A stretch of DNA of 64,000 nt from Pseudomonadota bacterium (GTDB taxonomy: Bacteria > Pseudomonadota > Gammaproteobacteria > Acidiferrobacterales > Acidiferrobacteraceae), in NCBI GenBank assembly GCA_021777535.1, contig JAJYDN010000010.1:1-64000 (forward strand), in the 5' to 3' direction. Below are positions 1 through 64,000 of this stretch, piece after piece. Below the pieces are notes generated by a model. It was not told where the DNA came from, did not search any database, and worked only from the letters and a program-made list of their open reading frames with translations. Position numbers and translations under genes: made by a program. Numbering within the stretch: the first letter of the stretch is position 1; every line of letters starts with the position of its first letter.

Positions 1-50
1 ACGTTGCGGGGGTTTTCGTAATGATCCAGGACTTTCGTGCCGTATGCCAT
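1..50 (-). CDS. iscU: IscU Fe-S scaffold, N-terminal fragment cut by window edge
   Basis: Reading leftward from the ATG at 50, the sequence encodes MAYGTKVLDHYENPRN, the characteristic amino end of IscU, the scaffold on which IscS sulfur and iron are assembled into [2Fe-2S] clusters. It begins 23 bp after the iscS stop in the same orientation, as in canonical isc operons, and has a GGAGAAAG-like ribosome site. Only the first 16-17 residues are inside the window, so the cluster-ligand cysteines cannot be checked. The identification rests on the conserved start and on synteny. Confidence 0.9.
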   Translation of the reverse strand, partial: MAYGTKVLDHYENPRN

Positions 51-73
51 GCCTTTCTCCTTGCCACTCTGAC

Positions 74-1288
74 TTAATGCGCGGCCCACTGTATGGAATT
101 CAGATCGATACCATCCTTGTACATCTCCCACAGCGGAGACAGATCGCGCAGCTTGCCGATCTTTTCCCGCAGCAACTGGATCGTGTATTCCACGTCCTCT
201 GCGGTGGTGAACCGCCCCAACGTGAACCGGATGGAGCTGTGCGCCAATTCGTCATTGCGTCCCAGCGCGCGCAGCACATACGACGGCTCGAGGCTCGCCG
301 ACGTACAGGCCGAACCCGACGACACCGCCAGCTCCTTCAGGGCCATGATGAGGGATTCGCCCTCGACGAAATTGAAGCTCACGTTCAGGTTGCCGGGGAT
401 GCGCCGTTCCATGTCGCCGTTGACATAGACCTCCTCGATCGTCTGGCAGCCGGCGAGCAGCCGGTCGCGCAATCCGCGGATGCGTTCCCCTTCGGCGGCC
501 ATCTCCGCGCGCGCGATGCGAAACGCCTCGCCCATGCCGACGATCTGGTGCGTCGGCAGCGTGCCCGAGCGCAGGCCCCGCTCATGGCCGCCGCCGTGCA
601 TCTGCGCCTCGAGGCGCACCCGCGGCTTGCGCCGCACATAGAGTGCGCCGATGCCCTTGGGGCCATACACCTTGTGCGCGCTGAGCGACAGCAGGTCGAC
701 ACCGAGCGCATTGACGTCAACGGGCACCTTGCCCGCACTTTGCGCGGCATCCGTATGCAAGAGGATGCCCCGCGGCCGCAGTATCCTGCTGATGGCAGCC
801 AGATCCTGGATGACGCCGATCTCATTGTTCACATGCATGACCGACACGAGGATGGTGCCGGGCTTCAGTGCCGCCTCAAGCGCGGCAAGATCGACGAGTC
901 CGTTGGGCTGCGGATCGAGATAGGTGACCTCGAAGCCCTCCCGCTCGAGCTGGCGGGTGGTGTCGAGCACCGCCTTGTGTTCGGTCTTGACCGTGATGAT
1001 GTGGCGGCCCTTGCCCTGATAGAAGTGCGCCGCCCCCTTCAGGGCGAGATTGTTCGATTCGGTGGCGCCCGAGGTCCAGATGATCTCCTTGGCGTCGGCA
1101 CCGATCAGTGCCGCGACGTCGGCGCGCGCCTGTTCGACCGCTTCCTCGGCATGCCAGCCAAAGCTGTGTGAACGGGATGCCGGATTCCCGAACTCGCCGT
1201 CCGGTGTCAGGTAGCGGCACATCTTTTCCGCCACCCGCGGATCGACCGGTGTCGTCGCGGAATAATCGAGGTAAATGGGCTTTCTCAT
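74..1288 (-). CDS. iscS: Cysteine desulfurase IscS
   Basis: PLP enzyme that converts cysteine to alanine and passes the persulfide sulfur to IscU and to tRNA thiolation. From the ATG at 1288 the product ([17 protein letters not shown]...) is 404 residues, the same length as E. coli IscS. It has the [10 protein letters not shown] motif with the PLP lysine near residue 206 and the [14 protein letters not shown] loop with the catalytic cysteine near 328, and it ends in the IscU-binding tail ([10 protein letters not shown]). An in-frame extension of eight residues upstream is possible, but homology favours 1288. The start overlaps the iscR stop by 4 bp (ATGA), so translation is probably coupled. 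It belongs to the iscR-iscS-iscU operon under the operator at 1817-1841. Confidence 0.97.
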
Positions 1289-1776
1289 GCCGCGGGCCCC
1301 CCTGCGGCCCAACCGCTCTGCATTTCCACTGCCACGGTATCGCGCTGCGCCTGCCGGAGCACGACCTCCTGCACACCGGGCTCGGTGACCAGGTCGGCGA
1401 GCGTGATCCCGTCCAGAAACTCATAGATCCGCCGCGACAGTTCCGTCCACAGCTGGTGAGTCAGGCAACGCTCCTCGCCATGGCAATTTTCTTCGCCCCC
1501 GCAGCGGGTGGCATCGATGTTCTCGTTGATGGCCATGACGATCTGCGCCACCGAGATCTGCGCCGGCGGCATGCCGAGGCTGTACCCGCCGCCCGGCCCC
1601 CGCACGCTCGCCACCAGCCCCTTGCGCCTGAGCTTGGCGAACAACTGTTCGAGATAGGAAAGCGAGATCCCCTGGCGGGCGGCGATGTCGCCAAGCGACA
1701 CCGTCGCTTCCTGTTGGTGGACCGCCAGATCCAGCATCGCGGTCACCGCATACCGGCCTTTCGTGGTCAATTTCAT
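1285..1776 (-). CDS. iscR: Fe-S cluster-responsive regulator IscR
   Basis: Rrf2-family winged-helix repressor that carries a [2Fe-2S] cluster and represses the isc operon when clusters are plentiful. The 163-residue product has the N-terminal helix-turn-helix (residues about 1-65) and the full ligand set C92, C98, C104 and H107 in the same spacing as E. coli IscR ([17 protein letters not shown]). It is first in the iscRSU transcript. A type 1 IscR operator lies 41-65 bp upstream, implying autoregulation, and a similar site precedes cysE. The intact cysteine cluster argues for a true IscR rather than another Rrf2 member such as NsrR or CymR. Confidence 0.96.
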
Positions 1777-1816
1777 ACGCTCTTGCGCCTCACGTCAGAT
1801 GCGCTGTCAGCCTGAC

Positions 1817-1841
1817 ATAGTTGACTAGTTTAGTCAAGTAT
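1817..1841 (-). promoter_or_regulatory. Type 1 IscR operator ahead of iscR
   Basis: A 25-bp imperfect palindrome with the layout ATA-G-TT-GACT-A, three or four A/T-rich bases, then T-AGTC-AA-G-TAT. This matches the known E. coli type 1 IscR consensus at nearly every defined position. It lies 41-65 bp upstream of the iscR start, where it would cover the promoter, and overlaps the last codons of cysE. The sequence match is direct; binding is inferred. Confidence 0.8.
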
Positions 1842-2580
1842 TGGGCGGACCCGATTCCGCCTTTTGCTCCTCCGCCGGTTCCTCAGGCGGCGTGATCCTG
1901 ATACCGGCCGCACGCAACTGCGCGCAGACATGCTCCATGCGCCGGTCCGTGCGGTGCAGGTGATCGAGCACCCGGTCGATCGCCTGCGCGACGGGATCGG
2001 GCATCTGCGGCATCTGCCCGTAGGCATCGAAACCGATCTTCTGCGCAAGGGCGGCCCGCGACCGCTCGCGCTCACCCTTGACGACGACGCGGCCCGGAAT
2101 GCCGACCACGGTCGCGCCAGCCGGCACATCCTTTACCACCACCGAGTTCGACCCGATGCGGGCCCCGTCACCGATCCGGATGGGGCCGAGGATCTTGGCG
2201 CCCGCCCCCACCACGACGTTGTGTCCAAGCGTCGGATGGCGCTTGCCGCCCTGCCAGGTCGTCCCGCCGAGCGTCACGCCCTGGTAGAGCGTGCAGTCAT
2301 CCCCGACCTCGGCCGTCTCGCCGATCACCACCCCAAAGCCGTGATCGACGAAAAACCGCGCCCCCAGACGGGCACCCGGATGGATCTCGATGCCCGTGAA
2401 AAACCGCGCCAGCTGCGCGATCATCTTCGCGAGCCAATAGAGCCGCACCTCCCACAGCCGGTGCGCGATGCGGTGCGCGCCGAGCGCATGGACGCCCGGA
2501 TAGAGGGTCAGGATCTCCCACCGCGAGCGGGCCGCTGGATCGCGCTCGAAAATGCTGGCAATATAGCCTTGCTTACCCAC
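1834..2580 (-). CDS. cysE: Serine O-acetyltransferase
   Basis: Makes O-acetyl-L-serine from serine and acetyl-CoA, the committed step of cysteine synthesis. The product of about 248 residues has the N-terminal helical segment ([23 protein letters not shown]), then the left-handed beta-helix with [15 protein letters not shown] (active-site histidine) and hexapeptide repeats ending in GIPGRVV. It is the short EpsC-like form. No ATG is available: the start is GTG at 2580 or TTG at 2583, behind a G-rich GAAGGGGGG ribosome site. It sits directly upstream of iscR in the same direction, like cysE2-iscR in Azotobacter, so cysteine supply is linked to its consumer IscS. The operator at 2616-2640 suggests its own IscR-controlled promoter. 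Confidence 0.93.
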
Positions 2581-2615
2581 CAAACCCCCCTTCGCCGTTC
2601 TGGGCGTATTTCGTC

Positions 2616-2640
2616 ATACCCGACTATTCTTGTCAAGTAT
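2616..2640 (-). promoter_or_regulatory. Second type 1 IscR operator, ahead of cysE
   Basis: A second 25-bp palindrome with the pattern ATA-C-CC-GACT-A, an A/T-rich core, then TGTC-AA-G-TAT. It matches the type 1 IscR consensus with about two deviations. It ends 33-36 bp upstream of the cysE start and overlaps the last codons of trmJ. Its likeness to the site at 1817-1841, including the identical right half GTCAAGTAT, makes chance unlikely. Confidence 0.7.
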
Positions 2641-3361
2641 TCTGCGGGGGACGGCCGGTCTGCACGGCCGTGAGGATGCCGCGCAGGATATGGATCTCGT
2701 TCTGATCCGGGGTCGCCCGCCGGAAGAGCCGCACGAGCCTGCGCATGAGCTTGCGCGGGTGCGCCGCATTCAGAAAGCCGATCTCGATCAGGACCGCCTC
2801 CAGGTGCGCCAGGAAACCGTTCAGCTCTTCCTGGGGCGCCGGCTCGTGGTCGGGCACCGCGGGCCGTGGACCCAGGGATTGCTTGCGGATCTCATAGCAG
2901 AGCACCTGGACTGCGGCGGCGAGATTCAGCGACGCAAACGCCGGATCCACCGGGATCTGCACGAGCCCCTGCGCGAAATCGACGTCTTCATTGGCAAGCC
3001 CGCTGCGTTCCGCGCCAAAAAGGAGCGCCACCTCCTGCCCGGCGGCGGCGTGCGCCCAGAGACTGTGCGCGGCCTGCTCGGGGTCGGCGACCGGCCAGGG
3101 GATCTTGCGCAACCGCGCGCTCGTCGCGAGCACCTGCACGCAGGGCGCCACCGCCTCGGCGACGGAACCCACGACCTGCGCGCACGCCAGGATGTCGTCG
3201 GCGCCGGCGGCGCGGGCGATGGCCTCGTCAGCGGGAAACGCGCGGGGCGCCACCAGTACCAGCGAAGACAGCCCCATGTTCTTCATCGCCCGCGCCACCG
3301 CACCGATGTTGCCCGGATGCTGGGGCTCGACGAGGACGATGCGGATACGGGCGAGACTCAT
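2633..3361 (-). CDS. trmJ: tRNA (cytidine/uridine-2'-O-)-methyltransferase TrmJ
   Basis: SPOUT-fold methyltransferase that 2'-O-methylates position 32 of several tRNAs using S-adenosylmethionine. The 242-residue product starts MSLARIRIVLVEPQHPGNIGAVARAMKNMG, the typical TrmJ amino end, and has the knot-forming C-terminal part of the SPOUT domain (LLFGAERSGL..., IPVDPAFASLNLAAAVQVLCYEIR). The start at 3361 matches the family; an upstream in-frame ATG at 3430 would leave almost no promoter space against divergent suhB. trmJ beside suhB and upstream of isc is the classical gammaproteobacterial arrangement. Its last codons overlap the cysE IscR operator. Confidence 0.94.
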   Translation of the reverse strand: MSLARIRIVLVEPQHPGNIGAVARAMKNMGLSSLVLVAPRAFPADEAIARAAGADDILACAQVVGSVAEAVAPCVQVLATSARLRKIPWPVADPEQAAHSLWAHAAAGQEVALLFGAERSGLANEDVDFAQGLVQIPVDPAFASLNLAAAVQVLCYEIRKQSLGPRPAVPDHEPAPQEELNGFLAHLEAVLIEIGFLNAAHPRKLMRRLVRLFRRATPDQNEIHILRGILTAVQTGRPPQNT

Positions 3362-3464
3362 GACGATTTCCTGTGGCTCGGCAGATAGGGCCGCCAAGGA
3401 TAGCATGACAGCGCTTTGCGCCGCGGCCATTGGCCGCTACAATGCAGCGCTTTCGGGGGTTCGG

Positions 3465-4259
3465 ATGCAGCCAATGCTTAATACCGCCGTCAAGGCGGCC
3501 CGCCGTGCCGGTACCGTGATCGTCCGCGCCATGCCGGACGTCGACCGGCTCACGATCGAGACCAAGGGACGCCACGACTTCGTCACCGAGGTCGACCGCC
3601 GCGCGGAAGAGACCATCATCGATGTCATCCGCACCGCCTACCCCGATCACGCCATCCTCGCCGAGGAAAGCGGCGTGCGCGCCGGCCACGACTTCGAATG
3701 GATCATCGATCCGCTTGATGGCACCACCAATTTCCTGCACGGCTTTCCGCAGTTTGCGGTGTCGATCGGGCTGCGCCACAAGGGCCGCCTCGAACAGGCG
3801 GTCATCTTCGATCCTTTGCGCGACGAACTCTTCACGGCAAGCCGCGGCGATGGCGCGCAGCTGAACGGCCGGCGCATCCGCGCAAGCCACGTCACGGATC
3901 TCGGATTCGCACTGCTCGGTACCGGCTTTCCGTTTCGTGAAACCGATGCCGTGGACCGCTGGGTCCAGATCTTCCGGCGCTTTGCGCTGACGACGAGCGG
4001 CATCCGGCGGCCGGGATCGGCGGCCCTCGATCTCGCCTATGTGGCCTGCGGCCGTCTGGATGGCTTCTGGGAGGCCGGCCTGCGTCCGTGGGACATGGCG
4101 GCCGGCATCCTCCTGATTCGCGAGGCGGGGGGGCTTACGGGTGACCTCTTCGGCGAGGCCGATCCGCTAGACAGCGGTTGCATTCTCGCGGCCAACCGGC
4201 GGCTCTACCCCCAGATGCGCGCCCTCATCGATCAGCTGTCCGCCGACCCCGCCCGCTAG
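3465..4259 (+). CDS. suhB: Inositol-1-monophosphatase family protein SuhB
   Basis: Mg2+-dependent phosphatase fold; SuhB proteins hydrolyse inositol phosphates in vitro and act in rRNA antitermination with NusA and NusG in E. coli. The 264-residue product has the metal site WIIDPLDGTTNFLHG, the upstream EES glutamate motif (AILAEESG) and the C-terminal WDMAAGILLIREAGG. The start at 3465 (MQPMLNTAVKAARRAG) matches the family; the frame is open upstream but that part is unrelated. It diverges from trmJ with about 100 bp between the starts. Its last 93 bp overlap, antisense, the tail of the PilZ-like gene ending at 4167. Confidence 0.95.
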   Translation: MQPMLNTAVKAARRAGTVIVRAMPDVDRLTIETKGRHDFVTEVDRRAEETIIDVIRTAYPDHAILAEESGVRAGHDFEWIIDPLDGTTNFLHGFPQFAVSIGLRHKGRLEQAVIFDPLRDELFTASRGDGAQLNGRRIRASHVTDLGFALLGTGFPFRETDAVDRWVQIFRRFALTTSGIRRPGSAALDLAYVACGRLDGFWEAGLRPWDMAAGILLIREAGGLTGDLFGEADPLDSGCILAANRRLYPQMRALIDQLSADPAR

Positions 4260-5645
4260 CTGGAAACGGTCGAGACCGCCGATGCGGTCGATCCGCGCAA
4301 GCGGCAGGTGGAGCGCACTGCGTCCTTCGCTCTCCACGCGCAGGCTGCGGCCCGCCAGCACCTGCCCCGGGGGGGCCAGGAGCGTGGCAGACCCGCCACC
4401 GACGGCCTCGATGAGGATGACGGCAAACGGGAACGCGCGTCCGCGGCCTGCCACACCGCTGTGCGCGGTGCCCAGAATCTCCACCCCGATCGCATACTCC
4501 CGCGGCCGCGTGCGCTTCAGCCAGCGCACCCGGGCGGCCTGCCAGGGCGTGCGCCCGCCCGGCTCCCGGATACCCAGCAACGAACCGGGCCGCGGCGCCC
4601 GTCCCTGAAAGCTCGTGCCGCCGCTGCTCAGCCACAATCCGCTGCGCCCGGCATCCCGGATGCGCCAGTGCGTGACCGGCACCGCACCCCGCGGGTCCTG
4701 CCAGACCGTATCGAGATCGACATAGCGGCGTTTCGTCTCGGCGACCGCGGCATGCAACGCCGTGAACCCCTCGCACACCAGCCGCTCCCCGGACAGCCGC
4801 ACACGGGCACTGCGCGGATGCGGCTCGGGCAGCCACGATGCCGCGAGCGCCGTCAGCAGCTGTTCGGCGACATCGGGCAACACCCGATTCGCCCACACTG
4901 GCGGCAGGGCGCCGCGCACACGCAATGCGGTGCGCAGGCGGCCGACCTCGGCTACCAGCGCACGGCTGTCGAAATAGTAGGCCTTCAGGGCGCCGCCGCC
5001 GAGCCGCGCCGGCGCATCCGCAAGCGGCTCGATACGAAAACCTTCCGCGGCCGGCAGCGTGGCGAGCGTCGCGTACTGACTGATGAGCGCCGCCACCGGA
5101 TCGAGCGCCCCCGACGGCAGCGCGTAGGGATCCGCAAGCCCGAGCAAAATGATCTCCTTGTAGGCGGCCAGGATCGCCGGACCCGGATCCGCGCCGGCGC
5201 CGCCAAACAGCTGGTGAATCCGCCGCCAGAGTCCCGGCGGGACCGGCAGGTAGGCCCGGTAGGCGCAGCGCACCACTTCGCTCACGTGGATGAGCGCCCC
5301 GAGCACCGCGCGGCGCACTTCCTCCCCGCGCACCTCCGGCACGATGGCCATCTCGTAGCCATGCGCCATTTCCGAATTGACGAGGGTGAGAAAAACGAAC
5401 TGGTCGCCGGACACCCCGGGACGGCGCAAGGCCATCGCGAGTTCGCGGATGGGATCTTCATAGCGGCCAAGCAGGGCGACCCGCAGGGCGGGCTCGATCA
5501 CGGTCGCATTGAGTGCCTGCAGGGAATGCCCGAGCTGCTGCAACGCGCGCGCGGGTTCTGCGTAGGGTAACGCGGCCAGCCACTCCTCGAGCCGCCGCTC
5601 CCGCCATGACGGCCGTCCGACGTCCAGGTCTGCGATGCGCACCAT
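4167..5645 (-). CDS. Uncharacterised protein with PilZ-like C-terminal domain
   Basis: A 492-residue protein with no obvious signal peptide or membrane helix. Residues 1-300 are helical and Ala/Leu/Arg-rich and I cannot assign them. The C-terminal third (WRIRDAGRSGLWL, GSLLGIREPGGR, WQAARVRWLKRTRPREYAIGVEIL) has the look of a PilZ-type beta-barrel, the fold that often binds cyclic di-GMP, but a clear RxxxR motif is not obvious. The start at 5645 is set by a strong AAGGAGG six bases upstream. The final ~30 residues run antisense over the suhB 3' end, so the last stretch may be a read-through extension. Cyclic-di-GMP binding is a guess. Confidence 0.7.
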   Translation of the reverse strand: MVRIADLDVGRPSWRERRLEEWLAALPYAEPARALQQLGHSLQALNATVIEPALRVALLGRYEDPIRELAMALRRPGVSGDQFVFLTLVNSEMAHGYEMAIVPEVRGEEVRRAVLGALIHVSEVVRCAYRAYLPVPPGLWRRIHQLFGGAGADPGPAILAAYKEIILLGLADPYALPSGALDPVAALISQYATLATLPAAEGFRIEPLADAPARLGGGALKAYYFDSRALVAEVGRLRTALRVRGALPPVWANRVLPDVAEQLLTALAASWLPEPHPRSARVRLSGERLVCEGFTALHAAVAETKRRYVDLDTVWQDPRGAVPVTHWRIRDAGRSGLWLSSGGTSFQGRAPRPGSLLGIREPGGRTPWQAARVRWLKRTRPREYAIGVEILGTAHSGVAGRGRAFPFAVILIEAVGGGSATLLAPPGQVLAGRSLRVESEGRSALHLPLARIDRIGGLDRFQLAGGVGGQLIDEGAHLGVEPPVGRENATAV

Positions 5646-5872
5646 GCCGAGCCTCCTTGTCAACCCCTTAATATACAGGGCATCTTACCCCCGGGTCCGC
5701 CTGCGCGCAAAGCCCGCGGCCGCTTGCGCCGCGCACGGACCGCGGGGATCCCGCCACGCCCTTGAGCGCCTCCAATTCGATTGGCGCCCGCGCGGGGGCA
5801 AAAAGCCCCGCTCCATCGGTTTTCAGTCGCGCGCTCTTGTCCTACACTAACGCTTTTCTGGAGAGCCCCTGT

Positions 5873-6196
5873 ATGGCCTACGTGGTCACCGAAGCCTGTA
5901 TCAAATGCAAGTACACCGACTGCGTGGAGGTCTGTCCGGTCGATTGTTTCCGGGAGGGGGCCAATTTCCTTGTCATCGATCCCGACGAATGCATCGATTG
6001 CACCCTGTGCGTGCCCGAGTGCCCGGTCAATGCCATCTATGCCGAAGATGAGGTGCCGGAAGACCAGCAGGAGTTCATCGCGCTGAATGCCGAACTGGCG
6101 GCCGTCTGGCCACCGATCCTCGAAAAGAAGGATCCCCCGCCCGACGCCGATGTCTGGCGGGAAAAACCGGGCAAGCGCGCGCATCTGAAGCGCTGA
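5873..6196 (+). CDS. fdxA: Seven-iron ferredoxin FdxA
   Basis: Small soluble electron carrier with one [3Fe-4S] and one [4Fe-4S] cluster. The 107-residue product begins [26 protein letters not shown] and contains a second [16 protein letters not shown] motif, the standard 7Fe arrangement in which the first CxxC...C group is modified. The C-terminal extension is typical of Azotobacter/Pseudomonas FdxA. The start at 5873 is fixed by homology; the frame is open upstream. It stands alone and converges on rsd, with a perfect palindrome between them. Confidence 0.96.
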
Positions 6197-6198
6197 TG

Positions 6199-6230
6199 CC
6201 ACCGTATCCCGGCGCGCCGGGATACGGTGG
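6199..6230. terminator. Perfect 32-bp palindrome between convergent fdxA and rsd
   Basis: The 16 bases from 6199 are followed immediately by their exact reverse complement to 6230, starting right after the fdxA stop. As RNA it would form a very stable hairpin on either strand, suitable as a bidirectional terminator for fdxA and rsd. No clear U-tract follows on either side, so Rho-independent action is not certain. Confidence 0.6.
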
Positions 6231-6347
6231 ATACGCCCCGGCCGCCTGGGACCGCTTGTTGGGGCATCGCCTGTTGGGATAAGGGCGCGCCGCGCAGCGC
6301 CGACCCGCCGTCTGGTTTGGACCGGCACCACTGCCGGCGGTGGATCC

Positions 6348-6809
6348 TCAGCCGCCCGGGGTCAGCAAGGCGCCGATGAGGCGGTCTTCGAGCTCGATGC
6401 GGCAGGCCAGCGCCTCACCGAGTGCCGACAAATCGCCCGCCAGCCGGTCGAGGGCCTCCGTTTCCTGCGCACGGTCGTACTTGTCGTTGAACACGATCGC
6501 CGTTTCCGTGCAGCGCTCGATCTGCCCATAGAGTTCAGCGGCGAGTGCCAGCACGCCATGGCGGCGCTCACTGCCGTCGATGATGCGCGCATAGAGCGAG
6601 AAATGCGCGGCGCTGATGTAATCGATCAGCACCTGGCAGAACCCCTGCAGCGTACGGGGACCGTCGCCGCCGTCTGTGGCAAACGGCTCGAGCCCCGCCA
6701 CCCGGCAAAAGAGCACCAGCATCTCCTGCCGCTCCTCGAGCATCCGGCCGATCATCGCCCGGCCCTGGGCACGCCGGTCCGGCACCGCCTCTTTCATGAT
6801 TACCGCCAT
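6348..6809 (-). CDS. rsd: Rsd/AlgQ-family anti-sigma70 regulator
   Basis: Rsd binds the housekeeping sigma factor and in Pseudomonas (AlgQ) modulates alginate and siderophore genes. The 153-residue product is close to the usual length of about 158 and keeps the family core: FCQVLIDYISAAHFSLYARI in the middle and LGEALACRIELEDRLI near the end. A strong AGGGAGGAGG sits about 6 bp before the start at 6809. It is transcribed toward fdxA and lies downstream of ffh in the same direction, with about 95 bp between. Identification is by motif recognition of a small helical family. Confidence 0.85.
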   Translation of the reverse strand: MAVIMKEAVPDRRAQGRAMIGRMLEERQEMLVLFCRVAGLEPFATDGGDGPRTLQGFCQVLIDYISAAHFSLYARIIDGSERRHGVLALAAELYGQIERCTETAIVFNDKYDRAQETEALDRLAGDLSALGEALACRIELEDRLIGALLTPGG

Positions 6810-6903
6810 CCGCGTCCTCCTCCCTGCCTTTTATAGTGTATGTCTTGCTTTGAATAGATTTTCTGAATGGCACTATAAGGACTTCGCGCAAGCCGCGCAA
6901 GCC

Positions 6904-8259
6904 TCAGAACGGCAGCCCCGGCATGCGCCCCTTGAAGCGCGAGAGCATCTTGCGCATGTCGCCCTTGCCGATCTGTTTCATGAGCCGCTGCGCCTGGGCG
7001 AACTGTTTCAGGAGCCGGTTGACCTCCTGCACCCCGGTGCCGGAACCGGCGGCGATGCGCCGCTTGCGCGAGCCCCGGATGATGTCGGGAAACCGGCGCT
7101 CGTGGGGGGTCATCGAGTTGATGATGGCCACCAGGCGGCGCGTCTCCTTGCCGTTCAGTTTTTCACGGGCGGCAGCCGGGATCTCGGCGGCCCCCGGCAG
7201 CTTGTCGAGGAGGTTTGCCATGCCGCCCATCCGCTCCATCTGCAGCATCTGCTCCCGGAAATCCTCCAGATCGAAGCCGCGTCCCTTCTTCATCTTCTGC
7301 GCCAGCCGCTCGGCGCTGGCGCGGTCGACCTTGCGCTCGGCCTCCTCGATCAGGGTCAGGACGTCGCCCATGCCGAGGATGCGCGAGGCGAGCCGGTCGG
7401 GATGGAACGGTTCCAGGCCGTCGAGCTTTTCGCCGACGCCGAGAAACTTGATCGGCTTGCCGGTGACCGCGCGCATGGACAGCGCCGCCCCCCCGCGGGC
7501 GTCGCCGTCGACCTTGGTGAGGATGAGTCCCGTCAGCGGCAGCGCCTCGTTGAAGGCGCGTGCGGTATTGACCGCATCCTGGCCCGTCATGCTGTCGACC
7601 ACGAACAGGGTTTCGACGGGATCCAGGGCGGCATGCAGCGCCTTGACCTCGTCCATCATCTGCGCATCGACATGCAGGCGGCCTGCGGCGTCGATCAGGA
7701 GCACGTCCATGCCTTCGCGGCGGGCCCGCGCCAGTGCCGCGGCGGCGATGTCGAGCGGCGCCTGGCCCGGTGCCCGCCCCTCGAAGGCCACGCCGGCTTC
7801 GGCGGCGAGCTTTTCCAGCTGATCGATGGCCGCCGGCCGGTAGACGTCCACGCTCGCAAGCAGCACCTTCTTGTGTTCCCGCTCACGCAGGAGCTTTGCG
7901 AGCTTGCCCGCACTCGTCGTCTTGCCGGCGCCCTGCAGGCCCGCCAGCAGCACCACCGCCGGCGCACGCGCCGCGAGATTCAGCCGGTCGCACTCGACCC
8001 CCATGGTCTCGACCAGCACGTCATAGACGACCTTCACGACCGCCTGCCCCGGGGTGAGGCTTTCGAGCACCTCCTGGCCCATGGCCCGTGCCCGCACCCG
8101 CTCGATCAGGTCCTTGGCCACGGCCAGGGCGACGTCGGCCTCGAGGAGCGCCATGCGCACCTCGCGCAGCGCATCGCTGATATTCTTTTCGGTGATGCGC
8201 GACTCCCCGCGCAGGTTGCGGATGACGCCTTGCAGGCGCGTCGTCAATGTCTCGAACAT
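6904..8259 (-). CDS. ffh: Signal recognition particle protein Ffh
   Basis: SRP GTPase that binds 4.5S RNA and signal sequences of nascent membrane proteins and docks with FtsY. The 451-residue product has the N domain, then the G domain with GLQGAGKTT (P-loop), DVYRPAAIDQL, DAAGR and TKVDGDARGG, and a methionine-rich M domain (EQMLQMERMGGMANLLDKLPG). The start at 8259 (MFETLTTRLQGVIRNLRG) has AGAGGT just upstream. It diverges from a CcsA-like gene, the same neighbourhood as in many gammaproteobacteria. The 4.5S RNA gene is not visible here. Confidence 0.98.
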   Translation of the reverse strand: MFETLTTRLQGVIRNLRGESRITEKNISDALREVRMALLEADVALAVAKDLIERVRARAMGQEVLESLTPGQAVVKVVYDVLVETMGVECDRLNLAARAPAVVLLAGLQGAGKTTSAGKLAKLLREREHKKVLLASVDVYRPAAIDQLEKLAAEAGVAFEGRAPGQAPLDIAAAALARARREGMDVLLIDAAGRLHVDAQMMDEVKALHAALDPVETLFVVDSMTGQDAVNTARAFNEALPLTGLILTKVDGDARGGAALSMRAVTGKPIKFLGVGEKLDGLEPFHPDRLASRILGMGDVLTLIEEAERKVDRASAERLAQKMKKGRGFDLEDFREQMLQMERMGGMANLLDKLPGAAEIPAAAREKLNGKETRRLVAIINSMTPHERRFPDIIRGSRKRRIAAGSGTGVQEVNRLLKQFAQAQRLMKQIGKGDMRKMLSRFKGRMPGLPF

Positions 8260-8328
8260 GGTGACCTCTTGTTACGCGTAGCCGCCCGCGGCGGCTTCCG
8301 TTACACTTGACACTTGGCTTTTACGCGG

Positions 8329-8356
8329 TTGAAACAACCGGGTTGTTGGACATAAT
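8329..8356 (+). promoter_or_regulatory. Candidate sigma70 promoter for the CcsA-like gene
   Basis: TTGAAA (8329-8334), a 16-bp spacer and CATAAT (8351-8356) read toward the gene at 8372. The -35 element overlaps a small hairpin (CGGTTG-AAA-CAACCG, 8326-8340). The -10 lies only 15 bp from the start codon, so the transcript would be nearly leaderless or start at a slightly later ATG. Confidence 0.35.
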
Positions 8357-8371
8357 GGCGAGCGAACACCC

Positions 8372-9178
8372 ATGATGCAACTCATTCTCCATGTGGCCGC
8401 CGTGATTCTCTACGGGCTGTCCGGCCTCCTCTATTGGCGCGAGCTGCCAAAGACCGGCCCGCGCAACTGGAGACCCGCGGCCGCCTTCGGCGCCGCGGCG
8501 GTGATCCTGCAGGGCGTGCTGCTCGCAAGCGACCTCGACCGCAACGGACAGCTCGTGCTCGGCATCGGCATCATCCTGTCGCTCGATGCGTGGGCGGTGG
8601 CGGCCATCTTCCTGGTCGCTTCGCTCAGCAAACCGCTCGCCAATCTCGGCGCCTTCATCATGCCGACGGCAGCGCTTGCCTCGATTGCCGAGATCTTCCT
8701 GCCGCTTGAGCCCGAACCGGTGCCGGCCAGCGACCCCTGGCTCATCGTCCATGTCGTGATCTCGATCCTCGCCTACAGCCTGCTCGCCATCGCCGTAGTG
8801 CAAAGCCTGATGCTCTGGCTCCAGGAACGGCGGCTGCGGCGCAAGCAGCCGGCCCACCTGATGCAGGCGCTGCCGCCGATGGAGACCATGGAAAGCCTCA
8901 TGTTCGAGATGATCCGGGTCGGTTTCATTTTGCTGACACTGACACTGATAAGCGGCTTTTTCTTCTCCGATCAGCTCTTTGGGCGGCCGCTGTCGATCAG
9001 CCACCACAGCATCCTCGCGCTCGTCGCCTGGCTCGTGTTCGCCATTTTGCTGCTCGGGCGCTGGCGTTTTGGCTGGCGCGGCCGCAACGCCGTGCGCTGG
9101 ACGGTGGGCGGCTTCGTGCTGCTCGTCTTCGTCTACGTGGGCGCCCAGGTCCTGCTGAAACTCGCCATCATCCGCTAG
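8372..9178 (+). CDS. CcsA/YpjD-family inner-membrane protein
   Basis: A 268-residue polytopic membrane protein with about eight hydrophobic segments starting at residue 5 and a histidine in the last third (SISHHSILALVAWLVFAILLLGRW) in the style of the CcsA/CcmC cytochrome c assembly fold. The single-gene YpjD subfamily beside ffh is widespread in gammaproteobacteria, and its function is not settled; in E. coli YpjD is an inner-membrane protein near ffh. ATG codons at 8372 and 8375 are both possible. It is followed at 50 bp by the CorC-like gene, with a short hairpin and T-run between. Confidence 0.88.
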   Translation: MMQLILHVAAVILYGLSGLLYWRELPKTGPRNWRPAAAFGAAAVILQGVLLASDLDRNGQLVLGIGIILSLDAWAVAAIFLVASLSKPLANLGAFIMPTAALASIAEIFLPLEPEPVPASDPWLIVHVVISILAYSLLAIAVVQSLMLWLQERRLRRKQPAHLMQALPPMETMESLMFEMIRVGFILLTLTLISGFFFSDQLFGRPLSISHHSILALVAWLVFAILLLGRWRFGWRGRNAVRWTVGGFVLLVFVYVGAQVLLKLAIIR

Positions 9179-9196
9179 AGCCTCGAAACTTGAGGC

Positions 9197-9215
9197 AGCC
9201 TGTGATAGGCTTTTT
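9197..9215 (+). terminator. Short hairpin with T-run between ccsA-like and corC-like genes
   Basis: AGCCT-GTGAT-AGGCT followed by TTTT, directly after another small inverted repeat (GCCTC...GAGGC). The 5-bp stem is weak for a terminator and lies just before the next start codon, so it may attenuate or merely reduce read-through. Confidence 0.35.
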
Positions 9216-9227
9216 CGTTCCTTCTTT

Positions 9228-10535
9228 GTGGAGCCTCTGGGCTTGGACGACGTTCCGCTAGGCACGCTGGCCGGCGTACTCTGTTTTTTGATCCTCCTCT
9301 CCGGGTTTTTCTCGGCTGCCGAAATCGGCCTGATGACCGTCAACCGCTACCGCCTGCGCTATCTCGCCCAAAGCGGACACCGCGGGGCGCGGCGCGCCGA
9401 GGCCTTGCTGCGCCGGCCGGACCGGGTGCTCGGCATCGTGCTGCTCGGCAACAACTTCGCGAACATCGCCGCGGCGTCGGTGGCGACCCTGATCGCCTTG
9501 CGGGTCTATGGCCCGAATGCGATCGCCCTCGTCACGGGACTGCTGACGCTCGTAATCCTGATCGTCGCCGAGACCGCACCAAAGACACTCGCCGCGCTCT
9601 ACCCCGAACAGGTGGCCTTCGTGTCGGCCTATCTCCTGACACCCCTTTTGCGGCTCATCTATCCGCTCGTCGCCGCCGTCAACTCGATCTCCAATCTCCT
9701 CCTGCGGATGTTTGGCATCTCGGTCGCGCCGCGGCGCACCGAGCAGATAAGCGCCGATGAATTGCGGGCGGTACTGATCGAGGCCGGCGGCCTCATCCCG
9801 AAGAGCCACCAGGCGATGCTGCTCGGCATCCTGGATCTCGAAAAGATCACGGTCGATGACGTCATGGTGCCCCGGCGCGAGGTCGAAGGCATCGATCTCG
9901 ACGCCGAGTGGCCCGAGATCGTCAGCCTGCTTGAGAACAGCCACTTCACGCGGCTGCCGGTCTACCGCGGCAGCCTCGACAATGTGATCGGCATGCTGCA
10001 TGTGCGCCGCGCGCTGAATCTGGTGCTCGGCGGGCGGTTGAACCGCGAGGATCTGCAGAACGCACTGCTCGAGCCCTATTACATCCCGGAAGGGACGCCG
10101 CTTACCAAGCAGCTTTTGAACTTCAAGAACTCGAAGCGGCGCATCGGCCTGGTCGTCGATGAATACGGTGATCTGATGGGGCTCGTGACGCTCGAGGAGA
10201 TCCTCGAAGAGATCGTCGGCGAATTCACCACGCAGCCGCCGGGACCCGAGCGGGACGTGTTCCCGCAGCCTGACGGGAGCTATCTCATCAACGGGGGCGC
10301 CAACATCCGCGACCTGAACCGCACGCTCAACTGGCAGCTGCCGCTCGATGGGCCAAAGACCATAAACGGTCTCATCACCGAATACCTGGAGGACATCCCG
10401 GCCCCCGGGACCAGCCTCATGCTGAACGGCTATCTGGTCGAGATCGTCCGCACCCGCGGCACCGCCATCCAGGTCGCGCGCATCAAGCCCTACGAGACCG
10501 AGACGGCCGAATCGGCGGAACCCGCAGACAAATAG
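9228..10535 (+). CDS. CNNM/CorC (HlyC-CorC, YfjD-like) membrane protein with CBS domains
   Basis: A 435-residue member of the CNNM/CorC family of putative Mg2+/Co2+ transporters. The N-terminal half has the DUF21 membrane domain (LSGFFSAAEIGLMTVNRYRL, LGNNFANIAAASVATL, AETAPKTLAALYP). A cytoplasmic CBS pair follows (VDDVMVPRREVEGID..., FTRLPVYRGSLDNVIGMLHVRR, VDEYGDLMGLVTLEEILEEIVGE), then the C-terminal CorC_HlyC domain (LNWQLPLDGPKTINGLITEYLEDIP). The start at 9228 is GTG; a TTG at 9243 is an alternative. Gene order ffh / ypjD / yfjD matches E. coli. Confidence 0.93.
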   Translation: MEPLGLDDVPLGTLAGVLCFLILLSGFFSAAEIGLMTVNRYRLRYLAQSGHRGARRAEALLRRPDRVLGIVLLGNNFANIAAASVATLIALRVYGPNAIALVTGLLTLVILIVAETAPKTLAALYPEQVAFVSAYLLTPLLRLIYPLVAAVNSISNLLLRMFGISVAPRRTEQISADELRAVLIEAGGLIPKSHQAMLLGILDLEKITVDDVMVPRREVEGIDLDAEWPEIVSLLENSHFTRLPVYRGSLDNVIGMLHVRRALNLVLGGRLNREDLQNALLEPYYIPEGTPLTKQLLNFKNSKRRIGLVVDEYGDLMGLVTLEEILEEIVGEFTTQPPGPERDVFPQPDGSYLINGGANIRDLNRTLNWQLPLDGPKTINGLITEYLEDIPAPGTSLMLNGYLVEIVRTRGTAIQVARIKPYETETAESAEPADK

Positions 10536-10880
10536 ACCGGAACAAAGTCCCTTCCGCCGTAACCGGCCTGATCGGCTGTATCCCGGCATCCAGACACGCC
10601 GGTGCGCCCTGCGTCCCCGGCCTCCAGGGTCTTTGCGTCCGCCGTTTATCGACCCGGCAAGACAGACTCCATGCCTCCTTGTCTCATGAGGACCCGCCGG
10701 CATCGGGCCTTCGCGGACGTCCGCAGATTCCCCCATGCAAGCGCACACGGAGCCGTCCCATCACTCGACCTGGGGACAACCGCCACCCCCTGCGCGCTTC
10801 CCCGGACGGCGTCGCGAACAGGTGGCCCCTGAAAGAAACTTTTCATCGCGCAAGGCGGCTTTTCCCGCCGGGAGAGGATA

Positions 10881-10917
10881 GTGTACGGACTTCTGTGCGC
10901 ATTCCTGGACTACGCAA
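10881..10917 (+). repeat. Relic of an IS256-family left end
   Basis: Starting GTGTAC, this stretch aligns almost base for base with the left end of the IS256-like element at 44232 (GTGTAC-GACTT-TGTGC-ATTC-TGGACT-CG), differing at roughly six positions over 37. No transposase follows, so it is an orphan end. Confidence 0.6.
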
Positions 10918-11174
10918 CGATTGTGCGCCGACTTTCGGTACGCGCGACCGGGACCTCCAGGCCGCCCCGCGCCATAAGGCTCGGCGCAGCGCACGACCTC
11001 GCAGCGAAGCGGCGGGGTGCGTGCGGCCATCCTGCGGCCACGCCGTGCGCTGATTCGACGCACGAGAGACTCGCCCGCCCGCAAGGACCCGGACCCCTTG
11101 CCAGCCGAAGAACCGGTCCTGCGGGCCCCTCGCCTCGGCGCTGCGCACCTCCCTTGGTTTGTTCGAAGGACACA

Positions 11175-11351
11175 TTCCGCGAGAACTTCGCGATCATCCG
11201 CGGCGACGTCCTGCGCGCCAGTTACGGCATGAACCCCTGGCAGGAAAAGGACCGGGCAGTAACCTCGTCGTGGATCTCCCGCATCGGGGACGCCAAGGAT
11301 TCCTTGCTGCGCTGCCACCAGGACATGGTCATCGTCGATGAGGCGCACAAA
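11175..11351 (+). pseudogene. Fragment of SNF2/DEAH-type helicase (DrmD-like?)
   Basis: One frame reads FRENFAIIRGDVLRASYG, then NPWQEKDRAVTSSWISRIGD and LLRCHQDMVIVDEAHK, which resembles the segment leading into the DEAH Walker B box of large SNF2-type helicases, including those of DISARM-like defence loci. The similarity stops right after DEAHK: the frame then becomes low-complexity and no start, P-loop or helicase C-terminal motifs are present. It is therefore a short relic, not a gene. The DrmD link is from recall of motif style, so the subfamily is uncertain. Confidence 0.5.
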
Positions 11352-11530
11352 TGGAAGACATCGTCTTCCTGTTCCGGCACAAGGCCGGCCCGCCGATGGG
11401 CGTCCTCTTGCGCATGATCCTGGCCGCTACCCCCGCCCCCCGATCACACCTTGTCAACAGGAGACGGGCATGCATGCCGCCCAGGGGCTCGCGGATAAGG
11501 GGATCGAAGCGCGCCCGATATGAAAGACCG

Positions 11531-13096
11531 CTACGCGTCGCCCTGACGGGGCGCGATGCGCGCCAGATGGTCGCGGGCGCGGGCGAGCAACGGCTCCGGC
11601 AGACCGCTTCTGCCCGCAATGACAAGCCCGTGCGAGGAGCCGCTCTCGCCCACCCGTAATGCATAGGTCGGTGCGAGACGCTCGGCATCAAAGACCATCG
11701 TCGCGTTGCTGAGATACGGATGCCGTTCGGCATAGGCCTTCAAGGGGCTCAAATGCGTGGTGATGACCCCGCGCACCGACCGCGCCGCGAGTTCGTCGAG
11801 CACCGCCATGGCAAGGGCCGCCCCCTCTTCCGGATCCGTCCCCGTACCCAGCTCATCCATCAGCACGAGCGTGCCTTCGTCGGCCTCGCCGAGGAGCCGC
11901 TTCAGGACCTCGACGTGGGCGGCGAAGGTCGAGAGGTGATGCAGGAGGCTTTGGCGGTCCCCGATGTCGACCACGAGCCGCGAGAAATCCCCGACGACCG
12001 CCGTCCCCTCCGTCGGCAGATGCAGACCGCAGTACGCCATGGCCACCAGAAGGCCCACGGTTTTCAGGGCCACCGTCTTGCCGCCGGTATTGGGACCCGT
12101 GATGAGGAGCATCGGCTGTTCGCCATCGAGCGTGATCGACAGCGGCACGGGCAGCGGACCGCGCTTGTCGGCGTAGGCAAGCAGCATGGCCGGATGGGTG
12201 GCGCCGGCAAGCTTCAGGCTGCGCGCCCGTGTCCATTCCACCGGACTCGCATTCAGGTGCACGCTCAAGTGGCCGCCGGCGAAGGCGAGATCGATCCAGG
12301 CGATCGCGCCGATCAGCCGTTCGAGATCCGCCCGCGCACCCTGCACGATCGCCGTCAGCCGCCGGCGGATGGCGAATTCCTCGGCATCGCGCTGTCCATT
12401 CAGTGTCTCCAGGCGGTTATTGGCGGCGACGGCTTCCAGGGGCTCGATGAGCTGGCGCTGTCCGTGGGCGGCAGGACCCCGGCGCACCCCCTTGATGTCC
12501 TGGGCCACCGCCGCCGGCACGGCCAGCAGCAGGCGCGCACCCTGGCTTGCGATCCCCTCTTCGGGGCGGCCCGCCAGTTTCAGCTCCAGCAGTTTTTTCT
12601 TCAGGATGTCTTCGACATGCGCCCGGGCATAGGCCACCTCGCCGGCAAGGACCTTCAGTTCGGGACTCGCCTCATCGCGCAGCCGCCCATTGGGGTGCAA
12701 CGCGCCTTCGAGTGCGGCCTCGACCGCTTGCGGGGGCGCGAGGTCTGCAAGATCCCCGGGATAGAGCCCGGGATAGCGGGTCACCCGCTCGGCAAGCGGC
12801 CGCATGGCCGCCATCAGTTGACCGACATGGAAGAGGGCCTGCACGGGGAGCGCACTGCCGGCCTGCGCCGACTGGCGCAAGGCGGCGCGGATGTCCGGCA
12901 CCCTGGACAAGGTCCCGCTGCCGGCCTCGATGGCTTGGCGCGCCGCACTCACGGCCGCCTGCATGCGCTGCGCCGTTGCCTGTTCGGGTGCCGGTTCCAG
13001 GGCGGCCGCCGCATCCGCCCCGTAGGGCGTGGCGGTCAGACGCTCGATCAGGCGGCGAATGCCGCTGAATTCCACCGCTTCGAGATCTGCTTGCAT
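11531..13096 (-). CDS. MutS2-family ATPase lacking the Smr domain
   Basis: A 521-residue MutS2-like protein: helical clamp/lever region (residues about 1-300), then the ABC-type ATPase with GPNTGGKT (Walker A), LVLMDELGTGTDPEEG (Walker B/D-loop) and GVITTHLSPLKAYAERH. Typical MutS2 is about 780 residues, with a coiled coil, KOW and C-terminal Smr nuclease domain. Here the protein ends soon after the ATPase (ARDHLARIAPRQGDA), so Smr is absent. MutS2 proteins suppress recombination or rescue collided ribosomes; without Smr, a ribosome-splitting or DNA-binding ATPase role is more likely than cleavage. The start at 13096 lies 4 bp after tsaB, so the two are co-transcribed. Confidence 0.88.
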   Translation of the reverse strand: MQADLEAVEFSGIRRLIERLTATPYGADAAAALEPAPEQATAQRMQAAVSAARQAIEAGSGTLSRVPDIRAALRQSAQAGSALPVQALFHVGQLMAAMRPLAERVTRYPGLYPGDLADLAPPQAVEAALEGALHPNGRLRDEASPELKVLAGEVAYARAHVEDILKKKLLELKLAGRPEEGIASQGARLLLAVPAAVAQDIKGVRRGPAAHGQRQLIEPLEAVAANNRLETLNGQRDAEEFAIRRRLTAIVQGARADLERLIGAIAWIDLAFAGGHLSVHLNASPVEWTRARSLKLAGATHPAMLLAYADKRGPLPVPLSITLDGEQPMLLITGPNTGGKTVALKTVGLLVAMAYCGLHLPTEGTAVVGDFSRLVVDIGDRQSLLHHLSTFAAHVEVLKRLLGEADEGTLVLMDELGTGTDPEEGAALAMAVLDELAARSVRGVITTHLSPLKAYAERHPYLSNATMVFDAERLAPTYALRVGESGSSHGLVIAGRSGLPEPLLARARDHLARIAPRQGDA

Positions 13097-13100
13097 GGAC

Positions 13101-13772
13101 TCATTCTAATCCTGTCCCCGGACACTTGGCCACTTCATCGCGCAGGTACACAGGCAGCGCCTCTTCCGGCGCCACGAGTTCCCCGCGCGCGGCCATCAGG
13201 GCCGCCAGAGCCGCGACCGCCGCCGCTTCGGGCGCCACCCCCGCCTGCACCGTCACGCCAAAACGGACGATCAGGATCTCGCCGTAGCGGTCGGCGCCGC
13301 TGCCTGCGGCCACATGGTGCGGTGTCGGCGGCGGCGGCATCGCCTGCGGCCCGCAGAGTCCTTCCCGCCCCTGCAGCTGCGGAATGCCCGCCTTATCCTG
13401 CGTGAAGTATCCGTAATACAGCTCTTCTTGCCGTGCATCGATGGCCGCGAGCGTCCGGCCGCAGCCTGCCGTGTACGCAAGCGCCTGCAGGGAAGACACC
13501 GCGGCGACCGGCCGGTCCAGCGCCAAGGCGATCCCCTGCGCGATGGCAGCGGCCACCCGCAGACCGGTGAAGGAACCGGGACCCCGGCCGAAGGCGATGA
13601 CGTCCAGGGCCCCCAAGGCCACACCGGCCTCGGCCAAAAGCGGCGGAATCAGGGCCAGCACCCCTTCGGCACGCGCCAGTCCGCCACCTGCCACCTTCTG
13701 CTGCGCCTGCCCCTGACACAACAGGGCCACCGAAGCCCTTTCGGTCGCAGTTTCGATCGCGAGAATATTCAT
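13101..13772 (-). CDS. tsaB: tRNA t6A threonylcarbamoyladenosine biosynthesis protein TsaB
   Basis: Non-catalytic partner of TsaD in the TsaBDE complex that installs t6A37 on ANN-decoding tRNAs. The 223-residue product begins MNILAIETATERASVALL, contains the hallmark FGRGPGSFTGLRVAAAIAQG and the segment LAAIDARQEELYYGYF, and has the ASKHA fold expected for the family at about the normal length. The start at 13772 is the family start. mutS2 follows 4 bp downstream. tsaD and tsaE are not in the window. Confidence 0.95.
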   Translation of the reverse strand: MNILAIETATERASVALLCQGQAQQKVAGGGLARAEGVLALIPPLLAEAGVALGALDVIAFGRGPGSFTGLRVAAAIAQGIALALDRPVAAVSSLQALAYTAGCGRTLAAIDARQEELYYGYFTQDKAGIPQLQGREGLCGPQAMPPPPTPHHVAAGSGADRYGEILIVRFGVTVQAGVAPEAAAVAALAALMAARGELVAPEEALPVYLRDEVAKCPGTGLE

Positions 13773-14468
13773 GTGCTCCCTTCATCCCAGGCGGATAGGC
13801 AGAGCCCCTCCCGCCGGTCCCGGGGGCCGCGGAGGACCTGCTGGCGCCTGGCCGGACCGCTCAACCGCGCCCGCCTAGCCAGCCGTACGCGGCCCTGCCT
13901 GCGCATTCTTTCATCGCCGGACTGCCTTGCGCAATGATCGCCCAGGCCGCGGGCCACGACTTGCCATGCGCGTACAGGTTTGATCTCAGAGGTCACGGCG
14001 ATGCTGCAATCCGCGGGTTTCGTGCAGATCCGCATTGCACCAAAGGACGAGAGCACGGCCTTTATGCAGGATTGGGCGCCGGGGCGGCCCGTCACCGACC
14101 CTGTGGTGTCCGCCACCATCGAGGCCGTGAAGCCCCTGGCCTGACCGGCAGGGGGCCGCCTCCCCCGCGGCCGCCTTCGACCGCCCGCGTTTGGCAGCGC
14201 TCTGCCAATCCCCGTCCCGGGACCCTCTCCGATACGCCCGGTGGAGGCCAGGCGCGCCCGCCGGACTGCCGGATGGGGACCGGTCTGCCCAAAGGGCGCC
14301 TCCCGCAACCGACCTGCGGCGCCGTCAGGCCGCGAGCACACCCGCCGGGACAGGCCACCCCGCGCGGCTCCCGCAGAGGCCCCGGGGTCCGCGCCGATGG
14401 GGCAAGGACCGCCCCGTCATCCCCGGGCCCCGGCAGCGCAAAGACCGCGCGCCCGTCCCCAAATCATG
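13773..14468. other. Decayed spacer between tsaB and rfbD
   Basis: About 700 bp of GC-rich sequence with no intact gene. It contains the tail of an arsenite methyltransferase gene at 13983-14144. The part from 14145 to 14468 shows nothing recognisable beyond GC-rich shadow frames. Confidence 0.55.
13983..14144 (+). pseudogene. 3' remnant of an arsenite methyltransferase (arsM)-like gene
   Basis: The frame reads ISEVTAMLQSAGFVQIRI, then APKDESTAFMQDWAPGR and VVSATIEAVKPLA-stop. This matches the C-terminal end of ArsM-type methyltransferases, where a GF-x-x-I-x-I strand, a P-G-x-x-x-x-D-x-V-x-S-A turn and a KP terminus are typical. Nothing of the SAM-binding core or the arsenic-binding cysteines lies upstream. 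It is a truncated leftover, suggesting a lost arsenic-resistance gene. Confidence 0.55.
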
Positions 14469-15353
14469 CTATGCGCCCGCCTGCAGGCAGCTGCGAAGCG
14501 CCGCCTCCCATTGCGGCATGTGGATGCCGAACACACGATCGAGCCTGGCGCTCGAGAGCACCGAATACGCGGGACGGCGCGCCCGCGTGGGATAGTCCGC
14601 CGTGGTGATCGGCGTGACCGCAGCCGGAATATGGAGTCCTTCGAGGATCGCCTGCGCAAAACCCCACCAGGTCGTCTCGCCGCCACAGGTCGCGTGATAG
14701 ATGCCCGAAAGCTCCCGGATACCCGCATGACCGAGAATGCCTTCCGTGGCCGCCGCCAAAGCCGCCACGCTCGTAGGACTCCCCCATTGGTCGGCGACCA
14801 CGGTAAGCGGTCTTCCCGTCTGCGCCCGCTCGCGGCCCAAACGCTCCATGGTCGTCAGGAAATTGCGCCCCTGCCGGTCGTAGAGCCAGGCCGTGCGCAG
14901 GATGTAGAAGATGCCGCCGGCGCCTGCCACCCGTTCCTCGCCTGCGCGCTTGGAGGCGCCGTAGACCCCAAGCGGCGCCGCCGGATCGTCTTCCCGGTAG
15001 GGTGTGCGGCCCTGGCCATCGAACACGTAATCGGTCGAATAATGCACAAAGACCGCACCACGCCTGCGCGCCTCTTCGGCCATCACGCCGGGGGCCACGG
15101 CATTGGCGGCGTAGGCGCGGTCCGGTTCGTCTTCGGCGCGGTCCACGGCCGTGTAGGCCGCCGCGTTGATGATGATCGAGGGTGCGGCGGCGGCGATGGC
15201 CGCCCGCACGGCAGCCGGGTCGCCCACATCGCAATCCGCATGCGCAAGCCCCACGACATCCCGCCGCGCAGAGAGCAGGCGGCGCAATGCCTGTCCGAGC
15301 TGGCCGCCGGCGCCAAAAAGGAGGATGCGGCCTTCTGTCCCTTCAGCGGACAT
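14469..15353 (-). CDS. rfbD: dTDP-4-dehydrorhamnose reductase
   Basis: NADPH-dependent SDR-type reductase making dTDP-L-rhamnose, the last step of the pathway. The 294-residue product has the GAGGQLGQAL nucleotide-binding loop, NAAAYTAVDRAE, the catalytic STDYVFDG and the YxxxK motif YGASKRAGE, followed by ILRTAWLYDRQGRNF. It overlaps the end of rfbC by 11 bp and is the last gene of rfbB-rfbA-rfbC-rfbD. Downstream is decayed spacer. Confidence 0.96.
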   Translation of the reverse strand: MSAEGTEGRILLFGAGGQLGQALRRLLSARRDVVGLAHADCDVGDPAAVRAAIAAAAPSIIINAAAYTAVDRAEDEPDRAYAANAVAPGVMAEEARRRGAVFVHYSTDYVFDGQGRTPYREDDPAAPLGVYGASKRAGEERVAGAGGIFYILRTAWLYDRQGRNFLTTMERLGRERAQTGRPLTVVADQWGSPTSVAALAAATEGILGHAGIRELSGIYHATCGGETTWWGFAQAILEGLHIPAAVTPITTADYPTRARRPAYSVLSSARLDRVFGIHMPQWEAALRSCLQAGA

Positions 15354-15882
15354 CCTTCAAGACGGCCGCAAGCGGCCGGCCCTCCCGGTCTTTCGCCGAC
15401 ACGATCGGATCGCGCACAGGCCAGGCCACACCCACCGCCGGGTCGTCCCAGGCGAGCGTGAATTCCGCCTTCGGGTTGTAGAGGGCCGTGCACTTGTAGA
15501 TCACATCGGCGGTTTCGCTCAACACGCAAAAGCCGTGCGCGAACCCCGGCGGCACATAGAGCTGGCGATGATCCTGCGCCGACAGCACGACACCGTACCA
15601 CTGGCCGACCGTCGGTGAGTCCGGCCGGATGTCGACTGCCACATCGAAGATGTCGCCCGTCACCGGGAAGACGAGCTTTCCCTGCCAGTCCGGAAACTGG
15701 TAATGGAGCCCGCGCAGCACGCCCCGGCGCGAGTGCGACAGATTGTCCTGCACGAAGGCGCCACCCACGATGGGCGCATATTTCCCGGCGTGGTGGGTCT
15801 CCAGGAAATAGCCGCGGTCATCCGGAAATTTCCGCGGCACGATACATTTCAGGCCCGCCAGGGGTGTATCGATGATCTCCAC
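15343..15882 (-). CDS. rfbC: dTDP-4-dehydrorhamnose 3,5-epimerase
   Basis: Cupin-fold epimerase converting dTDP-4-keto-6-deoxy-glucose to the L-lyxo form. The 179-residue product shows the family sequence FPDDRGYFLETHHAGKY, FVQDNLSHSRRGVLRGLHYQ (catalytic histidine) and LYVPPGFAHGFCVLSETADVIYKCT. The length is normal (about 180). It starts 3 bp after the rfbA stop and overlaps rfbD by 11 bp, so the operon is translationally tight. Confidence 0.97.
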   Translation of the reverse strand: MEIIDTPLAGLKCIVPRKFPDDRGYFLETHHAGKYAPIVGGAFVQDNLSHSRRGVLRGLHYQFPDWQGKLVFPVTGDIFDVAVDIRPDSPTVGQWYGVVLSAQDHRQLYVPPGFAHGFCVLSETADVIYKCTALYNPKAEFTLAWDDPAVGVAWPVRDPIVSAKDREGRPLAAVLKDVR

Positions 15883-15884
15883 GG

Positions 15885-16772
15885 CTATATCCCCTGCTCG
15901 GCCACGTCGCGCAGATAGGCGCCGTAGTCGCCGCCTGCCGCCTGCGCCAGGCGGCGCAGCTGACCGGCATCGATGAAGCCCTTCTCGAAGGCCACCTCTT
16001 CCACGCAGGCGATCTTCAGCCCCTGGCGGCCCTCGATCGCCTGCACGTAATTGGCCGCGTGCATGAGCGCCTCGTGGGTGCCGGTATCGAGCCAGGCGAC
16101 ACCGCGGCCCAGCCGCTCCACGCGCAACTGCCCGGCGCGCAGGTACTGCTTGTTGACATCCGTGATCTCGAGCTCCCCGCGCGCCGAAGGCTTAAGATTC
16201 GCGGCGATGTCGACCACCTGCCGGTCGTAGAAATAAAGTCCGGTGACCGCGTAATGCGAGCGGGGAACGGGCGGCTTTTCCTCGATGTCGACCACACGGC
16301 CCTCCCCATCGAAGGTCACCACGCCATAGCGGCTGGGATCGCGCACCCGGTAGCCGAACACCACCGCCCCCGCGGGGGCGGACTCGTGCCCGTTCTGCTG
16401 CGCGAGATCCGCAAGGTGCGAGCCCAGTCCCGGTCCGTAGAAGATGTTGTCCCCGAGCACGAGCGCGACCGGCTCGCCGTCGATGAAATCGGCGCCGATC
16501 AGAAAGGCCTGCGCGATCCCTTCCGGGCGCGGCTGCTCACGATACGCGATCCGCAGGCCGAGATGATGGCCATCCCCGAAGAGCGCCGTGAACTGCGGCA
16601 GGTCCCGTGGCGTCGAGATGATGAGGATGTCGCGGATACCGGCCAGCATGAGCGTCGACAAGGGATAATAGATCATCGGCTTGTCGTAGACCGGCAACAA
16701 CTGCTTGCTGATGACGCGCGTAAGCGGCGCAAGCCGGGTCCCCGACCCCCCTGCCAGGATGATGCCCTTCAT
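15885..16772 (-). CDS. rfbA: Glucose-1-phosphate thymidylyltransferase
   Basis: Forms dTDP-glucose from dTTP and glucose-1-phosphate. From the ATG at 16772 the 295-residue product begins [18 protein letters not shown], with the nucleotidyltransferase signature, then [33 protein letters not shown] and [14 protein letters not shown]. The frame is open 31 codons further upstream, but the family start is 16772, which overlaps the rfbB stop by 4 bp (ATGA). Confidence 0.97.
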
Positions 16773-17860
16773 GCCCGCCCCTCCCCGGCAGGCGCCGCCA
16801 CCCGGTTTGCGTATTGCGTCTCCATCCACGCGGCATGGCCCCGGGCGCACACGGCGTCCACCCACGCATCGTGCCCGAGATACCAGTCCACCGTCTTCTT
16901 CAGGCCTTCGGCGAGCGTCATGCGGGGCTCCCAGCCGAGCTCGCGCTTCATCTTGCCGGCATCGATGGCATAGCGCCGGTCGTGACCGGGCCTGTCGGTG
17001 ACGTGTTTGATGAGATCCTTGTGCGGCGCGCCCGCCGGCAGCAGGGCATCGAGCGCCGCACAGAGCTCGCCGATGAGATCGAGGTTGCCGCGCTCACAGT
17101 TGCCGCCGATGTTGTAGACACTACCCGGGCGCCCCTTCGCAAGCACCCTGCAGAGCGCCTCGCAGTGATCGTCCACATGGAGCCAGTCGCGCACCTGCCG
17201 CCCGTCCCCGTAGACCGGCAGCGCCTCTTTCCTGCGCGCGTTCAGGATCATGAGCGGGATCAGTTTTTCCGGGTACTGGTAGGGGCCGTAATTGTTCGAA
17301 CAGTGCGTGGTGAGTGTCGGCAGGCCGTGGGTTTCGTGGTAGGCGCGCACGAGATGATCGGCGCCGGCCTTCGAGGCGGCATAAGGGGAATTGGGCGCAA
17401 ACGGATGGGTCTCCGTAAACGGCGGATCCATCGGGCCGAGGCTCCCGAACACCTCGTCGGTCGAGATCTGCAAAAACCGGAAGGCCTGTGCGGCTTGTGG
17501 CCCCAGGGTCCGCCAGTAGGCAAGCGCCCCGTCGAGCAGCACCATGGTCCCGAGCACGTTCGTGGTCAGAAACGCCGTCGGATCCTGTATCGACCGGTCG
17601 ACGTGCGATTCGGCCGCAAAATGGATGATCGCCTGCGGCCGGTAGGTCGCCAAAAGCCCCGCCACCAGCGCCCGGTCACCGATGTCGCCCTGGACGAAGA
17701 TGTGGTCGGGATCACCCTGGACCCTGTCCAGGCTATCGAGATTGCCGGCATAGGTCAGCTTGTCGAGATTGACGATCCGCGCAAGGCCGCTCTTGCGCGC
17801 AAGGCTCACGAAATTCGAGCCGATGAAACCGGCCCCCCCTGTCACCAGCCACGTGTCCAT
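16769..17860 (-). CDS. rfbB: dTDP-glucose 4,6-dehydratase
   Basis: NAD-dependent SDR enzyme, the second step of dTDP-rhamnose synthesis and first gene of this operon. The 363-residue product has [35 protein letters not shown], the catalytic [15 protein letters not shown] and [20 protein letters not shown] divergent aldo-keto reductase starts 129 bp away, and the shared spacer must hold both promoters. Supply of dTDP-rhamnose fits the rhamnosyltransferase-type genes at 28.9-34.9 kb. Confidence 0.97.
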
Positions 17861-17988
17861 TGCGTCCTTTTTTGGTTATCCGAAAACGACGGGGTCATCA
17901 TAGCAAAAAACCGGGCGCAGACAGGGGTGTCCGGACAGGTGTCCGGGCATGGGTTGACAGGCCCGGATGCCTTCGGCAGAGTCCGTCC

Positions 17989-19032
17989 ATGAACTACCGC
18001 ACGCTCCCGCACACCGAACTGCGGATCTCCGACATCGGTCTTGGCACGATGACCTTCGGCGAGCAGACCGATGAGGCCTGCGCGCACGCGCAGCTCGATT
18101 ACGCGCTCGATCACGGCATCAACCTGATCGACGCCGCCGAGATGTATCCGGTACCGGGACGCCGGGAGACGCAGGGCCGCACCGAGACCTTCATCGGCCG
18201 CTGGCTGAAGACCAAACCCCGCGACCGGATCGTGCTCGCCACCAAGGTGGCAGGCCCCTCGCGGGGGTTCTCCTGGATCCGCGGGGGCCCGACGGGGCTC
18301 GATGCGGCGAACATCACGCAGGCGGTCGAAGGCAGCCTGAAACGCCTGCAGACCGACTACATCGATCTCTATCAGATCCACTGGCCGGCGCGTCCCGTGC
18401 CCATGTTCGGCGAGACGCGCTTTTCACCGCAGGCCAACCGCGCAGCCGAACCGACGCCGATCGAAGAACAGCTGCAAGCGCTCGCCGCTCTCATCCAGGC
18501 CGGCAAGATCCGCCATATCGGCTTGAGCAACGAGACGCCCTGGGGGGTCATGCGCTTTCTGGAAGCGGCACGCGCATACGGCCTGCCGCGCATCGCCACC
18601 ATCCAGAATGCCTACAACCTCGTCAACCGGGTGTTCGAGCAGGGACTCGACGAGATCTGCTACCACGAGGGTCTGGGCCTTCTCGCCTACAGTCCGCTCG
18701 CCTTTGGGCTGCTCACCGGCAAATACATCGGGGGTGCGGAACCCGAGGCGCGCCTCGTGCGGTTCCCGGAGTTCGGTCCCCGCTACCGCAAGCCCTATAT
18801 CGAGCCGGCCGTACGCGCCTACGCCGATCTCGCCGCCGCCCACAATGTCCCGTTTAATGCCCTCGCCCTTTCCTTCGTGAGAAGCCAGTTCTTTACGGCC
18901 TCCACCCTGATCGGCGCCCGCACCCTCGCGCAGCTGAAAGACGATCTCGAGGCGGCAAGCCTTTTGCTCGATGAGCCGATGCGCCAGGCGATCGAGGAGA
19001 TCCACCGGCGCTTTCCAAACCCCGCGCCCTGA
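17989..19032 (+). CDS. tas: Aldo/keto reductase, Tas family
   Basis: TIM-barrel NADPH-dependent oxidoreductase of unknown physiological substrate. From the ATG at 17989 the product is 347 residues (E. coli Tas is 346) and begins MNYRTLPHTELRISDIGLGTMTFGEQ. It has the catalytic tetrad context (GINLIDAAEMYP, VLATKVAG) and IGLSNETPWGVMRF, IQNAYNLVNR and LAYSPLAFGLLTGKY. The frame is open 43 codons upstream, but that part would run into rfbB promoter space. It is divergent from rfbB; the pairing has no evident metabolic meaning. Confidence 0.93.
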   Translation: MNYRTLPHTELRISDIGLGTMTFGEQTDEACAHAQLDYALDHGINLIDAAEMYPVPGRRETQGRTETFIGRWLKTKPRDRIVLATKVAGPSRGFSWIRGGPTGLDAANITQAVEGSLKRLQTDYIDLYQIHWPARPVPMFGETRFSPQANRAAEPTPIEEQLQALAALIQAGKIRHIGLSNETPWGVMRFLEAARAYGLPRIATIQNAYNLVNRVFEQGLDEICYHEGLGLLAYSPLAFGLLTGKYIGGAEPEARLVRFPEFGPRYRKPYIEPAVRAYADLAAAHNVPFNALALSFVRSQFFTASTLIGARTLAQLKDDLEAASLLLDEPMRQAIEEIHRRFPNPAP

Positions 19033-19428
19033 CAGACAGACACCCCCACGGGCGGGCCGGCACGGACGCGCAAGACCCCCGTGGGGCCGCCGCCCGTCCA
19101 CCTTTTGCTTCGTTCCCAACAAATCTGCACCAAGTCCGATTCACTGCCTCAGATACGGCATCCTGGTCAGATTCTTGGGTGGCGAGGGATCTGTCAGTGC
19201 GCCCTGAAGCCGCCTTATCGATCGGGCCCTTCAGCAGTACTGGGCGGCATAGCCGACGCGCAGGCCGGGGAAGCAGTCCCTGCGCCCGGGCTCACTGCCG
19301 ATGGCGGTCATGTGTTTTGCAATCGCGGCGCGAAGCGCGGCCTTGCGGCCAAGAACGTGTTTCAGGCCGCCAAGGTACGCATCACCGAGCGCACCACGCC
19401 TGGAGTGCGCCCGGTCATCTTTGATTCG
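19033..19428. other. Spacer with a decayed frame, no assignable gene
   Basis: About 400 bp. On the minus strand an open run ends in GLRVGYAAQYC-stop near 19236 and looks codon-like for 50-60 residues, without a start or ribosome site. I do not recognise it. Nothing else is supported here. Confidence 0.4.
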
Positions 19429-20319
19429 TTAGCCGCCAAAGTCACTGGGGTGGAACACCCCCCCACAGACTTCCGCATCAAACAGATTCGGATAGGCGCC
19501 GTTCCATTGTTGGCATTTCCCCGAACCAAGGAGTTGCCACCTTTCGGCTTCCAGTCGGGCCCTCCGGCGCCTTTTACGCTGAAGATGCACGCGGAGTCGC
19601 TCTTCTGCGCGCGCAGTAGATTGCGCCAGATGCGCGGCAACGCCCTGCCGGCCCTCTCGCGCAGCGTTTCCGCGAAGCACCACGAGACTTTTGAGGCCCG
19701 CTACGACGCGCGGCACAAATCGTTGTTTGCCATGGACTACGACAAGCCTTTCGAGAGTCGTCGGGGGGGCATCCAACTTTAAAATCCTGTTTGCCCCTGC
19801 CGACAGCAGGCGACCCTTGGGGCCTACGGCCGCCCAATGATAGTGGATGCCTGTGACCACCGCCGTACCGGGAACGGGACGGCCGTTGTGCCCGCGGACC
19901 TCGAACGTGGGCCTGTGGTGAGTTACAAGGATTTTTCCGTTAGTGAGCGCAATGGTGTACCGGGACGTAGCCCCCTTCTCTTTGATACTCTCTAATTGGG
20001 TGTAGGGGATATTGCGGGAGGAGAACCAACCCGTGCTTACATGGAGCATGAGCTGGCTTTCGCTGATTTCGGAACCTGCTACCTGCGTAGACCCCTCACC
20101 TCCGTTAAAGCTCAGCATCAAAGCCGCACAATAGGTCGACTTGCAACGGCCCACGTGAATCACACCGCCATTTAGTCGCCACCACGCGTTTAATGGCCGG
20201 TCAGAGAGGGTTTTTTGCGATGACTGCGTCGCTCCATGGGCTACCATCGGCAGTAGCGCGACGACCAGACCTGTCGCCATGAGGGCGTGTATTGCTATTT
20301 TTGTCTTGTTTTTATTCAT
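19429..20319 (-). CDS. Exported protein of unknown function
   Basis: A 296-residue product starting at 20319, chosen because AGGAGA lies 7-9 bp upstream; the frame runs 13 codons further. Residues 1-30 form a clear Sec signal peptide (MNKNKTKIAIHALM..., VVALLPMVAHGATQ), placing it outside the inner membrane. The middle is beta-rich (NGGVIHVGRCKSTYCAALML, a possible disulfide pair; TSRYTIALTNGKILVTHHRP). Residues about 230-265 form an Arg-rich helix (LQRKRRRRARLEAERWQLL), and the tail contains two more cysteines. I recognise no family. Composition is less GC-rich than its neighbours, in line with an acquired gene. Confidence 0.6.
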   Translation of the reverse strand: MNKNKTKIAIHALMATGLVVALLPMVAHGATQSSQKTLSDRPLNAWWRLNGGVIHVGRCKSTYCAALMLSFNGGEGSTQVAGSEISESQLMLHVSTGWFSSRNIPYTQLESIKEKGATSRYTIALTNGKILVTHHRPTFEVRGHNGRPVPGTAVVTGIHYHWAAVGPKGRLLSAGANRILKLDAPPTTLERLVVVHGKQRFVPRVVAGLKSLVVLRGNAAREGRQGVAAHLAQSTARAEERLRVHLQRKRRRRARLEAERWQLLGSGKCQQWNGAYPNLFDAEVCGGVFHPSDFGG

Positions 20320-21693
20320 TCTTATCTTCTCCTGCGCGGCGGCGCCTCTCCGTATCAATCACTCCCCGGGATTCCCGTCACATGTTACTTAGTGGCGCAT
20401 CCGAGGGGGAGCCTCGGGTGGCCGCCCCCGAGAAACCAGCGACAGCATAGACATGGCAGTTTTACGCGTCAAACGCGACGCCGTCTCCGTTTTCGAATTT
20501 TTTACTGGGCCCAATGTTGCACACAGCGTCCAGCAAACCCCGGCCGGAGAGTATGCTGTCAACAATTTCGTCACCATTCTACATTGATGGACCAGTGCGT
20601 TTTGGCGTTACCGGCCCGTACGACGCTACAATGGCCGAGATGGAATTGGCCTCCGGGAATGACCGGAAGGAGAGTATGGTGCCGATGACCCTTGAAGAGA
20701 TTAAGGCCTCCCTTCAGCTCGAAGGCCTTGCGATTGCGAGCGAGGCGCCGCTCGATAACGGCCTCGGCGCGCCGCCTGCACAAGGGGTCCATCGTCAATA
20801 GCTTCCACACCGGCCCGGTGCTGGCGGCCGGCTTCAGTCTGCGCGTGAAAAGATTCCCTCAGTACGCTCGGCGGCATCGGGTTGAAGGCAGCGGCCTTCG
20901 GCTCACCACATTAACCTACGTGTCCGGACCGCTAGACATCGAGGACAGGACGGCGATACCGATATACGCCGTAGTGGCCGTGCGCCCACCCCATAAGGAC
21001 CCGTTGAAAATTCGCGAGGCTTTGGTGCCCTCTGTTACGCCATGGGCCCCATCGGCAATTCGCCAAGCGTTCGAGCCTTCGCTGGTACCTGGGCCCCAAT
21101 ATTGAACCCGCCTCGTTCCAAGACTATGCCTCCCCGAAACATCAAAGCGCCCGGCCCCCTCAAGGACATCGACGGGCCGCCACATCCTCAAAAAAAGGGA
21201 ACACGGTCATGCGCAAGGGAGATCGCGGGATGGGTCTTTTCCTGGCCTTCGGTCTCGTCGGCCGCCAGCAGACGGCGCCCAAGACGGCCTCCACTCCGCT
21301 TGCCCGTCCCCAGACTGTCGCCGCGGGAAAACCCCTCCCGTACCCGTCAAACCCTGGATGTGGAGGGCGGAGCCCGCCCGAAAAGTGAACCGGGCGCCAA
21401 TGCCGTTGCCGGCACCGAAGGGGTGGCCTCCCCCGGCAACACGCCGCCTTCGGTAGGTGGCGCCGCCGCCTGGACCGGCCGTCATGGCGGCCTCTGGATT
21501 TTCGGGGGCAGGGGGTAAGCCCCGGAGGCTCCGCCCCCATCCCACCGACTCTGGATTCGCTCGGGCGGTAGACCGGGAAGACCGGCTGGATGCGCACCGG
21601 CGGGCCCCACCCGTTATAATCCGGATGTGGATATGGTGATGGCGAGCGTGCCACGGCCATTGAAGGGCACGTTGAGCCTATGGGTGAGCCTCA
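20320..21693. other. 1.4-kb accessory spacer upstream of the heavy-metal ATPase
   Basis: Contains one decayed reading frame at 20676-20840 and otherwise only short frames with no ribosome sites. The base composition is patchy: AT-richer near 20480-20600 and GC-rich beyond 21200. The promoter of the ATPase gene should lie in the last 200 bp, but I see no convincing MerR-type operator. Confidence 0.5.
20676..20840 (+). pseudogene. Frameshifted fragment resembling an RNase HIII/TIR-associated N-terminal module
   Basis: After a GGAG ribosome site, the frame from 20676 reads MVPMTLEEIKASL...EAPLDNGLG and then stops. The +2 frame continues at once with RRLHKGSIVNSFHTGPVLAAG. Joined by a frameshift they resemble the small module (L-x-N-x-x-G-x-Q-L-R, then G-A-I-V-N-V-F-D-T-G) found ahead of RNase HIII and of predicted nucleotide-binding TIR-like proteins. 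No downstream catalytic domain is visible. The assignment is by recalled motif only. Confidence 0.3.
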
Positions 21694-23952
21694 ATGACAG
21701 CCAGGGATGAAATCGTCTACACCTGCCCGATGCACCCCGAGGTGCGTCAACCGACGCCGGGAGCTTGCCCCAAGTGTGGCATGACCCTGGAGCTTCTTCG
21801 CCCTCCGGGTCCAGCGGCGGCGGCTGCTGCCACCGAGTACGTCTGTCCCATGCACCCCGAGATCGTGCGCAGCGCACCGGGCAACTGTCCGATCTGCGGT
21901 ATGACGCTGGAGCCGCGTACGCCGGTCGCCGCCGAGGGCAGTCCGGAACTGGCTGACATGACGCGGCGCTTCTGGGCAAGCGCAGCCTTGGCTCTGCCGC
22001 TTTTTCTGCTCGCCATGGCGACCGATATCTTCCCGTCTCTTTTCCCCGCGCCCGCGATGTATCCGCGCTGGCCCGTCTTGCTGCAATGGATCGAGTTCCT
22101 CCTCGCCACCCCTGCCGTGCTGTGGAGCGGCTGGCCGATATTCCAGCGCGGCTGGACTTCCTTGGTGAACCGCAGCCTCAACATGTTCAGCCTGATCGCC
22201 TTGGGCGTAGCCGTGGCCTGGGGCTACAGCGTGGCGGCGATGCTGATGCCCGGGATCTTTCCGCCGGCCATGCGCCCCCAAGGCACGGTGCCGGTCTATT
22301 TCGAGGCGGCCGCCGTCATCACGGCACTGGTTCTGCTCGGGCAGGTCCTGGAGCTGCGTGCGCGCAGCCAGACCAGCGCGGCGATCAAGATGCTGCTGGG
22401 GCTTGCTCCCAAGACGGCGCGCATCGTGCACCCCGATGGCCGGGAGGGGGACATCCCCATCGAGCAGGTACAGCCCGGCGACACCCTGCGCGTGCGTCCC
22501 GGCGAGAAAGTGCCGGTAGACGGCGTGGTACTGGAAGGCACCAGCGCCCTCGACGAATCGCTGGTCACGGGCGAATCGATCCCGGTGGAAAAAGCCGCAG
22601 GCGCGCGCCTGATCGGCGCCACGGTGAACGGCACCGGGGGGCTGCTCATGCGCGCCGAGCGCGTGGGGGCGGACACTTTGCTGGCCCAGATCGTCCGCAT
22701 GGTGAGCGAAGCACAGCGCAGCCGTGCGCCGATCCAGCGCCTGGCCGACCTCGCCGCCTCTTACTTCGTCCCGGCGGTGGTGCTGGTCTCCCTTCTGACC
22801 CTGATGGGATGGGGCCTCTGGGGGCCCGAACCGCGCCTGGCCCATGCCGTGGTCAATGCGGTGGCGGTGCTTATCATCGCATGCCCCTGCGCGCTGGGAC
22901 TGGCCACGCCTATGTCCATCATGGTGGGTACGGGCCGCGGGGCCCTGGCCGGCGTGCTCATCAAGAATGCCGAGGCTCTGGAGGTGATGGAGAAAGTGAA
23001 CACCGTCGTGGTGGACAAGACCGGCACGCTTACCGAAGGCAAGCCCAAGTTGATGACCGTGCTCCCCTTGGCCGGAGTCGACGCAGACGAAGCATTGCGG
23101 CTGGCGGCGAGCCTGGAACGTGCAAGCGAGCATCCCCTTGCCGCCGCTATCGTCGGCGGCGCCCAGGAAAGGAAGCTGGCGCTCGCCCCGGCAGGTGAAT
23201 TCCGCGCCTACCCCGGCCAAGGCGTCACCGGCACCGTGGCGGGCCATGCCGTCGCGCTGGGCAATCTCCGGCTGCTGGAGGCATTGCACATCGACGCAGG
23301 CGAGCTGCCGGTTCGAGCTGAAGCGCTGCGCGACGAAGGTCAGACGGTGATGCTGCTCGCCATCGACGGCCGCCCCGCCGGCCTGCTCGGCGTGGCCGAT
23401 CCGGTGAAGGCTTCGACGCCGGACGCGGTCGCGGCCTTGCACCGGGAAGGGGTGCGCGTGATCATGCTCACCGGCGATAGCCGCGCCACCGCCCAGGCCG
23501 TGGCGCGCAGGCTCGGCATCGACCGCGTCGAGGCGGAGGTATTGCCCGACCAGAAAGCCGCCGTCGTCAAGGCCTTGCAATCGGAGGGACGCATTGTCGC
23601 CATGGCAGGGGACGGCATCAATGACGCTCCGGCACTGGCCCAGGCTCAGGTGGGCATCGCTATGGGTACCGGTACGGATGTGGCGATGGAATCCGCCGGC
23701 ATCACCTTGGTCAAGGGCGATCTGCGCGGCATCGTGCGGGCGCTGCATCTCAGCCGCGCGACCATGCGCAATATCCGCCAGAACCTGTTCTTCGCGTTTA
23801 TTTACAACGCCCTGGGGGTGCCTGTGGCGGCAGGCGTACTGTACCCTTTTTTCGGGTTACTGCTTTCGCCGATCATCGCGGCGACCGCCATGAGCTTCAG
23901 TTCCGTTTCCGTCATCAGCAACGCGCTGCGGTTGCGTCGCGCTGTCCTCTAA
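21694..23952 (+). CDS. copA: Copper/silver-type heavy-metal P1B ATPase
   Basis: Inner-membrane efflux pump for Cu(I)/Ag(I). The 752-residue product has two short N-terminal metal-binding modules with C11PMHPE...CPKCGM and C51PMHPE...CPICGM instead of classical HMA domains. It then has the P1B core: [20 protein letters not shown], the TGES actuator loop ([12 protein letters not shown]), [13 protein letters not shown] (intramembrane CPC), [11 protein letters not shown] (phosphorylated Asp) and [22 protein letters not shown]. The start at 21694 is the first ATG ahead of the first module. Tandem CPMHPE modules are typical of SilP/CopA-like pumps on resistance islands. An ORF stump with a strong ribosome site and an IS3 remnant follow, so a downstream resistance gene may have been lost. 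Confidence 0.93.
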
Positions 23953-23971
23953 GCCTGAAGAAGGAGATGTC

Positions 23972-24085
23972 ATGGAAGGGCTGATTCCACTGCGGCTGTC
24001 CGCAGGCCTGTTTTTCCAGACGAGGCGCCTCGGATGCGGCGCTGATATCCGAGCTGGCCCCCATCCCTTGGACAGTTTCTCCTGA
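23972..24085 (+). CDS. Truncated 37-residue ORF after copA
   Basis: An excellent AAGGAGAT ribosome site precedes ATG at 23972, 20 bp after the copA stop. The frame reads MEGLIPLRLSAGLFFQ and stops after 37 residues. This looks like the amino end of a second gene of the copA operon whose remainder was replaced by the sequence holding the IS3 scrap. No function can be assigned. Confidence 0.35.
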   Translation: MEGLIPLRLSAGLFFQTRRLGCGADIRAGPHPLDSFS

Positions 24086-24139
24086 TTCCTGGAGAGAACA
24101 TCCGCCAGCCCAACCAGGCGGCCTGAGAAGCGGCGCCGC

Positions 24140-24214
24140 CGTATAAGCCTGCCACGGTGTCTGCCGGTTCAGTGCCTGATGATGCCTTTCATGATTGTAG
24201 CGGAACTTCGGGCT
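24140..24214 (-). mobile_element. Remnant of IS3-family transposase (OrfB C-terminus)
   Basis: On the minus strand the frame reads ASPKFRYNHERHHQALNRQ then TPWQAYT, which is the end of the IS3-family integrase core (typically YNHERPHQALGxxTPAxxY). Nothing else of the element, including DDE residues or terminal repeats, is recognisable nearby. It marks a past insertion between copA and the PQQ-propeller gene. Confidence 0.65.
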
Positions 24215-24433
24215 CGCGCCCTGATCCCCAAGGGCCACAGAGTAATTGGAAGCGGTACGATCCAGCTTTAAGGGATACAGACATCCCCGGGGGAACCCGG
24301 TCGGGCCTGCGTTGTTTGCGGGCGTCTCCGCGAAAGCCCTTCGGGTGTTGCCGCCGATCGAGAACGGGGCCAGCATGTTCATTTGGACCGACCCGTATTG
24401 GGCTATGCACTATTCAGCAGTCCCGAAAAAGAA

Positions 24434-24458
24434 GGGCCTTCCGGATCACGGAAGGCCC
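24434..24458 (-). terminator. Rho-independent terminator of the PQQ-propeller gene
   Basis: A perfect 10-bp stem (GGGCCTTCCG / CGGAAGGCCC) with a 5-nt loop. Read on the minus strand it is followed by TTCTTTTTC. It lies about 50 bp beyond the stop codon at 24507. Confidence 0.85.
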
Positions 24459-24506
24459 CCGCGGCAGGAGGCGGCCTGAACTGCCGGCCGCCTTGTGGAT
24501 CCTGCA

Positions 24507-25952
24507 TCAGCTCGCAGGCGTGGCGGCCGGCTTCAGCAGGCTGTCAACCGGCCAGGCGTACACCCAGCCGAAATTGCTGCCGATGAAGAAGGTCTTGCCG
24601 ATCAGGACGCCATTTTGCGGACCGAAACCGCCATGGTGGGTCTTTACGGTCTCCAGGACATGCCCCGTCTTGCGGTTTAAGACGAAGACGGTCCCATTGG
24701 CCGTCGGATAGATCACATCCGTGCCGTAGACGGTCGGTGCCGCCTTCATCTTCACCTTGAGCGGTGTCTTCCAGAGCACTTTGCCGGTCTTGAGATTCAT
24801 GGCATAGGCGGTGGCCGTCACGGGGCTGCCCGTATAGAGGGTATGGCCCACGATCATGGGCACGGCATCCTTGTTGCGCGGCGGCACCTTGCCCTGACCG
24901 AGATCGGTGCTCCAGACGATATGGCCGGTCTTGGCATTCAGTGCCAGTTCGACGCTGCGCGCCTCGCCCTTGCCCGCCTGCTCCTCATACTGCGTCACCA
25001 CGAGCCCATCGGCGGCCGCCGGGGCGCAATCGCCCATGCTGCTCGAAAACACCCGGGGCGGCGCGGTCTTCCACTGCAGATGGCCGGTCTTGGCGTTCAC
25101 CGCATAGACGGCATTGGGATGGGTACCCGCCATGATGACGAGATTGCCGTCGCGGGTCGCCGACGACATGCTCACGAACGACCGGATGGGCGTCTTCCAG
25201 AGGAAGTGGCCGGTCTGCGCATTCAGGCCGTAGATGTGCCCGTCGCCGTTGCCGAATACGAGCGTGCCGTGCACGTAGGCCGGCGTCGGCATGTCTTCAC
25301 CCTTCGTGTGGTAGACCCACGCGAGCTTGCCGGTCTTGGCATGCAACGCGTAGACCGCCCCGACGTCGGTCCCGCGCACGATCGCCGACCCCGGATGCGC
25401 GAACTTGACCGCCTGCGTGTAGCTGAAATCCGAGTTGCCGGCGCCCACGTACACGAGCCGCTTGGCCCCCATCCCGGCCACGACGGGCGTCGTCATGATC
25501 TGGTTTAGCGCATTGAATTGCCATTCCTTCTGGCCATCGGCTGCGTTCAGCGCATAGACGTAGCCGTTGTCGTCGGGGACATAGACCGTCCCGTCGACCA
25601 CCGCCACACCGATCGGCACGCCGACCAGATCCCGCACGGTCGTGGGGTTGCCGTAGGTCGCGCGGACCTGCTTTGGAGTCATCCCGGCCGGGATCGCGCC
25701 CGGCACCTTGTAGATCCAGTGCACCGCCGCGCCAGAACCCGCGAATGCGGCGTCGTGCGCATCATTCAAGCCGTATACGGGCCAGCTCTTGGGCCCCATG
25801 TGACCGGCCGCGGCCGCGGCCGCGGCCGCTGCCGTCTGGCCGGACGCAGCCGTCGCCGATGTCTTCGGCGCGTGATGCCCGCAGCCAGACAGCGCGGCGG
25901 CCGCCGCAAGCGGAATCGCCATTACCGAGCGCAATATGAATTGGGAACGCAC
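24507..25952 (-). CDS. PQQ-type beta-propeller lipoprotein (possible tetrathionate hydrolase)
   Basis: A 481-residue exported protein. Residues 1-24 form a lipoprotein signal with the lipobox LSGC (Cys24), followed by an alanine run (residues about 40-49) encoded by a GGCCGC repeat. The rest is a string of PQQ-like propeller blades: DNGYVYALNAADGQKEWQF, TDVGAVYALHAKTGKLAWVY, GDGHIYGLNAQTGHFLWKT, PNAVYAVNAKTGHLQWKT and TAYAMNLKTGKVLWKTPL. The GTG start at 25952 is preceded by AGGAGGAG. Candidates include BamB-like proteins, quinoprotein dehydrogenases and the tetrathionate hydrolases of acidophilic sulfur oxidisers, which share this fold and size. The context suits the last, but no diagnostic residue was checked. 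It is monocistronic, with its own terminator. Confidence 0.75.
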   Translation of the reverse strand: MRSQFILRSVMAIPLAAAAALSGCGHHAPKTSATAASGQTAAAAAAAAAGHMGPKSWPVYGLNDAHDAAFAGSGAAVHWIYKVPGAIPAGMTPKQVRATYGNPTTVRDLVGVPIGVAVVDGTVYVPDDNGYVYALNAADGQKEWQFNALNQIMTTPVVAGMGAKRLVYVGAGNSDFSYTQAVKFAHPGSAIVRGTDVGAVYALHAKTGKLAWVYHTKGEDMPTPAYVHGTLVFGNGDGHIYGLNAQTGHFLWKTPIRSFVSMSSATRDGNLVIMAGTHPNAVYAVNAKTGHLQWKTAPPRVFSSSMGDCAPAAADGLVVTQYEEQAGKGEARSVELALNAKTGHIVWSTDLGQGKVPPRNKDAVPMIVGHTLYTGSPVTATAYAMNLKTGKVLWKTPLKVKMKAAPTVYGTDVIYPTANGTVFVLNRKTGHVLETVKTHHGGFGPQNGVLIGKTFFIGSNFGWVYAWPVDSLLKPAATPAS

Positions 25953-26133
25953 AGCTTCTCCTCCTGGATGGATTATGGTTATGAATGGTCCCTCTCAGCT
26001 TTACGCGAGAGGGGGCGTTCCGTCAACCATTTATCGCCGGGAAGGCCGCCTCCTGTTAGCATATGGAACTCCGGTTCGGCTGACGCTGTCGGAGAGACCG
26101 GCATAACCCGCTCACGCAGGACACATTCATCGC

Positions 26134-27873
26134 ATGGAACGATTCAATCGCGCCTTCTTCCGCGATACCTGGCGCATCCTGTCGCCGTACTGGAAGGGAA
26201 AGGAACGCTGGTCGGCCTACGGGTTGATCGCCATCGTGGTCGGTCTCACGTTCGCCATGGTCTATCTGAGCGTGCGGATCACCATCTGGTACCGGGGCTT
26301 CTACGACGCCCTCCAGCACTACGACGAGCCCGGCTTCTGGAGCGACATGCTCACATTCGGGTGGCTCGCCGCACTCTACATATTCAGCTCGGTCTACCGC
26401 ACGTACCTGCGCGAGATGCTGGAGATTCGCTGGCGGCGCTGGATGACACGCGGTTATCTGACGCACTGGCTCAGCCTGCGCACCTACTACCACATGCAGA
26501 TCCTGTCGGACACCACCGACAACCCGGACCAGCGTATCGCCGATGACATCAGCGCCTTCATCCGGGGCACCCTGCAGCTTTCCCTGGGACTTTTGAGTGC
26601 GCTCGTCACCATCGGCTCCTACATCGGCCTTTTGTGGGTCCTCTCGAGCCGTCTGATCCTGCCCTTTGAGGGGGCGAACTGGACGATTTCGGGGTATCTC
26701 GTCTGGGCCGCCCTCATCTATTCGGTGATCGGTACTTTGCTCATCACCCACATCGGCCGCCCGCTCATCGGACTCAATTTCAATCAGCAGCGATACGATG
26801 CGGATTTCCGCTTCGGGCTCGTCCGGGTGCGTGAAAACCCCGAAAGCATCGCCCTCTACGGGGGTGAGGAGCACGAGCACCGAAACCTCATGGAGCGGTT
26901 CACCCAGATCTTCGGCAACTACTGGCGGATCATGGTCCGGACCAAGCTTTTGAACTGGTTTAGTTCGGGTTACGCCCAGATCGCGATCGTCTTTCCGTTC
27001 CTTGTGGTGGCACCCAGTTATTTCCTGGCACACCTCGGCATGGGCGTCATCATCGAGGTCTCGTCGGCCTTCGCGGGCGTTCAGGGGGGGCTGTCCTACA
27101 TCGTCACCTCATATGCCGAATTGGCCGCCTGGCACGCGGTCGTGGACCGGTTGGCGGGCTTCACCCAGCACATCGAGGAGACGCGCAAGCGGGCACCGGG
27201 GGCCGGCCACATCCGCCACACGGACGACGGCCCGCTTTTGCATGTCGAGCACCTGACCTTGCAGGCGCCCGACGGGCGGCCCCTTCTCACAAACCTGTCC
27301 TTGCGGGTACCCCCTGGTGACAGCCTGCTGCTGACGGGCCCCTCGGGCAGCGGCAAGAGCACCTTTTTGCGGGCGGTGGCCGGCATCTGGCCCTTTGGGG
27401 ACGGCAAGATCGAGCGTCCGCCGCGCCAGGAGTCCCTCTTCCTGCCCCAGAAGCCCTATCTGCCGCTTGGCAGCCTGCGGGAGATCCTCCTCTACCCCCA
27501 TGGCGCCAAAGACACCTCCACGGAGACCCTCGCCAACGCCTTGCGCGCCGTGAAGTTAGACCGCCTGATCCCCTCCCTCGATGACGAACGGCAGTGGTCG
27601 CTCATCCTCTCCCTTGGGGAGCAGCAGCGGCTCGCCTTTGCGCGGATCCTTTTGCAGAGGCCGCGCTGGATCTACATGGATGAAGCGACATCCGCCCTTG
27701 ATGAGGGTGCCGAGGAAGAGCTCTATGTCCTGCTGCGGCGGGAATTACCCGACAGCACCGTGATCAGCGTCGGCCACCGCTCGACGCTCTTGCAGTACCA
27801 CCGCACGCGGCTCGACCTCAACGGCTTGGGGGGATGGACATTTGCGCCCCCGCAGGTTCGCGCAGCGCCTTGA
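26134..27873 (+). CDS. ABC transporter with fused permease and ATPase (YddA/SbmA-BacA-related)
   Basis: A 579-residue half-transporter that should act as a homodimer in the inner membrane. Residues 1-340 form the membrane domain with the SbmA/ABCD-type motif region (VRITIWYRGFYDALQHYD, RWRRWMTRGYLTHWLSLRTYY, DNPDQRIADDI). The ATPase follows with GPSGSGKST (Walker A), SLGEQQRLAFARIL (signature), WIYMDEATSAL (Walker B) and SVGHRS (H-loop). Relatives import peptides or vitamin B12, or are uncharacterised (YddA); substrate and direction cannot be read from sequence. It diverges from the PQQ lipoprotein, and its last 56 bp overlap the convergent HugZ-like gene. Confidence 0.88.
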   Translation: MERFNRAFFRDTWRILSPYWKGKERWSAYGLIAIVVGLTFAMVYLSVRITIWYRGFYDALQHYDEPGFWSDMLTFGWLAALYIFSSVYRTYLREMLEIRWRRWMTRGYLTHWLSLRTYYHMQILSDTTDNPDQRIADDISAFIRGTLQLSLGLLSALVTIGSYIGLLWVLSSRLILPFEGANWTISGYLVWAALIYSVIGTLLITHIGRPLIGLNFNQQRYDADFRFGLVRVRENPESIALYGGEEHEHRNLMERFTQIFGNYWRIMVRTKLLNWFSSGYAQIAIVFPFLVVAPSYFLAHLGMGVIIEVSSAFAGVQGGLSYIVTSYAELAAWHAVVDRLAGFTQHIEETRKRAPGAGHIRHTDDGPLLHVEHLTLQAPDGRPLLTNLSLRVPPGDSLLLTGPSGSGKSTFLRAVAGIWPFGDGKIERPPRQESLFLPQKPYLPLGSLREILLYPHGAKDTSTETLANALRAVKLDRLIPSLDDERQWSLILSLGEQQRLAFARILLQRPRWIYMDEATSALDEGAEEELYVLLRRELPDSTVISVGHRSTLLQYHRTRLDLNGLGGWTFAPPQVRAAP

Positions 27874-28555
27874 AGGCCGCACGCCACTCGGCGGGACTCT
27901 GGACGGGCTCGTGGAAGGCCATGCGCAGCCGGCCCTGGCGGGTCTGCATGTCGAAACCCTCCGCGTCGATGCCGAGCAAGACGGGCTCTGCGTCGTCGAT
28001 GCCGCGCATCCGGCAGTAGTGCACCAAAGCATCGCGGTGATCGGCATTCATGTGTGCTACGGCACCCTTTTCGGCGGCAGAGAAATCGGCCTCTGACAGG
28101 GGAAGGAGGTAGTCGCCGCCCCGCAGCCAGTGGATGCTGCCAAACCCGCCGATAAAGCGGACCCGCTCGACTGCCAGACGGTAGAAGCGGAAATCATGGA
28201 TGGCGAGATACTGCGCAGCCTGCGGTAGATAGCGCAGGTAACGGTCCCGAAGGGATTCATCGCCTTCTATCACCGCCACGCGGCCCATCAATGTGGCCCG
28301 CGCACCTTCTTCGATGTGGGCCTGTTCGGGCTCGAAGACGATGAGGCTTGCCCGATCGTCCTTGCGCAGGTTGTGGGTGTGCTGGGCGAGATCGGACAGG
28401 AGCAGGATGGGGCGGCCCACCTGATCCAGCACATAGGGGGCGACCGACCCGAAGGGCCAGCCTGCCATCTCGACGGACAAGGTTGACAGCACGGCATTGC
28501 CCTGGCGGCGGGCCAAGTGGCGGGCGTCTTTGATAGCTTCCTGGTAGGCGCTCAT
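27818..28555 (-). CDS. HugZ-like heme-utilisation / pyridoxamine phosphate oxidase-fold protein
   Basis: A 245-residue protein of the split-barrel flavin/heme family. Residues 10-150 form the PNPOx-like barrel (QGNAVLSTLSVEMAGWPFGSVAPYVLDQVGRPILLLSDLAQHTHNL in part). Residues 165-235 are the DUF2470 domain with HMNADHRDALVHYCR. HugZ-type proteins bind and degrade heme in Campylobacter and Helicobacter; many members are only inferred. The C-terminal end overlaps the end of the convergent ABC transporter by 56 bp. No heme-uptake genes lie nearby, so a role in heme turnover is inference. Confidence 0.82.
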   Translation of the reverse strand: MSAYQEAIKDARHLARRQGNAVLSTLSVEMAGWPFGSVAPYVLDQVGRPILLLSDLAQHTHNLRKDDRASLIVFEPEQAHIEEGARATLMGRVAVIEGDESLRDRYLRYLPQAAQYLAIHDFRFYRLAVERVRFIGGFGSIHWLRGGDYLLPLSEADFSAAEKGAVAHMNADHRDALVHYCRMRGIDDAEPVLLGIDAEGFDMQTRQGRLRMAFHEPVQSPAEWRAAFKALREPAGAQMSIPPSR

Positions 28556-28598
28556 GGGCGGTCATTTTATCCCGGACAAGGCCGGAGTCCTAATTTCC

Positions 28599-28698
28599 GA
28601 GAGGCTTCGGGATCCTTCGGGTCCGAGAGGCTTCGGGATCCTTCGGGTCCGAGAGGCTTCGGGATCCTTCGGGTCCGAGAGGCTCCGGATCCTTCGGG
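28599..28698 (+). repeat. 26-bp tandem repeat, 3.8 copies, directly upstream of the tRNA-Val promoter
   Basis: Three identical 26-bp units start at 28599, 28625 and 28651 (each GAGAGGCTTC-GGGATCCTTC-GGGTCC). A fourth, partial unit at 28677-28698 has two changes. The array ends 4 bp before the tRNA promoter -35 box. It is internally repetitive (two TTCGGG blocks per unit) and encodes nothing. Confidence 0.95.
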
Positions 28699-28702
28699 AA
28701 AA

Positions 28703-28731
28703 TTGACCCGAGCACCCATCACCGGTACACT
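28703..28731 (+). promoter_or_regulatory. Promoter of tRNA-Val
   Basis: TTGACC (28703-28708), a 17-bp spacer and TACACT (28726-28731), followed by a GC-rich discriminator (GCGGC), as expected for a stable-RNA promoter under stringent control. The tRNA 5' end is 13 bp beyond the -10. Confidence 0.75.
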
Positions 28732-28743
28732 GCGGCATCTTTA

Positions 28744-28818
28744 GGGCGATTAGCTCAGCGGTAGAGCACTGCCTTCACACGGCAGGGGTCGCAAGTTCGA
28801 ACCTTGCATCGCCCACCA
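28744..28818 (+). tRNA. tRNA-Val (anticodon CAC)
   Basis: A complete cloverleaf: acceptor GGGCGAT paired with ATCGCCC, D arm GCTC-AGCGGTA-GAGC, anticodon arm CTGCC-TTCACAC-GGCAG with anticodon CAC, T arm GCAAG-TTCGAAC-CTTGC, discriminator A and encoded CCA at 28816-28818. CAC reads GUG valine codons. The sequence immediately downstream becomes AT-richer and glycan-related, so this tRNA is a plausible island boundary. Confidence 0.96.
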
Positions 28819-28912
28819 ACACAACAAACGGTTAGCTACACATTTAACGCAATGATCCTCGCAGCTCCACTGAGGCTCATTCACACCGAAACCTTATCGG
28901 AAGCCTTTACCT

Positions 28913-30178
28913 CTAAGAAAAAGCATCGTGCTCTATGTCTCGTAACACGTTGTCACGCAGTTTCTCAAAATCGGCATTGTTTGTTCCAAATTTCGCCAAA
29001 AAGGCGTCGCCACTCCCATCCGGCGCAACCTCACGCTCTTGCATTGTATCAATCGCATCCGCCAAACTTATGTGATCGATGTTGGGAATACTATAGATCC
29101 TATCCGATAAGCAAGACAGATCTTTCCCTTTGAACTGATTTGTAATTACCTTCAACCCAAAGGCTGCCATTTCCAAAGGCGGATAGCTCGGGTGTGGAGA
29201 TATCATGAGAGATATACCGATTGTTGACTCCCGAAGAATTCTTGCATAGCCGTCCAAGGACAATTTGCCTACAGAGCGGAGTACCCGCCCGCTACCCAAT
29301 GGAATATCTTCATGTATCTCGCCAACCGACACAAACGACCATTCGACATTTGGATTCCGCGCTACCCATTCACGGAGACCCATCACTATCAGCTGAAACG
29401 CGTTTCGCTCTACACTGGGCCGCCCATAGACAAGGATCTGTCTTCTCCGTCCCACGCTTCGCCCGTTCATTAGTGCCCGCAGTCGACCGTTTAGGTACGG
29501 CTCAAATGCGTATTTCGTTGAAAATCGATAACCCTCCCCTTCAAAGTAGTCACGCAATATCGCAGTATTAAAGATTGCAACTACCTTTTCCCCATATTTA
29601 TATGTCGACGCAGCCAGAGCGTATCTCGCCGACCAGGGGTAAAATCCTGGTTCAAAATCCTGAATCAGATAGACGAATTTTTTGACCCTATAGAGCCCGT
29701 ATCTTTTTGTCTGCCTCTTTTGCAGGCCCTCCGCGAGCATCGCCGTCCACCAAGCTGTTGCAATGAACCTGTCCCCCTTCCCCACCGCCAACGATTTACC
29801 TTCGCGGTCCCCCGCAGCAATAATTTGAAGACCCTCCCCATCGCCATCCTGAAGATCCCTAATCTGCCAATCCCCGAATGCGGGGTTATCCTCTCCCCGA
29901 AAAATGCGTTGATCCGTAAGAATGATCCGCGCATGCCTAAAGCCTTTTCGGAGAACATGAAAAATCTCTAATGCTGTATTTATTCCCCCAAATATGTACT
30001 CAACGGACAGTGCTGGAATAAGCAGATTCAGGCGCCCCTCTTGTAATGGCGACTCTCGCAATTCCAGCGTCGTCACCTCCGGTATCATCTCCTTCGGAGT
30101 CTGCGCCTCAAGGTAGGCCGCCCGCAAATAATTTCGAATTTTTTTGTTTCTAAGCACCCGCCTTACCAGCCACCTCAT
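28913..30178 (-). CDS. WsaF-like rhamnosyltransferase (GT4-type)
   Basis: A 421-residue glycosyltransferase. The C-terminal half carries the WsaF-type signature VLRSVGKLSLDGYARILRES, then GISLMISPHPSYPPLEMAAFG, including the proline-rich PHPSYPPLE nucleotide-sugar site; upstream are FGGINTALEIFHVLRKG and IYSFSA-like strands of a GT-B fold. WsaF of Geobacillus transfers rhamnose from dTDP-L-rhamnose in S-layer glycan synthesis, and the rfbBACD operon upstream supplies that donor. The start overlaps the end of the GT2 gene by 4 bp. The DNA is clearly more AT-rich than the flanks, indicating lateral transfer. The acceptor is unknown. Confidence 0.82.
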   Translation of the reverse strand: MRWLVRRVLRNKKIRNYLRAAYLEAQTPKEMIPEVTTLELRESPLQEGRLNLLIPALSVEYIFGGINTALEIFHVLRKGFRHARIILTDQRIFRGEDNPAFGDWQIRDLQDGDGEGLQIIAAGDREGKSLAVGKGDRFIATAWWTAMLAEGLQKRQTKRYGLYRVKKFVYLIQDFEPGFYPWSARYALAASTYKYGEKVVAIFNTAILRDYFEGEGYRFSTKYAFEPYLNGRLRALMNGRSVGRRRQILVYGRPSVERNAFQLIVMGLREWVARNPNVEWSFVSVGEIHEDIPLGSGRVLRSVGKLSLDGYARILRESTIGISLMISPHPSYPPLEMAAFGLKVITNQFKGKDLSCLSDRIYSIPNIDHISLADAIDTMQEREVAPDGSGDAFLAKFGTNNADFEKLRDNVLRDIEHDAFS

Positions 30179-32052
30179 GCCGTATTCCCTTTAATCATGG
30201 GCGCCGTCGAGGACAGATCCAAATTCCGATTAAAAAACGGATCTACCTCTTCTTCCCTATATGGCCTATATTTTTCTGCCGACCGCGCATAATCGGACTC
30301 GGGAATATTTGATGGATCCCGCGTCTTCGATTCCCAGTGATATAACCTTGCTTCCGTACACAGCACATTCCAGTATCCGCGCTTCTGTATCCGCAGTCCC
30401 AGTTCCACATCGCTACCACAAACAATGAACTCTTCATCAAACCCACCTACCTGCTCGAATTTGGAGCGCTGGATAGCCAGACAAGCACCCGTTACGGCAA
30501 GCACATTGCGAGTTAAAACTGGCGAGACAAACGGTCCCACGCGGTGCTCCGCGCCCGTATCACGAAATACGTGATCCGCCCATCCACCCATACCAACTAC
30601 GACTCCACTATGCTGGATCAATCCATCACCAAATAGAAGTAGGCCGCCGACAACCCCCACGTCAGGAAGGAGTGCGTATCCTGCCAAACATTCTAACCAG
30701 TTTCCGGTAATTACCGCCGTGTCATTATTAAGGAATACTAAGACATCCCCTTTCGCTTTCGCTGCCGCGAGATTATTCAATCTCGACCAATTAAACGGCT
30801 CATCGACACGCATCACCTGAACGCGCTCCCATTCGCGCGCTATTTCCCGCAAATAAGACAAGGTCGCCAAATCCGTAGATCCATTATCCACAATAATAAT
30901 ATCGAAATTCTTCCAGCTCGACTTCTCCCGAATACTTTCTACACATGTCCTTAACAAATCCCCATGGTCTCTTGTAGGGATAACAATCGTTACACTACAG
31001 TCATCACGAAGATGAAAATCGAGGGAGTACGTGAAGGCATATTCACCATTTTTAACGCTTACGGCGTATCCCGGATAACGATTCCCAATGTATCTCTCCA
31101 CGGCTTTGCGTCCCGCATCATGCGCATAGCCCTTCGCGTTAGCGCTTTGTGCGGTTGAATTGTTATGCATACGCCAGTGATACAGAATTTTGGGGATATG
31201 GCGAATAACTTTCGCATGTAGAGATACTCGCAACCAAGCATCGTAATCCTGGCTCCCGTTAACTGAACCATCGAACAGCTCACCATTCATTCGACGAAGC
31301 ACTCTAGACGAAAAACAAACGAGATGTCCCAGATACGCCTGGGAGACGGCTAGGTGGGGAGACCAGTTCGGTTTAAAAAATGGGGCAACCCTTTCTCCCC
31401 TCTCATCCAACTTATCCTCGTCGCTATACAACAGGTCGACTTCTGGATTCGCCATAATTTCCGCCGCCAGCCAGTAAAGCGCATGCTCAGACAGCGTATC
31501 ATCATGGTCTAATAGGGCAATATACTGGCCGCTTGCGATAGCTATTGCTTCATTGGAAGCTTTCGCTATGTGACCATTCCTTGCGCAAAATACTACCTTT
31601 ATACGCGCATCTTTCCGGGCCGCCTCTTCAAGTACTTTTCTAACATGGGGATCTGGTGAGGCGTCGTCTGCGATACATAGTTCCCAATTAGGGTATAGCT
31701 GGCTGGTAACGGAGTCTATGGCGCTAAGCAAAAATGCCTCTGGACTATTATACACTGGCATAATAATCGATATGCGCGGCGCCTTCCTCCATTTTGCAAT
31801 CGCCTCACGAATCGCTTTTCGATCCTTATCTGACAAAGTATCGTAAGACCTTATCCACCGTTGATACCCTTCATCCCGCGTAGAATTCCGCGTACCGCGC
31901 ACAAAGGTCCGCACCCTATTCTTCAGGGCGGCGGATAGGGGCAGCCGACGAAACGCTGCTCGGGCGACTCCCTGGCAGTAAATAACCACTTTCTTTCCGA
32001 GCAGCCCATCAAACCCCAGCTTTTCCGGTATTTGCACCTTTCGCTCAACCAT
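30175..32052 (-). CDS. Two-domain GT2 family glycosyltransferase
   Basis: A 625-residue protein with two GT-A domains. The first (residues about 92-320) has ISIIMPVYNSPEAFLLSAI, LCIADDASPD and ALLDHDDTLS with YSDEDK, as in O-antigen and rhamnan synthases. The second (residues about 355-600) has VTIVIPTRDHGDLL, IIIVDNGSTD, LVFLNNDTAVI and GACLAIQRSKFEQVGGFDEEF. Such tandem GT2 proteins usually add two sugars alternately. AAGGAGA lies about 11 bp before the start at 32052. It is coupled to the downstream WsaF-like gene by a 4-bp overlap and shares its AT-rich composition. Confidence 0.9.
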   Translation of the reverse strand: MVERKVQIPEKLGFDGLLGKKVVIYCQGVARAAFRRLPLSAALKNRVRTFVRGTRNSTRDEGYQRWIRSYDTLSDKDRKAIREAIAKWRKAPRISIIMPVYNSPEAFLLSAIDSVTSQLYPNWELCIADDASPDPHVRKVLEEAARKDARIKVVFCARNGHIAKASNEAIAIASGQYIALLDHDDTLSEHALYWLAAEIMANPEVDLLYSDEDKLDERGERVAPFFKPNWSPHLAVSQAYLGHLVCFSSRVLRRMNGELFDGSVNGSQDYDAWLRVSLHAKVIRHIPKILYHWRMHNNSTAQSANAKGYAHDAGRKAVERYIGNRYPGYAVSVKNGEYAFTYSLDFHLRDDCSVTIVIPTRDHGDLLRTCVESIREKSSWKNFDIIIVDNGSTDLATLSYLREIAREWERVQVMRVDEPFNWSRLNNLAAAKAKGDVLVFLNNDTAVITGNWLECLAGYALLPDVGVVGGLLLFGDGLIQHSGVVVGMGGWADHVFRDTGAEHRVGPFVSPVLTRNVLAVTGACLAIQRSKFEQVGGFDEEFIVCGSDVELGLRIQKRGYWNVLCTEARLYHWESKTRDPSNIPESDYARSAEKYRPYREEEVDPFFNRNLDLSSTAPMIKGNTA

Positions 32053-32152
32053 CTAACGCTGTTCTCCTTAGCGACATGCATCTATCTCTCTGCACACAAA
32101 CCTGTTCTAATTACCGTCCTTCTGTCTGTCAACAAAATGGGCAACCCTTATT

Positions 32153-33367
32153 TTATTCATTATTTGCCCTCTGCATAACAGCTTCCTCTAGGCCATACAG
32201 GTAGTCGCTCGTTATTACCGGCGCAGACATTACAACTTCCAGAGCATCCGCTTTCGTGATAATGGCCTCGCCAACAGGAATCTCGAACCATGGATCAGAA
32301 CCGTTTACCCAAAGGCCCATCCCGAATCTTCCAACACTACGAGATCCCAGCCGTATTTGATGGTGATTGGCATGTATAAGCGTTTCCCTTTTACCATTCC
32401 ATTTCCACAGATCTCTCGCGCCCGTCTTTAGGACTAGACTGTGCAAACGCAGATACGCTTCCTCTTCTCCCGGATCTAGTCGGAGACTTGACTTATTGCA
32501 ATCCTTCCTGAACGGAAAGACAAGCCGCTCGCACGACGACCCAAGGTGCAACACGCGCGTCAGTTTTTTATGTTCATCAAACTGATCTTTATTAGACCGC
32601 CAGTACACGGATACGTTAGTACCTTCTTTCCACAATAAATTCTCCAATTGCGACCATTCTTCGCGCGCAGGCTCAATAAATTTCCCCTTATCAGAAGGTA
32701 TTGCCTCAATCACAAATTGATAAACATCGCTGTCACGACCTATGGAGAGCGCTTGCCTAAGACACAGAGGTATATTGCTTGCCCTAATTTCCTTCCCGAA
32801 CTCGCTCATCGCGATATTTAAGCGTATCCTTGCGATTATGCGCGCATTATATCCGTTCCTATTCAATGTTCCGAGTATACTGCGACTCGTATAGAATCGA
32901 ATATGTGTTTTATCTAGGAGACCTCTATCACGATAAGAAAATTCTCCCATAAACATCTCCAAGATAACTCCAGCATGGGAAATATTCGGTATCGAGAGCA
33001 GCAAGCGCCCTTGCGGCGCCAATGCAAATCGAATTGTCTGGAGAAGGGCGTCTGGATCCCTTAGGTGCTCTAAAATATCCGCGCAGACAACTACGTCATA
33101 CGATCGGCCCGCCAACAATACGCCTAGATCTGTTTTCTCTATGTCACACTCAAAGACGTCTCTGTAGGCAACACCTTTTGCAAGCGCGGCCGCATCATGA
33201 TCGACATCTATACCATCAACTACGCATCCCTTTGTCTGAACAAGGACTTCCCCAAGACGCCCTACCGCGCAACCGATATCAAGAACTGTTGATCCAGATC
33301 GAACACTCAACGCGATTTTGGCTAGCGGGTCTTCTGCGCCCAGATCAAGAGGCGGACGATCATACAT
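32153..33367 (-). CDS. Class I SAM methyltransferase with an unassigned C-terminal domain
   Basis: A 404-residue protein. Residues 20-215 form a class I methyltransferase: VLDIGCAVGRLGEVLV (SAM loop), GIDVDHDAAALA, VVCADILEHLRDPDALLQTI and LLLSIPNISHAGVI, like the methyltransferases capping or modifying O-antigen chains. Residues about 230-404 (EEWSQLENLLWKEGTNVSVYW, LVFPFRKDCNKSSLRLDPGEEE, LWKWNGKRETL) look like a beta-rich domain I do not recognise; carbohydrate binding or a chain-length role would fit the setting. It lies 100 bp upstream of the GT2 gene in the same direction and is equally AT-rich. Confidence 0.85.
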   Translation of the reverse strand: MYDRPPLDLGAEDPLAKIALSVRSGSTVLDIGCAVGRLGEVLVQTKGCVVDGIDVDHDAAALAKGVAYRDVFECDIEKTDLGVLLAGRSYDVVVCADILEHLRDPDALLQTIRFALAPQGRLLLSIPNISHAGVILEMFMGEFSYRDRGLLDKTHIRFYTSRSILGTLNRNGYNARIIARIRLNIAMSEFGKEIRASNIPLCLRQALSIGRDSDVYQFVIEAIPSDKGKFIEPAREEWSQLENLLWKEGTNVSVYWRSNKDQFDEHKKLTRVLHLGSSCERLVFPFRKDCNKSSLRLDPGEEEAYLRLHSLVLKTGARDLWKWNGKRETLIHANHHQIRLGSRSVGRFGMGLWVNGSDPWFEIPVGEAIITKADALEVVMSAPVITSDYLYGLEEAVMQRANNE

Positions 33368-33946
33368 CGTAGGTAATTCTCCCGGAGAAAGAGTCCATTT
33401 TATCCCGTTTGCTACATCAGCGCTTACCAGCTCTCTGTATGCGCGGCCGGGATATCGAAGCCGCTCTGCAGTCGGTCCTGAAGGGCAGGATCTGGCGTGG
33501 CATTCCGCCGAAAGACGAGCAAGAACCTAAAGGGCCCACCTTAGCCGCTCGCGCCGCATCCAGAAACCCCCGACACGCGTGCGCAGCTACTTCGAGAACA
33601 AGCACGCCCGGTATGCCACGTAAGTCCACTTTAATTATGTCGGACCAGTAATGCACACTGGGGACATGGCATAGATGGTCATAAATTCGAGGCAGTACGC
33701 ATGCACCTGCATATCGAACCCGAAAAATCATGCGGGGGCATCAGCCAAAATCGCGGTCTCGCCATCCGTCCCCCATCGGCCGTCTTGAGCGCTCGGGGTC
33801 CGTATGGCGAGACCCCCGAGCGAAGGAGGCCCTGTCGTGCGTGGAACAGGAGGACCAGGGGCCCTGCCACCCGCAATGTGCTTCACACCGGACCGCCAAC
33901 AGGCCTCCCTCCGGGGAAAGACCAGAATGTACATCATCCGTAGCCA
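33368..33946. other. 580-bp spacer with hairpin, no supported gene
   Basis: Short frames only. One ends SRRIQKPPTRVRSYFENKHARYAT-stop near 33625 and resembles a protein tail, but I cannot name it. A strong hairpin lies at 33790-33822. The spacer separates the AT-rich glycan genes from the GT2 gene at 33947, and its composition returns toward GC-rich. Confidence 0.45.
33790..33822. terminator. Strong hairpin downstream of the GT2 gene at 33947
   Basis: CGCTCGGGGTC pairs with GACCCCCGAGCG around a 10-nt loop, with one bulged base. It lies about 125 bp beyond the stop of the leftward GT2 gene. No T-run is evident on either strand, so a terminator role is tentative. Confidence 0.4.
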
Positions 33947-34888
33947 TCATGTGAATCCGGCCAACAACCAAAAGGCCAAAAGGACGCTTCCCGTCCAATG
34001 TTGGCGCCGCATATTCGGGCGCAGAACAAACCACAACCGTTCCCTGAACGATCCCCGCAGCGCCTGCCGCAAACGCGCCAACTTGGCGTTGATATCGGCA
34101 GGCAGACCGGGGACAGAATCCTGCAGGGCCTTCGCATGTGCGTCCATGGCATGAAGAATCAGCGCTGGCTTTTTTCTCAAGGCCCGCCACACTCGCCGCC
34201 CGACGCTTGCTCCCCCTATAACATTGGCGCCATGCTGCCTGTAAAGGATCTGCGGCACTTCGTCAAAAAATACCGCCCCGCCCAGGGCGGCCACTACGAT
34301 ATAGCTCCACCAATCGTGTACCGAACTCTCCGGCGGTCGCGTCTTTGCAATGACACGCACGGCCGCTTGATTCAATAGCATCGTGCAGCCCGTGGCGATA
34401 TTCTGGGCAAGCGGGGCCGGAAACGGCAAGGTAGACCGGAATTTCGGTGATTGCCGGAGAGGCCGGAGGGCCTTGTCCACGAAGAACTGTCGCCCACAGT
34501 ACAAGGCCGGCCCCGATTCCGGCATCTTCTCTATATGATGAACGGCGCGCGCAAGCTTTTCCGGCAACCACACGTCGTCCTGATCCGCGAAGGCGACGAA
34601 CGGGTAGTCCTGCGCGGCCCTTAAGAGGCATAGATAGCTTTCCAGCACCCCGAGCCGACTTGAATGACTCGTTATTTCCTGACAGCGTCCCGCGCCCACG
34701 CGTGTCGCGAACTCCCGCATGAGGGCACATGTGCCATCCGTTGATCCATCATCCCGCCACAGAACGCGCCAATGGGGATAAGACTGGACCTCGAAACTGG
34801 CCAACTGCTCCGCCAGATACCGCTCGCCGTTATAAGTGGACAACAAAATCGCGACCGTTTTTCCGCCATTGGTCTCTTTAGTACCCAT
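33947..34888 (-). CDS. GT2 family glycosyltransferase (rhamnosyltransferase-like)
   Basis: A 313-residue GT-A enzyme from the ATG at 34888 (MGTKETNGGKTVAILLSTYNGERYLAEQL); an ATG ten codons upstream is possible. Motifs are WRDDGSTDGT, VAFADQDDVWLPEKL (DxD-type metal site) and CTMLLNQAAVR, followed by HDWWSYIVVAALGG and ILYRQHGANVIGG. This is the subfamily usually named alpha-L-rhamnosyltransferase or WbbL-like in O-antigen clusters. A C-terminal hydrophobic stretch (SVLLAFWLLAGF) may anchor it to the membrane. It is less AT-rich than the 29-33 kb genes, so possibly of different origin. Confidence 0.88.
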   Translation of the reverse strand: MGTKETNGGKTVAILLSTYNGERYLAEQLASFEVQSYPHWRVLWRDDGSTDGTCALMREFATRVGAGRCQEITSHSSRLGVLESYLCLLRAAQDYPFVAFADQDDVWLPEKLARAVHHIEKMPESGPALYCGRQFFVDKALRPLRQSPKFRSTLPFPAPLAQNIATGCTMLLNQAAVRVIAKTRPPESSVHDWWSYIVVAALGGAVFFDEVPQILYRQHGANVIGGASVGRRVWRALRKKPALILHAMDAHAKALQDSVPGLPADINAKLARLRQALRGSFRERLWFVLRPNMRRQHWTGSVLLAFWLLAGFT

Positions 34889-35669
34889 GTCCTTCCTGCC
34901 CTTCCGTAACCCAATCAACCGCGCCCAGGGTCATCCGGTTTCTTGTTAGCCGATCTCTCTTGCAAAACCGGCGCGACACCTTTTTTTCCGGATGCCCGCA
35001 CCACCTGGGATGACCACGAAATGTGCTGCTTATCTCCATGGTGCACTACCACCGCGCCAAAGCTCCTTACGCGACCCCGCGCGCCTTAGCGAGCGCTTGT
35101 GCGTTGACGGTAAGGAGGCCATTTGCGACCCGCGAGCAAGTCCCTTACTCCCTCTTCCGCTGCTCCGGGCTCTTGTCGATCGGTGCCACCAAATCTGGAT
35201 CTCCTGTCCGACGCTCGCGGCCCCCATCCGGTTCCGGCCTGCACAGCGCAGACCGATGCGGCCGCCTTTCACGTAGGGGCCGATGAGCTGTCGTCCCGCT
35301 GGCCAACCAAATCCAGTCCGCACCCTGATATCCCTGATCCCCGCTCCCTCCCGCTGCGATCGTGCGACCAGCCTACCCACTCTGTGTTGCTCCTTGCCCC
35401 ACGGGATATCTGACTGCGTCTCCAGCCATGCCCATGGCGCCGTCACCGCCCAAAACGCTACGCACCTCTTGGAATTGGATCCATGGGGGTGCTCGATAGA
35501 TCAATAGAAACCCGCGCTACGACGACGCACACGGCACCTTTTCCCTACTGACTTTTATCAAACAAAACCCCTTATATATTTCATCTCCGGCATATTGTAT
35601 CGCCGATCATCCCCCTGCTATACATGGGTTCCCTAATCTATTCAATCGTTTATATAAGGAGCCATTTCT
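34889..35669. other. 780-bp spacer upstream of hemerythrin
   Basis: No intact gene is supported. The region from 35020 to 35450 has shadow frames but no start/ribosome-site combination. The last 150 bp are AT-rich and hold the likely hemerythrin promoter (TATATT at 35575, TATTGT at 35593). Confidence 0.45.
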
Positions 35670-36107
35670 ATGTACTGGCAGTGGGATCCCTCGCTCAGCG
35701 TAGGCATTGGTGTCATCGACAACCAGCACCAGCGGATCGTTGAATACATCAATGAGTTGGCAGACGCCATGGAGCGCAAGGACCGCACCGCCGTGGGACA
35801 CATTCTCGATGGCATGATCGACTACACCCTGACGCACTTCGCCTTCGAAGAGAGCCTCATGGAGCGCGCCGGCTATCCGATCGTCACCGAGCACAAGCTC
35901 GTGCACCAAAGCTTTGCCAAGAGAATGACAGACTACAAAAAGCGCTTCAACGAAGGCGGGGATATCACCCGCGCGCTCTTTTCCGACCTGCAGATGTGGT
36001 TGACGAACCACATCAAGCGCGACGACAAGGACTATACCCTGTCGGTGCGCAAAGTCCTCGAGGAAAAGAGCTGGATCAGCAAGACGCTGAGCAAGTTCTT
36101 TGGGTAA
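35670..36107 (+). CDS. Bacteriohemerythrin
   Basis: O2-binding or O2-sensing di-iron protein of 145 residues. All iron ligands are present in the standard order: H20 (DNQHQR), H56 and E60 (THFAFEE), H75 and H79 (EHKLVHQ), H114 and D119 (NHIKRDD). A good AAGGAG site precedes ATG at 35670. It stands alone with an AT-rich promoter region. Roles in other bacteria include oxygen storage or delivery and iron or oxidative-stress handling. Cytochrome bd, also a high-affinity oxygen system, is encoded about 20 kb away. Confidence 0.95.
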   Translation: MYWQWDPSLSVGIGVIDNQHQRIVEYINELADAMERKDRTAVGHILDGMIDYTLTHFAFEESLMERAGYPIVTEHKLVHQSFAKRMTDYKKRFNEGGDITRALFSDLQMWLTNHIKRDDKDYTLSVRKVLEEKSWISKTLSKFFG

Positions 36108-36241
36108 GGTAGTCCCGGGGTAGGGGCGACCCCGGCATGCAAGACATCCCGCAGCCGCCCTCCTTGAAGGTTTTCAGGCTAAACGGTCTTTTGCCACCGC
36201 CGTCGGCGGCGCCGGAAGAGCCCGGTGTAGCGGCAATCCCC

Positions 36242-37354
36242 TCAGGCCGGCGGTCTCTGCGACGGAGTCCCTTTCGTACCGATGTAGACATCCACCAGCT
36301 CGCCTGGGAAAAGCGTCAGATTCGCCGGGATCCTGAACCGGAAAAGGATCGGCAGGACACGGACGTCCACCTGTTCCGTGCGCTGGTTCGAGAGCTCGAT
36401 CTTCGGCGTCACGTAAGGCTGGATGCGCAGGAACTGGAGGGGGACCGCCACATTGTTGAGCCCCCGGATGAACATCGTCGCCGCGATGTCGCCAGGCGCG
36501 GGCAGGCGCGGCACCAGGATTTCATCGAGATAGGCGCGCACCTGCATGTACCCATCGCGCCGGCCCATGACCACGGGGGGATCCATGCCCTGCGTATAGG
36601 TACCGTAGACGCCCTGTGGCGAGGCATAACCCCCTTTCGTGACATTGATCCGCAGGACCCGCCCGCCGACGGGTGCGCGCACCACGTACTGGCGCAGCAA
36701 GGCCGCGTTGGAGGCGTAGGTCTTCTTGTCCGCCTCGTAGATCGCCGCCTGGTTGCGGATGTCATAGACCCAGGCACCGGCCCTGGTGAGGTTGTACTGC
36801 GCCTGTGCCACGCGCAGGTTTTCCAGGGCCACATGCACGGTGTTTTCCGCATTCTTCAGTGCGAGGACGCTTACCGCCTGCGGGTCGAGTGCCTGCTCCT
36901 TGCGGACGATGGCAAGCTGCGCCTCTTGGTATACAAGGTTCGCGCGCGCGTAGTCGACCTGGCGGGCCGCCACGATCAAGGTCTGCGGGCGCGGCTCGGC
37001 TTGCAATTCCTGCAGGAGTGCCCGGGCCGCCTCCATCTGCGCCTTGTTCTGGGCGACGACCTGGCGCTGGATGCCGTCATAGAGGGAAAAGAGGGCCGCC
37101 CCCTTTGCGACGGTCTGCCCGTCTGTCACGTCGACTGCCGTGACGCGGCCAGCGACCTGCGGATAGATGTTGATGTTCTCGCCGTTTACGTCGTAGCTCT
37201 CGATGATGCCGTTGGCAAAGATCCCCTTCGCATAGGGGTCCGGGTTGGTGGCAAGCGGTGTCTGCGGCGGTGCCGTGCGCCCGTACCGGTAGGCGCTGAT
37301 GACACCAAGCAGGACGCCCAGGATCGCCAGGGCGAAGAGTATCTTAGTGCGCAT
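36242..37354 (-). CDS. Membrane-fusion (periplasmic adaptor) protein, DevB/HlyD-like
   Basis: A 370-residue adaptor anchored by one N-terminal helix (ILFALAILGVLLGVISAYRYG). It has the first lipoyl half (INIYPQVAGRVTAVDVTDGQTVAKG), a long coiled-coil hairpin (residues about 95-215), the second half (YVVRAPVGGRVLRINVTKGGYA) and a beta-barrel domain. It bridges the inner-membrane FtsX/ATPase complex and the outer-membrane factor encoded by the same operon. It overlaps the ATPase gene by 11 bp and is the last gene of the unit. DevBCA of cyanobacteria exports glycolipids with TolC; the substrate here is unknown. Confidence 0.88.
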   Translation of the reverse strand: MRTKILFALAILGVLLGVISAYRYGRTAPPQTPLATNPDPYAKGIFANGIIESYDVNGENINIYPQVAGRVTAVDVTDGQTVAKGAALFSLYDGIQRQVVAQNKAQMEAARALLQELQAEPRPQTLIVAARQVDYARANLVYQEAQLAIVRKEQALDPQAVSVLALKNAENTVHVALENLRVAQAQYNLTRAGAWVYDIRNQAAIYEADKKTYASNAALLRQYVVRAPVGGRVLRINVTKGGYASPQGVYGTYTQGMDPPVVMGRRDGYMQVRAYLDEILVPRLPAPGDIAATMFIRGLNNVAVPLQFLRIQPYVTPKIELSNQRTEQVDVRVLPILFRFRIPANLTLFPGELVDVYIGTKGTPSQRPPA

Positions 37355-38033
37355 CGGCCACCCCCTCTGCGGGGACTATGTGCCCGTCTTCCATGTGGAC
37401 CACCCGCGTTGCATATTCGTAGATGCGGCTGTCGTGCGTGACGATGATGATCGCTCGCTTCGGATTAAGGATATTTTCCTTGACGAATGAGACGATCTTG
37501 CGCCCGGTGTCACCATCCAGAGACGCCGTCGGCTCATCGAAAATAAGCAGATCAGGACTCGAGATGATCGCGCGCGCAATCGCCACGCGCTGCTGTTCGC
37601 CCCCGCTTAGCTTGTAGGGCGGCAGGCTCTCACGCTTCTCGAGCCCCACGATGGAAAGTGTCTGGCGCGCCTTCTCGAGGCTTTGCGCCCACGGCGTCCG
37701 GCGCAGGATGAGCGGGATCGCAACATTCTCGGCGGTGGTAAGCCGCGGGAACAGGTGATAGTCCTGGAACACGAAGCCGATCGTCTGCAGACGGAATCCC
37801 GCCAGCGTGTCGTTGTCCAACGCCCAGATGTCCTGATCCTTCACGAATACCTGTCCGGAATCCGGCCGCAGGATGCCGGAGATGATACTGAGCAGCGTAG
37901 TCTTGCCCGATCCCGAGGGACCGACGATATAGAGCATCTCGCCGTAATCGACGGCAAGATCCACCCCGCGCAAGGCCATCATGCGGCTTGCGCCCTCCCC
38001 GAAACTCTTCGTGACCCCGGTGGCTTTCAACAT
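37344..38033 (-). CDS. ABC transporter ATPase, MacB/DevA/LolD type
   Basis: A 229-residue ATPase with VGPSGSGKTTLLSIISG (Walker A), YKLSGGEQQRVAIARAI (signature), DLLIFDEPTASLDG (Walker B) and IIVTHDSRIYEYA (H-loop). It partners the FtsX-like permease. ATG at 38033 is preferred, with GGGG about 8 bp before; TTG at 38057 and ATG at 38054 are in-frame alternatives. Its start overlaps the permease stop region, and its end overlaps the adaptor gene by 11 bp. Confidence 0.93.
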   Translation of the reverse strand: MLKATGVTKSFGEGASRMMALRGVDLAVDYGEMLYIVGPSGSGKTTLLSIISGILRPDSGQVFVKDQDIWALDNDTLAGFRLQTIGFVFQDYHLFPRLTTAENVAIPLILRRTPWAQSLEKARQTLSIVGLEKRESLPPYKLSGGEQQRVAIARAIISSPDLLIFDEPTASLDGDTGRKIVSFVKENILNPKRAIIIVTHDSRIYEYATRVVHMEDGHIVPAEGVADAH

Positions 38034-38037
38034 GGCC

Positions 38038-39174
38038 CTAACCCCGGAACACATCAAACGGATCGATGCGGGTCACCTTGCGGATGCCGATGTAGCTCGA
38101 GAACATCGAGATGATGAGCACCATGACGAGCGCAAGACCAAGGGATATGTAGGTCACCATCGCCGCGTAATTGGGGATCTGCAATTTGGCGAGCGCAATC
38201 AGGCCCGCGGAGAGCAACACCCCGAAGCCAAACCCGAGAAAACCCACGACGAGCGCCTGGAAGACGATCATCTGGATCAGTTCGCCGCTCTTGGCGCCGA
38301 TCGCCTTCAGCGCCCCGAAATGCTCGATGTTGTCGAGAATGAACATGTAAAAGGTCTCCCCGGCGATCGACAGCCCCACCAGGAAGCTAATCAGCGTCAT
38401 CATCATGATGTTGGTGCCCATGCCGGTCTTGAACTCATAGAAGCGGTCGTTGCGGGCGATGAATTCCTGGTCGGTGAGCGCGAGATAGCCAAGCCTGTGG
38501 ACGGCGGCCTCGATGGGGAGGATGTCGGCGCGGCCTTTGGGCTCCACCAGGATATAGGAGATCTCGTAGCGCGTAGGCGGCAGGTCCTGCGTCGCCCGCG
38601 AATAGGTCGTATAGAGCGTCGGCAGCCCGAACAGACCCGGCACCGCGGTGCGGGCCAGACCCACCACCACCGCGCGGTGGTCATTGATCTCGAAGGTCGT
38701 GCCCACCTTCGGATCGTCCAGTTTCGCGTAATTGGTGTCCTTCACCATGATGAACGCGTTGTTTTTGTAGATGTCGAGGATGTGGCCCGCGATCATCCGC
38801 GGCCGCCCAAAGAGGCTTGCGTCATCGATCCCGATGATGGTGGCCGCCTGATAGGTGCCGTCGTGGAGCTTCACGAGCCCGGCGCCTATGTAAAGCGGCA
38901 CGGCGAATTTCACGCCCGGGATGCTGCGCACGGCATCAAGCACATACGCCGGCATCGGGATACTGTTTTGCGGCGTCTCGACGGCCGGGTCCATCACCCA
39001 CATCTTCGCCCCCACATTGATGATGTTGGCGGCCGACTGGTACAGGATCCCGGAAAACATCGAGGTCATCTGCGTCATCAAAAAGGCCGAGAAGGTAATG
39101 CCGATGACGAGTGTGGCGAACTTGCCGCGGTCGTTTAGCAAAAGCTTCAAGGCGATCCGCAAAAGCCCGTTCAT
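38038..39174 (-). CDS. FtsX-family ABC permease, DevC type
   Basis: A 378-residue inner-membrane protein with the four-helix MacB/FtsX layout. Helix 1 is near residue 20 (LVIGITFSAFLMTQMTSMFSGIL), followed by a large periplasmic domain (about 45-250) and three helices at the C-terminus (NIMMMTLISFLVGLSIAGE, FLGFGFGVLLSAGLIALAKL, LALVMVLIISMFSSYIGIRKV). The end IDPFDVFRG is typical of DevC (xxDPxxVFRG). This family transmits ATP-driven conformational change rather than translocating directly. The start overlaps the stop of the outer-membrane protein gene (ATGA). Confidence 0.9.
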   Translation of the reverse strand: MNGLLRIALKLLLNDRGKFATLVIGITFSAFLMTQMTSMFSGILYQSAANIINVGAKMWVMDPAVETPQNSIPMPAYVLDAVRSIPGVKFAVPLYIGAGLVKLHDGTYQAATIIGIDDASLFGRPRMIAGHILDIYKNNAFIMVKDTNYAKLDDPKVGTTFEINDHRAVVVGLARTAVPGLFGLPTLYTTYSRATQDLPPTRYEISYILVEPKGRADILPIEAAVHRLGYLALTDQEFIARNDRFYEFKTGMGTNIMMMTLISFLVGLSIAGETFYMFILDNIEHFGALKAIGAKSGELIQMIVFQALVVGFLGFGFGVLLSAGLIALAKLQIPNYAAMVTYISLGLALVMVLIISMFSSYIGIRKVTRIDPFDVFRG

Positions 39175-40691
39175 GAAGGTCCCCGCACCAAAACCTTGCC
39201 GCCCGCCCGCACCGGCCGCGGCGCTACCCAGTCATCGCCGCCCAAGGCCACGAAGAGGGCCGCCGTATCCTGCAGTTGCTGCCCGCGCGCGCGATCAAGT
39301 GCAATCCGCGCGTTCTGGACCGCCGCATCGGCGGTAAGGACCTCCGCATAGGCGGTCGCCCCCGCGTTGTAGCGCGCGCGGGCAAGCACCCCGTTGGTCT
39401 GTGCGGCGGCAAGACTCTGCCGATCAAGCGCCACTGTGCGCGCATCGTGGGCGAGTGCGCGCAGCGCATCGGCGACCTGCCCGAAGGCATCCAGCACCAC
39501 GGAGCGATAGACCGCAAAGGTCGCATCGAAAGCCGCATAGGCGACCTTTTCCTGCGCGCGCAGCTTGCCGCCCTCGAAGATCGGGGCCACGAGATCGGCG
39601 GCGATCCCCCAGACACGGCTTATGGGATTGAAAAATTCGGCCGTATGCAAGGCGCTCGTGCCAAGCGTCGCCGACAAGGTCACGGTCGGAAAAAACTGGG
39701 CGCGCGCGACCCCGATCCCGGCAATGGCATAACGCATCTGCTGCGTGGCCGCGCGGATGTCCGGACGATGGCGCACGAACGCGGAAGGCAGCGCCACCGG
39801 GATTGCGGCCGGCACGTGGATCCCCGTGATCTGCAAGGGTCTTGCATGCCATGTGCTCGGATAGGCGCCGACGAGGATCGCCATCTGATGCCGCAAGACC
39901 GCAAGCTGCTGGCGCAGCGGCACGAGATCCGCCTGCGCGGCGAGCCACTGGGCGCGCTGATCCACCACCGTGTCGTAGGCGACCGCGCCGCCGGCATACT
40001 CCGCCTTTGCAAGCGCAAGCAAGCCCCGCTCATCTCCCACGAGGGCTTGGGTCGCATCGATCTCATCGCGCGTGGCGGCCTCGCCGATGGCGGTGTCCAC
40101 CACATTGCCGGCCAGAATGAGCTGCGCGGCATCGAGTTCGTCGCGCTGATAAAGCATCTGCGCCCGGCTCCCCTGGTAGACCAGGCGGTTTACACCAAAG
40201 AAATCGGGATAGTAGGAGACGGCGAGCCCGCCTGAGAAAAGCGAATAGGTGATCCCCGGAAAACGGCCGCCAAAGGAGGCGCCCGAGGTCTTGTTGCGAG
40301 ACGCCGACAGGCTCCCTGTGACCTGCGGATAAAAGATGCTCGCGTTGACCGCCATGTTGGCGCGCGCCTCCCGCAACTGGGCCTGCGCGGCCGCGATCGT
40401 GGGGCTCCTGTGCAACGCCTCTTTCACCAGCGCATCGATGCGCGATGACCGCAAAAGCCGCCACCAGGGGTGTCTCGCCACCTGGCCGTAGACAATCCGC
40501 TGCGCGTGCCCCCGGGATGTAGCGGCCGCCAGCGTGGCAGGCACGGGTGTCGCCGTATACTGGGATCCCGGGGGGATCTTGGGCAGATGCAGGGGAATGG
40601 TAAAACTGCAGCCCCCGAGTACGGCGAGTCCAACCCCCGCTCCGCAGACACAGAGCATCCGCCGCCATCGGCGGCCTGCGTCCTCATGCAT
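39171..40691 (-). CDS. Outer-membrane efflux lipoprotein, TolC/NodT family
   Basis: From ATG at 40691 the 506-residue product begins MHEDAGRRWRRML and has a lipobox LGGC (Cys28). It has two TolC-like repeats of long helices: SPTIAAAQAQLREARANM..., then ALPSAFVRHRPDIRAATQQMRYAIAGIGVARAQFFP in pieces, the NodT signature region, ending QVADALRALAHDARTVALDRQ. It would form the trimeric outer-membrane channel of the exporter. The frame stays open another 167 codons upstream, but that stretch is GC-rich non-coding sequence. It is the first gene of the operon OMF-permease-ATPase-adaptor, all overlapping. Confidence 0.92.
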   Translation of the reverse strand: MHEDAGRRWRRMLCVCGAGVGLAVLGGCSFTIPLHLPKIPPGSQYTATPVPATLAAATSRGHAQRIVYGQVARHPWWRLLRSSRIDALVKEALHRSPTIAAAQAQLREARANMAVNASIFYPQVTGSLSASRNKTSGASFGGRFPGITYSLFSGGLAVSYYPDFFGVNRLVYQGSRAQMLYQRDELDAAQLILAGNVVDTAIGEAATRDEIDATQALVGDERGLLALAKAEYAGGAVAYDTVVDQRAQWLAAQADLVPLRQQLAVLRHQMAILVGAYPSTWHARPLQITGIHVPAAIPVALPSAFVRHRPDIRAATQQMRYAIAGIGVARAQFFPTVTLSATLGTSALHTAEFFNPISRVWGIAADLVAPIFEGGKLRAQEKVAYAAFDATFAVYRSVVLDAFGQVADALRALAHDARTVALDRQSLAAAQTNGVLARARYNAGATAYAEVLTADAAVQNARIALDRARGQQLQDTAALFVALGGDDWVAPRPVRAGGKVLVRGPS

Positions 40692-41596
40692 GATTTTTCC
40701 CCGGCTGCCGGCGGGCTGCCCATCCGTATGGCCCCATGCGCGCATCATGCCCCCGGCAACGGGCGCGGTCATCCGCACAAAGGCGGTCGGGCCCGGCCGC
40801 CAAAAACGCGCCGGCCCATCACCCCTTGGGTAGGCGCAGGCCCCCGGCAAGACCTGCGAAAGGCGCCCGCCATGCGCGCCATCGCAGCCGGCGTCATCGT
40901 CACCGCCCAGGTCATCGGGCTTGCGGCAAAAAGGCAGGGGAAGGGCGCGCGCCCGGCGCACCATAGGTTCCGAAGGCCGCTCCGATCGCGCCGCGCGCCT
41001 TCCCGTGTGCAATAAGGAGCGCACCCGCGCCCCGAAACCGGGCCAAGGCCGCAATCGCGGTGGCGGGCCTGCGCAAGACCGCTCTGGCAGGCATACGGCC
41101 GTCTGCCGAAGTCTTTTCCGAATCACGAACGGCGCGGCATCCATGACCGAGACCCTCGAAAAGATCCCTCCCATCTTAAGCCCGCCGCCCACCGCCCGTC
41201 ATCTTTGCCGCAGCGGAAGAATGGAATTTCCGGCAGGGCCCGCAAGCGAATCCCGGGATCACATCCCCGCGCAGGGGATGCCCGCCGCCATGGGGTGCGC
41301 CGTGCCGCCGCGCAGGCATCCCGCCGCCGTGCGCGTTCCGGCATGGGCATCCGGCGAACCGAAAGCCGTCCGTCCCGGCGGGGCACCCCGCCTGCAAGGG
41401 CCGCCCGGACGCAAAACACCGAAGGCCCGGATCTCTGGCCCGCCCGGGCCTATCCGGCGCATGGCCCTCACCACCCCTTCCGGCGCCGTGCCGTGCCGCG
41501 CCACCCTTTAAGTCCCAGGCGATACCCTGCCCGTCGCGATGCCCTATGCGCCCTGTCCCTACGCGGCCCGCCCAGCCCTCTTTGGGAACCTGCCGT
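40692..41596. other. GC-rich 0.9-kb spacer without a supported gene
   Basis: Extremely GC-rich DNA in which every frame is open by composition alone. No frame shows family motifs, ribosome sites or biased third positions. The exporter-operon promoter should lie near 40700-40800. Nothing else is supported. Confidence 0.5.
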
Positions 41597-42007
41597 TCAA
41601 GGCATGCGACCGGGGACCGTCGGGCCTCCGGGGCCGGTCCCGCGGGAAGCATCGCCCGGCGCACAGCCCGCGGCGGCAGCGACATAGCGAAGGCCCCATC
41701 GATGGTACGCCATGCCCCCCAGCGATATGCCAGAGAGAAACGCGCCGCTCAAGACCCAGGAGGAGACACCGGGTAACCGCGCTACACCGGCGATAAGGAC
41801 CGTCCACGCAAACCCCACGGTCAGGGCGCCGATGGCATAGCCGAGGGGCCGGGTCACAATATCAAGCCCCACGCCACAGGCCGGACACACAAAGCGCGTC
41901 GGTGCATAGCGATACCACGCGCCATCCACGCGCCGGTCATGACACCGGCGAATCCGGTTACGGAAGATTCCGAGTGCGCCATGACAACGGGGGCACGAAA
42001 GGCTCAT
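41597..42007 (-). CDS. Small zinc-ribbon membrane protein
   Basis: From ATG at 42007 a 136-residue product begins MSLSCPRCHGALGIF and has a second pair of cysteines (FVCPACGVGL) at residues about 40-46, together a likely zinc ribbon. Two hydrophobic segments follow (YAIGALTVGFAWTVLIAGVA and SWVLSGAFLSGISLGGMAY). The C-terminal tail is GP-rich and may be poorly conserved. The upstream extension in the same frame (to 42109) lacks these features. It diverges from the TPR protein gene. I do not recognise the family. Confidence 0.55.
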   Translation of the reverse strand: MSLSCPRCHGALGIFRNRIRRCHDRRVDGAWYRYAPTRFVCPACGVGLDIVTRPLGYAIGALTVGFAWTVLIAGVARLPGVSSWVLSGAFLSGISLGGMAYHRWGLRYVAAAAGCAPGDASRGTGPGGPTVPGRMP

Positions 42008-42270
42008 GGGGTCTTCGTCCCTGCCGGGAAACCGTGTTCCCTCTTTATTCCAGTATAGCCACAGCGGGTGCGGGTTGTGGTGAACGGGCGCAAGGCCTGC
42101 GGGCGGCACCGGGGCGGCCTTGCCGATCGGCCTCGCGCAGGCCCCCCGCCTATGCTATACGTCCCTTCATATGCCCTGCGCACGGCCGCCACCAGGACGC
42201 CGGCGTACAGGCTCCTCGTCCCGACCCTAACGGAAACATAGAAGAAGTCCAACATGAGCGAGGCCCCGCC

Positions 42271-44166
42271 GTGGCGACAAACAAGAAAGTAAGCCGGACG
42301 GGCATTACACGCCGCCTGCCCTGGTATGCGCTGGCCGGTGTCCTCGGTGCGGTCGCGCTCGGGGCCTATTTTACCTACCGGATCCCGGCGGGGACTGTCC
42401 ACGCAATGCCCGCCGCGCCCCGCCTCCGCCCGCAAGGGACGCTGGCTTCCATCAACAAGGCCGCCATGCGGCTTGCTGGGCAGCCGCCTGCCGCACCGAC
42501 CCTGTTTGCCCAGGCACTGGCCGTCCGCCAGGCGATCCGCGACCACCATTTCCGGAAAGGCGGCAGGATCCTCCACACCGTCCTGCGCACAAGCCACTTG
42601 GGGCCGTGGGCCTTTGCGCCGTTTTCCCGGTTTCTCCATGCGGTGACCGCGCCTGCCGGCGCGCGCTTTGCGCGGGCACTCGACCTCTGGGTCCAGGCCG
42701 ACCCGGATTCAGCCATGGCGCATCTCGTGCGCGCAAGCTATTACCTCCATCTCGGCTGGTGGATACGCGGCCACGGCACGGCCGCCTACGTACTGCCACG
42801 CAATGGCGCCGCATTCCTCTATGCCGTCGATCTCGCCCGCCAGGACATCCAGGCCTCGCTTGCCGAGGATCCGCGGGACCCCGCGGCCTGGGCGCTTGGT
42901 CTCGAGATCATGCGCGATGCAGCGGGTAACAGAGTGCAAGGGGCGCTTTTCCAAAAGGCCATCGGGGTCTTCCCGGATGACTATGCGCTCTACCGGATCC
43001 GCCTTGCGGCGCTGCAGCCGAAATGGTTTGGCAGCGTAAACGCCATGTACGCGTTCGTGCGCCGCTATGCGGGGCCTACACCATCGGCTTCTCCGCGCAG
43101 GCTCCTGTATCTGCAGATGTACGCCGACCTCCTGAGTGCTGCCTCCGCGGCCTGCAGCGGCAACCGGCACGTCCCCATGCGCACCTGTGTCGATACCCTC
43201 ATGGGCAAGGTGGCGACACACAACCTCGATGTGGCCGCTTATAGTGCCCTGCGGCGCACCTATGTTGCGCGCACGGGCCGCCAGCCGTTTGCGGCCGCCG
43301 TCTCGCCGATCCTCTCGGGCATGATCCTGACCACCGGGGGAGGACGGTTTGCGGGGTTTTTTCTCGAAGCCGCGGCGCACGCCCTGCACAGCGACACGCA
43401 GCTCGTCGCCACCGACACCGCGGACAACGATGATGTGATCGACCGGATGGCCGCACTCGTCTGGTATGAAGAGGGGCAATTCACCAATGCGCGCACGCTC
43501 TACCGGCGGGCACTCGCCGATCTCGCCAACCGCCATTTTCCCGACCGTGACGCGAAAGACGCAGCCCGGGCCCGGATCTACACCGATCTGGCCTCGACCT
43601 ACAACCGGCTGCACGCCTACCGCAAGGTGGTGATCTACGAGAAGGCGGCAGGCATCCTCTTTGGCGGCGACGGGGCACGGCCGGGCTACGCTGCCCTGGA
43701 GTGCGGCGCCCTTTTGCACCTCGGGCTCTATGCGCAGGCCGTGCACACCTGCCGGGCGATCATCCGCAACGACGGCAGCCTGCAGACCCATTTCTGGCTC
43801 GGGCAGGTCTATGCGGCCATGAACGACACCAAAGCGGCCCGGCAGCAGTACCGCCTGGTGGCCGGTTCGGAGAGCCCGTACCGCAGTTATGCCGCGATCG
43901 CGATCGGGGTGCTCTTCGACAACAAGGGCGATCTGCGCGACGCCCTGCAATCGCTCAAGATGTACCCCTATCTCTTCAGCACGCAGTATGTGGGGCCGTC
44001 CACCGTCGCCCTCGCCTACAACAACCTCTGTTACAACGAGATGCACCTGAATGAGCCGCATCGCGCCCTGAAGGCCTGCACGGCATCTTTGCATTACGGG
44101 CATCTGCCGGACGCCTACGCCAAGGAGCAGGCACTGCGCGCGATACTGAAGAGGAAAAACGGCTAA
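42271..44166 (+). CDS. Membrane-anchored TPR-repeat protein of unknown function
   Basis: From GTG at 42271 (AGCGAGG about 7 bp upstream) a 631-residue product has one N-terminal membrane helix (LPWYALAGVLGAVALGAYFTY, residues about 17-37) and then a periplasmic region built of helix pairs. TPR-like units are clearest at the C-terminal end (ARTLYRRALADLANRHF, LASTYNRLHAYRKVVIYEKAAGIL, FWLGQVYAAMNDTKAARQQYRLVAG, YAAIAIGVLFDNKGDLRDAL). The middle part resembles DUF4034-type helical arrays. It probably scaffolds an envelope complex. There is no operon partner: the gene upstream is divergent and a dead insertion element lies downstream. Confidence 0.78.
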   Translation: MATNKKVSRTGITRRLPWYALAGVLGAVALGAYFTYRIPAGTVHAMPAAPRLRPQGTLASINKAAMRLAGQPPAAPTLFAQALAVRQAIRDHHFRKGGRILHTVLRTSHLGPWAFAPFSRFLHAVTAPAGARFARALDLWVQADPDSAMAHLVRASYYLHLGWWIRGHGTAAYVLPRNGAAFLYAVDLARQDIQASLAEDPRDPAAWALGLEIMRDAAGNRVQGALFQKAIGVFPDDYALYRIRLAALQPKWFGSVNAMYAFVRRYAGPTPSASPRRLLYLQMYADLLSAASAACSGNRHVPMRTCVDTLMGKVATHNLDVAAYSALRRTYVARTGRQPFAAAVSPILSGMILTTGGGRFAGFFLEAAAHALHSDTQLVATDTADNDDVIDRMAALVWYEEGQFTNARTLYRRALADLANRHFPDRDAKDAARARIYTDLASTYNRLHAYRKVVIYEKAAGILFGGDGARPGYAALECGALLHLGLYAQAVHTCRAIIRNDGSLQTHFWLGQVYAAMNDTKAARQQYRLVAGSESPYRSYAAIAIGVLFDNKGDLRDALQSLKMYPYLFSTQYVGPSTVALAYNNLCYNEMHLNEPHRALKACTASLHYGHLPDAYAKEQALRAILKRKNG

Positions 44167-44231
44167 ACGAAGTGGCCCCTGCGCGGCGGAATGCCCCCGC
44201 GCCTTGGCCTGACTTGACGATCGTGGTGGTA

Positions 44232-45573
44232 GTGTACTGACTTATGTGCAAATTCTTGGACTGCGGAAGCGGTCATGGTATGAGGGAGATGGCGAAATCA
44301 ACCCAATCCCGTAGGAGGGACCATACCATGACCGCAAGAAAGCATAGCGCCAACACGATCGACCTCAAAGCCCTTGTGACCGAGGACCAGGATCTCTGAA
44401 GTCCTTGATGAAAGAGGCCCTCCAGGAGGTCCTGGAGGCTGAGATGACCGAGTTGCTGGGGGCCGGCCCCCATGAACGTGAGGAAGGCCGCCGTGGCTAC
44501 CGGGCCGACCACACTGAGCGGGGCCTTGTCACCCGCATCGGCAAGCTCGAACTGCGGGTGCCGCGGGATCGGAACGGCCAGTTCCAGACCGCCCTCTTTG
44601 AACGCTACCAGCGCTCGGAGAAGGCGTTTGTGGCGGCGCTGGCCGAGATGTATGTGCAGGGCGTGTCCACGCGCAAGGTGAAAGCCATCACCGAGGAGCC
44701 CTGCGGCCACAGCTTCTCGGCGTCTAGTATCAGCACGATCAACAAGAGTCTCGACGAGGCCCTGACGGCCTTTGCCGAGCGGCGCCTCGAAGAGCCTTAC
44801 CCCTCTCTCATCCTCGATGCCCGCTACGGGGTGTCCGGGAGGCCGGGGTCATTCGCTCCCAGGCGGTCTTGATCGCGATCGGTATCCATGAGGGCGGGCG
44901 CCGGGAGGTCCTGGCCGTCGATCTCGCCCAGCGCGAGAGCCAGTCGTTCTGGAAAGACTTCCTCACGCGCTTGAGGGACCGCGGCCTGCACGGCGTCGAG
45001 TTCGTCGTCTCCGACGACCACGCGGGTCTCAAAAAAGCCCTCACCGAGGTGCTGACCGACGCCGCCTGGCAACGGTGCTACGTCCACTTCCTTCGCAATG
45101 CGCCGGATTACCTGCCCCGCAAGGCCGATGACGACTGCCTGCAGGAACTGCGCTGGCTCAAGACCTGCGGGATCTCACGGAGGCCCAACGGGATCTGGCC
45201 GCCTGGCTTACCAAGTGGTCTACGAAATACCCCAAACTCACGAACTGGGTCGAGGACCCTATCGGAGAGACCTTGACCTTCACCCGTCTCCCCCGGGCCC
45301 ACCACAAGCATCTGAAGAGCACGAACAGGCTCGAGCGGTTGAACGAGGAGATCAAGCGCCGCACCCGCGTGGTCCGGATCTTCCCTCACACAGAAATCGT
45401 GCTTTAAGGCTTGTGCGCGCCCTGTGTGTCGAGACCCACGAGATGTGGCTTAAGGACAACCGCACCCTCAACATGGAGCTTCTGAAAGAACAGCGCCGCG
45501 AGCGCCTTAAGGCAGGCAGCCTGATGAAATCCTCCCTCATACCAGGAAGGAATTTGCACAACTTGACATACAC
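44232..45573 (+). mobile_element. IS256-family insertion sequence, inactivated
   Basis: A 1,342-bp element bounded by imperfect inverted repeats starting GTGTA and containing TGTGCAAATTC (44232 onward; complement ending at 45573). It encloses a broken mutator-type transposase. No clear 8-9 bp target duplication is visible at these ends. An orphan copy of the left end lies at 10881. Confidence 0.85.
44328..45521 (+). pseudogene. IS256-type (mutator) transposase with multiple frameshifts
   Basis: Starting MTARKHSANTIDLKALVTED at 44328, the frame hits a stop at 44397. It resumes with SLMKEALQEVLEAEMTELLGAGPHER in another frame and shifts again near 44830, where LILDARY loses register. The next frame carries the central DDE region (EFVVSDDHAGLKKAL, WQRCYVHFLRNA), then shifts near 45160 to WVEDPIGETL...HHKHLKSTNRLERLNEEIKRRTRVVRIFP. 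A final shift near 45395 restores LVRALCVETHEMWL and the C-terminus. At least four lesions mean no active enzyme can be made. Confidence 0.9.
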
Positions 45574-45598
45574 AACTCCACCTGGCCTCGCTTTCTGC

Positions 45599-46285
45599 CT
45601 AAAATCGCTCGTTACGCGGCCGCAGGTCGATTTCGTGGGTCCATGCCGACGGGCCCTGGCGGGACAGCGCGTAATACACATCCGCCACCGCCAAGGGATC
45701 CAGGCAGTCTGCCTGGCTAAGCCCGGTCCGGCGGGCGCGGCTGCGTGCCGTCCACAGGACGCCGTCCAGTATCACATGCACGACATGTATCCCCTGGGGC
45801 TGGAATTCGCGGGCGAGCGACTGCGCAAGACCCCGGAGAGCGAATTTGGCGGCGGCAAACGGCGCAAAGCCCGCCCCGCCCCTCTGGCTTGCGGTCGCCC
45901 CGCTCACGATGAAGGTCCCGCCGCCCGCGGCGATCAGCGCGGGAAACGCCACCTGGGCGACATGCACCGCCGACAGCACGGCGCCCTCCCAGGCGCGGCG
46001 GAAATCCCCCGGCGTCTGCTGCAGGAAAGGACCGGTGACGAGCTCGGCGGCGTTGTGGATGACTACCTGCGGCACGCCATGGAGGGCACACGCCTCTTCC
46101 CAGGCGCCCCGGGTTGCCACTGCGTCCGTGAGATCGGCGGCCAGCACGGTCGCCGGCCCCGATTTGCGCGCCGATCCGCGACAAAGCCCGATCACCGCAA
46201 AGCCCTGCGCGGCAAAGCGTTCGGCAAGCGCCGCACCGAGACCCTCGCCGTAGCCGGCGATCAGGAGTACCGGATCGGCCGTCAT
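45599..46285 (-). CDS. Short-chain dehydrogenase/reductase with Phe in place of catalytic Tyr
   Basis: A 228-residue SDR with a Rossmann loop GYGEGLG (residues 11-17), NAA at 78-80 and the serine strand IVSGATAS. The YxxxK motif reads F143AAAK147, so the usual catalytic tyrosine is phenylalanine. The surrounding FAAAKFALRGLAQSLAREF resembles a known SDR subgroup with the same change, so the change is probably a family trait rather than damage. The start at 46285 touches the stop of the upstream cupin gene (TGATG), implying coupled translation. The substrate is unknown. Confidence 0.8.
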   Translation of the reverse strand: MTADPVLLIAGYGEGLGAALAERFAAQGFAVIGLCRGSARKSGPATVLAADLTDAVATRGAWEEACALHGVPQVVIHNAAELVTGPFLQQTPGDFRRAWEGAVLSAVHVAQVAFPALIAAGGGTFIVSGATASQRGGAGFAPFAAAKFALRGLAQSLAREFQPQGIHVVHVILDGVLWTARSRARRTGLSQADCLDPLAVADVYYALSRQGPSAWTHEIDLRPRNERF

Positions 46286-46953
46286 CAGACGACCCCCACG
46301 GGATTGCGCAAATGGCCGCTCTTTCTGTAAAGGCGGGTACGCGCCACCGCCTTTACGGTCTGCACCGCGCCCGGCGGCAGCCGCAACCATGCCCCTGTGC
46401 CATGGCGTCCGAGCTCGTCATCGAAACCCCCGCTGAGCACGAAATATTCCACGCCATCCGGCCAGATCCACGACCCCCAATAGCCATCCGGCCATTCGAG
46501 GAGCTCCACCTGTTCGCCATAGCCGGCATACAAGAGGCGCGCCCGCACGCCCGCCCCGTCCGTCTCCCAGCCCGCCGGATCCAGCGTGTCGATACGGACT
46601 TCGGCCCGATCGTCGATCTGCATCTGCCGCAGCTTCACGAGAATGGTCGCACCCACCGCAGTCGATGGCTGATGGCTCGACCCCGGCGGATTGCGTACGT
46701 AGAAGCCCTTGGGGTAATCCCCTTCCTCATCGGAAAACACCCCATCGAGTACCAGGAATTCCTCGCCGCCCCCGTGCACATGGGCACCAAAGGACGATCC
46801 CGGCGCGTAGCGCACGACCGAGGTGGCGCGCGCCACCTCGCCGCCGATCCGCTCGAGCATCCGCCGCTCGACGCCCTCATGCGCCGAAGGCAGCCACGTC
46901 AGTGCGGTGCTGTCGATCGCCACCGCGCGCGCAAAATCACCATGAAGGTTCAT
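46285..46953 (-). CDS. ChrR-like double cupin protein
   Basis: A 222-residue protein starting MNLHGDFARAVAIDSTALTWLPS. The first cupin (residues about 30-115) carries the metal-type motif SFGAHVHGGGEEFLVLDGVFSDEEGDY with PPGSSHQP. The second (about 130-215) has EYFVLSGGFDDE and RLPPGAVQ but fewer histidines. It resembles the cupin domain of the anti-sigma factor ChrR, without its zinc-binding anti-sigma part. It is translationally coupled to the SDR gene downstream, so the two probably act on the same small molecule. A divergent promoter region separates it from the small-protein pair. Confidence 0.8.
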   Translation of the reverse strand: MNLHGDFARAVAIDSTALTWLPSAHEGVERRMLERIGGEVARATSVVRYAPGSSFGAHVHGGGEEFLVLDGVFSDEEGDYPKGFYVRNPPGSSHQPSTAVGATILVKLRQMQIDDRAEVRIDTLDPAGWETDGAGVRARLLYAGYGEQVELLEWPDGYWGSWIWPDGVEYFVLSGGFDDELGRHGTGAWLRLPPGAVQTVKAVARTRLYRKSGHLRNPVGVV

Positions 46954-46996
46954 ATCCCTTTTCCCCCTCGTCGAAAGTGCCCGAATTCGCGGGCTT

Positions 46997-47025
46997 TTGT
47001 TTACGCCTCCAGTTACCCATAATAT
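46997..47025 (+). promoter_or_regulatory. Promoter of the small-protein pair
   Basis: TTGTTT (46997-47002), a 17-bp spacer and TAATAT (47020-47025). This predicts a transcript starting near 47032, with about 80 nt of leader before the first small gene. Confidence 0.6.
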
Positions 47026-47110
47026 CCCCTGTACCTGCACAGATCAGGCACATGCAGGAAGCCGACAGGGAGACTCTACATCCAAGACTGTACATCCAGG
47101 AGGCCTTGCC

Positions 47111-47308
47111 ATGGAAATTCTCGACAAATCGCCATCACGCGTCGTGCTGCGCTTTGCACAAAACGAGCTGCCGAAAATCAGCGACCCCATTCTCGATCAC
47201 GCCGAAGAATTCGCAAGCAGCACGCTGGACCTCGCCAACATCCTGAAGGAACAGGCGTACCGCATCAGTAACACCTTTCGCCAGCCGCCGCACCCCTTCG
47301 GAAACTGA
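47111..47308 (+). CDS. Small acidic protein, 65 residues, unknown function
   Basis: Starts MEILDKSPSRVVLRFAQNEL behind AGGAGG placed 7 bp from the ATG, and ends FRQPPHPFGN. It is predicted soluble: a short beta strand followed by helices (PILDHAEEFASSTLDLANILK), with no cysteine or signal peptide. It is followed 9 bp later by a second small gene whose N-terminus has a similar pattern (acidic/lysine start, alternating V-L-L strand, then a helix with Ala/Glu). No family is recognised. Confidence 0.65.
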   Translation: MEILDKSPSRVVLRFAQNELPKISDPILDHAEEFASSTLDLANILKEQAYRISNTFRQPPHPFGN

Positions 47309-47317
47309 GGCTTCGCC

Positions 47318-47521
47318 ATGCGCATAAAGAACGAAGACAAAGACAGCGTCACGCTCGAACTGTCGGCGGCCGAGGCCGGCCGTATCGCCGCCGATCTCAC
47401 CGGCCACACCCAGATCGCCGGAGATCAGGCCCTTGCGCTCGCGCGGCTCTTGCGCGACCAGGGATACTTTTTGGAGCCCGCCGTGTCGGCGCGTACCGAG
47501 TGGGCAGGGCCCGACGACTAG
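47318..47521 (+). CDS. Small protein, 67 residues, unknown function
   Basis: Starts MRIKNEDKDSVTLELSAAEA, continues RIAADLTGHTQIAGDQALAL and LLRDQGYFLEP, and ends EWAGPDD. It has one strand and two or three helices, no membrane segment and no cysteines. It is co-transcribed with the 65-residue gene 9 bp upstream and shares with it a strand-then-helix opening, so the two may be diverged duplicates or partners. A strong hairpin about 90 bp downstream closes the unit before kup. Confidence 0.62.
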   Translation: MRIKNEDKDSVTLELSAAEAGRIAADLTGHTQIAGDQALALARLLRDQGYFLEPAVSARTEWAGPDD

Positions 47522-47610
47522 CCAAAGTCGTGGGCATGCGGCAGGACCTGCCGCCCCGGCGGGCGGCAAACTGGCCACATCGCCGTGAATGTGTCATTCT
47601 CGCCCCCCGA

Positions 47611-47647
47611 CCCATCCGGTCACGACGACCGGATGGGAATGGGCTTT
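47611..47647 (+). terminator. Terminator after the small-protein pair
   Basis: A perfect 11-bp stem (CCCATCCGGTC / GACCGGATGGG) with a 5-nt loop, followed within 7 bp by CTTTT. It insulates kup from the upstream unit. Confidence 0.7.
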
Positions 47648-47731
47648 TGCGGCATGAGCGGGAACCCGACACCATAAAGCCCGGCGCGGCGGCCTCGCTT
47701 GTGGGCTTTCGCTGCGGTGGAAAAACGGATC

Positions 47732-49633
47732 ATGGACCAGAAGAAAGAAACCGTCCCCCTGCTTGCCATGGCGGCCCTTGGCGTCGTCTTCGGCGACATC
47801 GGCACAAGCCCCCTCTATACCGTGAGCGCCTGCCTGTCTTCGCTCTCGCTTGCGCCCACCGCACAGAATCTGCTCGGCGTCTTGTCGCTCATCTTCTGGA
47901 CGCTGATCCTCGTGGTCGCCGTGAAATACGCCTGGGTCGTCATGCGCGCCGACGAGCACGGCGAAGGCGGCATCATGGTCATCACCGCGCGCGCCTCCCG
48001 CACGGCCTTAGGAGCGCCGCAGACACGCTACTGGATCCTCGGACTGGGCCTGCTCGGCGCCGCGCTCTTTTATGGCGACGGTGTCATCACGCCCGCCATC
48101 TCGGTGCTTTCCGCCCTCGAGGGCATGGAAGTGACCCTGCCCCACATGAAACCCTTCGTCGAACCGCTTGCGCTCGGCGTCATCATCGGTCTCTTCTGGG
48201 TGCAGCGGCACGGCACGGCCGCCATCAGCCACCTCTTCGGGCCGGCCATGCTCTTCTGGTTTTTCCTGCTGCTTGGATCAGGCGCCGGCTGGGTGGCGGC
48301 CGATCCCCGCGTCTTGTGGGCGATCGGCCCCTGGTTTGCCCTCCATTTCCTTGCGCGCCACGGGCCCCATGGTCTCGTGATCCTGGGCGCGGTCGTGCTC
48401 GCCATCACGGGCGCCGAGGCCCTCTACGCGGATATGGGTCATTTCGGCGCACGGCCCATCCGGGTGGCCCTCTTTGGCCTCGTGCTGCCGGCGCTCGTGC
48501 TGAACTACTTCGGACAGGGCGCGCTCCTCATCCTGCATCCGCAGGCCGCCCAGAATCCCTTCTTCGAGATGTTTCCGGCCTGGGCCAACCTGCCGATGGT
48601 GGTCATCTCCGCCATCGCGACCGTGATCGCCTCGCAGGCTGTCATCTCGGGCGCCTATTCGGCGACCCGCCAGGCCTCGATGCTCGGCTATCTGCCGCGC
48701 CTGACCGTCGTCCACACCTCGGAGACCGAGGCAGGCCAGGTCTATCTGCCGGGCCTGAACTGGCTTTTGATGATCGCCGTCATTCTCGTGATCCTGCATT
48801 TCCGTACCTCCGGCGCCCTGAGCTTCGCCTACGGCACGGCGGTGACCGGCACCATGCTCTGCACCACCATCCTCGTATTCTTCGTCGCCCATCATGGCTG
48901 GAAGTGGCCGCTGTGGAAGGCTGGCCTCTTTTCGGGCTTCTTCATTGTGCTAGACGGGGTCTTCTTTGGCGCGAATCTCCTGAAATTCGTCGAAGGGGGC
49001 TGGTTTCCGGTGGCAGTCGGCCTTGCTGTCTTCGTGCTCATGTCGACCTGGCGGCGCGGGCGCGCCCTGCTGGTCGCCGCCCTCTCGCCCGGGCCCACGT
49101 CGCTTGCCGACTTCATCAAGATGCTCTCGGTCTCGAGCGTGGGACGCGTGCCCGGAACGTCTGTTTTCCTCGCCATCCGTCCCCATGGCGTGCCGCGCCC
49201 GCTCTTGCACAATCTGAAGCACAACAAGGTCCTCCACGAGCACGTCATCGTCTTGACGATCGAGTTCGAGGAGACACCGCGCATCGCACCGGCCGAGCGC
49301 GTCACACTCCAGGATTACGGACTCGGCTTTACGCGTGTCGTCGCCCGGTATGGCTTCATGGAACACCTCGACGTGCCGAAGCTTTTGCAGTCGCTCGATT
49401 TCGGCTACCCGTGGAATCCGGCGGAGGTGACCTACTTTGCCTCGCGCCAGCGCGTCATCCCCGCCCGCGGCGCCCCGCTCGCCCTCTGGCGCCAGCGCCT
49501 TTTCGCCTTCATCCTGCGCGTATCGGCAACCGCCATCGACTTCTTCCAGCTGCCGGCAAACCAGGTGATGGAGCTCGGCGACATCGTGGAACTCGACCGC
49601 CCCGAACCAGACGCGCTCGCGCAGGACATGTAG
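47732..49633 (+). CDS. kup: Kup-type K+ uptake transporter
   Basis: Proton-coupled potassium uptake permease of 633 residues (E. coli Kup is 622). It starts MDQKKETVPLLAMAALGVVFGDIGTSPLYT, the family signature. About twelve membrane helices follow, with ADEHGEGGIMV, FYGDGVITPAISVLSALEG, PAISHLFGPAM-like segments, NYFGQGALLI and YSATRQASMLGYLPR. A C-terminal cytoplasmic domain ends ANQVMELGDIVEL. The frame begins 11 codons earlier, but 47732 matches the family start. Kup works best in acid, in keeping with an acid-tolerant host. Confidence 0.96.
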   Translation: MDQKKETVPLLAMAALGVVFGDIGTSPLYTVSACLSSLSLAPTAQNLLGVLSLIFWTLILVVAVKYAWVVMRADEHGEGGIMVITARASRTALGAPQTRYWILGLGLLGAALFYGDGVITPAISVLSALEGMEVTLPHMKPFVEPLALGVIIGLFWVQRHGTAAISHLFGPAMLFWFFLLLGSGAGWVAADPRVLWAIGPWFALHFLARHGPHGLVILGAVVLAITGAEALYADMGHFGARPIRVALFGLVLPALVLNYFGQGALLILHPQAAQNPFFEMFPAWANLPMVVISAIATVIASQAVISGAYSATRQASMLGYLPRLTVVHTSETEAGQVYLPGLNWLLMIAVILVILHFRTSGALSFAYGTAVTGTMLCTTILVFFVAHHGWKWPLWKAGLFSGFFIVLDGVFFGANLLKFVEGGWFPVAVGLAVFVLMSTWRRGRALLVAALSPGPTSLADFIKMLSVSSVGRVPGTSVFLAIRPHGVPRPLLHNLKHNKVLHEHVIVLTIEFEETPRIAPAERVTLQDYGLGFTRVVARYGFMEHLDVPKLLQSLDFGYPWNPAEVTYFASRQRVIPARGAPLALWRQRLFAFILRVSATAIDFFQLPANQVMELGDIVELDRPEPDALAQDM

Positions 49634-49640
49634 CGGATCC

Positions 49641-50513
49641 TCAGTGGCCCGCGCGGCGCGCCTGGGCCTTCACGAGCGCCGACCAGTCGAGATCGCCTTC
49701 GCCGTGCGCAAGACAGTCGAGCAGGTTGTCGCGCACGATCGCGGCAAGCGGCAACGGCACACGCGCCTCCTCACCGGCCTCCAGGGCGAGTTTGGCATCC
49801 TTCAATCCGAGTCCCACCCGGAAGCCCGCCGGCGCAAACGCGCCCTGGGCGATCATCGGCCCATAGACCTTGTAGGCAGGCGCTGCAAAAAGGGTGTTCG
49901 CGAGCATGTCGAGATAGGCGTCTTTCGCGATCCCATAGCCGGTAACGAGCGCGGCGGTCTCGCCCATCGCCTCGATGGCCGACGCCAGCATCATGTTGGC
50001 GGCGATCTTGACGACGTTCGCCTGCTCGGGCTGCGCGCCAAAGAACCAGACCCGCTGTCCGATGACCTCCAGCAGCGGGCGTACGCGACCGACCGCCTCT
50101 TGCGCGCCTGCGACCAGGAGATGCAGCCGGCCTTCGGCTGCCGCATCCGGGCGTCCGAGCACGGGACTTGCCACATAGGCGATGCCCTGCTTGCCATGGC
50201 GCGCCGCCATCTCGCGCGCAAGGCCTGCCGACACCGTCGCCATGTTCACATGCACGCTTCCCGGACGCAGCTTCTCCAAAAGCCCGCTCTCGCCGAAAAC
50301 GCCGCGCACGGCCCCATCATCGGCCAGCATCGAAAACAGGATGTCGCACCCGGCCAGCTCCTGCAGCGACCCGGCAAGGCGCATGCCCTTGCCGACCAAA
50401 GCGGCGCATCCGCACGCCGAGCGGTTCCAGCCGAGCACCGCGTGCTGCGCCCCTAAAAGCCGTCCCGCGATCGCCCGGCCCATCGCGCCAAGACCCGCAA
50501 AACCGATCTCCAT
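49641..50513 (-). CDS. NAD(P)-dependent beta-hydroxyacid dehydrogenase (GLYR/HIBADH family)
   Basis: A 290-residue enzyme from ATG at 50513 (MEIGFAGLGAMGRAIAGRLL), with the GxGxMGxxxA dinucleotide loop. It has VNMATVSAGLAREMA (substrate loop), the catalytic lysine in NVVKIAANMMLASAIEAMGE (K near residue 165) and GLGLKDAKLALEAG near the end. Members include 3-hydroxyisobutyrate, tartronate-semialdehyde and succinic-semialdehyde (glyoxylate) reductases; the sequence does not decide among them. It converges on kup with 7 bp between the stops and has no operon partner. Confidence 0.9.
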   Translation of the reverse strand: MEIGFAGLGAMGRAIAGRLLGAQHAVLGWNRSACGCAALVGKGMRLAGSLQELAGCDILFSMLADDGAVRGVFGESGLLEKLRPGSVHVNMATVSAGLAREMAARHGKQGIAYVASPVLGRPDAAAEGRLHLLVAGAQEAVGRVRPLLEVIGQRVWFFGAQPEQANVVKIAANMMLASAIEAMGETAALVTGYGIAKDAYLDMLANTLFAAPAYKVYGPMIAQGAFAPAGFRVGLGLKDAKLALEAGEEARVPLPLAAIVRDNLLDCLAHGEGDLDWSALVKAQARRAGH

Positions 50514-50898
50514 CGCCTGCCTCCTGATGAACGCGTCCTGCACGCAAGGCCACAGCCGTCGCCCTGGGCCCGCCCCGGGTCATGCTCTCATGCCGCCCGT
50601 CCGGCCGCCAGCGGCCCTCTGCCGGCCCCCGGGGCGCGTCGCCGCAGCCTTCGCCCCCGGGAGGCCGCGCCTGCCGCGTTCGGCCGCGCGCTCCGTGCTC
50701 CCGTGCCTGTCAAGCCCGTCTGACGGGATGCCGCGGCCTTGCGTCCGGCCCGCGTGCGGCGCGCACGGGCGCATGACATCCTGATGACAGGACGGGTCAT
50801 TTTTCTTTCGACGTTTCCATGGAAAACGGTCTTTCCCCTGTTTACCGCAGGATACCCTTCCTCTAGGATGGGCCGCATTCCAACACGAGACGGGTTTT
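50514..50898. other. 385-bp intergenic region with a palindromic element
   Basis: GC-rich up to 50790, with no gene. A near-perfect inverted repeat (CGTTTCCATGGAAAACG, 50812-50828) lies about 70 bp before the b561 gene and could be an operator for it. No recognised regulator consensus fits. Confidence 0.4.
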
Positions 50899-51579
50899 AT
50901 GAAGGGAAAACGCCATGAACAGTCCGGCCGCATCGCGGTGTGGGATATCTTCATCCGGATCTTCCACTGGACGCTGGTGCCGCTTGTCGGCTTCGCCTGG
51001 TTTTCAGGAGATGAGGGCGGGCGGTGGCTTGCCTACCACATGTGGGACGGGTACCTCATACTCGCGCTCCTTGCGTTCCGGATACTGTGGGGCTTCGTCG
51101 GCAGCACGACTGCGCGGTTTGCGCATTTCCTCGCCTCCCCGCGCCGCGCCGTGGCCTACGTGCGCACGGTGGCCGCGGGCCAACCGGCTGCGCACTATGG
51201 CCATAACCCCCTGGGCGGCTATGCCGTCGCCGCGCTTTTGCTTTCGCTGTGCGTGCAGGTTGCCACCGGCCTTTTTGCGACCGACGACATCCTTAATGCC
51301 GGTCCCTTGAACGCCCTCGTAGGGGCAAGGACTGCGGACCTTCTGACACAGATCCACAAGGTGAACTTCGACATCCTGCTCGCACTCGTGGGTATCCACC
51401 TCTGCGCGATCGTGGCCTACCGGATCGCCGGCCGGGATCTCGTCACGCCCATGATCACGGGCTATGCGCGGATTGCTCCGGATGGGCGGCGGCCCATCCT
51501 GCAACGCGCCCATCCATGGGTGAGCGCCGCCGCCCTCATCGTCTCCGCCCTCATCACCTACGCCATCGTGCAGGCGTAG
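50899..51579 (+). CDS. Cytochrome b561-type membrane protein
   Basis: A 226-residue di-heme b-type cytochrome with four helices. It has RIFHWTLVPLVGFAWF, AYHMWDGYLILALLAFRILWGFVG, GGYAVAALLLSLCVQVATGLF and KVNFDILLALVGIHLCAIVAYRIAG; the histidines in helices 1, 2 and 4 are suitable heme ligands. The tail contains a further helix (ISAAALIVSALITYAIVQA-like). The ATG at 50899 is in frame; the nearby second ATG is not. It converges on a cytochrome c' gene, a pairing in which b561 passes electrons between quinol and a soluble c-type cytochrome. Confidence 0.9.
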   Translation: MKGKRHEQSGRIAVWDIFIRIFHWTLVPLVGFAWFSGDEGGRWLAYHMWDGYLILALLAFRILWGFVGSTTARFAHFLASPRRAVAYVRTVAAGQPAAHYGHNPLGGYAVAALLLSLCVQVATGLFATDDILNAGPLNALVGARTADLLTQIHKVNFDILLALVGIHLCAIVAYRIAGRDLVTPMITGYARIAPDGRRPILQRAHPWVSAAALIVSALITYAIVQA

Positions 51580-51594
51580 GATAGGAGCCCTTCT

Positions 51595-52041
51595 CTAGCG
51601 CGAAAAGCGGTGGTGGCAGGCATGGCACCCATGCGCCACCGCCATCAAGGGCCGGCCCACCGCAGCAAGACCGTGCGGTGCCGCCGCAGCCAGGTCTGCG
51701 GCCTCGCTCTCGAAATTGCGCACCTCGCGCGAAAAGGCGGCCGGGTTCTGCCAGATGGTGAACTTCGCCCTCGTGCGGCCGCGGTCCGAGCCCGGCACGA
51801 AGGCCGCCCACGGCATGGCACTCAGCGCACTGATCGCCTGCGCCTCCGATTGCAGGGCCGCGGCATTATAGGGCCGCTGGTGGCGCAGCATCTGCGCGAT
51901 GTGGATGAGATTCCATTGCAGCGCCACCATGACCGCCTTGCGGTAGCCGATATCGGCTTGCATGCGGGTTTCCGCATGGCCTGTAGCGGCGACCAGAACA
52001 AGGCTGAGCGCACCGATGCTGCGTGTGATCCAGGGTTTCAC
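51595..52041 (-). CDS. Cytochrome c' (class II cytochrome c), exported
   Basis: A 148-residue product with GTG start at 52041, AGAAG about 8 bp upstream and a Sec signal (ITRSIGALSLVLVAATGHAE). The mature part is a four-helix bundle (RKAVMVALQWNLIHIAQML, WAAFVPGSDRGRT, FTIWQNPAAFSREVRNFESEA) with the heme motif CHACH only a few residues from the C-terminus, diagnostic of cytochrome c'. These proteins bind NO or carry electrons in the periplasm. It converges on the b561 gene with 15 bp between the stops. Confidence 0.9.
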   Translation of the reverse strand: MKPWITRSIGALSLVLVAATGHAETRMQADIGYRKAVMVALQWNLIHIAQMLRHQRPYNAAALQSEAQAISALSAMPWAAFVPGSDRGRTRAKFTIWQNPAAFSREVRNFESEAADLAAAAPHGLAAVGRPLMAVAHGCHACHHRFSR

Positions 52042-52211
52042 TGTCGATTCTTCTCTGTAGGGTAAGGAGGCCGCCACTTTCCCCTTCATCCGTGACAGGA
52101 CCATGACACAGGCGCCAGCAGCCGACGACAAGGCGCCAAAACCCGTTAGCGCGCAGGCGGGATACCGGCCGAGATATTGCCCCGAAGCCACGGACACTCC
52201 CGTTAAGCCAC

Positions 52212-52418
52212 ATGCTGCTGCCCGAATTAGCCGGGTATCTTGGACACACCCGGGGTACCATCGGGCACGTCGAGCGCCACACCCAAGACCTGGACGAAAC
52301 GGCGTTCGCGCAGAACGCGCGGGTCCAGGATGCGGCGATCCGCAACCTCGAGATCATCAGCAAGACCCGCCACAACATGGATGAACATCATCTAGACCGC
52401 ACGGTCCCCTATCCATAA
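52212..52418 (+). pseudogene. Relic joining a tyrosine-recombinase tail to a HepT-like (HEPN, DUF86) toxin
   Basis: The 68-residue frame begins MLLPELAGYLGHTRGT, which resembles the LPxLxxYLGH motif near the active-site end of tyrosine recombinases. It continues with IGHVERHTQDLDETAF and VQDAAIRNLEIISKTRHN, closely matching the start of HepT/DUF86 toxins (TQDAxIRNLEIIGEA). The catalytic R-x4-6-H of HEPN RNases is absent because the frame ends soon after. It is a chimera of two decayed genes. Confidence 0.5.
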
Positions 52419-52527
52419 TGGCCCGTGGCGATGCGCACCGGTTCGGCAGTGCCATGTCCATGGCCGGACCGCCCATAACGCCGTACCCGGGAAAACGCGT
52501 CCGTGGCCGACAGCCTCCCACCGACCG

Positions 52528-52620
52528 TCAGCGTCGGTGTTTCCCGATGTCTTCTGCCAGCCACGATTTAATGAGCGATTGATAGGGGACATCGCGCTCA
52601 TTGGCCTCCACTTTTTGGGA
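52528..52620 (-). pseudogene. Tail of a CopG/BrnA-family antitoxin
   Basis: On the minus strand one frame reads SQKVEANERDVPYQSLIKSW, then LAEDIGKHRR-stop. This is the ribbon-helix-helix C-terminus seen in many CopG/BrnA antitoxins (KRxVPYQSLIKxWLAEK). No start or N-terminal half remains in frame. It lies about 110 bp from the toxin relic on the other strand. Confidence 0.55.
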
Positions 52621-53077
52621 TGCATGTCGCGGGCGAAATCACGCAGATCAAAGTCCCTGCCGCCCGCAGGATGAAGGTGATACACAAAAAAACGGTTCTC
52701 GCCGGTCTTGCCCGATGCGTGGGATCGCGGTTCCTTGACTGTGTTGCATGTCGTGTAACAGCGGCAACGGTTCCCGGACGTTCGAGCGCCCCCTCGCCAC
52801 CGGTCTCAGCGCAATTCCGGTCTCTTCGCTACGCGATCCTTGCCGCGAACCTGCGGTCGAGCCATGCACTTATCCGGCACCCAAGAGGCTCACCCGCAGG
52901 CCATGCGGCTCATGATGCGTGTCGGCGCCCGTACTGTAGACGCAAGCGGCCCTGCCCGCAGGTGCCTCTCCCGCGCGAACCACACACCTGCGCTGCGCTC
53001 CCCGTGGCGCAGAACGTACGAGGAACCGGGCAGGGTCATTTCTTCTGGCAGACGGCCCCACCCGGAGCAGGGCGCCT

Positions 53078-53866
53078 TTATGTGTGCCGACGGGCCCCAC
53101 CCCGCGGCACCCGCCAGGCCCGCACGGCGAAATAGCGGCACATGCTCTTTAGATGCCAGAGCGCGTACTTCAATTGTCGATGGCTCGCCCGCCGGGCCTC
53201 ATGGATCACTCCCCCCACATCGGCGACGGCGACTTTGTAGCCCGCGGCACGCAACCGGGCACAGAGATCCACGTCTTCGTAATAAAGATGATAGGCCTCA
53301 TCAAAACCGCCGACTGCGCGAAACACGTCCCGCTTCGTCAGCATGAACATGCCGCCCACCCAATCCGGATAGCCGATGAGCTCCGCGCCCGAATCGAAGG
53401 TACGCGAGCGACCACCCGCGCATTTCCCTAAAATCTCGCCCACGGTGGGGAAATACCGGGCGTTGTCTTCCCGGTGGCCCTGCCCATCTGTTACGCGCGG
53501 CGCCACGAGCGCGACATCGGGATGCTGATCCAGGATCTGCGCAAGCCGGCCGAAGGGGTCGGCCTCCAGGCGAATGTCAGGATTCAGGATGCAAAAAAGC
53601 GCGTGTTGCGCGTATTGGGCCGCCTGATTGTGGTTCGCGCCAAACCCGAGCGGCCGGACATTGCGCAAAATCCGGATCGGGAAACCGAAATCCCGTTCGT
53701 CAAAGGCGACCGGCTCGGGCAGATTCAGCGTCAAAATGATTTCCGCGACCGCCCCCGGGGCCCGCTCCTGCAGGGTGCGCAACAAGGGCGCCACGAGTCC
53801 CATCTGACCGTGACTGACGATAGAGACGGATACCTGCGGATACGCAGCACCGGCCTGCGGCGTCAT
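53078..53866 (-). CDS. GT2 family glycosyltransferase
   Basis: A 262-residue GT-A enzyme: VSVSIVSHGQMGLVAPLL, LTLNLPEP, ILRNVRPLGFGANHNQA, LFCILNPDIRLEADPF (NPD metal motif) and DWVGGMFMLTKRDVFRAVGGFDEAYHLYYEDVDLCARLRAAG, a hallmark of WbbL/rhamnosyltransferase-type proteins. It is monocistronic and flanked by decayed DNA. It is GC-rich like the host, unlike the glycan genes at 29-33 kb. It probably contributes to the same cell-surface polysaccharide or to LPS. Confidence 0.9.
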   Translation of the reverse strand: MTPQAGAAYPQVSVSIVSHGQMGLVAPLLRTLQERAPGAVAEIILTLNLPEPVAFDERDFGFPIRILRNVRPLGFGANHNQAAQYAQHALFCILNPDIRLEADPFGRLAQILDQHPDVALVAPRVTDGQGHREDNARYFPTVGEILGKCAGGRSRTFDSGAELIGYPDWVGGMFMLTKRDVFRAVGGFDEAYHLYYEDVDLCARLRAAGYKVAVADVGGVIHEARRASHRQLKYALWHLKSMCRYFAVRAWRVPRGGARRHT

Positions 53867-54627
53867 GGGCCAACGCCTGGGTCATGACCGGCAGCACCCG
53901 CGCAATCCACGCATCCAGCGGCTTGCCCCGCATCCATCCTGCCCTTGCCATCACGCCGGATGGAAACGCCCGACGTAAGGGGAAACCGGGACCCGTCTTC
54001 CGGTATGCCCCGCCTCCCTATGAGGACACGATAACAGGCCTTGCGTGCCGCCAGAGCGCGGTCGCGAAAATGCGGTACGAAAAACCCGTCTTCCGTCACG
54101 AAAAAGAGCGGGACCCCGGCCCTTTCGCCCGGAATCGGCGCGTGTTGCGCCACCTTTGTTTCATCCATACCTTCAGTAACTCCCAACAGCCTGTGTATCC
54201 TGCCTTGACTCACGGGCCGGCGACAGAACCGTATGCCCCCAAAACCGCTCCAACATGCGGGCTTGCATACCCCCCGTCCTGGACCGGCGGCAGGCACGGA
54301 TTCCCTGCCACCTGACCATCCTTTGGCGAGAGGATCTTCCATACATTGGCATACCTGGAGGTGTCCCCGGGCGGACCCACCCACGGGACACGGCACGCCC
54401 ATTAAAGCACATGTACTCCCCCAGATGACCCATGAATCCGATCCATCATGGGCCGATCGGACCCGAGACGCGCAAAGCCCGAACCGGCAGCCCGCCCCCT
54501 TGAAATCTTCCTCTCCGTGCCCCTGCCTCGGCACCGACCGGGCATGCATGGCTGCGGCCGCGTCCTGCTTCGCCCCCGCAATCCGCGCATCCAGCGGCTT
54601 GCCCCCGCATCCCTCCGGCCCTTGCCA
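53867..54627. other. 760-bp spacer containing a duplicated cydC 3' end
   Basis: No intact gene. Its left end (53901-54017) duplicates the end of cydC with its downstream flank (54577-54694). Between the copies, short frames on both strands show no motifs. Confidence 0.55.
53901..54017. repeat. Direct repeat copy A (decayed duplicate of cydC 3' end)
   Basis: About 117 bp aligning with 54577-54694 at an estimated 85-90% identity. On the minus strand it still reads EAGHTGRRVPVSPYVGRFHPA-stop, compared with EAGHIGGRVPVSAYVGGFHPG-stop at the end of cydC. The repeat also covers about 50 bp beyond the stop. Confidence 0.85.
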
Positions 54628-54694
54628 TCACCCCGGATGGAAACCCCCGACGTAAGCGGAAACCGGCACCCGTCCTCCGATATGCCCCGCCTCC
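54577..54694. repeat. Direct repeat copy B (cydC 3' end and flank)
   Basis: The functional counterpart of the repeat at 53901-54017. It spans the last 20 or so codons of cydC and the following 50 bp. The two copies are 676 bp apart in the same orientation. Confidence 0.85.
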
Positions 54695-56343
54695 ATGGTC
54701 ACCACCTCGTCTACGAGCCGGGCAAGTCCCGCCAGACGATGCGTGACGACCATGACCGTCCGGCCCCGTGATGCCGCTTCCAGGGCCGTAAAGAGTTCCT
54801 GTGCCGTGCGGCTGTCGAGTCCCTCGGTCGGTTCATCGAGGATCAGCACCGGCGCCTCCTGCAAGAGCGCCCGCGCAATCGTGATGCGCCGCGCCTCCCC
54901 GCCGGATACGCGCACACCCCCTTCGCCAAGAAGCGTGCCGTAGCCATCGGGCAGCGCTCTGACAAAGGCCTGAAGCTGCGCGGCCTCCACGGCGCGGGCG
55001 ATCTCCTCTTCACGCGCATCCCCGGCGGCAAGCACGAGATTTTCCCGCAGGGAGCGGTTGAAGAGCACGGGGTGCTGGCCGATGACGGCGATCTGGCGGC
55101 GCACATCATCTCCGTTCACGGCCTCGAGGGGTTGGCCGCCGAAGGTGATCTCCCCTTTTTCGAGCGGATAGAACTTCTGCAGCGCGCGGATGAGGCTCGT
55201 CTTGCCGGCCCCCGAGGCGCCCACGATCGCCACACGCGCGCCCGGGGCGAGGTCGAGATCGACGCCATCGAGTGCAAGCGGCGCCCCTTTCTCATAGCGC
55301 AGCGCCACCCCCCGGAAGCGGATGCCGGGCGGGCGCGCCATGACCGCCGGCACCGGCGGCTCCCGCAGGGCCGGCTGTACATCCGCGAGCGCAAAGACCC
55401 GCTCCGCCGCCCTGGCTGCCGTCTGCGCCTGGATCGCCGCCTCGGGCAACGGCGCCATCAATTCGTACCCCGCGAGCAGGAGCAGCACCAGCATGACCAG
55501 GAAAGCGGGCGCCAGATGCCCGTGCATCACCACCGGATAGGCGCAGCCGATCACCCCCAAGACGGCGATCTGCGCGATCAGGGGAGACAGGCTTGCACCG
55601 AGCGCCTCGTGACGCGCCATGCGCAGGCGCCGCGCCGTTGCCTGCGCATCGCACTGCATGATCTGGTGCGCCTGCGCGGCGTCCGCGCCCCATGCCAGAA
55701 GCTCGGCATGTCCGCGCACCGCATCGATCAAGTGCCCGCGCACGAGTGCTGTCTCCTGCACGACGGCCGCCGCATCCTCCCGCGTCCGCTGGCGGAGCAA
55801 AGCCGGCACCGCGAGGGCCGCCATGCAGACCGCCGGCACCACCACGAGCAAGGCCACGGGGAGCCACCACGCAAAGGCGGCAATCAGCAGACCCGTCCCC
55901 ACCAGGGCCACACCGCCCGGCACCAGGACCACCAGATACCACTGCTCGAGGACATCGATGTCGGCGCGCAGCCGCGCGAAGAGTTCGGCACTGCGCAGCC
56001 CCGCAAGGCGCGCGGGACTCAACGGGATGAGCCGGCGCAGGAGCCATCCCCGCAGACGGGCAAGGCCCCGCAGGGCCGCATCGTGCGTCGCCAGCCGTTC
56101 TCCATAGCGCCCGCCCGTGCGCAGGATCGCACACAGGCGGATGAGGGCGGCCGGCGTGAAATAGTTGATGGCGGTGCCGGCGGCCCCGGCGAGCGCCATG
56201 GCGGCGATGAACCAGCCGGAAACGGTCATGAGACCAACGGCGGCCAGCGCCGCCAGCACCGCAAGCCCAAAGCCCCCCAGCATGCGCAGACGATCCTGCC
56301 GCATGAGAGAAAGCAGCCGGCGCAGATTGGCGTATCCCCTCAT
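54628..56343 (-). CDS. cydC: Cysteine/glutathione exporter ATPase-permease CydC
   Basis: One half of the CydDC heterodimer, which exports thiols and is needed to assemble cytochrome bd. The 571-residue product starts MRGYANLRRLLSLMRQDRLR. It has six membrane helices (LMTVSGWFIAAMALAGA, LLVVVPAVCMAALAVPALL, FLVMLVLLLLAGYELMAPLPEA) and an ATPase with GASGAGKTS (Walker A), VSGGEARRITIARAL (signature), VLILDEPTEGLD (Walker B) and VTHRL. The start overlaps the cydD stop by 4 bp. The open frame upstream of 56343 belongs to cydD sequence. Its 3' end is duplicated at 53901-54017. Confidence 0.94.
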   Translation of the reverse strand: MRGYANLRRLLSLMRQDRLRMLGGFGLAVLAALAAVGLMTVSGWFIAAMALAGAAGTAINYFTPAALIRLCAILRTGGRYGERLATHDAALRGLARLRGWLLRRLIPLSPARLAGLRSAELFARLRADIDVLEQWYLVVLVPGGVALVGTGLLIAAFAWWLPVALLVVVPAVCMAALAVPALLRQRTREDAAAVVQETALVRGHLIDAVRGHAELLAWGADAAQAHQIMQCDAQATARRLRMARHEALGASLSPLIAQIAVLGVIGCAYPVVMHGHLAPAFLVMLVLLLLAGYELMAPLPEAAIQAQTAARAAERVFALADVQPALREPPVPAVMARPPGIRFRGVALRYEKGAPLALDGVDLDLAPGARVAIVGASGAGKTSLIRALQKFYPLEKGEITFGGQPLEAVNGDDVRRQIAVIGQHPVLFNRSLRENLVLAAGDAREEEIARAVEAAQLQAFVRALPDGYGTLLGEGGVRVSGGEARRITIARALLQEAPVLILDEPTEGLDSRTAQELFTALEAASRGRTVMVVTHRLAGLARLVDEVVTMEAGHIGGRVPVSAYVGGFHPG

Positions 56344-58055
56344 GGGGCGGCCGCCGCGAGCAAGGCGCTGTAGGCGCCCGCCTGCGAAGCAAGCATTGCA
56401 GGCGGCCCTTCCTCCACGACCCGCCCGTCTGCGAGCACGATCACCCAGTCGGCCTTTTGGGCCGCCTCCAGGCGGTGGGCGACCAGCAGCACCGTCCGGG
56501 TGGATGCCCCCGCCCGGATCCTCTCCCCGATGCACTGCGCGCTCTCGCGATCGAGATGGGCGGTCGCCTCATCGAAGAGCCACACGCAGGCCCCGGTCCG
56601 CAGCCACGCGCGGGCGAGACCCAGGCGCTGCAGTTGGCCGCCGGAGAGCCCCACACCGTGCTCGCCGAGTGGCGTCTCGAGCCCCGCCGGTAACCGCGCC
56701 ACCACGGTGTCGAGTCCGCTTTCCTTGAGCGCGCGATCCAGCGTGGGGGGATCTGCGGAAGGCATGGCGAGCAGCAGATTGTGGCGCAGGCTCCCCGTGA
56801 AGACGGTGGGCGCCTGCGGGATGAGGCTTACACGGGCGCGCCATCCCACCGGATCGAGTGTTGCGAGATCCTTGCCATCGACAGTAACCACCCCGCTCGC
56901 GGGTTGCCCAAAACCGAGCAGGAGCTGCAGAATCGTGCTCTTGCCGGCGCCGCTCTCCCCGATTAGCGCCGTCACCTGGCCTGGGCGGATCGTGCAGGAG
57001 CACCCCTTCAAGACGGGCTGCCCGCCATAGCCGAAATACACATCCTGCAAGGCCAGTACCGGGGCTGCCGCAGGGGCCGCTCCCTTGCCCGCCGGGGGCG
57101 GCCGCCCGGCCCCCTCGATATGCTGTAGTGATTCGGCGGCGGCGAGCGCCTCGAGGCGCGCATGGCGCAGCGTGCCGAGCGCCCGCAGCGGCGCATAGAG
57201 CTCAGGTGCGAGGAGCAGCACGAAAAGTCCCGCGGAAAACGCCAGATCATGGGCCAGCAGGCGAAAGCCGATGAACACGGCGATCAGCGCGATGCTGACG
57301 GTCGTGAAGAATTCGAGCACGAGCGAAGACAGGAATGCGATGCGCAGCACCTGCATGGTCAGTTGCCGGTAGGTTTCGCTTTCCGCATCGAGTCCATCGG
57401 CCACCCGTTGCGCCGCCCCCAGTTCGCGCAAGGTCGTGAGATGGCCGAGCGCCTCGATGAAGGCAGCCCCGAGACGGCGCAGCTGGGCAAAGCGCTGATC
57501 GGCCGCGCGCTCGGCGTTATGACCGACAAGCACCATGAAGACCGGGATGAAGGGCGCCGTGCAGACGAGGATCAGCCCCGACACCCAGTCGGCGCGAAAG
57601 ATGGCGAGTACGGCGATCACCGGCATGATGACGGCGGCACTGGCCTGCGGGAGATAGCGCGCGTAATAGGGTCCCAGCGCATCGATCCCGTCGACCAGCC
57701 GGACCATGAGATCCCCGCTCGCCTGCGCACGCAGCGTCAGGGGGTCGAGCGACTGGATGTGGCGCAGAAACCGTTTGCGCAGATCCGTGCGCAGCCCAAG
57801 GCTTGCCGCTTCGGCCGTGCGCCGCCCAAGGCTTACCGCATAGGCGCGCACACCGATGGCCACCAGAAAGAACAGGGCAGACTTCCACAAGGGGCCTGCC
57901 GCGGCCCGTGGAAACACGATGGCGGCAAGCAAACGGGCGAGAAACCAGGCCTGGCCCACGGTGGCGAAAGCCGCGAGCGCCGTGAAGCCGCCGGCCCGCC
58001 ACAAGGGCCTGCGTATCCGCAGCGTCTCCTCCCGCAGCCACCGGACTGCCTCCAC
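56340..58055 (-). CDS. cydD: Cysteine/glutathione exporter ATPase-permease CydD
   Basis: Partner of CydC. From GTG at 58055 the product is 571 residues, starting VEAVRWLREETLRIRRPLW. It has a six-helix ABC exporter domain (AYAVSLGRRTAEAASLGLRTDLRKRFL, LTLRAQASGDLMVRLVDGIDALGPYYARYLPQ in part) and an ATPase with GESGAGKST, GLSGGQLQRLGLARAWL, ACVWLFDEATAHLD and VAHRLEAA. The frame stays open 53 codons upstream but that part is Arg-rich and unlike the family. It lies 58 bp after the CydX-like gene and is coupled to cydC. Confidence 0.94.
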   Translation of the reverse strand: MEAVRWLREETLRIRRPLWRAGGFTALAAFATVGQAWFLARLLAAIVFPRAAAGPLWKSALFFLVAIGVRAYAVSLGRRTAEAASLGLRTDLRKRFLRHIQSLDPLTLRAQASGDLMVRLVDGIDALGPYYARYLPQASAAVIMPVIAVLAIFRADWVSGLILVCTAPFIPVFMVLVGHNAERAADQRFAQLRRLGAAFIEALGHLTTLRELGAAQRVADGLDAESETYRQLTMQVLRIAFLSSLVLEFFTTVSIALIAVFIGFRLLAHDLAFSAGLFVLLLAPELYAPLRALGTLRHARLEALAAAESLQHIEGAGRPPPAGKGAAPAAAPVLALQDVYFGYGGQPVLKGCSCTIRPGQVTALIGESGAGKSTILQLLLGFGQPASGVVTVDGKDLATLDPVGWRARVSLIPQAPTVFTGSLRHNLLLAMPSADPPTLDRALKESGLDTVVARLPAGLETPLGEHGVGLSGGQLQRLGLARAWLRTGACVWLFDEATAHLDRESAQCIGERIRAGASTRTVLLVAHRLEAAQKADWVIVLADGRVVEEGPPAMLASQAGAYSALLAAAAP

Positions 58056-58113
58056 GCCGACCCCCCGGACCGGACGGCCGCGGCCGCGGCCTGGATGGTG
58101 AGAACTGGCCCGC

Positions 58114-58320
58114 TCAGGGCGCCTTGTGCGCAGCCCCCTTGGCCGCCGCCTCCTCCTGTGTATCGAGCCAGGCGGCGCCCGCCGCCGACACGAGCACGAT
58201 GAGCGGCGTGCCAATGAGCCACGCGAAGTACCACGCGCCGCGGTCGCCCAGCACCACGGCGAGCAGAATCACGCCGAAGGCGAGCACCAGAAAGAGCAGG
58301 AAGTAGGCCAGGGTTTTCAT
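58114..58320 (-). CDS. cydX: CydX-like small subunit with an extra N-terminal helix
   Basis: A 68-residue protein (ATG 58320, GAGGGG 6 bp upstream) immediately after cydB. Residues 29-55 read GAWYFAWLIGTPLIVLVSAAGAAWLD, matching CydX (MWYFAWILGT...), the single-helix subunit that stabilises heme b595/d in cytochrome bd. Unlike the usual 30-40-residue CydX, it carries a first helix (AYFLLFLVLAFGVILLAVVLG). This may correspond to the YbgE-type helix usually encoded separately. An in-frame ATG at 58356 would overlap cydB. The order cydA-cydB-cydX-cydD-cydC supports the call. Confidence 0.8.
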   Translation of the reverse strand: MKTLAYFLLFLVLAFGVILLAVVLGDRGAWYFAWLIGTPLIVLVSAAGAAWLDTQEEAAAKGAAHKAP

Positions 58321-58336
58321 CGGCTGCCCCTCGATT

Positions 58337-59470
58337 TCAATAGGCGTGTTCGTCATGGGCGATCTCCTCGGCGCGGACCTTGCCCCGCATCACCCAGAAG
58401 GCCCAGCTCGTATACCAGAGGATCAACGGCACGAAGACCACCGTAAAGCCCAGCATCCACAGAAGCGTGAGCCTGCTCGAACTTGCGTTCCACACCGTAA
58501 GGCTCATCGAGGGATCGCTGCTCGAGGGCAGGAGGAACGGAAAGAGCGCGGCCCCGGCCGTGCCGATCACGCCCGCCCAGGCGAGCGCCCCGCACCACCA
58601 GCCGAGGAGATTCCGGTGCGCGCGGGTGGCGAGATACACGCCCGCCATGCCCAGGAAACCCAGCGCCGGCACGAGATAGAGTGATGGGTGCGCGGAAAAG
58701 TTGTCCCGCCAGGCGCCGGCTGCACGGGTCACCATCTGCATGAGCGGCGTCTGCAGGATGCCGGGCGCCGGCGCCTTCACGAGACGATAGCCGTCAATGC
58801 GGCCTACCCAGACCCCTTCGGCGGCAAAGATCACGATCGCCGCAAGGCTCGCCCAACCCGCCATCTTGTGGGCGCGCTGATAGAGCATCCCCTCGGTCTT
58901 GTTCAGCAACATCACGGCCCCCATCATCATCGAGAGCGCAAGCGCCAAAAGCCCCGTCACGACGGCAAACGGGTTCAAAAGGCCAAGAAAACTGCCCGTG
59001 TACACCGACGCGAGATCCCACGCGAAGCTATAGGGGACGCCGCGAAAGAGATTGCCGACGGCCGCGCCGAAGATCACCATCGGCACGGCACCGCTCACAA
59101 AGAGGCTCCAGTCCCACACATTGCGCCACCTGGGACTTGCGATCTTGCTGCGGTACTCAAACCCGAGCGGACGCACGATCATGGTCCACAAAAGCAGCAT
59201 CATCACGACGTAAAAACCGGAAAACGCCGTCGCATAGATGAGCGGAAAAGCGGCAAACAGCGCGCCCCCGCCCAGGATGAACCAGACCTGGTTACCCTCC
59301 CAGTGGGGGCCTATCGCATTCAGGGCGACGCGCCGCTCGACATCGGAGTGCCCCACGTAGCGCAAAATGGTGCCCACCCCCATGTCCATGCCGACCATCA
59401 CGCCCAAACCGATCAGGAGTACGCCGAGCAAGAGCCACCATGTCACCTGCAGACCCGCGAAAAGTTCCAT
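58337..59470 (-). CDS. cydB: Cytochrome bd quinol oxidase subunit II
   Basis: A 377-residue membrane protein (E. coli CydB is 379) starting MELFAGLQVTWWLLLGVLLIG. It has the family motifs VMVGMDMGVGTILRYVG, IGPHWEGNQVWFILGGGALFAAFPLIYA and NPFAVVTGLLALALSMMMGAVMLL. It has nine helices and no heme ligands of its own. It begins 1 bp after the cydA stop and overlaps nothing downstream; the CydX-like gene follows in 16 bp. The frame is open 18 codons upstream inside cydA; the family start is used. Confidence 0.97.
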   Translation of the reverse strand: MELFAGLQVTWWLLLGVLLIGLGVMVGMDMGVGTILRYVGHSDVERRVALNAIGPHWEGNQVWFILGGGALFAAFPLIYATAFSGFYVVMMLLLWTMIVRPLGFEYRSKIASPRWRNVWDWSLFVSGAVPMVIFGAAVGNLFRGVPYSFAWDLASVYTGSFLGLLNPFAVVTGLLALALSMMMGAVMLLNKTEGMLYQRAHKMAGWASLAAIVIFAAEGVWVGRIDGYRLVKAPAPGILQTPLMQMVTRAAGAWRDNFSAHPSLYLVPALGFLGMAGVYLATRAHRNLLGWWCGALAWAGVIGTAGAALFPFLLPSSSDPSMSLTVWNASSSRLTLLWMLGFTVVFVPLILWYTSWAFWVMRGKVRAEEIAHDEHAY

Positions 59471-59471
59471 G

Positions 59472-61046
59472 TCAGCCTCCCAGATGGGGTTCCTGTGCGC
59501 CCGCCACGTGCACGACAGGGCCACCGTGCGCAGGTTCGGGGCCGCTACGGATCGCCCGTATCATGAGCACCATCTCGACTATGATAAAGGCCGTATAGAG
59601 CAGCAGAAAGCCCGCGAGCGAAAACACCATGTAGCCCACGCTGTGATCGGAGACGCTCATCCACGTCGGCAAAATCCCGAAAACGGTCCATGGCTGGCGG
59701 CCCAGTTCGGCCACCAGCCACCCGCATTCGTTGGCCAGAAACGGGATCGGGATCATCCACACCGCGGCCTGCAAAAACCGCGGGCGATCCTGGACGACGT
59801 TGCGCAGCGTAAAGAGTACCGCCATCACGAAATAGGCGAGCATCAGCAGTCCCAGACCCACCATCGAGCGGAACGCCCAGAAGATCGCCGCCACCGCCGG
59901 GATGGTGTCGTCTGCCGCCCGCCTGATCTCCTGCGGGCTCGCCTGGGCAAGGTTGGCCGCATAGCGCTGCGCCAGAAAGCCGTAGCCGACATCCTTTGCA
60001 TGCGCGTCGAACTGCGCGCGCGCCGCCGCATCCCCCGGATCCTGGGAAAGCGTCTCCAGGGCTTCGACCGCCGGAATCCCGTTGCGGATCTTCCGTTCTG
60101 CCCGCTTCTCCAGGGCATCGATCCCCGGCACCGTACCGGTCAGCGAATGCGTGACGAGCAGCGACAGGAGATCCGGGATCTGTACGGCTGCGTGATTGAC
60201 GCGCTCCTTCTGGTCCGGAAACGCGATCAGATTGAAAGGCATCGGCGCCTGCTCGGTCTTCCAGACCGCCTCCATGGCGGCAAGCTTGGTCGGCTGCACG
60301 CGCGCGGCGACGAACCCGAGCGCATCGCCCAGCGTGATGACCCCGATGGTCGCCATCACCCCGAAAAGCGCCGCCATCCGGAACGAACGCTTGGCGAGCT
60401 CCAGGTGGCGGCGCCGGAGCATGTAGAAGGCACTCACGCCGGCGACGAACACGGCCGCCGTCACATAGCCCGCGATGCTCGTGTGGACGAACTTCGACTG
60501 GGCATCCGGGCTAAACAAAAGATCCGGAAAACTCCTCAACTGCATGCGCATCATCGTGGGATTGAAGACCGCACCCCGCGGATCCTGCATGAAGCTGTTG
60601 CCGACCAGGATCCACAGGGCAGACAGGTTCGAGCCGAGCGCGACAAGCCAGGTGACCGCCAGATGCTGGCCCCTGGAGAGCCGGCCCCATCCGAACATCA
60701 TGAGCCCCACGAACGTCGATTCCAGGAAAAACGCCATGAGTCCTTCTATGGCAAGCGGCGCCCCGAAAATGTCGCCGACGAAACCCGAGTAAAAAGACCA
60801 GTTGGTGCCGAACTCGAACTCCATCGTAAGACCCGTGGCGACACCCAGGGCGAAATTGATCATGAAGAGCTTGCCCCAGAACTGGGCCATTTCCCGGTAA
60901 ATGGGCTTGCCCGTGGTGACGTAGACCGTCTCCATGGCCGCGAGAAGGAAGCTCAAGCCCAACGTAAGGGGAACGAACAAGAAGTGGTAGAGCGCGGTGG
61001 CCGCAAATTGCACGCGGGACAGATCGACAACGGTTCCATTGACCAT
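59472..61046 (-). CDS. cydA: Cytochrome bd quinol oxidase subunit I
   Basis: A 524-residue heme-bearing subunit of the high-affinity terminal oxidase. Ligands are in place: H21 in ATALYHFLFVPLTLG (heme d axial in current structures), FVHTSIAGYVTA (heme b) and FWAFRSMVGLG (Met ligand of b558), with the conserved glutamates in AIEGLMAFFLESTFVGL. The Q-loop between helices 6 and 7 is long, as in the E. coli-type L subfamily. The C-terminal tail (GPEPAHGGPVVHVAGAQEPHLGG) is His/Gly-rich. The start MVNGTVVDLSRVQF at 61046 follows GGGGAATAGG. First gene of the cyd operon. Confidence 0.97.
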   Translation of the reverse strand: MVNGTVVDLSRVQFAATALYHFLFVPLTLGLSFLLAAMETVYVTTGKPIYREMAQFWGKLFMINFALGVATGLTMEFEFGTNWSFYSGFVGDIFGAPLAIEGLMAFFLESTFVGLMMFGWGRLSRGQHLAVTWLVALGSNLSALWILVGNSFMQDPRGAVFNPTMMRMQLRSFPDLLFSPDAQSKFVHTSIAGYVTAAVFVAGVSAFYMLRRRHLELAKRSFRMAALFGVMATIGVITLGDALGFVAARVQPTKLAAMEAVWKTEQAPMPFNLIAFPDQKERVNHAAVQIPDLLSLLVTHSLTGTVPGIDALEKRAERKIRNGIPAVEALETLSQDPGDAAARAQFDAHAKDVGYGFLAQRYAANLAQASPQEIRRAADDTIPAVAAIFWAFRSMVGLGLLMLAYFVMAVLFTLRNVVQDRPRFLQAAVWMIPIPFLANECGWLVAELGRQPWTVFGILPTWMSVSDHSVGYMVFSLAGFLLLYTAFIIVEMVLMIRAIRSGPEPAHGGPVVHVAGAQEPHLGG

Positions 61047-61126
61047 GGCCTATTCCCCGATCACTTGCCGATGTCCGCGCCAGTCCGGCGCGCCACCGAC
61101 CATGTAACGGCATCTCCCGGAAAAAC

Positions 61127-61153
61127 AATATAGGACTCTTGCCAAGGTCGCAA
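61127..61153 (-). promoter_or_regulatory. Candidate promoter of the cyd operon
   Basis: On the minus strand TTGCGA (61153-61148), a 15-bp spacer and TATATT (61132-61127), about 80 bp upstream of cydA. The -10 is good and the spacer short. No convincing FNR or ArcA site was found beside it. Confidence 0.35.
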
Positions 61154-61740
61154 GCTTGCCGATGGGGCCGCCCGGGAGAACCGCGGAACATGCGCCGGCA
61201 GGGCCGCGTAGCCGCCGCGATTACTTTGAATGGCGACCGTTCCCTTTCGAATCGGACATGCACCATGGAAATGTCCACGGGAAACCCAAGCGGCCCCATT
61301 CCCGGACACGGCGCGCCCACTCCCGCCGCACGGCACGGCGCCGCCCCCTCCGGGTCGCGCCAAGGTCGCACCGAACGTCCGCACAGAACCCCGGCAGGCG
61401 CCGCCCCTCTGGGCAGGCAAGGACATGGATGGCCGCCGCAAGGCGCGGGCGGGCGCATAGGGGCGACCCGGCAGGAGACGGGCACACCGAAAGTCCGGTG
61501 GCCATTTGCGGGAAACCGCGCCCACCCGGCCCCGGGATGGCCCTCGCATCTCTTAAGGGCCATCGGGCCCCGCAGGCGCCCGTCGGGCGCAGGCGGCAGA
61601 CCACAGGCGCCAGCCCCTGCCGCCGCGGCCGCCGGCCCCTCACGATCTGCCCCGGATGCCTGGGGGCGGCGCAGGAACCAGACAAAATGGTCCGCGCAGA
61701 TGGCGCCAATGCCCGCCAGGCATGCCGGCTATACCCATTC

Positions 61741-62271
<531 letters not shown>

Positions 62272-62279
62272 GGGGGATC

Positions 62280-63662
62280 ATGCGCAATCTGCTGGCGATC
62301 ATCAAAAGAACGGGGCTCACGCTCATCGTGATCCTGATGCTCAACCCGTTGTCCGCCCATGCGGCAGGACACGCCGCGACCGCCACCCCCGCACCGGCTA
62401 CGGCCACCGTGGCACCGCCCGTGCCGATGCCGGCCGCAGCCCCCATCAGTCGCGGCGACACGGCCTGGATGCTCACCTCCACCGTGCTCGTCCTCATGAT
62501 GACGATCCCGGGACTTGCGCTTTTTTACGGTGGCATGGTGCGCGACAAAAACGTCCTGAGCACGCTCGCCCACAGCTTTGCGACCACCTGTCTCGTCACG
62601 ATCCTCTGGTACATCGCGGGCTACAGCCTCTCCTTTACGGGGGGCAACGGCTTCATCGGGGGCTTGGGGCGGCTCTTCCTGCACGGCATGGGGCGCGATA
62701 CCGTGACCGCCCGCTCGATGGCGATCCCCGAGTCCGTCTACATGTCCTTCCAGCTCACCTTCGCCATCATCACGCCGGCGCTCATCTCGGGATCCTTTGC
62801 CGAACGCATCAAGTTCTCGGCGGTCCTCTGGTTTAGCGCGCTGTGGCTTTTGTTCGTGTATGCCCCCATCGTGCACTGGATCTGGTCGACACACGGCTGG
62901 CTTGCCAAGATGGGTGTCCTCGATTTCGCGGGCGGCACGGTCGTCGAGGTCAACTCCGGCGTGGCCGGTCTCGTCACCGCCCTCGTCATCGGACGGCGCG
63001 TCGGTTACCGGCGCGAGGCGATGGCGCCGCACAATCTCGTGCTCACCATCCTTGGCGCCTCGCTCCTCTGGGTCGGGTGGTTTGGCTTCAACGCGGGCAG
63101 CGCGGTCTCCTCCGGGGGACTTGCCGGGATGGCGATGGCGACCACACAGATCGCCACCGCCGCGGCCGCCATGACCTGGATGTTCGCCGAATGGAGTGCC
63201 CGCGGCAAACCGAGCGTCCTCGGCATGGCCTCCGGCGCAGTCGCAGGCGCCGTCGCCATCACCCCGGCCTCGGGCTTCGTGGATCCGACGGGCGCGCTCG
63301 TCATCGGCATCGCGGGTGGCATCGCCTGCTTCTGGGCGGTGACCTATGTGAAGAACCTGCTGGGCTATGACGACTCCCTGGACGTGTTCGGTGTCCACGG
63401 CATCGGCGGCATGGTGGGCCTTTTGCTCACCGGCGTATTCGCCATCAAGGCGATCGGCGGAACGGCGGGCGCCCTCCAGGGGAACCCCGGCCAGATCGGC
63501 AAACAGGCGATCGCCATCGGCGCCGTCGCCGCCTACGACGCCATCATGACCTTCGTCATCCTGAAAGTCCTCGATCTCGCCATGGGACTGCGGCCGACCG
63601 AAGAGCAGGAACGCGAGGGTCTCGACATCACCCAGCATGGGGAGCGCGCCTACAGCGAATAA
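62280..63662 (+). CDS. amtB: Ammonium transporter AmtB
   Basis: A 460-residue ammonium channel with a signal sequence (residues 1-29, ending SAHAAGHA) and a Pro/Ala-rich linker to residue 55, then eleven helices. It has VLMMTIPGLALFYGGMVRDKN, FAIITPALISGSFAERIKFSA, VYAPIVHWIW (first pore histidine), FAGGTVVEVNSGVAGLV and FGVHGIGGMVGLLLTG (second pore histidine). The ATG at 62280 is 8 bp after glnK. The pair forms the standard glnK-amtB operon in which GlnK plugs the channel, and the terminator follows at 63680. Confidence 0.97.
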   Translation: MRNLLAIIKRTGLTLIVILMLNPLSAHAAGHAATATPAPATATVAPPVPMPAAAPISRGDTAWMLTSTVLVLMMTIPGLALFYGGMVRDKNVLSTLAHSFATTCLVTILWYIAGYSLSFTGGNGFIGGLGRLFLHGMGRDTVTARSMAIPESVYMSFQLTFAIITPALISGSFAERIKFSAVLWFSALWLLFVYAPIVHWIWSTHGWLAKMGVLDFAGGTVVEVNSGVAGLVTALVIGRRVGYRREAMAPHNLVLTILGASLLWVGWFGFNAGSAVSSGGLAGMAMATTQIATAAAAMTWMFAEWSARGKPSVLGMASGAVAGAVAITPASGFVDPTGALVIGIAGGIACFWAVTYVKNLLGYDDSLDVFGVHGIGGMVGLLLTGVFAIKAIGGTAGALQGNPGQIGKQAIAIGAVAAYDAIMTFVILKVLDLAMGLRPTEEQEREGLDITQHGERAYSE

Positions 63663-63679
63663 AGCTGCGCGCCGCCTCC

Positions 63680-63726
63680 GGACCGCACCGCCGCGCCAGT
63701 GCCGGCGCAGCGGTGCGGTCCGTTTC
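63680..63726 (+). terminator. Terminator of glnK-amtB
   Basis: A perfect 12-bp stem (GGACCGCACCGC / GCGGTGCGGTCC), 18-nt partly paired loop, followed by GTTTC. It starts 18 bp after the amtB stop. Confidence 0.75.
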
Positions 63727-64000
63727 AATGTGCCCACCTCTACAATCGACGCAAGGCCAGTCCGGCCCGCCCGGCGCATCGGTGACCCACCCCCCACCAG
63801 TACTCCCGGCCGGCCCCTCTTCCCCGCGCTCCACGCGGCAACGTCCGCCGACCGAGGCGGCGCTGCCCGACGGAGAGTGCGGCGGGAACGCGCAGTCTGG
63901 GGCTGACCCTTTGACCACCTAAGCACGCAGATCCCGGCAGATGCCGCAGGCCGCGACGCGGGCCGCGGTACTGCCAATCCAGGCGGTTACTTGATACGCC
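63727..64000. other. Terminal 270 bp without a supported gene
   Basis: Only shadow frames are seen downstream of the amtB terminator up to the window end. A gene could begin beyond the edge. Confidence 0.4.

Follow-up and report, generated by a model that had tools for sequence, protein, structure and literature searches.

A two-helix CydX accompanies an altered CydA quinol site in one clade of long-Q-loop cytochrome bd oxidases

The CydX subunit encoded in a cytochrome bd operon of an Acidiferrobacteraceae bacterium carries a second hydrophobic helix ahead of the familiar one, and comparison with other long-Q-loop operons suggests something new: that CydX of this two-helix form is associated, in one clade, with a changed quinol site in CydA. 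The two-helix protein as such is already published (Allen et al. 2014, PMC4325964, as the "grey clade"; Degli Esposti et al. 2015, PMC5322542). No report of the quinol site of its clade came up in searches of a literature in which most subscription papers were outside reach, nor in the portions consulted of PMC10715153, and the available portions of PMC4325964 and PMC5322542 report none of its residues. The window that we analysed is a stretch of 64,000 nucleotides, positions 1 to 64,000 of contig JAJYDN010000010.1 (assembly GCA_021777535.1), forward strand.

The cydX frame runs on the minus strand from an ATG at 58318-58320, 16 nt past the cydB stop codon (58337-58339), to a TGA at 58114-58116 (Table 1), and its protein finds a single match in its own genome at E ≤ 10. 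Residues A29-W30-Y31-F32-A33-W34 align with M1-W2-Y3-F4-A5-W6 of E. coli CydX, and the motif that PMC4325964 gives for CydX, YxxWxxGx15E/D, is present as Y31, W34, G37 and D53. The initial annotation had the AWYFAW signature beginning at residue 29 behind a full extra helix, and this holds: the open frame covers both, and over the 26 residues ahead of the motif the highest Kyte-Doolittle mean of any 17-residue stretch is 3.34. Among 12 two-helix loci compared, the window included, 11 have an ATG 28-29 codons before the Trp, preceded by what appears by eye to be a purine-rich stretch; the exception, locus L085, has GTG at -36, and no start position nearer the Trp is common to all 12.

Table 1. 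Features of the cyd operon in the window
Feature	Position	Strand	Basis or remark
cydC	54628..56343	-	TIGR02868, 426.8 bits, over cut-off; start assumed (ATG 56343)
cydD	56340..58061	-	TIGR02857, 551.9 bits, over cut-off; start assumed (GTG at 58061 or 58055)
cydX, two-helix form, 68 aa with stop	58114..58320	-	ORF, codons, PF08173 and TIGR02106 matches from residue 30
CydX core helix W30-D53 (E. coli W2-E25)	58162..58233	-	Y-x2-W-x2-G-x15-D motif
Turn G25-D26-R27-G28-A29, in place of Met1 of one-helix CydX	58234..58248	-	
Extra N-terminal hydrophobic helix, residues 2-24	58249..58317	-	hydropathy, AF2, purifying selection
GAGGGG, likely ribosome-binding site of ATG 58320	58327..58332	-	sequence, by eye
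cydB	58337..59470	-	TIGR00203, 384.1 bits, over cut-off
cydA, long Q-loop	59472..61046	-	PF01654, 557.8 bits; Q-loop span of long class
cydA codon 300	60147..60149	-	His replaces E. coli Arg298
cydA codons 235-245 (E. coli 233-243)	60312..60344	-	G235, A242, L243, F245 replace S233, E240, S241, Y243; D241 kept

Around the operon, a glycosyltransferase-like ORF (53078-53866, minus strand; PF13506, E 1.7e-10) lies beside cydC, cytochrome c' is encoded at 51595-52197 (minus strand; PF01322, E 2.4e-28), about 2.4 kb beyond the cydC end, and genes for a P-II protein (PF00543) and then an ammonium transporter (PF00909) occupy 61933-63662 on the plus strand, divergent from the cyd genes.

Of 93 loci examined, 88 yielded both cydB and a CydX motif and were classified; five rows were dropped, cydB not being found in four (L086-L088 and L091) and the motif being unmatched in L089. 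By a rule of our own for the two-helix class, namely a mean above 1.6 and a motif more than 60 nt past the cydB stop, a hydrophobic stretch precedes the motif in 31 of the 88 (best mean at least 2.62). The other 57 have no such stretch, the highest mean being 0.61 and many of the preceding open frames being too short to score. Operons were chosen to cover both classes and many families (L083 and L084 have identical CydX, and L078-L081 are closely related), so that these counts are not prevalences.

Codon comparisons indicate that helix 1 evolves as protein, under purifying selection. Between the window and L075 it shows 1.0 nonsynonymous difference in 56.8 sites and 13.0 synonymous differences in 24.2 sites; in 7 of the nine pairs compared dN is at least about 3-fold below dS, or dS is saturated, and in the two nearly identical pairs, L078/L080 and L180/L181, both values are too small to distinguish. 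Helix 1 is more variable than helix 2, with more nonsynonymous change in 8/9 pairs (non-zero in 9/9). On this codon evidence, both helices of cydX are one reading frame under selection. AF2 models of the window protein show two helices, the first at residues 2-24 or 2-27, with a break at residue 25 or 28 but, at pTM 0.45 and 0.48, they do not settle whether the chain forms a hairpin or a kinked helix, nor how it packs. Foldseek gave no match at E ≤ 10, and a PDB sequence search gave no two-helix CydX structure, helix 2 alone being matched, to E. coli CydX (E 0.003).

To judge by its sequence, the window CydX is a member of the published two-helix class: it has the second, N-terminal hydrophobic helix before the CydX helix, its gene follows cydB in an operon of the long-Q bd-I type, and a single CydAB clade recurs across distant hosts. 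The class, as described in the accessible parts of PMC4325964 and PMC5322542, occurs in alpha-, beta- and gammaproteobacteria, with Acidithiobacillus, Acidiphilium, Thiomonas, Bordetella avium, Frateuria and Acetobacter among its hosts; comparison with it by text and legends, not residue by residue, revealed no structural difference. With E. coli CydX (bd-I) and AppX (bd-II) the window protein shares the W-Y-F-A-W start of the helix, G9, the acidic residue at 25 and the place after cydB. Those proteins consist of one helix from Met1, whereas the window protein, in which Met1 does not stand right before WYFAW and the helix is not single, has the extra one; it also has I, G and L where the one-helix consensus has A13, N20 and W23. 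Two profiles match residues 30-54 below their cut-offs, PF08173 at 21.6 bits (cut-off 26.2) and TIGR02106 at 20.4 bits (cut-off 31.6), the latter shortfall meaning that the protein is not filed as a TIGR02106 equivalog. All five two-helix genomes in our phylum sample likewise score below the PF08173 cut-off, and annotation by that cut-off would therefore miss the gene.

Orthologues have the extra helix in common, a point that the initial annotation had proposed to check. Profiles of the two-helix form gave matches that cover both helices, by our reading of the matched ranges and in samples that partly overlap: across the phylum in 5 of 398 genomes (63 with any match at E ≤ 0.01), within the order in 8 of 57, in the family of genome G354 in 19 of 150 (23 with any match at E ≤ 0.001), and in the order of genome G371 in 3 of 100 (13 with any match). 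The window protein itself has clear orthologues (E below 1e-15) in 7 of 60 relatives and some match at E ≤ 1 in 34, most of those beyond the 7 being weak. No plasmid carriage was detected by tblastn at E ≤ 1e-3. We also considered a link with acid habitats. Several of the hosts that PMC4325964 names are acidophiles; Luteibacter and Bordetella avium stand against a simple rule.

A FastTree tree of CydA plus CydB put the 31 two-helix operons in one clade and the 57 one-helix operons in the other. Forty operons were then added by hand from the PF01654 list, 28 of them short-Q and 12 long-Q, the latter with a small hydrophobic ORF after cydB in 11. Among the resulting 100 long-Q operons the 31 are again one clade, sister to the other 69, with FastTree support of 1.0 and 0.956, respectively, and UFBoot values of 100 for the 31, 99 for the 69 and 100 for long-Q as a whole; a tree of CydA only supports the 31 at 0.971 and the 69 at a weak 0.684. 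The two-helix clade spans the window's class and another lineage of the phylum.

The two clades differ in the quinol site of CydA. According to the available portions of PMC13189123 (2026), Tyr243 and Arg298 are conserved catalytic residues found only in long-Q-loop oxidases, and in E. coli the Y243A, R298A, S233A and D239A mutants are inactive, S233 being judged structural. Set beside the long-Q-loop (qOR1) type of that paper, the window enzyme has the long Q-loop but lacks Tyr243 and Arg298: E. coli positions 233, 239, 240, 241, 243 and 298 are Gly, Asp, Ala, Leu, Phe and His. Asp239 is found in 31/31 of the two-helix clade. Ser233 is found in 0/31 (Ala 18, Gly 12, Cys 1), as are Glu240 (Ala 26, Val 5), Ser241 (Leu 30, Ala 1) and Tyr243 (Arg 15, Phe 12, Val 3, Glu 1), and position 298 is His in 27 and Arg in 4 (L078-L081, one genus). 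The other 69 long-Q operons have Glu or Asp240, Ser241 and Arg298 without exception, Tyr243 in 66 and Ser233 in 61; the three of these one-helix-type operons without Tyr243 (L210, L214 and L215) keep Arg298. The two-helix clade shows no change at residues 252, 257, 391 and 393, at heme ligands 19 and 186, or at Ile144.

In these positions the clade resembles the short-Q-loop oxidases with DUF2474-type small proteins, which have His at the Arg298 position (25 of 28 operons) and no residues of Glu240 or Tyr243 type; it differs from them in the span of the Q-loop, 85-90 residues there and 152-162 in the two-helix clade (150-157 in the one-helix class). On the simplest view the long loop arose before the Tyr/Arg pair, and the short-Q-like His is one that the clade has retained; loss of the pair in the two-helix clade is a possible alternative. 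Since a single evolutionary split is involved, helix and quinol site may be associated by ancestry alone. Use of menaquinone was examined as a reason for the changed site and set aside: MenD (TIGR00173) is over cut-off in 0 of 30 two-helix and 3 of 50 one-helix genomes, in a sample that covers the MenD route alone and from which five of the 57 one-helix genomes, E. coli, L033 and L034 were left out, and it does not separate the classes.

CydX too differs between the classes beyond the presence of helix 1. The residue before the Trp is M in 56 and V in 1 of the 57 one-helix proteins, and P in 19, A in 10, K in 1 and H in 1 of the 31 two-helix proteins; the latter have G25 in 29 and G28 in 30, and W30, Y31, W34, G37 and T38 in all. 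E. coli position 13 is Ala in 57/57 one-helix versus Ile in 27/31 two-helix sequences, position 20 Asn in 53/57 versus Gly in 28/31, and position 10 mainly Leu or Val versus Thr in 31/31. Positions 18-20 form a small-residue patch in two-helix CydX, with mean volumes of 94, 94 and 63 versus 156, 163 and 113. Such differences in the CydX helix itself make the two-helix form a separate type rather than the usual CydX plus one helix. The initial annotation's phrase, CydX fused to an extra helix, stands as to the full N-terminal helix and its presence in orthologues, but "fused" may be a misnomer, since two helices could be the older state, as parts of PMC5322542 argue for related proteins.

What might helix 1 do? 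In E. coli, by the account in the portions seen of PMC13189123, CydX forms the dimer interface through Met1-Trp2, and when the dimer forms, Trp2 rotates to bind CydA Asp239, which orders residues 239-247 and places Tyr243. We tentatively favour, at somewhat less than even likelihood, the reading that window cydX encodes a two-helix version of the third subunit of a cytochrome bd quinol oxidase with a long Q-loop, helix 1 acting as a partner substitute that orders the lid. Helix 2 would take the place of E. coli CydX on CydA, with W30 opposite Asp241 (E. coli Asp239), which is invariant; helix 1 would run from cytoplasm to periplasm, turn at G25-A29 and pack on the outer face of helix 2. It is that outer face which in E. 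coli, with Met1 and Trp2, meets the CydX of the second protomer, turning Trp2 onto Asp239 and ordering the Q-loop lid. With the Met1 position tied to it, helix 1 would do the partner's work and bring the lid into order within a monomer, while quinol would be handled by a site nearer that of the short-Q-loop enzymes, with their His at 298.

Several features fit. The equivalents of W2 and of CydA D239 are each present in 31/31, so that Met1 has gone but the Trp2-Asp239 pair remains. If helix 1 runs outward and helix 2 inward, the two must lie side by side, and of the faces left free on helix 2 that which takes the partner CydX in E. coli is the likeliest; the small-residue patch agrees with a close neighbouring helix. 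The N-tail is net positive in 28/31 and the turn neutral or negative in 25/31, with starts set by us for five sequences lacking a nearby Met, which fits an N-in topology with the turn outside, the net +1 on the other 6 turns counting against it. The available text of PMC6853902 has the C-terminus of E. coli CydX on the cytoplasmic side; the topology assumed in PMC4325964, as far as its accessible part goes, is opposite to that of later structures. The invariance of Thr10 in two-helix CydX is not explained by the preferred mechanism and counts against it. So do the Arg298 of four clade members, the lack of Tyr243 in three of the 69 other operons, the single split, the weak CydA-only value for the 69 and the low pTM of the AF2 models. 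Possible, if doubtful, is the wider claim that two-helix CydX is the mark of a second type of long-Q-loop bd oxidase, one that branches deeply and would oxidise quinol without Tyr243/Arg298 and in which helix 1 would be a built-in dimer-partner substitute ordering the lid in the monomer. The seen portions of PMC13189123 call Tyr243 and Arg298 conserved and catalytic and link the ordering of the lid to dimers made by CydX; a long-Q clade that branches deeply, lacks the pair and has a tethered helix in place of the dimer-contact Met is a natural test of both claims, and the clade's quinol site bears on bd-oxidase inhibitors that bind there.

Helix 1 might instead enlarge the dimer contact, two two-helix CydX forming a four-helix interface between protomers. 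That CydX is the dimer interface of E. coli bd-I (PMC13189123, as available) speaks for this, as does conservation of the helix 2 small-residue patch and the turn glycines; the loss of Met1 from the Met-Trp contact speaks against it, and we think it somewhat improbable. That helix 1 merely steadies the subunit, in lipid or against CydA TM5/6, the changed quinol site reflecting shared ancestry, we regard as unlikely. The confinement of the trait to one clade and the greater variability of helix 1 in 8 of the 9 pairs would suit such a role, but the helix is kept in all 31 clade members, across several families, and the conserved Trp-Asp pair lies at the changed quinol site itself.

Signal peptidase I follows a small-x-small rule, and a Pro stands before the Trp in 19/31 proteins, with position -3 mostly charged, Tyr or Gln; this makes it quite unlikely that helix 1 is cleaved off as a signal peptide, or serves only transiently for insertion, and that the mature subunit starts at Trp, although a signal-peptide role for the N-terminus of the related DUF2474 proteins is suggested in a part of PMC5322542.

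The initial annotation suggested that helix 1 may resemble CydH or YbgE and so occupy a second accessory position, and this is very unlikely. CydH/YnhF (NF033411) and YbgE (PF09600) are, like CydX, small hydrophobic accessory proteins of bd oxidases; CydX and CydH both touch CydA TM1, as far as the structural account seen goes, and neither CydH nor YbgE is over cut-off in any of 12 two-helix genomes searched, which speaks for this reading. That absence says little, however, and co-occurrence is uninformative as a test, because in the phylum sample no more than 21 of 398 genomes have CydH over cut-off, so that its absence is expected. No Pfam/NCBIfam match to either family was found in the window CydX at E ≤ 10, and CydH sits on the side of CydA opposite to CydX (PMC8951039, in the portion available), where a turn of about five residues (G25-A29) cannot reach.

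Least credible is a start inside the frame near WYFAW, with helix 1 not made, the objection foreseen in the initial annotation: in-frame GTG and TTG codons nearer the Trp do occur, GTG at -7 and -8 being common to three loci of one genus, but no ribosome-binding stretch was seen before these GTG codons, dN lies far below dS over helix 1, and the shared ATG at -28/-29 (11/12 loci, with no nearer start common to the 12) is the probable start.

Three minor observations concern CydX. Thr10 of E. coli CydX touches the structural ubiquinone, and this residue, invariant in the 31 two-helix proteins, is rare in the 57 one-helix proteins; its partner in CydA, Ser233, shows the opposite class pattern. 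At loci L185, L191, L192 and L085 the motif of the two-helix CydX has diverged (WYLAW, WYLVW, WYLIW), and no Met stands where the frame usually starts. The long-Q operons L207, L208, L210, L214, L215 and L216 have a much altered one-helix CydX, e.g. MWYIMWLVVAALAVYVG.
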